IMG/VR virus record: IMGVR_UViG_3300037485_002817
Location: 1 to 23,645 of that record
Origin: a virus
Direction: 5' to 3' (one strand)
Length of the DNA: 23,645 nucleotides
The position numbers and the translations under genes are program-made. Shown here piece by piece: positions 1 to 23,645 of the stretch (positions within the stretch are counted from its first letter, which is position 1; each line of letters starts with the position of its first letter). The notes below the pieces were generated by a model that saw nothing but the letters and a program-made list of their open reading frames with translations, had not been told where the DNA came from and ran no database searches.

Positions 1-1362
1 AGCCGCGACCTCGTGCGCCGCAACGCGTGGGCGCAAGCCGGTATCGAGGCCTTCGTGTCCAACGCGGTCGGCACTGGCATCAAGCCGCAGAGTCTTGCTG
101 CAGACGAGCGCTTCAAGACCGACGTGCAGGCGCTGTGGCGTGACTGGACAGAAGAAGCCGACGCCGCAGGACAGACCGATTTCTACGGCCTGCAGGCATT
201 GGCCTGTCGCGCGATGCTCGAAGGCGGTGAATGCCTGATCCGGCTGCGCCCGCGCCGCCCGGAGGACGGACTGGTCGTTCCTCTGCAGCTTCAGTTGCTG
301 GAGCCCGAGCATCTGCCGATCAGCCTCAACCTCGATCTGCCTTCGGGCAACGTGGTGCGCTCTGGCATCGAATTCGACAGCCTCGGGCGTCGCGTCGCTT
401 ACCACCTGTACCGCTCGCACCCCGAAGACGGTCGGCTGGCTCCGATGTCGGGCCAGGGTGGGATGGACACGGTGCGCATCGATGCGAAGGAAATCATCCA
501 CCTGTTCCGCGTCCTGCGTCCCGGCCAGATCCGAGGTGAGCCGTGGTTGTCGCGAGCCCTGGTCAAGCTCAACGAACTCGACCAGTACGACGACGCCGAA
601 CTTGTGCGCAAGAAGACCGCCGCGATGTTCGCCGGGTTCGTGACCCGGCAGAACCCGGAGGACAACCTGATGGGCGAAGGTGCTGCTGATGGCGATGGCA
701 TCGCGCTGGCCGGTCTGGAGCCTGGCACCTTGCAGATATTGGAGCCCGGCGAGGACATCAAGTTCTCCGACCCAGCCGACGTCGGTGGCTCGTATGGCGA
801 GTTCCTGCGCACGCAGTTCCGCGCCGTCGCCGCTGCCATCGGCGTCACCTACGAGCAGTTGACCGGCGACCTCACAGGCGTGAACTACTCATCCATTCGC
901 GCCGGGATGCTGGAGTTCCGGCGTCGCTGCGAGATGGTGCAGCACGGGGTGCTTGTGCATCAGATGTGCCGTCCGGTGTGGGCTGCATGGATGAAGCAGG
1001 CCGTGCTCGCCGGTGCCATCGAAGCTCCCGGCTTCGCGCGTGGCGGCCCAGCCCGTCGCCGCCAGTACCTGCAGGTGAAGTGGATTCCCCAGGGCTGGCA
1101 GTGGGTCGATCCTGAGAAGGAGTTCAAGGCAATGTTGCTGGCCATCCGAGCAGGACTGATGAGTCGCTCGGAAGCCATTTCCGCCTTTGGCTACGACGCC
1201 GAGGACGTTGACCGCGAGATCGCCGCCGACAACCAGCGCGCCGACGACCTGGGGTTGATCTTCGACTCCGACCCGCGCCGCACCTCCAAGGACGGCGGAA
1301 GCGCCGAGCCGAACAAGAACGCTGCAGACACCACGCAAACCGGCGACACATCGTCTGCCTGA
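1..1362 (+). CDS. Phage portal protein, lambda gpB family (5' partial)
   Basis: Portal proteins form the dodecameric ring at the capsid vertex through which DNA enters and leaves and to which the tail attaches. The frame is open from base 1 (Ser-Arg-Asp-Leu-Val-Arg), so the true start lies outside the window and roughly 50 residues are probably missing. About 453 residues remain. The N-terminal NAVGTGIKPQS stretch and the later YEQLTGDLTGVNYSSIRAGM region with LEFRRR after it (near bases 858-930) are hallmarks of the lambda-type portal family (Phage_portal_2). The C-terminal tail, rich in Asp, Lys, Ser and Thr, looks disordered. The protease/scaffold gene begins 9 bases after the stop, with an AAGGA ribosome site straddling the stop codon, as in lambdoid head operons. 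Confidence in the family is high. Confidence 0.95.
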   Translation, partial: SRDLVRRNAWAQAGIEAFVSNAVGTGIKPQSLAADERFKTDVQALWRDWTEEADAAGQTDFYGLQALACRAMLEGGECLIRLRPRRPEDGLVVPLQLQLLEPEHLPISLNLDLPSGNVVRSGIEFDSLGRRVAYHLYRSHPEDGRLAPMSGQGGMDTVRIDAKEIIHLFRVLRPGQIRGEPWLSRALVKLNELDQYDDAELVRKKTAAMFAGFVTRQNPEDNLMGEGAADGDGIALAGLEPGTLQILEPGEDIKFSDPADVGGSYGEFLRTQFRAVAAAIGVTYEQLTGDLTGVNYSSIRAGMLEFRRRCEMVQHGVLVHQMCRPVWAAWMKQAVLAGAIEAPGFARGGPARRRQYLQVKWIPQGWQWVDPEKEFKAMLLAIRAGLMSRSEAISAFGYDAEDVDREIAADNQRADDLGLIFDSDPRRTSKDGGSAEPNKNAADTTQTGDTSSA

Positions 1363-1371
1363 AGGATTCCC

Positions 1372-2601
1372 ATGACCCTGTTGCCCCATTTGGCGGCACG
1401 CCTCTACGGTGTGCCGCTGGCGATCCATCGCCCAAAACTTGACGTCATCCTGGCCGTGCTCGGCCCCCGGATCGGCTTGGCTGATCTGGCTGCACCCTCG
1501 GGCTTCACGCCGCCCGTGCGTCCCGCAGCCACCCAGACGACCAAGGTCGCGGTCATCCCCATCCACGGCACGCTGGTGCGCCGCACCGTGGGCCTGGAAG
1601 CCGAATCCGGCTTGACCAGCTACGCGGGGCTGACCGCGCAGTTGGACGCCGCGCTGGCCAGCCCGGATGTCGCCGCCATCCTGCTCGACGTTGACTCACC
1701 GGGTGGCGAGTCGGGCGGCGTGTTCGATCTGGCCGACCGCATCCGTGCGGCTGCCCAGACGAAGCCGGTCTGGGCCGTGGCCAACGACATGGCCTTTTCA
1801 GCAGCCTACGCACTGGCGTCTGCTGCCAGCAAGGTGTTCGTCTCACGCACCGGCGGCGTCGGCTCGATTGGCGTCATTGCGATGCACGTCGACCAGTCCG
1901 AGAGGGATGCCCAAGACGGCGTTCGCTACACGGCGGTCTTTGCGGGCGACCGCAAGAACGATCTCAACCCGCACGAGCCGATTTCCAGCGAAGCCCACGC
2001 CTTTCTCAAGGGCGAGGTGAATCGCGTCTACGGCCTGTTCGTCGAGACGGTGGCCCGCAACCGGGGCGTCGAGGCATCTGCCGTGCGTGACACCGAGGCC
2101 GGACTGTTCTTTGGGCAAGCCGCTGTTGCCATCGGGCTGGCCGACGCCATCGGCACCTTCGACGACGCCCTTGCGCAGCTTTGCGAATCCGTTTCCCCAC
2201 TCCCGAAGTTGGCGGCAAGCCACTCCGGTCTTTTTAGCAACCCCCAGATGGAGTCATCAATGAATGATCGAACCGACCCCGCTGCTCCTGATCGGCTTGC
2301 TGCTGATCCTGCTGGCAGTTCCTCTCAACCGGCGGCCGCCACCGCCATGACCGTGGCTGACGCGATTGAGGTCGCCCAGACCTGCACCCTGGCCGGGCGC
2401 ACCGACTTGATCGCGGGCTTCCTCGAAGCGAAGGCATCACCCGCCAAGGTGCGCAGCCAGTTGCTGGCGGCAAAAGCCGAGGCGTCCCCCGAAATCGTCA
2501 GCCGCATCGCTCCCGATGCTGCTGTGTCCACGAGCAACCCGCTGCTCGATGCCGCGAAGCAGCTCGCGGCCAAGTCCGCATCACTGAAGAAGGAGATCTG
2601 A
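1372..2601 (+). CDS. S49 family capsid maturation protease with C-terminal scaffold (gpC/Nu3-like)
   Basis: This is a ClpP/SppA-fold serine protease that processes head proteins inside the prohead. Its C-terminal third serves as scaffold. The protease domain spans roughly residues 55-270. It contains LLDVDSPGGESGG, the nucleophile Ser143 in the motif AFSAAY, a GGVGSIGV strand, and Lys195 in the motif GDRKND. The Ser-Lys spacing of 52 matches the S49 dyad. The region LFFGQAAVAIGLADAIG closes the domain. After residue 296 the protein becomes Ala-, Ser- and Lys-rich and helical, as scaffolds are, and ends in a basic KKEI. An in-frame internal start with its own ribosome site (base 2260) could produce the scaffold alone. 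It sits between the portal and decoration genes, as gene C does in lambda. The S49 assignment is secure; processing targets are inferred from the family. Confidence 0.95.
   Translation: MTLLPHLAARLYGVPLAIHRPKLDVILAVLGPRIGLADLAAPSGFTPPVRPAATQTTKVAVIPIHGTLVRRTVGLEAESGLTSYAGLTAQLDAALASPDVAAILLDVDSPGGESGGVFDLADRIRAAAQTKPVWAVANDMAFSAAYALASAASKVFVSRTGGVGSIGVIAMHVDQSERDAQDGVRYTAVFAGDRKNDLNPHEPISSEAHAFLKGEVNRVYGLFVETVARNRGVEASAVRDTEAGLFFGQAAVAIGLADAIGTFDDALAQLCESVSPLPKLAASHSGLFSNPQMESSMNDRTDPAAPDRLAADPAGSSSQPAAATAMTVADAIEVAQTCTLAGRTDLIAGFLEAKASPAKVRSQLLAAKAEASPEIVSRIAPDAAVSTSNPLLDAAKQLAAKSASLKKEI
2250..2253 (+). promoter_or_regulatory. Internal ribosome binding site for the nested scaffold
   Basis: GGAG lies six bases upstream of the in-frame ATG at 2260, inside the protease gene. 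It is the feature that suggests a separate, scaffold-only product. Confidence 0.55.
2260..2601 (+). CDS. Nested scaffold protein from an internal start (Nu3-like)
   Basis: This gene lies in the same frame as the protease gene and would give a 113-residue protein equal to protease residues 297-409. The ATG at 2260 is preceded by GGAG at 2250-2253 with a six-base spacer, a better ribosome site than many independent genes here have. The protein is acidic at the N-terminus, Ala/Ser/Pro-rich in the middle and predicted helical with Lys toward the end, typical of assembly scaffolds. In lambda, the scaffold Nu3 is made in the same way, from an internal start within gene C. The internal start is seen in the sequence; that it is used, and the scaffold role, are inferred by analogy. 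An ATG at 2248 is also in frame but lacks a comparable ribosome site. Confidence 0.6.
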   Translation: MNDRTDPAAPDRLAADPAGSSSQPAAATAMTVADAIEVAQTCTLAGRTDLIAGFLEAKASPAKVRSQLLAAKAEASPEIVSRIAPDAAVSTSNPLLDAAKQLAAKSASLKKEI

Positions 2602-2602
2602 G

Positions 2603-2983
2603 ATGCCCACCGTGTTTTCTGAATCGATGAACTTGGGCGACCTGCTCAAGTACGAGGCCCCGAACCTCTACTCGCGCGACCGCGTCACCGTGGTCGCAGG
2701 CCAGACCCTGCCGCTGGGCGCGGTCGTCGGGATGGTCACTGCTACCGGCAAGGTCAAGCAGATCGACCCCTCAGCCACCGACGGCAGCCAGTACGCCGCT
2801 GGCGTGCTGATGCAGGCCGTCGATGCCGCACTGGCCGAACGCCCTGACGGTCTGATGGTGGCGCGTCACGCCATCGTCGCCGACCACGCGTTGCAGTGGC
2901 CCACCGGCATCACCACCGCCGAGCAGCAGGCGGCCGTTGCCCAGCTCAAGGCGCTGGGTGTCCTCGTTCGCCAAGGAGTCTGA
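2603..2983 (+). CDS. Head decoration protein, lambda gpD family
   Basis: Decoration proteins bind as trimers at the three-fold axes of the expanded capsid and stabilise it against internal DNA pressure. The 126-residue length is close to the family norm (lambda gpD is 110). The N-terminal 20 residues look flexible, and the core contains TVVAGQTLPLGAVVGMVT followed by a beta-rich, Gly-containing segment (GSQYAAGVLMQAVDA), as in the HDPD family. The last 20 residues (EQQAAVAQLKALGVLVRQGV) fit the C-terminal helix and strand of the family. An AGGAG-type ribosome site overlaps the end of the protease gene. It lies immediately upstream of the major capsid gene, the standard D-E order. High confidence. 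Confidence 0.92.
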   Translation: MPTVFSESMNLGDLLKYEAPNLYSRDRVTVVAGQTLPLGAVVGMVTATGKVKQIDPSATDGSQYAAGVLMQAVDAALAERPDGLMVARHAIVADHALQWPTGITTAEQQAAVAQLKALGVLVRQGV

Positions 2984-2985
2984 CC

Positions 2986-4005
2986 ATGCAGAACATCTTC
3001 GAAAATCCCGCCTTCTCGATGTCGGCACTCACCGCCGCCATCAACTTCCTGCCCAACAACTACGACCGTCTGGGCGCAATGGGTCTGTTCGTCGACAAGC
3101 CGCAGCGTTTTCGCTCGGTGATCGTCGAGGAGCAGAACGGCGTGCTCACCCTGTTGCCGACGATGCCCCCGGGCTCGCCGGGCACCGTGGGCGTGCGCGG
3201 CAAGCGCAAGGTGCGCTCGTTCACCATCCCTCACATCCCGCACGACGACGTGATCCTGCCCGAGGAAGTCCAGGGCATCCGCGCCTTCGGGTCGGAGACG
3301 GAGCTGCAGACCGTGGCGGGCGTGATGGCGCAGCACCTGCAGACGATGCGCAATAAGCACGCGATCACGCTGGAGCATCTGCGCTTCGGCGCGCTCAAGG
3401 GCCAAATTCTGGACGCCGATGGCAGCGTGATCTATGACCTCTACAACGAGTTCGAGATCACGCCCAAGGCATTCACCTTCGATATCGCCGACCCGGCCAA
3501 CGGCTGGGACGTGAAGAAGGCCTGTCTGGACGTCGTCCGCTACGTCGAGGACAACCTGCAGGGCGAACGGATGAGCGGCCTGCACGCCTTCGTCGGCGAG
3601 GACTTCTTCGACGCGCTCACAGGGCACGATGAGGTCAAGGCCGCCTACGACCGCTGGCAGGATGGGCAGGCGCTGCGCACCGATATGCGTGCTGGCTTCA
3701 CCTTCGCCGGGATCACCTTCGAGGAACATCGTGGCCGGGCCGTCGCGCCGGGCAGTGCTGTGCGCCGATTCGTCGAACCCGACGAAGGCCACATCCTGCC
3801 GCTGGGCACGATGGACACGTTTGCCACCTACTACGCGCCTGCCGACTTCAACGAGACGGCTAACACGGTGGCGCTGCCGCTGTACGCGAAGCAGGAGCCG
3901 CGCAAGTTCGACCGGGGTACCGATCTGCACACGCAGGCCAACCCTCTGCCGCTGTGCCACCGCCCGGCGCTGCTGGTCAAGCTGGTCATGGGCGCTGGCG
4001 TATGA
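2986..4005 (+). CDS. Major capsid protein, lambda gpE family
   Basis: This is the main shell protein of the head. With the ATG at 2986 it has 339 residues, almost identical in size to lambda gpE (341). Family features include the N-terminal helix-rich segment with AINFLPNNYDRLGAMGLF, the RSVIVEEQNGVLTLLPT strand region, the PGSPGT loop, and a C-terminal section with FATYYAPADF and ALPLYAKQEP. An AAGGAG ribosome site at 2973-2978 selects this start; an upstream in-frame ATG at 2896 would read through the decoration gene and is rejected. Its stop overlaps the next start as ATGA, suggesting coupled translation. High confidence. Confidence 0.95.
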   Translation: MQNIFENPAFSMSALTAAINFLPNNYDRLGAMGLFVDKPQRFRSVIVEEQNGVLTLLPTMPPGSPGTVGVRGKRKVRSFTIPHIPHDDVILPEEVQGIRAFGSETELQTVAGVMAQHLQTMRNKHAITLEHLRFGALKGQILDADGSVIYDLYNEFEITPKAFTFDIADPANGWDVKKACLDVVRYVEDNLQGERMSGLHAFVGEDFFDALTGHDEVKAAYDRWQDGQALRTDMRAGFTFAGITFEEHRGRAVAPGSAVRRFVEPDEGHILPLGTMDTFATYYAPADFNETANTVALPLYAKQEPRKFDRGTDLHTQANPLPLCHRPALLVKLVMGAGV

Positions 4006-4304
4006 GTCTGGTCGCGCAGATCTATGAGTCGGCCGCCAACGCTGGGCTGCTGAAGGAATGCCTTTGGTATCCGTCGAACGGTGCGCCATCGCAACGGCAT
4101 CAGGTCGGATTTGCCGCGCCCGATGAATCCCTTCTCGACGGCCTGACTTTGAGCACCGATTACGAGATGACCTACCCGGTCACGGCCTTCGGGGGGCTTG
4201 CTGCCCGTGAGGTTGTCGAAATCGGTGGCACGTCCTTCCAGGTGCGAGACATCCGGGCCGTGGGTGACGGCTCCGAGATCCGCTCCAAGCTCACCCGGCT
4301 GTAA
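4002..4304 (+). CDS. Head-tail joining protein, gpFII-like
   Basis: This is a 100-residue protein starting MSLVAQIYES, with its ATG overlapping the capsid stop by the four bases ATGA. Its position directly after the major capsid protein and before the tail-terminator-like gene, together with its small beta-rich make-up (DYEMTYPVTAFGGLA; GGTSFQVRDIRAVGDGSEIRSKL), matches the gpFII class of neck proteins. These close the portal after packaging and bind the tail. No FI-like packaging factor is seen in between. Similarity is judged by length, position and the C-terminal DGSEIRSKL pattern rather than by strong motifs, so another neck protein class remains possible. Confidence 0.7.
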   Translation: MSLVAQIYESAANAGLLKECLWYPSNGAPSQRHQVGFAAPDESLLDGLTLSTDYEMTYPVTAFGGLAAREVVEIGGTSFQVRDIRAVGDGSEIRSKLTRL

Positions 4305-4308
4305 ACCC

Positions 4309-4755
4309 ATGGCAGATAACTCCATCCGCGAGCGGATTCTGCTGGCGGTGATGGCGGCTGCCCGTCCGGCGGTAGAAGGCCTCGGGGCCACGTTGTACCG
4401 GTCGCCCACGGTGGCCATCAGCCGAGAGCAATGCCCGGCTCTGGCGGTGTTTCCCGAGTCCGAGTCCATCACCGAGCGCGCCAACGACCGCGTCACACGC
4501 GAACTGACTGTCCGCGTCGTCGCGCTCGCGCGGGCGGTACCACCTGCGTCCCCCGAAACCGAGGCCGACCGTCTGCTCACCGCTGCCCACGCCGCCTTGT
4601 TCGCGGACGGCACGTTTGGTGGGTTGGCGCTGGGCATCCGTGAGCAGGAAAGCGAGTGGGAGGTCGAGGACGCCGATGCGGTGGCCGTGGCCCTCCCGGC
4701 GCGCTATCGGCTGACGTACCGGACGCTGGCCAATGACCTTTCAACCCTTGGATGA
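4309..4755 (+). CDS. Tail terminator / tail completion protein (gpU-like)
   Basis: This is a 148-residue protein, start ATG at 4309 (MADNSIRERILL). It has an N-terminal helix, then alternating strands (PALAVFPESES; TRELTVRVVALARA), a helix (EADRLLTAAHAALF) and a final strand pair (YRLTYRTLAND). That alpha/beta layout, its size (gpU is 131 residues) and its position between the joining protein and the tail tube fit the terminator that caps the tail tube and fixes its length. In lambda two genes (Z and U) lie here; only one is found in this spot. Its stop overlaps the next start as ATGA. The role is inferred from position and architecture. Confidence 0.65.
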   Translation: MADNSIRERILLAVMAAARPAVEGLGATLYRSPTVAISREQCPALAVFPESESITERANDRVTRELTVRVVALARAVPPASPETEADRLLTAAHAALFADGTFGGLALGIREQESEWEVEDADAVAVALPARYRLTYRTLANDLSTLG

Positions 4756-4955
4756 CACCTATGACCCCACTTGTTCTGACACGCCCGCACACCCACGCGG
4801 GCAAGACCTATGGCGTCGGTGACCGGATCGAGATCGACGCCACATCAGCCGACTGGCTGATGGCGCAAGGCATCGCCACGCCGGAGCCGTCCGCCCCAAC
4901 TGCTGAACCCATCCCCGAACCCAAACCCCTCCAACGCAAGGAACCCAAGCAATGA
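4752..4955 (+). CDS. Small phage protein, DUF7210-like
   Basis: This is a 67-residue protein whose ATG overlaps the previous stop (ATGA) and whose own stop overlaps the tail tube start (ATGA). The first 45 residues form a compact pattern: LTRPHTHAGKTYGVGDRIEID, then a helix with SADWLMAQGIA. A Pro/Glu/Lys tail follows. This shape is common in phages just before the tail tube gene and resembles DUF7210 proteins. The function is unknown. A second in-frame ATG at 4761 is an alternative start. Confidence 0.7.
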   Translation: MTPMTPLVLTRPHTHAGKTYGVGDRIEIDATSADWLMAQGIATPEPSAPTAEPIPEPKPLQRKEPKQ

Positions 4956-5704
4956 GCACCTATGCCAGTTTTCAAGGCCGCGTCTTCCTCGGCAAGCGCG
5001 ACACCGACGGCCTTCCCATCGAAGTGCGGTCGCCCGGCAACGTCGCAGAGCTGAAGCTCTCCCTCAAGACCGACGTCCTGGAGCATTACGAGAGCCAGAC
5101 TGGCCAGCGCTCGCTGGATCACCGGATGGTCAAGCAGAAGTCCGCCACCGTGAACCTCACCATCGAGGAATTCACCAAGGAGAACCTCGCGCTGGCCCTG
5201 TACGGCAACCACGTCGTCGGCACGCCGGGCACGGTCACCGCCGAGCCAGTGGGCGGTGCCACGCCGATTGCGGGCGACCGCTACTTCCTGGCCCACCCGA
5301 AGGTGTCGTCCTTGGTCGTGACGGATTCGGCTGGCACGCCCGCGACCCTGGCCTTGGGCACGAACTACACGGCTGATCCCGACTTCGGTGCCCTCCAGTT
5401 TCTGGATACCACCGGCTTCACTGCGCCGTTCAAGGCCAGTTACGCCTATGGTGTGGCCACCGAGATCGGCATCTTCACGCAGGCGCTGCCGGAACGATTC
5501 CTGCGGCTCGAAGGCATCAACACGGCCCAGGGTAATGCCAAGGTGCTGGTCGAGCTCTACCGCGTGGCATTCGATCCGCTGAAGGAAATCTCCTTCATCT
5601 CGGACGAGTACAACAAGTTCGAGCTGGAGGGATCGCTGCTGGCCGACACCACCAAGCCCTTCGACGCGGTGCTGGGTCAGTTCGGCCGCATCGTGCAACT
5701 GTGA
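4952..5704 (+). CDS. Major tail tube protein
   Basis: This is a 250-residue protein that would form the stacked hexameric rings of the tail tube (gpV role). It starts ATG at 4952, overlapping the preceding stop. The sequence is beta-rich throughout: FQGRVFLGKRD, LKTDVLEHYESQTG, SATVNLTIEEFTKENLALAL, then an Ig-like middle insertion (about residues 95-170, with SSLVVTDSAGTPATLALGTN), then VLVELYRVAFDPLKEISFI and KFELEGSLLADTT. Tail tube proteins of siphophages commonly show this split core with an inserted domain. The location immediately before the frameshifted chaperone pair and tape measure is diagnostic. No sheath gene precedes it, which argues for a non-contractile tail. Confidence 0.85.
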   Translation: MSTYASFQGRVFLGKRDTDGLPIEVRSPGNVAELKLSLKTDVLEHYESQTGQRSLDHRMVKQKSATVNLTIEEFTKENLALALYGNHVVGTPGTVTAEPVGGATPIAGDRYFLAHPKVSSLVVTDSAGTPATLALGTNYTADPDFGALQFLDTTGFTAPFKASYAYGVATEIGIFTQALPERFLRLEGINTAQGNAKVLVELYRVAFDPLKEISFISDEYNKFELEGSLLADTTKPFDAVLGQFGRIVQL

Positions 5705-5715
5705 TGGGTGCCGCC

Positions 5716-6117
5716 ATGAGTGATCTGGACACCCTGATTCCGCAGGCGGTCGAACTGGTGATCGACGGTGAGCCGCTGGCCATCAAGCCACTGAAGGTCG
5801 GGCAGATGCCCGGCTTTTTGCGGGCGATCTCGCCGGTGATGCAGCAGCTCACCGCTTCCGACATCGACTGGCTGGCTTTGTTCGGCGAGCGTGGCGACGA
5901 CCTGCTGTCGGCTATCGCTATTGCCGTCGGCAAACCTCGGGCGTGGGTCGACGAGCTGGCTGCCGACGAGGCAATCCTGCTGGCGGCCAAGGTGATCGAG
6001 GTGAACGCCGATTTTTTTACCCGGACGGTGATCCCGAAACTCGACGGTCTGTTCGGCCAAGTGAACCTGCCGCCCATCGTGAAAGCGGCGGCTGGTTCGA
6101 CGCCGTCCAGCACCTGA
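5716..6117 (+). CDS. Tail assembly chaperone, short form (gpG-like)
   Basis: The start is probably ATG 5716 (MSDLDTLIPQ); ATG 5704, which overlaps the tube stop, would add four residues. The short product has 133 residues. These chaperones bind the tape measure and recruit tube subunits and are not in the finished virion. The sequence is helical, with VELVIDGEPLAIKPLKVGQM at the start and EAILLAAKVIEVNADFFTRTV later. Near codons 100-101 the gene contains a run of seven T bases, after which the -1 frame carries a second conserved-looking segment with no start codon of its own. This gene therefore probably ends in two ways, like lambda G and GT. Confidence 0.8.
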   Translation: MSDLDTLIPQAVELVIDGEPLAIKPLKVGQMPGFLRAISPVMQQLTASDIDWLALFGERGDDLLSAIAIAVGKPRAWVDELAADEAILLAAKVIEVNADFFTRTVIPKLDGLFGQVNLPPIVKAAAGSTPSST

Positions 6118-6317
6118 TCGAGCACGGGCACCGCTTGCCCGACATCCTCGACTACACGTTGGCGCAGGTGTGCGGCTTCGTCGCAGCGACGGCGCGTACC
6201 GATGCGGCCCGCGATGCACGGCTGCTGTCCGTGATTGCCATCGGCACGCGCAGCGATGCCCGCCACCTCGACCAAACCCTCGACCGACTTACTGACAAGG
6301 CCACCGACCGTGCCTGA
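5716..6317 (+). CDS. Tail assembly chaperone, frameshifted long form (gpGT-like)
   Basis: This is the product if ribosomes slip back one base at the T7 run (6012-6018) and continue in the -1 frame to the stop at 6315-6317, about 200 residues in total. The extension first runs through a charged linker (YPDGDPETRRS), then a well-formed helical region (WFDAVQHLIEHGHRLPDI, DYTLAQVCGFVAATA). Between the slip site and that region the -1 frame has no ATG or GTG, so no separate gene can easily explain it. The stop overlaps the next gene start. In lambda, the T part binds tail tube subunits and the G part binds the tape measure. The frameshift is inferred, but the arrangement is classic. Confidence 0.7.
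6012..6018 (+). other. Programmed -1 frameshift slippery site T TTT TTT
   Basis: Seven consecutive T bases are read in the zero frame as GAT TTT TTT ACC. This fits the X XXY YYZ heptamer for tandem -1 slippage, and it is a rare homopolymer in such GC-rich DNA. It lies within the overlap of the zero-frame chaperone gene and the -1 frame extension. I did not identify a convincing downstream pseudoknot. Confidence 0.6.
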
Positions 6318-6967
6318 TGACCATGCGCATTTCCGTCCAGATCGATAGCGCCGCAGCCCAGGCGCAATTGCGCCGCTGGGGCGGCGAATTCCGCGACAAG
6401 GTCAAGAAGGCGGTGTCGCGGGCGATTGCCAGCGAGGCGGTCGAACTCAAGCAGGACGTGCGCAGCCACGTCGCCAGCCAGATGGCCGTGGTCAAGAAGT
6501 CTTTCCTCAAGGGCTTCAGCGCCAAGGTGCTGGACAAAGACCCGAACCGACTGCCCGCGCTGTACGTAGGTTCGCGCATTCCGTGGTCGGGGATGCACGA
6601 GACCGGCGGCCAGATTGCCGGGCGGATGCTGATTCCACTGAACGGTCGGGTGGGCCGCAAGCGCTTCAAGGCGCAGGTGGCCGAGCTGATGCGCGGCGGC
6701 AATGCCTATTTCATCAAGAACGCGAAGGGGAACATCGTCCTGATGGCCGAGAACATCAAGGAGCACGACCGGCCACTGTCAGGCTTCAAGCGCCGCTACC
6801 GCAAGGCAGAGGGCATCAAGCGCCTCAAACGCGGCGCGGACATCCCGATTGCCGTCCTGGTGCCCAAGGTCGTGCTCAAGAAGCGCATCGATGTCGAGCG
6901 GCTGGTCGCGGGTCGCATCCCGCGTCTGGCGGCGGCCGTCGAGAAGCAGATCAGCACGGTGGATTGA
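6317..6967 (+). CDS. DUF6441-like minor tail protein, gpZ-like architecture
   Basis: This is a 216-residue basic protein, ATG at 6317 overlapping the stop of the frameshifted chaperone. It has an N-terminal helical half (DKVKKAVSRAIASEAVELK, VVKKSFLKGFSAKVL) and a central beta part with ALYVGSRIPW and NAYFIKNAKGNIVLM. A Lys/Arg-rich stretch follows, ending in IPIAVLVPKVVL and a terminal helix. Lambda gpZ (minor tail protein, tail completion) shows a similar order: basic helices, a beta middle, then a short hydrophobic motif near the end. I believe it belongs with the DUF6441 phage family. If it is the Z counterpart, it has moved from before the tube gene to after the chaperones. The precise role is not established by the sequence. 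Confidence 0.6.
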   Translation: MTMRISVQIDSAAAQAQLRRWGGEFRDKVKKAVSRAIASEAVELKQDVRSHVASQMAVVKKSFLKGFSAKVLDKDPNRLPALYVGSRIPWSGMHETGGQIAGRMLIPLNGRVGRKRFKAQVAELMRGGNAYFIKNAKGNIVLMAENIKEHDRPLSGFKRRYRKAEGIKRLKRGADIPIAVLVPKVVLKKRIDVERLVAGRIPRLAAAVEKQISTVD

Positions 6968-6970
6968 TTC

Positions 6971-9900
6971 ATGGCCAAGCGAATTTCCATCCTCGTCGCG
7001 CTCGAAGGGGCCGACGAGGGGCTCAAACGCGCCATCACGTCCGCCGAGCGCAGTCTCGGTGAGCTGTCGACCACCGCGAAGACTGCCGGGGCGAAGGCTG
7101 CCGCCGGAATGGCCGAGGTCAAGGCCGGGATGTCGGCCTTCGGTGATCAGGTGGCGACGGCCAAGACGCAGTTGCTTGCCTTCCTGTCGATCAACTGGGC
7201 TGCTGGCAAGGTACAGGAGATCGTCCAGATCGCCGATGCCTGGAACATGATGTCCGCGCGCCTGAAGTTGGCGACGGCGGGACAGCGTGAATTCACGACC
7301 GCGCAAGCGGCCCTGTTCGACATCGCCCAGCGCATCGGTGTGCCGATTCAGGAAACGGCCACGCTGTACGGCAAGCTCCAGCAGGCTGTTCGGATGCTGG
7401 GTGGCGAGCAGAAGGACGCGCTCACGATCACCGAGAGCATCTCGCAGGCACTGCGCCTGTCGGGCGCATCGGCTACCGAAGCGCAGTCCTCTCTGCTGCA
7501 ATTCGGGCAGGCGCTGGCGTCTGGTGTGCTGCGCGGCGAGGAATTCAACTCCGTCGTCGAAAACAGCCCCCGTCTGGCGCAGGCACTGGCCGATGGCCTG
7601 AATGTGCCCATCGGGCGACTGCGCAAGCTGGCCGAAGAAGGCCGCCTGACCGCTGACGTGGTGGTCAACGCGCTGATGAGCCAGAAGGACAAGCTGGCCA
7701 GCGAGTACGCCCAACTGCCGCAGACGGTGAGCCAGGCCTTAGAGCGCCTGCGCAATGCCTTCGGGCAGTGGATCAACCGGGTCGATGAATCGACGGGCCT
7801 GACCAAGAAGCTGGCCGAGGCGCTGACCTTCCTGGCCAGCAACCTCGATACGGTGATGCAATGGCTCAAGCGGATCGCCGAAGTTGGGCTCGCGGTGCTG
7901 ATCTACCGCCTGATCCCGGCGCTCATCACCGCGTGGCAGACCGCCGGTGCCGCTGCCGTCACGGCCGCCAGTGCCACTGCGGCGGCGTGGACGACGGCCA
8001 ACCTGTCGGTGTCGGCCGCCGTGGCCAGCGTCGGCTTGCTCAAGACGGCGTTCGCCGTGCTGGGGGCCTTCCTGGTCGGCTGGGAGATCGGGACTTGGCT
8101 GTCGGAGAAATTCGAGATCGTCCGCAAGGCGGGCATCTTCATGGTCGAGATGCTGGTCAAGGCGGTCGAGCAGTTGCGCTACCGCTGGGAGGCATTCGCC
8201 GCCATCTTCACCTCGGACACGATTGCCGAGGCGACCAAGCGCCACGAGGCCCGTCTCGCGGAGATGAACCAGATCTTCGCGCAGATGTACGCCGACGCGA
8301 CCAAGGGGGCGGATGCTGCCAAGGGCGCGATGAATACCGCCGCGACGGCTGCGGAGGAAATCGCCAAGCGGCTCGAAGCCGTGCGTCAGGGCACGCAGGA
8401 GGCAGTCGGGCGCGGTATCGAGGCTGTCCACAGCGCCCTGGAGAAGCTGAAATCCCGCCTCGGTGAGGTTGAGCAGGCTGTCGGCAAGGCCAATCAGACG
8501 GTCAACGACGCCACCGCCAAAATGGCCGAGGCCTACAAGGGCCTGACGTCCATCGTCGAGGCCAACCTGCTGCGCCAGATCGAAGCGGTCAAGGCGCGCT
8601 ATCAGCAGGAACAGTCGGCGCTGGAGACATCCAAGCAGTCCGAAGCTGCGCTGATCACCAAGTCGACGCAGTTGCTGACGGAAGCCCTCACGCAGCAGAC
8701 CACGTTGCGGCGGCAGTCCACGACCGACACGCTGAAGCTCATTGACGATGAGTCCAAGGCGCGGATCGAGTCGGCCCGCCGCCAGGGTCAGACGGAAGAA
8801 GAGCGCCGCGCCAACGTCCAGCGGGTCGAAAACGACATCCTGGCCACCAAGCGCCAGACGATGACGCAGGCGCTGGCCGAGTACCGGCAGCACATCGATG
8901 CGCTCAACGCTGAGGCCAACCGGCATCTGACCGAGATCAAGCGCATCGAGGAGGAGAAGCGCCAGCTTTCAATGACTACGGAGGAACGTGTCCGCGACAT
9001 CCGCCGCCAGGGCATGACCGAATTTGAGGCAACCGAAGACCGCAAGCGTCAAATCGCCGAATACCAGGGGAAGGCCCGGGAGGCGCTGGCCAATGGCGAG
9101 TTCGAGCAGGCTCGGCAACTCGCCCAGAAAGCGATGGACTTGGCCTCGCAGGTGGCCAGTTCGCAAACCAGTGAAGCCAAGCGCGGCGAAGACGCCCGCA
9201 AGCAGTCCGAGCAGGCGGTTTCGCAGGTCACCCAGCTCGAATCGCAGTCCCGCGATGCCTATCGCAAGCAGGAATACGCGCAAGCCGAAGCCCTGATGCG
9301 CCAAGCAGACGCGTTGCGCGCCGAACTGGCCCAGAAGACCAAGGATGCCGACGCACAAATCGCACAGGGCAAGGATGGCGTCAATCAAGCCATTCAGCGC
9401 ATCCGGGAATCAGAAGAGATTCTCAACAAGACCCTGGATGCCGAAGCCAAGGCGCACCAGACCGCCGCGCAGTCGGCATTGACCGCCCGCGACCAGATCC
9501 AGCAGACCCTCACCCAGACCGAAAACCAGATCGACCAGATCACGGCCAAGCTGAAAGACGGTCTGAAGGTCACGCTGGATGCTGACACGACGCGCTTCGA
9601 CAAAGCTATCGCTGACCTCGACAAGGCCATCGCCGAGAAGGAGTACCTGCTCAAGATTCAGGCCGACTTGCAGGAGGCAGAGAAGAAGCTGCAGCAGTAC
9701 GAGCAGCTGCTGAAGGAAGGCAAGACCCTGCCTGTCGATGCCGACGTGTCCAAGGCCAAGGAGGCGCTGGACAAGCTCAAGACCTACGCCGACCAGAACT
9801 CGCAGTTCGAACTGAAGGTGGCGACCGAGAAGGCGCAGGCCGCCATCACCAACGTCGAGGGGATGATCAAGGCGCTGGATCGCATCCAGACCGAGTCCCG

Positions 9901-11014
9901 GCATCAGGTCAGCACCAACGCCGACGCGGCCCGCGCCGAAATCATGAGTCTCAACGGGGCCAACACCTCGAGCACGCACACGATCTACGTGCGCAAGGTG
10001 GAGGCAAACGCGACCGGCGGTTTGGTGGGCGGTGGCGTGCGCCGCTACGCCGATGGCGGCGCTGTGGCCCCGGCCTTTCCTCGGATGAGTGGTGGCTCGG
10101 TTCCCGGCTCTGGCCACCACGACACCGTGCCACGCACCCTGGATGCCGGTGCCTTCGTGATTCGTAAGGCTGCTGTGCAGAAGTACGGCGGCGGTGCGCT
10201 CTCCCGGCTGGCCAACGGTGTGGCCCGATTCGCCGTCGGCGGCCGCGTGCAGGCCTTTGGCAACGGTCGCCCCCAAGGTACCGATCCCGATGGCAAGCCG
10301 ATAGTCCCGAAAAAGAACCGGGAGGCGGTCGAAGCTCTGAAGATGATCGACCTCGGCCTGCAAGGGATGAACGAGTACACGGGCTGGCTGCAGTGGAACT
10401 ACGGTGCCTCGGTCAGTCTGGACATGCGCAGCAAGACGATGGAGAGCTACGGCAAGCAGGCGCAGCAGGATCGGCGTGCGCTGGAGGACTTCATCAGCCG
10501 CAAGACGCTCACCGGCAACGAGCGCCAGAACCTGGAGCGCATCAAGCAGACGTGGCGGCAGGCAATGGCCCAGCCGCTGCTTTGGGGCAAAGACCTGGAG
10601 CGCGAGCTGATCGACTACATGGAGCAGAACCAGGGCGAGTTCTACCGGCGCGGCGGCATGGCCAAGTCCGACACCGTCCCGGCGATGCTCACGCCGGGCG
10701 AGTTTGTCGTGAACAAGGATGCCGTTTCCCGCTACGGCGCTGGCTTCTTCGAGGCGATCAACAACTTGTCGGCTCCGGCGCAAGCCCTGGCTGGTCGAGC
10801 GCTGGCGGGCGTTCAGGGCTTCGCCACGGGTGGGCTGGTGCAACCCAGCGGGTCGCGGCTGGCACGCCCGGTGTTGGCCAGCGATGCCGGGCCCAGCCGC
10901 ACGGTACGCGTGGAACTGTCCTCGGGACAGCAGAAGGTCAACGCCACCGTAGACGCACGAGACGAGTCTCGTCTGCTGCAACTGCTGGACGCTGCCCGCG
11001 CCCGCACTGCCTGA
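6971..11014 (+). CDS. Tail tape measure protein
   Basis: This is a 1347-residue protein that sets tail length and is expelled during DNA injection; at about 1.5 angstrom per residue it predicts a tail near 200 nm. Residues about 80-260 carry the tape-measure N-terminal domain (WNMMSARLKLATAGQ, IGVPIQETATLYGKLQ, GEEFNSVVENSPRLAQAL, GRLRKLAEEGRLTADVVV). Residues about 305-378 are hydrophobic and Ala-rich, probably membrane-active. Residues about 440-990 form long Gln/Glu/Lys/Ala-rich coiled coils. The C-terminus is Gly-rich and contains two copies of a DTVP-type module (residues 1049-1073 and 1232-1256). It lies directly downstream of the chaperones and the gpZ-like gene. No frameshift or break was seen. 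Confidence 0.96.
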   Translation: MAKRISILVALEGADEGLKRAITSAERSLGELSTTAKTAGAKAAAGMAEVKAGMSAFGDQVATAKTQLLAFLSINWAAGKVQEIVQIADAWNMMSARLKLATAGQREFTTAQAALFDIAQRIGVPIQETATLYGKLQQAVRMLGGEQKDALTITESISQALRLSGASATEAQSSLLQFGQALASGVLRGEEFNSVVENSPRLAQALADGLNVPIGRLRKLAEEGRLTADVVVNALMSQKDKLASEYAQLPQTVSQALERLRNAFGQWINRVDESTGLTKKLAEALTFLASNLDTVMQWLKRIAEVGLAVLIYRLIPALITAWQTAGAAAVTAASATAAAWTTANLSVSAAVASVGLLKTAFAVLGAFLVGWEIGTWLSEKFEIVRKAGIFMVEMLVKAVEQLRYRWEAFAAIFTSDTIAEATKRHEARLAEMNQIFAQMYADATKGADAAKGAMNTAATAAEEIAKRLEAVRQGTQEAVGRGIEAVHSALEKLKSRLGEVEQAVGKANQTVNDATAKMAEAYKGLTSIVEANLLRQIEAVKARYQQEQSALETSKQSEAALITKSTQLLTEALTQQTTLRRQSTTDTLKLIDDESKARIESARRQGQTEEERRANVQRVENDILATKRQTMTQALAEYRQHIDALNAEANRHLTEIKRIEEEKRQLSMTTEERVRDIRRQGMTEFEATEDRKRQIAEYQGKAREALANGEFEQARQLAQKAMDLASQVASSQTSEAKRGEDARKQSEQAVSQVTQLESQSRDAYRKQEYAQAEALMRQADALRAELAQKTKDADAQIAQGKDGVNQAIQRIRESEEILNKTLDAEAKAHQTAAQSALTARDQIQQTLTQTENQIDQITAKLKDGLKVTLDADTTRFDKAIADLDKAIAEKEYLLKIQADLQEAEKKLQQYEQLLKEGKTLPVDADVSKAKEALDKLKTYADQNSQFELKVATEKAQAAITNVEGMIKALDRIQTESRHQVSTNADAARAEIMSLNGANTSSTHTIYVRKVEANATGGLVGGGVRRYADGGAVAPAFPRMSGGSVPGSGHHDTVPRTLDAGAFVIRKAAVQKYGGGALSRLANGVARFAVGGRVQAFGNGRPQGTDPDGKPIVPKKNREAVEALKMIDLGLQGMNEYTGWLQWNYGASVSLDMRSKTMESYGKQAQQDRRALEDFISRKTLTGNERQNLERIKQTWRQAMAQPLLWGKDLERELIDYMEQNQGEFYRRGGMAKSDTVPAMLTPGEFVVNKDAVSRYGAGFFEAINNLSAPAQALAGRALAGVQGFATGGLVQPSGSRLARPVLASDAGPSRTVRVELSSGQQKVNATVDARDESRLLQLLDAARARTA
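10115..10189 (+). repeat. Tape-measure C-terminal DTVP module, copy A
   Basis: Encodes HHDTVPRTLDAGAFVIRK and the following seven residues ending in KYG. It matches copy B at 10664-10738 in the pattern DTVP-x-x-L-x-x-G-x-F-V-(I/V)-x-K-x-A-V-x-(K/R)-Y-G. Confidence 0.75.
10664..10738 (+). repeat. Tape-measure C-terminal DTVP module, copy B
   Basis: Encodes KSDTVPAMLTPGEFVVNK and the following seven residues ending in RYG. This is the canonical form seen near the C-terminus of many tape measure proteins. Copy A is a diverged duplicate 183 residues upstream. Confidence 0.75.
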
Positions 11015-11024
11015 AGGTTTTCCG

Positions 11025-11432
11025 ATGCAACTGACGAACCTCGAAACCGGGGTGGCTTTGCCATTGCCCGATGACTTGCTGTGGGCCGATGAGCACGCGT
11101 GGTCGCCCGCCGTGGCGACCACGTCTTACCTCATCACCGGAGCCTTGTTGATCCAGTCTGCCACCCGGCAAGCCGGTCGTCCCATCACGCTGGTGGGCGC
11201 ACCCGATATGGCCTGGGTGACGCGGGCCACGGTCGAGCAACTGCGGGCCTGGGCCGCGCTTCCGGTCGGCAGCGCCACAGGTCGCTTCGGGTTGACCTTC
11301 TCCGATGGCCGCACGTTCACCGTGGCATTCCGCCACGCGGAAACGGCCATTGATGCAGAGCCTGTGCTGGGCATCCCGGCCCGTGCCGACACCGACTTCT
11401 ATCGCCTGACCCTTCGATTCCTGGAGATCTGA
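11025..11432 (+). CDS. Small tail-tip protein of unknown function
   Basis: This is a 135-residue protein, ATG at 11025 with an AAGG ribosome site seven bases upstream that overlaps the tape-measure stop. It is beta-rich, with strands such as TSYLITGALLIQSATR and RFGLTFSDGRTFTVAFRH and a final DFYRLTLRFLEI. The place right after the tape measure is where siphophages encode the distal-tail or initial tip-complex protein (lambda gpM position). I recognise no specific family. A distal tail or tip-adaptor role is inferred from position only. Confidence 0.7.
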   Translation: MQLTNLETGVALPLPDDLLWADEHAWSPAVATTSYLITGALLIQSATRQAGRPITLVGAPDMAWVTRATVEQLRAWAALPVGSATGRFGLTFSDGRTFTVAFRHAETAIDAEPVLGIPARADTDFYRLTLRFLEI

Positions 11433-11433
11433 A

Positions 11434-14400
11434 ATGCCGATCCAATCCGGCGACGTGAAACTGCTGAAGTCCGCCGTGATGGCGGATGTGCCCGAGGGCG
11501 GTGGCGCGCCCACGGGCAACACCATTGCCGATGGTGTCTCCAACGCCATCTTCCCTGACATCTCCGAGCTGGATCGCGCCGGTGGCCGGGTCAACTTGCG
11601 CAAGTCCTTCGTCTCGGTGCAGACCGACGACACCGACACCTACTTCGGTGCCAATGTGATCGTGGCCGAGCCGCCGCAGGATGCCCGTGTCAGCGTCACC
11701 CTGTTCAGCACCGAGAAGACCTTCGACACCCGCGAGCAGGCGCAAGTCCGCATCGAGGCCTACCTCAACAAGGGCCCCGAGTGGGCGGGCTACCTGTTCG
11801 AGAACCACATCGCGGGCCAGCGCGTCATTCAGCTTTTCCAGCGCACCACCGACACCGTTCCCAATGTCGGCCAGACGCTGGTCTTGATCGAGAACGAGGG
11901 ACTGGGCACCCAGAAGGAGCAGTACATCCGGGCCACCTCGGTGTCCGTCGTCGAGCGCACCTTCACCTACGACGGCGACAAGGACTACAAGGCCAGCATC
12001 GTCACGGTCGACATCAGCGACGCCCTGCGCTACGACTTCACCGGCTCGCCCGCAAGCCGCACGTTCACTCGCGCCGCGAATAGCACCAAGACGCGCGACA
12101 CGGTCGTGGCGGACGCCGGAACCTACGTCGGGGTAGTACCGCTGACGCAGGCCGCCGCCGTCGGCGACTTCACGATCAAGGGCACCTCGATCTACACGCA
12201 GTTGGTGCCGAGCGCGCAGACCGAGACGCCTATTTCCTTCGTGCCACCGTATGCGGCAGCAGGACTGCCAGTACCAGGGGCCGTCGCGGTGAGCTACACG
12301 GCCAGCCACGCGTGGACGACCAGCATCAAATTCAATCTCCCGGGCGGTTGCTTGCCGGGGTCACTGACCATCGGCACGGACGGCATCACGATATTTGACG
12401 ACGCAGGCCTGCTCAAGACCGCCAGCGGGACGGTCGGAACCATCGACTACGCCAACGGCATCCTGACCCTGAACTCGGGGACGATGTCGAACGCGAAAGC
12501 GGTCACCTACACGCCTGCCGCGCAGATTCTGCGTGCGCCGCAAAGCTCGGAGATCCCGGTCACGCCCGAGTCGCGCAGCCAGTCCTACGTGGGCACGGTC
12601 AACCCGGTGCCGCAGCCCGGAACGCTGTCGATCAGCTACATGGCCCAAGGGCGCTGGTATGTGCTTTCCGACAGTGGCAACGGCTCGCTCAAGGGCCTGG
12701 ACGCCAGCTACGGCGCGGGCACCTTCAACAGGAATACCGGATCCTTCGTGGTCACGCTGGGTGCGTTGCCCGACGTGGGCAGTTCGCTCGTGCTGACCTG
12801 GAATGTGCCGACACAGGAGACGCAGCAGCCATCGACCACCCTCAAGGCGTCGCAGGGTCTGACCTTGAACCCGCCAGCTGGGACGGCAGTGCAACCCGGG
12901 TCGCTCACGGTGTCGTGGGAGTACGGCGGCACCAAGACGGCAACGGCGGCCACGTCGGGCGTGCTGTCGGGTGCCGCCACTGGCAGTCTGAGCGTGGCGC
13001 AGAACCGCGTGGACTTCGCGCCGAATGTGCTGCCGTCCGTGGGGACAGAGCTCACCGTGAGCTATGTCGCGGGCCCCAAGCAGGAAGATTTGTTCGCGCA
13101 TCCGTCCCGCAACGGATCGGGGCTGTTGCCGGTCACTGCAACCCTCGGGGCCATCGAGCCGGGCTCGCTCGAAGTCGAGTGGAACACTTTCACCGACGAG
13201 GCGGTTCTCGGCGCGTACACCTTCGCTCAATTGCAGGAGATGGGCATCGCCGTCTCGATCTGGCGCGACCCCACCCAGATCGCCCGAGATGACGGGAACG
13301 GCGGTGTAGTGCTGAACGGGATCTCGATTGGCACCGTCAACTACGCAACCGGTCAGGTGACCTTCAATCCGGATGTCTCGATCCGTATCCCACGCCCGGT
13401 CTACACGGCAGTCGCCATCAACGGCACCGGTCGGTGGCGATTGAACTACGGCGGCATCGCCTACGTCGATGCGCCATCGCTGTACCCCAACGACGAGTCC
13501 GGCTACGTCAAGCTGCGCTACAACAGCGCGGGCTCGACCAGCAACCAGACCGAGACGTTCCAGTTCCTCCCGGCCTTCAAGCTGGTACCGGGGGTGAATG
13601 CCCAGGTGGTGACTGGCACGGTGCTTCTCTCCATCAGTGGCGCGCAGCCTTGGGGCGACAACGGCCAGGGCACCCTGCGCGAGTTCACCACCAGTGGCTG
13701 GGTCACGCGCGGCACGATCAACTACCTGTCCGGGGACGTGGCGCTGACGTCCTGGACGGCGGGCACGAACAACGCGATCACGCGAGCCAGTTGCGTGACC
13801 ACGGTCGGCGAGAACATCTCCAGCGAGTTCGTGTTCCGAACTGGCGCGGCACCGCTTCGTCCTGGGTCGCTGTCGATCCAGTACGCCCGCGCGGTTGGCG
13901 GCACGCAAAACGTGACGGCCGGGATTGACGGCAAGATCGAGGCAACCGGCATCAGCGGCAGCGTCGACTACGAGACCGGTCTGGTGCGCGTTCGCTTCGG
14001 AACGATGGTCACGGCGGCGGGGAGCGAGAGCCAGCCTTGGTACGCCGCCGACCGGGTGGGCACGGACGGCAAGATCTTCCGACCCGAGCCAGTGGCTGCA
14101 TCCAGCGTGCGCTACAGCGCGGTGGCCTACAGCTATCTGCCGCTGGACGCTGATCTGCTTGGTATCGACCCGGTGCGTCTGCCCAGCGATGGGCGCGTGC
14201 CGATCTTTCGCCCGGGCGGCTTCGCCGTGGTGGGCCACACCGGCAAGATCACGACCTCGGTCAGCAACGGCCAGACCATCAACTGCGCTCGGGTGCGCCT
14301 GTCGCGCGTGCGCGTCGTCGGCCACGACGGAGCGGTGATCAACACCGGGTACTCCACCGATCTGGAAGCGGGCACCGTCACCTTCATCAACGTGTCGGGC

Positions 14401-14997
14401 TACAGCCAGCCCGTGACCATTGAGCACCGCATCGAGGACATGGCCGTGGTGCGGGATGTGCAGATCAGCGGTGAGATCAGCTTCACGCGCGCCCTGACGC
14501 ACGAATATCCGCTGGGGAGTCACGTCTCCAGCGCGCTGGTGGCCGGTGACCTCTTTGCCCGCGTCAATCTGGTGTTCGACCAGTCGACGTGGAACGGCGC
14601 GTGGTCGGATGCCTTGTCGGGCAGCTCGGCAACAGCGACGTTCAACAACACGCAGTACCCGATCCGTGTGACGAACCGAGGCGCATTGACCGAGCGCTGG
14701 GTCGTTCGACTGACCAACAGCACCTCGTTCGAAGTCATCGGCGAGAACGTCGGCGTGATCGCCACGGGCAACACCAGTGCGGATTGCGCACCCAACAACC
14801 CGGCGACCGGCGTGCCGTACTTCCAACTGCCTGCGCTCGGCTGGGGCAACGGCTGGGCCACTGGCAACGTGCTGCGCTTCAACACCATCGGCGCGCAGTT
14901 CCCGGTCTGGGTGGTGCGCACCGTCCAGCAGGGGCCGGAATCCGTGCCCGACGACAACTTCACGTTGCTGATTCGCGGCGACGTGGACACCCCTTGA
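11434..14997 (+). CDS. Large tail-tip/baseplate protein with tandem beta repeats
   Basis: This is a 1187-residue protein with a GGAG ribosome site seven bases before the ATG. The first 300 residues look like a distinct N-terminal domain (VKLLKSAVMADVPEGGGAP, YFGANVIVAEPPQDARVSV, EAYLNKGPEWAGYLF). From residue 308 a degenerate beta repeat recurs: a PGSL-type strand (residues 308, 395, 488, 576, 810) followed by a G-(T/S)-(I/V)-(D/N)-Y-x-(T/S/N)-G turn (near residues 338, 633, 760, 842). The C-terminal 150 residues (VIGENVGVIATGNTSADC, FQLPALGWGNGWATGNVLRF) form a further beta domain. It sits where lambda encodes its tip proteins. I infer a structural hub or tail-fibre scaffold. It has no recognised catalytic motif. 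Confidence 0.8.
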   Translation: MPIQSGDVKLLKSAVMADVPEGGGAPTGNTIADGVSNAIFPDISELDRAGGRVNLRKSFVSVQTDDTDTYFGANVIVAEPPQDARVSVTLFSTEKTFDTREQAQVRIEAYLNKGPEWAGYLFENHIAGQRVIQLFQRTTDTVPNVGQTLVLIENEGLGTQKEQYIRATSVSVVERTFTYDGDKDYKASIVTVDISDALRYDFTGSPASRTFTRAANSTKTRDTVVADAGTYVGVVPLTQAAAVGDFTIKGTSIYTQLVPSAQTETPISFVPPYAAAGLPVPGAVAVSYTASHAWTTSIKFNLPGGCLPGSLTIGTDGITIFDDAGLLKTASGTVGTIDYANGILTLNSGTMSNAKAVTYTPAAQILRAPQSSEIPVTPESRSQSYVGTVNPVPQPGTLSISYMAQGRWYVLSDSGNGSLKGLDASYGAGTFNRNTGSFVVTLGALPDVGSSLVLTWNVPTQETQQPSTTLKASQGLTLNPPAGTAVQPGSLTVSWEYGGTKTATAATSGVLSGAATGSLSVAQNRVDFAPNVLPSVGTELTVSYVAGPKQEDLFAHPSRNGSGLLPVTATLGAIEPGSLEVEWNTFTDEAVLGAYTFAQLQEMGIAVSIWRDPTQIARDDGNGGVVLNGISIGTVNYATGQVTFNPDVSIRIPRPVYTAVAINGTGRWRLNYGGIAYVDAPSLYPNDESGYVKLRYNSAGSTSNQTETFQFLPAFKLVPGVNAQVVTGTVLLSISGAQPWGDNGQGTLREFTTSGWVTRGTINYLSGDVALTSWTAGTNNAITRASCVTTVGENISSEFVFRTGAAPLRPGSLSIQYARAVGGTQNVTAGIDGKIEATGISGSVDYETGLVRVRFGTMVTAAGSESQPWYAADRVGTDGKIFRPEPVAASSVRYSAVAYSYLPLDADLLGIDPVRLPSDGRVPIFRPGGFAVVGHTGKITTSVSNGQTINCARVRLSRVRVVGHDGAVINTGYSTDLEAGTVTFINVSGYSQPVTIEHRIEDMAVVRDVQISGEISFTRALTHEYPLGSHVSSALVAGDLFARVNLVFDQSTWNGAWSDALSGSSATATFNNTQYPIRVTNRGALTERWVVRLTNSTSFEVIGENVGVIATGNTSADCAPNNPATGVPYFQLPALGWGNGWATGNVLRFNTIGAQFPVWVVRTVQQGPESVPDDNFTLLIRGDVDTP
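12355..14010 (+). repeat. Tandem degenerate PGSL / GTIDY-TG beta repeats
   Basis: Within the 1187-residue tail protein, PGSL, PGTL or PGSL-like strands begin at bases 12355, 12616, 12895, 13159 and 13861. GTVNY or GTINY or GSVDY turn motifs start at 13330, 13711 and 13957, and GTIDY lies shortly after 12430. Spacing between the first four PGSL starts is 87, 93 and 88 residues, consistent with a repeating domain of about 90 residues. Confidence 0.65.
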
Positions 14998-15019
14998 ACC
15001 GTAGACAGGAACCCTTGAG

Positions 15020-16285
15020 ATGACCGACTTGACCGTCAAATACTTCAACAGCGGCATGACCGGCGCACCGCAGATCGCCAACAACTGGGGCGATCTGGTG
15101 ACGATGCTTGATGCCTGCCTCGTCAACGGCTTCGCGTTGAAGGCCATCGACACGCTGACCTTCGCCGATGGCATCGCCACAGCCACCATTTCCACCGGCC
15201 ACGCCTATCGGCCTTTTCAGGTGGTCGAGATCGCTGGAGCCGAGCAGCCTGAGTACAACGGTTCATTCCGTGTGCTGTCGACGACCACGACCGCCTTCAC
15301 CTATGCGGTGACCGGAGCGCCGGTGTCGCCCGCGACGACGACCACTAACCTGAGCGCCAAAGTGGCTCCACTTGGGTGGGAGAAGCCGTTCGCGGGGACG
15401 AGCAAGGCCGCCTATCGCAGCAAAAACCCACAGTCGCCGCAGAACATCCTGCTGATCGACAACAGCCTCAAGACGCCCAACTACACGACGGGGTGGGCGA
15501 AGTGGGCCAACGTCGGAATCGTGGAAGACCTGTCCGACATCGACACCATCGTTGGCGCACAGGCTCCGTATGACCCGAACAACCCGACGCAGAACTGGAA
15601 ACAGGTCACCGCTAGCCAGTGGGGTTGGTACAAATGGTTCCACGCACGTGGCCCCCAGTACGAAAGCAACGGCGACAGCGGCGGCGGAGGTCGCAACTGG
15701 GTGTTGATCGGTGACGACCGTCTGTTCTTCCTGTTCTGCACCAACGCAGCGGGCTACGGCTGGTACGGCCGCAACAGCTATTGCTTCGGCGACCTCATCA
15801 GCTTCAAGCCCGGCGACAACTTCGCCACGGTGCTGGCCGCTGATGACAACTACTCGGGGATGAGCAACTACTGGAGCTATCCAGGGCAGTTCAGCGGCTA
15901 CGGGCTGGTTTCGTCCCTGGACTTCACCGGCAAGGTGCTGCTGCGCAATCACACCCAACTCGGCAATCCCGTCCGGTTCGGACTCACGTCGCTGAACACC
16001 AACAACGGCCAGCAGATCTGCGGTCGGGGCCCGATGCCGTTCCCGAATGGAGCCGACTACAGCTTGTGGCTGTTGCCCACCTACGTGCGGCAGGAGGACG
16101 GCCATATGCGCGGCATCCTGCCCGGGATGCTGTGGATGCCCCAAGACCGGCCCTATAGCGATCAGACCATCGTGGACAACGTGGTGGGTCAGGCGGGTAA
16201 GCGCTTCTTGCTGGTCAGGACGCAGTACAGCTCGGAAACCGAAGGCGCACAGATCGCGTTCGACATCACTGGCCCGTGGAGGTAA
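15020..16285 (+). CDS. Tail protein of unknown function, aromatic-rich
   Basis: This is a 421-residue protein, ATG at 15020, with AGGA nine bases upstream. The N-terminal 110 residues appear beta-rich (DTLTFADGIATATIS, FQVVEIAGAEQPEYNG, RVLSTTTTAFTYAVTG). The rest is rich in Trp, Tyr, Asn and Gly (QWGWYKWFHARGPQY, AAGYGWYGRNSYCFGD, NYSGMSNYWSYPGQFSGYG), a composition common in carbohydrate-facing phage proteins. It lies between the large beta-repeat protein and a lectin-like protein, so a tail-fibre or receptor-contact role is plausible. No motif identifies a specific family. Confidence 0.75.
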   Translation: MTDLTVKYFNSGMTGAPQIANNWGDLVTMLDACLVNGFALKAIDTLTFADGIATATISTGHAYRPFQVVEIAGAEQPEYNGSFRVLSTTTTAFTYAVTGAPVSPATTTTNLSAKVAPLGWEKPFAGTSKAAYRSKNPQSPQNILLIDNSLKTPNYTTGWAKWANVGIVEDLSDIDTIVGAQAPYDPNNPTQNWKQVTASQWGWYKWFHARGPQYESNGDSGGGGRNWVLIGDDRLFFLFCTNAAGYGWYGRNSYCFGDLISFKPGDNFATVLAADDNYSGMSNYWSYPGQFSGYGLVSSLDFTGKVLLRNHTQLGNPVRFGLTSLNTNNGQQICGRGPMPFPNGADYSLWLLPTYVRQEDGHMRGILPGMLWMPQDRPYSDQTIVDNVVGQAGKRFLLVRTQYSSETEGAQIAFDITGPWR

Positions 16286-16288
16286 GCC

Positions 16289-17374
16289 ATGAGCTACCCG
16301 CTGAGCGAGTCTTTCGCCACGGCTCCTGCGACCGGCTACACCGCAGTCCTCGGCGGAATGGCCGCGACACACAACAACGTGCAGCAGTCCATCGATATCT
16401 CGGCCCCCAATAGCCAGTCCATCCTGCGCTTCAACGAAACCGCCCACGGTGACTTCTGGTTCGAGGCGGATGTTGAGTTTCTGACCGACCCGAGCGCCCG
16501 CAAGCACATCGGCCTGTGGATGACCACCGGCAACGGTTCCGAGGGCTACCGGTTCGCACATATTGACGGTGCCTGGAGCGTGACACGCTGGAACAGTGGT
16601 TTCGGCGACGGCGCGGCAGTGACGGGCGGCGTCAACGATGGAGCGAAGCCGGTCGCGGGCGTTATAGACGTGGCCCCGACCTTCAACGTCGGCCAGCGGA
16701 TGACCCTGCGATGCGAGGTCATCGTCGGAGCCTTCGACGCCAACGGCGTGCCGTGGGCTCGTCTGATCCAGTTCAAGGCCGGTGGGGTGCTGATGTTCCA
16801 GGTCGGGGATGCTGCCTACCGGGGCAAGCTGATCCCGGGCGTGTTCCTGTATGGGGCCACGGCGCGCGTCCACGCGATTGCGGGTGACACGCCGTCAGGT
16901 CTGCCCGCGTTTCCGGCAACCGTGGGCGTGAACGCCGCCGATGACCTGCTGCCGCTGGCCGGTGGATCGACTTCGGTGCTGCCTGATCCTGCCGCCAACA
17001 TTGGCGTGAATGCCGACTGCGACCTGATGCGATTGAACAGCCCCAACTCTGAGTTGTGGAGCCGCAGCGGCGGCTACGACTGGCACTTCCACCCAATTCC
17101 GAACGGCCGCAAGGACATCCATTTCAGTGGCCACGGCGTCATCGCCGGAACCGTCAAAGAGAAGGGCCAGCCCGACCAGCCCCTGGTGCGGCGAGTACAA
17201 CTCTTCAGCGAGAACACCCGCGTCCTGGTGGCCGAGACCTGGAGTGACACCACGGGCGCGTACCGGTTCGAGCTGATCGATCCGGCCCAGAGATACACCG
17301 TGGTCAGCTACGACCACAAGCAGATGTACCGCGCCGTGATTGCCGACAACCTTCACCCGGAGACGATGCCGTGA
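16289..17374 (+). CDS. Tail protein with lectin-like N-terminus and carboxypeptidase-regulatory-like C-terminus
   Basis: This is a 361-residue protein; GGAGG overlaps the previous stop just before ATG 16289. The first 200 residues read like a concanavalin-type jelly roll (SILRFNETAHGDFWFEADVEF, KHIGLWMTTGNGSEGYRFAH, VGQRMTLRCEVIVGAF). The C-terminal 85 residues resemble a carboxypeptidase-regulatory or fibronectin-like beta sandwich (GHGVIAGTVKEKG, RRVQLFSENTRVLVAETWSD followed by TTGAYRF, then YTVVSYDHKQMYRAVIADN). Such C-terminal domains are frequent in phage tail and virion proteins. This makes it a candidate for host-surface contact. Domain calls are by eye and of moderate certainty. Its stop overlaps the next start as GTGA. 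Confidence 0.75.
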   Translation: MSYPLSESFATAPATGYTAVLGGMAATHNNVQQSIDISAPNSQSILRFNETAHGDFWFEADVEFLTDPSARKHIGLWMTTGNGSEGYRFAHIDGAWSVTRWNSGFGDGAAVTGGVNDGAKPVAGVIDVAPTFNVGQRMTLRCEVIVGAFDANGVPWARLIQFKAGGVLMFQVGDAAYRGKLIPGVFLYGATARVHAIAGDTPSGLPAFPATVGVNAADDLLPLAGGSTSVLPDPAANIGVNADCDLMRLNSPNSELWSRSGGYDWHFHPIPNGRKDIHFSGHGVIAGTVKEKGQPDQPLVRRVQLFSENTRVLVAETWSDTTGAYRFELIDPAQRYTVVSYDHKQMYRAVIADNLHPETMP

Positions 17375-17766
17375 CCGTTGCCATCACTGTCGAACACAAC
17401 GAGGCGCGGCTGGCGGGCACCCTGGCGTTCCTGGATGCGGGCAGCAACCCGGCGCGTCTGCGCATCTACGGCGGCACGCGACCGGCTACACCTGCGACGA
17501 CGCCGACGAGCGCGATGCTGGTCGAGATCAGGCTCACCAAGCCTGCTGGCACGATTGCAGGCGGGCTCCTGACGCTGGCGCAGCAGGAGGATGGCTTGAT
17601 CACCAGCACCGGCGTTGCCACGTGGGCACGGCTGGTCAACGGCAACGAAGTCACGGCGCTGGATCTGGACTGCAGCGGCACCGATGGGAGTGGAGATGTG
17701 AAGCTGGCCAGCACTAACCTCTATCTGGGTGGCGACGCCCGGATGGTTTCTGCGATTCTGGGGTAG
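17371..17766 (+). CDS. Small beta-rich tail protein, function unknown
   Basis: This is a 131-residue protein using a GTG start that overlaps the previous stop (GTGA). It is beta-rich and Gly/Thr-rich: MTVAITVEHNEARLAGTLAF, SNPARLRIYGGTRPATPA, MLVEIRLTKPAGTIAGGLL, ALDLDCSGTDGSGDVKL. It lies inside the tail-tip block and is probably made with the lectin-like protein upstream through coupled translation. I do not recognise a family. A later start in this frame would remove conserved-looking strands, so the GTG is preferred. Confidence 0.7.
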   Translation: MTVAITVEHNEARLAGTLAFLDAGSNPARLRIYGGTRPATPATTPTSAMLVEIRLTKPAGTIAGGLLTLAQQEDGLITSTGVATWARLVNGNEVTALDLDCSGTDGSGDVKLASTNLYLGGDARMVSAILG

Positions 17767-17769
17767 GCC

Positions 17770-19785
17770 GTGCCGAGCGCATCCAGCGAATTGACGCTGG
17801 CCGTCACGCTGCCGATACCCGAAGTCAGCATCGCGTTCGGCCCACTTCTGGTCAACCTGCTGTTCGATCAGCCTGCTGCCGCCGACGCCGACTTGGTGTT
17901 CGGCGCAGGCTTCGCCCCGCCGCGCGACGACGTAGTGGTGCTGGCCAGCCTGCCGCTGCCGGTTGTCTCGATCAAGTTCATCCCGCCAGCGCGAGCCGAA
18001 TTGCTGGCAGAGCTACCTGCCTTGACGGTCAGCACGTTGCTGTTGCGCCCGAGCGTGCCCTTGGACGTGATGGGCGCAAGTCTTCCCGGTGTCGTGTTCT
18101 CCGGCGAGGTCAGGTACTACTCTCGCACTCAGCGACCGACGGTTGGCCAGACCGCTCACCCTTGGCAATTGGCGAGACAGACCGAGGACGGTGCCACGCA
18201 GGGCCAGCAGGACGCTGGCGCTACACCCGCAGGCTGGGCCGTGTTCTGGCGACGCACCTTGGGTGTTCCTCAAGGCATCGAGCACAGGTTGCCGCCAGTG
18301 CTGGCGGCAGCGCCCGAGCAACGAAGCGCTCGCCATCAGGATGCGACCCGGCTGCAGGATTCGACGTGGTTTGCGCACCAGGACGCCACGCGGTTTGAAG
18401 CGGCCCGACGCGGTCTGTTCCAGAACGCAGGCCCTCTGCGGGATGCCACGCGGTTCCGGCATCAGGACGGTGACCGCACCAAGCGCGCCGGGAGAGTGTC
18501 CCGGTGGCAAAGCGCTGCGTTGGTGGTGCGCGGCCAGGGAAGCGATTTTCAAACGGCGCGCCTGCAACTGAGGGGCTGGCGCGGCAGGTATCAGGAGGCG
18601 GTGCCGCCGCCACCGGGCATCAGCCGGTGGGTGGTGCCTGAGCCGCCCGTTCCGCAGCCTTGCTACACGCCCAGTCCGCACCTGCTGTTTGCCGCGCTGG
18701 CCGCGACCGATGGGCATCTGCTGTTCCTTTGTGAAAACCACGTCACCCCGCCGCCACCCGATGGGGAGCCGGTGGTCATTCCTGTTCGGAGGGTCTATTT
18801 CGTGATCAACAACGTGACCCTGTACCGCGTGTCCGATGGCTCGCCAGTGCCGGTGTTCAACCTCTCGCTGTCGCTCGATGCATCGTCCTGGGCGTGGGGC
18901 TTCGATGCGGTGCTGCCTGCGAAAGCAGAGGCACTGGTCGCGGGCAGCGCATCCGGGCCCGTCGAACTCGTGGCCAGCGTCAACGGCACCTCGTTTCGCG
19001 TGCTGGCCGAGAGCATCAGCCGCGAGCGCATCTTCGGTGACGCCAGCATCCGCATCTCCGGACGGGGGCGCAACGCCGTTCTGGCCGCGCCTTACGCGCC
19101 GGTGATGACGTTCTCGAACACCGAGGGCCGCACTGCTCGGCAGTTGATGGACGACGTGCTCACGGTCAACGGCATCCCGCTGGGCTGGGCGGTCGATTGG
19201 GGCCTGACGGACTGGAACGTCCCCGCCAATGCGTTTGCGCAGCAGGGATCGTGGATCGACGCACTGACCGCCATTGCCGGTGCTGCAGGTGGCTACTTGA
19301 TTCCGCATCCCTCGGCCCAGAGCATCCGTGTGCGTCATCGCTACCCGGTCGCCCCTTGGGAATGGAGCACGGTCACGCCCGACTTCGTGTTGCCGGTCGA
19401 TGCCGTCGCCCGCGAGTCGCTGCGCTGGCTGGAAAAGCCTGCGTACAACCGCGTGTTCGTTTCCGGGCAGGACGTCGGCGTCCTCGGGCAGGTGACCCGA
19501 GCGGGGACTGCCGGAGAAGTGCTGGCACCCATGGTCGTCGACCCGCTGATCACCGAGGCCGCCGCCGCGCGTCAGCGTGGCATCGCCGTGCTGGCCGACA
19601 CCGGTCACCAGCTTGAGGTCAGCCTGCGTCTGCCGGTGCTCGCCGAGACCGGGATCATCGAGCCCGGCGCATTCGTGGAGTACCGGGACGGCAGCGTCAC
19701 GCGATTAGGCATTGTCCGCGCGACCCAAGTGGAAGCCGGGTTGCCCGAGGTCTGGCAGACGCTGGGAGTGCAGGCCTATGCATAA
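17770..19785 (+). CDS. Tail-tip hub-like protein
   Basis: This is a 671-residue protein, start GTG at 17770, three bases after the previous stop. Residues 1-110 are hydrophobic, strand-rich and Pro-rich. Residues about 180-260 are highly charged with Asp-Ala-Thr-Arg repeats. Residues about 340-671 (VRRVYFVINNVTLYRVSDG, TFSNTEGRTARQLMDDVL, AGAAGGYLIPHPSAQSIRVR, RESLRWLEKPAYNRVFVSG, VSLRLPVLAETGIIEPG) have the layout of the gp27/gpD-like hub domain that carries the tail tip. It is followed by a small OB/SH3-like protein, just as hub genes are followed by spike or OB genes. The assignment to the hub class is by architecture and context. Confidence 0.7.
   Translation: MPSASSELTLAVTLPIPEVSIAFGPLLVNLLFDQPAAADADLVFGAGFAPPRDDVVVLASLPLPVVSIKFIPPARAELLAELPALTVSTLLLRPSVPLDVMGASLPGVVFSGEVRYYSRTQRPTVGQTAHPWQLARQTEDGATQGQQDAGATPAGWAVFWRRTLGVPQGIEHRLPPVLAAAPEQRSARHQDATRLQDSTWFAHQDATRFEAARRGLFQNAGPLRDATRFRHQDGDRTKRAGRVSRWQSAALVVRGQGSDFQTARLQLRGWRGRYQEAVPPPPGISRWVVPEPPVPQPCYTPSPHLLFAALAATDGHLLFLCENHVTPPPPDGEPVVIPVRRVYFVINNVTLYRVSDGSPVPVFNLSLSLDASSWAWGFDAVLPAKAEALVAGSASGPVELVASVNGTSFRVLAESISRERIFGDASIRISGRGRNAVLAAPYAPVMTFSNTEGRTARQLMDDVLTVNGIPLGWAVDWGLTDWNVPANAFAQQGSWIDALTAIAGAAGGYLIPHPSAQSIRVRHRYPVAPWEWSTVTPDFVLPVDAVARESLRWLEKPAYNRVFVSGQDVGVLGQVTRAGTAGEVLAPMVVDPLITEAAAARQRGIAVLADTGHQLEVSLRLPVLAETGIIEPGAFVEYRDGSVTRLGIVRATQVEAGLPEVWQTLGVQAYA
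18334..18477 (+). repeat. DATR micro-repeats in the hub-like protein
   Basis: The sequence encodes DATR at 18340, 18382 and 18442, plus a DSTW variant at 18358 and an HQDGDR variant ending at 18477. The first two copies are preceded by HQ. The copies differ at synonymous positions (GAT GCG ACC CGG, GAC GCC ACG CGG, GAT GCC ACG CGG), so the peptide pattern is maintained rather than recently copied. Confidence 0.6.
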
Positions 19786-19999
19786 CCTCTACGAGCAGTT
19801 TCGCCAACTGATCCCCGACCCGCCGCTGCAGGCGGGCACCGTGACCGACGTCGGCTCTGGCGTGGTCACGGTCGCATTGCCCGGTGGCGGCCGAATCAAG
19901 GCGAGGGGCTCTGCGGCCCTTGGCCAGAAGGTGTTCGTGCGCGACGACGCCATCGAAGGCATCGCGCCCAGCCTGACGCTGGAAATCATCGAGATCTGA
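19778..19999 (+). CDS. Small OB/SH3-fold-like tail protein
   Basis: This is a 73-residue protein, ATG at 19778 overlapping the end of the hub-like gene by eight bases (MHNLYEQFRQL). After an N-terminal helix it shows a run of short strands: GTVTDVGSGVVTVALPGGG, RIKARGSAALGQKVFVRDD and SLTLEIIEI. This pattern of a five-strand barrel resembles the OB-fold domains that sit under baseplate hubs or at the spike. It is the last gene before the terminator of the tail operon. The fold call is a pattern judgement; no family is recognised with certainty. Confidence 0.65.
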   Translation: MHNLYEQFRQLIPDPPLQAGTVTDVGSGVVTVALPGGGRIKARGSAALGQKVFVRDDAIEGIAPSLTLEIIEI

Positions 20000-20022
20000 A
20001 ACCCAACTGATTCAACCCTGAG

Positions 20023-20062
20023 ACCCGCCCTGATGCTCACGCATCGGGCGGGTTTCGCATTT
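20023..20062 (+). terminator. Rho-independent terminator after the tail operon
   Basis: ACCCGCCC (20023-20030), one bulged T, GATGC (20032-20036), loop TCAC, GCATC (20041-20045) and GGGCGGGT (20046-20053) form a 13-bp stem with one bulge. The trailing TTCGCATTT is only weakly T-rich, so the hairpin is strong but the tail imperfect. It separates the tail genes from the lysis cassette. Confidence 0.75.
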
Positions 20063-20075
20063 CTGGAGCACGCAA

Positions 20076-20366
20076 ATGAACGCACCGACTGTGACAGGGG
20101 GCATGGTGACCATGCCCAAGGACGAATTCGAAGAACTGCTGGAGCGCGTCGCCGAACGCGGCGCTCGCCACGCGCTGGCTGATGTGGGCCTCGATGGCGA
20201 AGACGCTGCCAGCGACATCCGAGAGCTGCGGGGCCTGCTGGAGGCCTTCAACACGGCCAAACACACCGCGTGGCAGACGGTGGTCAAGGTGATCACCACT
20301 GGCTTCCTGCTGGCCCTCGTCGCAGGCGCAATCATCAAGCTCAAGGTGTTCGGAGGTGGCCAATGA
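20076..20366 (+). CDS. DUF6127-like membrane protein of the lysis cassette
   Basis: This is a 96-residue protein with GGAG at 20065-20068, seven bases before the ATG at 20076. The N-terminal two thirds are charged and helical (KDEFEELLERVAERGARHAL, GEDAASDIRELRGLLEAF). A single transmembrane helix lies at about residues 67-90 (AWQTVVKVITTGFLLALVAG), followed by a short basic end. I recognise it as DUF6127-like; such proteins commonly precede a holin in phages of GC-rich hosts. It may help the holin or form an accessory membrane protein, but its role is not known. Its stop overlaps the holin start. Confidence 0.75.
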   Translation: MNAPTVTGGMVTMPKDEFEELLERVAERGARHALADVGLDGEDAASDIRELRGLLEAFNTAKHTAWQTVVKVITTGFLLALVAGAIIKLKVFGGGQ

Positions 20367-20839
20367 TCGAGACCCTGCTCGGTGGCCTCCTGGGCGGGGC
20401 CTTCCGTCTCGCGCCCGAATTGCTCAAATGGCTCGACCGCCAAGGCGAGCGTGGCCACGAACTGGCGATGCAAGACAAGGCGCTGGAGTTTGAAAAGCTG
20501 CGTGGCGCGCAGCGCATGGCCGAAATCGGCGCGAGCGCCGATGCGGCGTGGAACGTCGGAGCCATCGATGCGCTGCGCGACGCCGTCCGCACCCAGGGTG
20601 AGAAGACCGGCGTGCGCTGGGCCGACGCGCTCTCAACCAGCGTGCGTCCGGTGATCACCTACTGGTTCATGGTGCTGTACTGTGCAGCCAAGACGGCGGC
20701 ATTTGTGGCTGCCGTGACCGCTGGCGCTGGCTGGGGCACAGCCATCCTGCACGCCTGGACGGAAGCGGATCAGGCGCTGTGGGCTGGTGTACTGAACTTC
20801 TGGTTCCTCGGGCGCGTGTTCGACCGGGTGCGTTCGTGA
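20363..20839 (+). CDS. 3TM-type phage holin
   Basis: This is a 158-residue protein, start ATG at 20363 with a strong GGAGG at 20352-20356. It has an amphipathic Gly/Leu-rich N-terminus (METLLGG-like, MIETLLGGLLGGAFRL) and a long charged middle (residues 25-90). Membrane segments follow at about residues 95-122 (RPVITYWFMVLYCAAK) and 138-152 (ALWAGVLNFWFLGRVF). It matches the pattern of the 3TM holins linked to gene-transfer agents and many prophages (GTA_holin_3TM). Holins time lysis by opening the inner membrane for the endolysin. The end overlaps the endolysin start as GTGA. The family is a confident recognition by pattern, not by search. Confidence 0.8.
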   Translation: MIETLLGGLLGGAFRLAPELLKWLDRQGERGHELAMQDKALEFEKLRGAQRMAEIGASADAAWNVGAIDALRDAVRTQGEKTGVRWADALSTSVRPVITYWFMVLYCAAKTAAFVAAVTAGAGWGTAILHAWTEADQALWAGVLNFWFLGRVFDRVRS

Positions 20840-21291
20840 GCGAAGTGCCGAAAACGGCCATCGAGCTGGCCAAGCGATTCGAGGGGTTCCACCGCGTGCC
20901 GAAGGCCGATCCTGGACGCGCACACCCGTACATCTGTCCTGCAGGGTACTGGACGATTGGCTACGGTCACCTCTGTGATCCGAAGCACCTGCCGATCACC
21001 GAGACCGAGGCCGAGATCTATCTGGCGCGCGACCTGCAGACGGCGCTCGCCGCGACGCTGCGTTACTGCCCGGTGCTCGCCGCCGAACCCGAAGGGCGAC
21101 TTTCGGCCATCGTGGACTTCACCTTCAACCTTGGCGCAGGGCGGCTGCAGACGTCGACGCTACGGCGGCGTATCAACCAGCGGGACTGGGTGGGCGCGGC
21201 ACGCGAGTTGCTGCGCTGGGTCAATGGCGGGGGGAGGGTCTTGCCGGGGCTCGTGGCGCGCCGAACGTGCGAAGTGGCACTGTTGCGATAG
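20836..21291 (+). CDS. Endolysin, GH24 lysozyme family
   Basis: This is a 151-residue enzyme that cleaves the glycan backbone of peptidoglycan. The GTG start at 20836 overlaps the holin stop; an upstream ATG would extend into the holin and is rejected. The catalytic Glu16 lies in KRFEGF and the downstream motif CPAGYWTIGYGH gives Cys34 and Thr40 in the E-(D/C)-T triad. Cys replaces the Asp of T4 lysozyme, as in many phage lysozymes. Glu-Cys spacing is 17 residues instead of the usual 8, because of an extra loop (KADPGRAHPY). The C-terminal GGRVLPGLVARR is typical of the family. There is no signal sequence or signal-anchor at the N-terminus, so it depends on the holin for export. Confidence 0.92.
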   Translation: MSEVPKTAIELAKRFEGFHRVPKADPGRAHPYICPAGYWTIGYGHLCDPKHLPITETEAEIYLARDLQTALAATLRYCPVLAAEPEGRLSAIVDFTFNLGAGRLQTSTLRRRINQRDWVGAARELLRWVNGGGRVLPGLVARRTCEVALLR

Positions 21292-21306
21292 GCGCAGGAA
21301 TGGCGA

Positions 21307-21339
21307 GCCCGATGACGAAACGACAACGTTGCATCGGGC
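21307..21339. repeat. Inverted repeat between lysis cassette and cargo genes
   Basis: GCCCGATG (21307-21314) pairs perfectly with CATCGGGC (21332-21339), with a 17-base loop that itself contains the palindrome CAACGTTG. It could be a terminator without a clear T tract, a protein-binding site, or a remnant of the junction between phage backbone and cargo. Confidence 0.45.
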
Positions 21340-21385
21340 AAACCTTTAATGATATCAGGCCTCGCCAGAGGTCTGCATCCTCCGG

Positions 21386-21391
21386 TAAAAT
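21386..21391 (+). promoter_or_regulatory. Candidate -10 element for the DUF488 gene
   Basis: TAAAAT matches five of six bases of a sigma-70 -10 box. It lies 24 bases before the DUF488 start, in a noticeably AT-richer stretch. No clear -35 box is found at 16-18 bases upstream, so this is a weak call. Confidence 0.3.
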
Positions 21392-21414
21392 CACTGTTTA
21401 GAGGGGCTCAATCA

Positions 21415-21897
21415 ATGACTGTTTTCACCATAGGCTACGAAGGACTGGACATCGACGCGTTCATGTCGCTGCTCGCTGAGCACGGCATCGAGACGGTCGT
21501 GGACATCCGCGAGCTACCCCTGTCGCGCAAGCCTGGGTTTTCGAAGAAGGCGCTGGCCAGCGTCCTGAACCTTTCTGGCCTCGAGTACGTCCACATGGTC
21601 GCGCTGGGTTGCCCGAAGCTGGTGCGTGATCGCTACCGAGAAGACGGCAACTGGAAGCGCTATACCGACGGTTTCCTGAAGCACCTCAAAACGCAGAAAC
21701 CAGCCATCGACGAGCTCGCGGAATTGGCTGCGTCGTCGAACTGCGCACTGCTCTGCTACGAGGCCGATTTCAATTTCTGCCACCGTTCGATGGTGGCCAA
21801 CGCTGTTCGGGACGCCAGTGGTGCGGACGTCGAGCACATCACCGCGGCGGCCACTAAAACAGCGAGCCCTGCCTCACTTCGGCTGGCTTTCGCTTAG
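21415..21897 (+). CDS. DUF488 family protein
   Basis: This is a 160-residue protein starting ATG at 21415, chosen for the GAGGGG at 21401-21406; an ATG at 21349 would add 22 unrelated residues. Family motifs are all present: TIGYEG (residues 5-10), VDIRELPLSRKPGFSK (29-44), and C-Y-E (114-116) with C-H-R (122-124). DUF488 proteins are small and of unknown biochemical function, and are often found near defence or mobile genes. The last 14 residues are encoded in the 44 bases that also form the end of the opposite-strand neighbour, so the C-terminus is compact and may be the least constrained part. It is plus-strand, facing the other two cargo genes. Confidence 0.93.
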   Translation: MTVFTIGYEGLDIDAFMSLLAEHGIETVVDIRELPLSRKPGFSKKALASVLNLSGLEYVHMVALGCPKLVRDRYREDGNWKRYTDGFLKHLKTQKPAIDELAELAASSNCALLCYEADFNFCHRSMVANAVRDASGADVEHITAAATKTASPASLRLAFA

Positions 21898-22684
21898 GCG
21901 GGTAGACCAAGCTGATGATCAGCCACTGGTCTTGGAACCGGTGCTGATTACCCATCAGAAACATCAAGTCTTTGCCGCCGAGTTGGCCTTCGAGCTTGGC
22001 GCGAAACGGGGCCTCCCAATCGACGCCGTGGTCGCGGCGGCAGTTCCAGAATAGAGCGCCAGCTTCCCAGTCAACGATCTTGTGCCGGTGCTCCACCTCA
22101 CCTTCGGGGGAGTCGCACACGTACCGGTAGTGGAAGTCGAACGGCACCTTTCGCAGCTCCTTCACCTGCCGCTTTGCGTCTGCCTCGGAGAACAGATCAC
22201 CTTGCATCTGCTCCCGCATCAGCTTCTCTTTTTCGTCCTCCGTCCATTCCTGGTTCCGGGCCTTTGTGATCTCAAGCCCGAGTAACCTTTTCGGCCGTAG
22301 CAGTGCGATGGACAGTTTGTCGCTCAAGCGTCCTGCGTCGAGGGCAACGAAGCTATCGAACGATGGAATTTTGTCCAGCCATTCCCAGCGGAGGCCCCAT
22401 TCCTTCTTCGTGTCGATCCGATCTCCGCACTCAATCGTGTCGACGTAAAGCTTGTGGCTCTCCGGCCGGTGATCCTTATTGGCCTTTTCGACCCTGACGT
22501 CGATCCACTGCCACTTGGTGAACTGCTGGCCTTCCTCAATCATCCGAAATGGCACGGGGTAGAGACGTCGCATCGACCCGTCTTGGCTGATGCCCGCAAC
22601 GCACGACGTCTCAACGTACTGCGCGCTTGGCGAGGGGTACGTCTTCGCCAGAATCAGAATTCGCTCTTTCCTGATCTTCTCCAT
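21854..22684 (-). CDS. Conserved protein of unknown function, DUF488-neighbour
   Basis: This is a 276-residue protein on the minus strand, start ATG at 22684-22682 with a GAGGG ribosome site on that strand. A longer frame to 22864 lacks a better start. Recognisable blocks are RILILAKTYPSPSAQYVET (8-26), KWQWIDVRVEKA (57-68), DHRPESHKLYVDTIE (71-85), the motif RPKRLLGLEI (130-139), FDFHYRYVCDS (182-192), HKIVDWEAGALFWNC (201-215), and DLMFLMGNQHRFQDQWLIIS (239-258). Such block structure suggests a conserved family, and I have the impression it often lies beside DUF488 genes, but I cannot name it. The final residues QGSLF (272-276), and an internal QGDLF (161-165), resemble sliding-clamp-binding motifs. 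It is downstream of the nuclease gene and likely co-transcribed with it. Confidence 0.85.
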   Translation of the reverse strand: MEKIRKERILILAKTYPSPSAQYVETSCVAGISQDGSMRRLYPVPFRMIEEGQQFTKWQWIDVRVEKANKDHRPESHKLYVDTIECGDRIDTKKEWGLRWEWLDKIPSFDSFVALDAGRLSDKLSIALLRPKRLLGLEITKARNQEWTEDEKEKLMREQMQGDLFSEADAKRQVKELRKVPFDFHYRYVCDSPEGEVEHRHKIVDWEAGALFWNCRRDHGVDWEAPFRAKLEGQLGGKDLMFLMGNQHRFQDQWLIISLVYPPKRKPAEVRQGSLF

Positions 22685-22754
22685 CGGACGGGCCCCCTCG
22701 CTTTGTTGAACTAATCCACGATGCCTGTTTTCATCGGCATTGACGCAAAAACGA

Positions 22755-23645
22755 TCACGCCCACACCTGATCCAGGTTCTTCGCTGCCAGCAACTTGTCT
22801 CGAAGCGCGTAGCGCGACGACTGCATGTTGACCTCGCTGCTCTCCGGGCGCGGGATCGGAACAATGGCCGTTGCCGCCCCTTTGAACTTGATCATGTACT
22901 TGCCCGTGTCGTTGTACGGAACGATGGCGTCAATCTCGGCGATGTGGGTGATGGCAGCAACAGGGGCGACCTGATAGGCCGCGATGAACTTAAGTTTCGA
23001 GATGTGCTTCGCATTGATCCGCACGGCGAACCAGCAGTGCTCGTTCAGAAAGCGTTGCTTGAACCCTTCCTCGCGTGCCGGGACAACGATGGTGTCGAAC
23101 TTGTCGCTCTCAGAACCGACGGGCTGTACTTGATCGCTCGGGTCGTCCTGCTTGGGTGGCGTGAAGGCGTTGATTCCAAGCATCGGCAGGATCAACAACA
23201 TGTCGGCCAGGAACGCCTGCGCGGTGGCCTTCGCCGCAGGCGCCATCGTCGGAGCCGTCGGGTTGTTCTTGTTCAGCAAAATGGCCCGGTCATGCTTCTT
23301 GGCCAGCGCAACCAGTGCCGATTCCAGGTACTGAACTTCAGTCTTGCCGATCTTGTGGTTGCGGTCGAAGAAGTAGACGCCCCAGACCCATCCCTCCTTG
23401 TTCGAGACGTGATTCTTCAAGCGGTCGCCGACGGGATCAGCCTCACCGATGTAGATCGTCTCTTCCGCAGCATTGCCCACAAGGATGTAGATACCGGCCT
23501 GGGAGAAGCCCGGTTCCTGCTTCAACAGGTGGAAGAGCTCCCTGTTGAAGACGACGCCGTAGCCTGACCAGTTCGACTTGTCGAGGTGGCGAATGCCTTC
23601 GGGATCACCGGTAGTTGCGAAGAGCGTGATGGAGAAAGGTTGCAT
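22755..23645 (-). CDS. GIY-YIG nuclease family protein with an extra C-terminal domain
   Basis: This is a 296-residue protein on the minus strand. The ATG is the last three bases of the window, so an earlier start upstream cannot be excluded. An N-terminal segment (residues 1-45, with KSNWSGYGVVF) precedes the nuclease core: GIYILVG (51-57), IYIGEAD (64-70), Arg75 in DRLKNH, and Glu108 in YLESAL, the expected residues for a GIY-YIG enzyme. After a linker (about 125-180), residues 180-296 form a second domain with KFDTIVVPAREEGFKQRFL and CWFAVRI, KLKFIAAYQVAPVAAITHI, and MQSSRYALRDKLL. This second part is not the DUF4357 domain usual in relatives. I suspect a PUA/EVE-like reader fold, an inference only. 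It lies 70 bases upstream of the 276-residue gene. Confidence 0.85.
   Translation of the reverse strand: MQPFSITLFATTGDPEGIRHLDKSNWSGYGVVFNRELFHLLKQEPGFSQAGIYILVGNAAEETIYIGEADPVGDRLKNHVSNKEGWVWGVYFFDRNHKIGKTEVQYLESALVALAKKHDRAILLNKNNPTAPTMAPAAKATAQAFLADMLLILPMLGINAFTPPKQDDPSDQVQPVGSESDKFDTIVVPAREEGFKQRFLNEHCWFAVRINAKHISKLKFIAAYQVAPVAAITHIAEIDAIVPYNDTGKYMIKFKGAATAIVPIPRPESSEVNMQSSRYALRDKLLAAKNLDQVWA

Follow-up and report, generated by a model that had tools for sequence, protein, structure and literature searches.

A mobile gene pair beside a phage lysis cassette: a DUF488 protein of the PDC-M19 candidate class and a dual-OB-fold partner with putative sliding-clamp-binding motifs

Do the genes that follow the endolysin at the right end of a phage sequence form a single module, and what might such a module do? 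We analysed this for the IMG/VR virus record IMGVR_UViG_3300037485_002817 (23,645 nt, or 23.6 kb; this whole stretch of DNA is referred to below as the window). An earlier note had described a DUF488 gene, an unnamed conserved gene and a GIY-YIG gene after the endolysin and proposed a candidate three-gene defence or DNA-processing module with the GIY-YIG nuclease as its effector. All three ORFs (named here A, B and C) were confirmed as real in the window, with Pfam and PADLOC matches, and the features considered below are as follows.

20779–21291, phage lysozyme (endolysin), preceding A, B and C
21264–22757, A-B segment missing in sister phages, whose C comes right after the endolysin
21415–21897, plus strand, gene A, DUF488 protein of 160 aa, a PDC-M19A-like short form without the N-terminal domain (Pfam, PADLOC and homologue start)
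21754–21786, plus strand, putative active site of A, C114-x-E116 ... C122-H123-R124, all invariant
21854–21897, tail-to-tail overlap of A and B, 44 nt
21854–22684, minus strand, gene B, 276-aa dual-OB-fold protein, PDC-M19B (PADLOC, AlphaFold2 model and Foldseek)
21857–21871, minus strand, putative C-terminal clamp-binding motif of B, residues 272–276, QGSLF
22190–22204, minus strand, putative internal clamp-binding motif of B, residues 161–165, QGDLF
22755–23645, minus strand, gene C, GIY-YIG domain protein of 296 aa, PDC-S14, a resident neighbour outside the A-B module

The record ends at the start codon of C, which reaches the window's last base, and thus the sequence upstream of C is missing. 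The G+C content fell from ~0.65 to ~0.58 in the last 2 kb, in agreement with the claim that the cargo is less GC-rich than the phage genes, and the placement of cargo at the phage right end beside lysis genes was also supported. A Megablast search of the window against phage records gave no match.

The position of C relative to A-B was the most informative for defining the unit. C matched PDC-S14 models of PADLOC over residues 1–172 to 1–182 (1e-49 for residues 1–172) and the Pfam GIY-YIG family only weakly (E=0.004, below the cut-off), and a sequence search of the PDB gave no useful match. PDC-S14, which does appear in the literature, is a single-gene candidate unrelated to A-B. When ~110 A-B loci were compared directly with C, no intact C was seen outside the window, and A-B was never found in nine other C loci, all close viral relatives of C. 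The phage L025 was 92.7% identical to the window over 13327–21263 and then continued with C at 95.1% identity (22761–23645) without A-B; L028 and L029 had the same endolysin-to-C junction, also without A-B. These sister phages represent a natural empty site for A-B, with C resident beside the lysis cassette. As C adjoins the lysis genes where A-B is missing, its low G+C content is no sign of joint arrival.

The reciprocal arrangement was found in the prophages L035, L042 and L052, which carried A-B after the lysis genes and had no C. The sole other A-B-C order was a chromosomal locus (L034), whose B is 95% identical to that of the window and where A-B precedes what is left of C, a pseudogene interrupted by stop codons. 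The intact A-B and decayed C of L034, together with C-only and A-B-only phages, show that A-B is the moving unit. Thus the module consists of two genes only, A and B, and C occupies the same slot as a passenger in its own right; annotators should treat the GIY-YIG neighbour as a gene apart from A-B. Of the proposal in the earlier note, the candidate defence character survived for the A-B pair, which is flagged as a candidate defence system, whereas the three-gene unit with C as effector did not.

C was the last gene of differing restriction operons in L025, L028, L029 and L032 (type III, type I and a PLD-helicase system with a DUF1156 methylase). The gene upstream of C was a type III restriction enzyme in L025, HsdR in L029 and the PLD-helicase system in L028, suggesting that the phage slot swaps whole defence systems and C stays.

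The link between A and B was much tighter. A matched PDC-M19A (4e-35) and B matched PDC-M19B (1e-58), and the two genes adjoin in the window. B-first searches of viral, plasmid and genome collections yielded 184 loci with B, a count that includes duplicates reached by more than one search, and A adjoined B in ~176 of them, in phages, plasmids and chromosomes alike; some of the remainder were contig ends. L137 (G001) and L034, for instance, are the same Oxalobacteraceae locus obtained from two collections. The co-localisation of homologues called for in the earlier note was borne out for A and B, which travel together, and outside the window C was met beside them only as the decayed remnant of L034. 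Among the 176 paired loci, 126 were convergent, 46 had A then B and four had B then A. The overlap of convergent pairs was exactly 44 nt in 56 and 47 nt in 20 of the 126, and A was short in 125. When mapped on a tree of 121 B proteins inferred by maximum likelihood (bootstrap not fully settled), the five classes of order and length required at least 10 changes, compared with 38.5 expected for shuffled labels. The order has thus changed repeatedly with A and B still together, indicating that their link outlives rearrangement.

A-B belongs to the PDC-M19 candidate class and moves as a unit of two genes. The PDCs of PADLOC are unpublished or unvalidated candidates found through their embedding in known immune systems (PMC12988326), and our literature search found no publication on the function of PDC-M19 or on experiments with it. 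The window copy differs from PDC-M19 in that its genes are convergent and overlapping and its A is short, covering the DUF488 part only (profile positions 146–290 of 294). The N-terminal half of the M19A profile, absent in the window A, is perhaps not a defining feature of PDC-M19, and we filed the window A-B as a variant PDC-M19 rather than a canonical copy. B occurred patchily, in 12 of 398 Pseudomonadota genomes (3%), on Rhizobium, Burkholderia, Streptomyces, cyanobacterial and Sulfolobus plasmids, and in Gordonia phages beside the immunity repressor; A-B also stood alone on conjugative plasmids.

A is very likely a working DUF488 enzyme, as judged from the residues D30, R32, Y58, G65, C114, E116, C122, H123 and R124, which were invariant among 76 aligned A proteins. 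It matched Pfam DUF488 (PF04343; E=4e-29) and DUF488-N3a (6e-9; 'Active DUF488-N3 subclade'), with no Pfam families beyond the DUF488 ones and no SocA/Panacea domain. The start at 21415 fits the start conserved among relatives, and most of them do not share the longer ORF that begins at 21349. The structural model (pLDDT 92.4) gave weak matches in the PDB to diphthine-synthase-like methylases and an archaeal PTP-fold phosphatase (best E=0.006), and a sequence search of the PDB gave no useful match. Burroughs and Aravind (2023) reportedly assigned DUF488 to a rhodanese-phosphatase clade and predicted that it processes DNA ends in conflict systems. The DUF488 and DUF488-N3a matches of A and its weak phosphatase and diphthine synthase fold matches are points of likeness to the proteins of that prediction; a point of difference is that B is only weakly related to Pfam DuOB.

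The A of co-directional lineages is often extended at its N-terminus by a further domain of ~145 aa (L152:3093-3989, L168:3052-3939, L180 and others). This domain was weakly similar to SocA_Panacea (E 6e-5 per record), and a search of the PDB by sequence gave a weak match to a chain that bears the name DNA ADP-ribosyl glycohydrolase (E=0.024). The SocA_Panacea similarity is below the cut-off and we did not accept the domain as SocA/Panacea; it may be an antitoxin-like add-on. On Saccharolobus shibatae plasmid pBEU9E1 (L131:2939-3988), B is preceded by a gene with the annotation of a ParB-family partition protein, the C-terminal part of which matches the DUF488 profile; a fusion of DUF488-HTH to a CTP-binding ParB-CTPase fold has been reported in archaea (PMC12704722).

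For B, nothing above the cut-off was found in Pfam or NCBIfam, and a profile search of the PDB gave no useful match. Two distant B proteins matched Pfam DuOB (PF22557) below the cut-off (0.002, ~18.6 bits vs 27), and the window B did not match it. An AlphaFold2 model built with 74 homologues (pLDDT 86.7) was most similar in Foldseek searches of the PDB to the Oxytricha telomere end-binding protein alpha subunit, RPA, POT1 and Teb1 (best E 1.4e-4), with low global TM-scores (best 0.41/0.47, to RPA70). The model contains two OB folds and aligns with the multi-OB RPA, POT1 and telomere end-binding proteins, suggesting that B is of the dual-OB kind and may bind single-stranded DNA or the ends of DNA.

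Two short motifs stood out in B. Q161, L164, F165, Q272 and L275 were at least 90% conserved in 74 aligned B sequences, compared with a mean column identity of 50%. We counted the motifs in 110 non-redundant B proteins, with two archaeal ones left out, and in 1000 shuffles. The strict QxxLF was present at the tail in 66 of the 110 (shuffled mean 1.3, maximum 6) and internally in 92 (shuffled mean 2.5, maximum 8); the broad tail motif was present in 92 (shuffled mean 10.4), and 103 had at least one strict QxxLF copy. The tail motif occurred in only three of 1756 other ORFs longer than 200 aa from the loci, many of which are not real genes. Both motifs lie in model segments of lower confidence, the tail being flexible and the internal one forming a loop between two helices, as expected for exposed peptides.

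The two motifs correspond to the established bacterial clamp-binding consensus, QL[S/D]LF or QxxLF (PMC12309361), and in mobile-element proteins, including IS transposases with C-terminal QLxLF, the clamp motif is often C-terminal, with PCNA-type motifs in archaeal relatives (PMC4549789). B shares the C-terminal placement and the PCNA-type variant in Archaea; it differs in being no transposase and in having a second, internal motif. We strongly predict that B binds the sliding clamp through its two QxxLF motifs, and short motifs alone are no proof of this. The two Sulfolobales B homologues have neither QxxLF motif and a diverged linker, and both end in GIDxWL, which in our judgement resembles a PCNA box, on the basis of two related sequences. 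A scan of viral contigs with a Saccharolobus query yielded no further archaeal B proteins, and a literature search for the PIP-box 'GLDKFF' found nothing. We also considered whether the tail motif is a by-product of the antisense overlap with A, which is ruled out by its retention in co-directional lineages without the overlap: deep relatives of this kind, 25–33% identical, still end in QLSLF, QLSLL or QLPLF.

Restriction or other defence operons were frequent in the same slot, in line with the defence context claimed earlier, and in the sister prophages B or C frequently closed a restriction operon, the type of which varied. Immediately upstream of B, in the same orientation, lay a gene for a type III restriction enzyme (L011 and L052), type I HsdR (L007), GmrSD (L005), ResIII-TnsA (L003 and relatives) or an SNF2 helicase (L050, and L002 at ~550 nt), with a spacing between restriction gene and B of mostly 25–50 nt. 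Across 35 diverse loci from chromosomes, the 69 large genes closest to the pair on the side of B included four N6_N4_Mtase and four ResIII genes, and on the A side no restriction genes were among the listed families. The association of A-B with restriction genes is thus real but moderate, restriction genes being a minority of the B-side neighbours in chromosomal loci, and a common cargo slot may account for some of it.

Taking these results together, we tentatively favour the reading that A-B is a clamp-addressed DNA-end-processing pair of mobile elements, used against competitors and probably defensive. B would bind single-stranded DNA or 3′ DNA ends, and its two clamp-binding motifs (the PCNA-type tail in Sulfolobales) would bring it to sites of DNA synthesis. 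Through contact with A, a rhodanese/phosphatase-like enzyme, B would deliver it to clamp-marked DNA ends or primer-template junctions, where A may modify or remove terminal phosphate, nucleotide or sugar groups. The benefit to the prophage or plasmid would most likely be that rival DNA entering the cell is kept from being replicated or repaired, in many cases together with the action of a restriction system. A bolder form, which we regard as rather doubtful, is that PDC-M19 provides clamp-addressed immunity, with B docking on beta in bacteria or PCNA in Sulfolobales and handing replicating DNA ends to A, so that invaders are stopped at their own forks; if this is true, PDC-M19 would choose its target from the replication clamp and not from sequence or modification. 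PDC-M19 was already known as one of many defence candidates resting on neighbourhood statistics alone, and clamp motifs are not described for it in the literature that we found. Their presence on the dual-OB partner suggests a cellular site of action, and five residues offer a concrete and cheap handle on it.

The pair might instead serve self-protection, patching or protecting the element's own DNA ends, for instance where the neighbouring restriction system or nucleases of the host have cut it, that is, maintenance or counter-defence rather than attack. The likeness of the OB folds to end-binding proteins would suit such a role, as would the clamp motifs, which are typical of replication and repair proteins (PMC12309361), the place of A-B right behind restriction genes and its stand-alone presence on conjugative plasmids. 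However, A-B is a defence candidate in PADLOC, no gene for recombination or replication accompanies it consistently, and the patchy 3% occurrence in Pseudomonadota fits conflict genes equally; we consider self-repair unlikely.

Caulobacter SocB jams replication by occupying the sliding clamp. A toxin–antitoxin-like arrangement, in which B (or A-B) acts in this way, the partner restrains it and phage infection or loss of the element releases it, would make A-B comparable with SocAB as a two-gene unit with a clamp-binding partner (binding being predicted for B). Clamp-targeting toxins do exist, SocB (PMC5422525) and a sliding-clamp toxin–antitoxin system in Streptococcus pneumoniae (PMC12795458), and the long A of other lineages has the weakly SocA_Panacea-like N-terminal domain. 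We nevertheless judge this arrangement improbable, as the window A has no SocA-like domain and keeps its full set of invariant putative catalytic residues, and B, with two motifs, is a large folded dual-OB protein and not a small clamp plug. Finally, a three-gene system with C as nuclease effector, suggested by the direct adjacency of C to A-B in the window and the C remnant kept in L034, is largely refuted and very improbable, since C-only sister phages and A-B-only loci dominate and C decays in L034 beside an intact A-B.

Some individual loci deserve mention alongside the favoured reading of A-B as a clamp-addressed pair. In L011 (4839-6177), A and B both have apparent frameshifts and the adjoining type III restriction enzyme gene is intact; this is either a decayed copy or a sequencing error. 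On a Pseudomonas sp. CIP-10 plasmid (L019:7449-8747), A-B is adjoined by a HEPN/Toprim protein and then an AAA protein. In Gordonia phage Nymphadora, gp42 (L022:5819-6271) is annotated as a 'HipA toxin', probably a misannotation, as it is a DUF488 protein (Pfam 1e-29), and its gene converges on that of a B homologue next to the immunity repressor.
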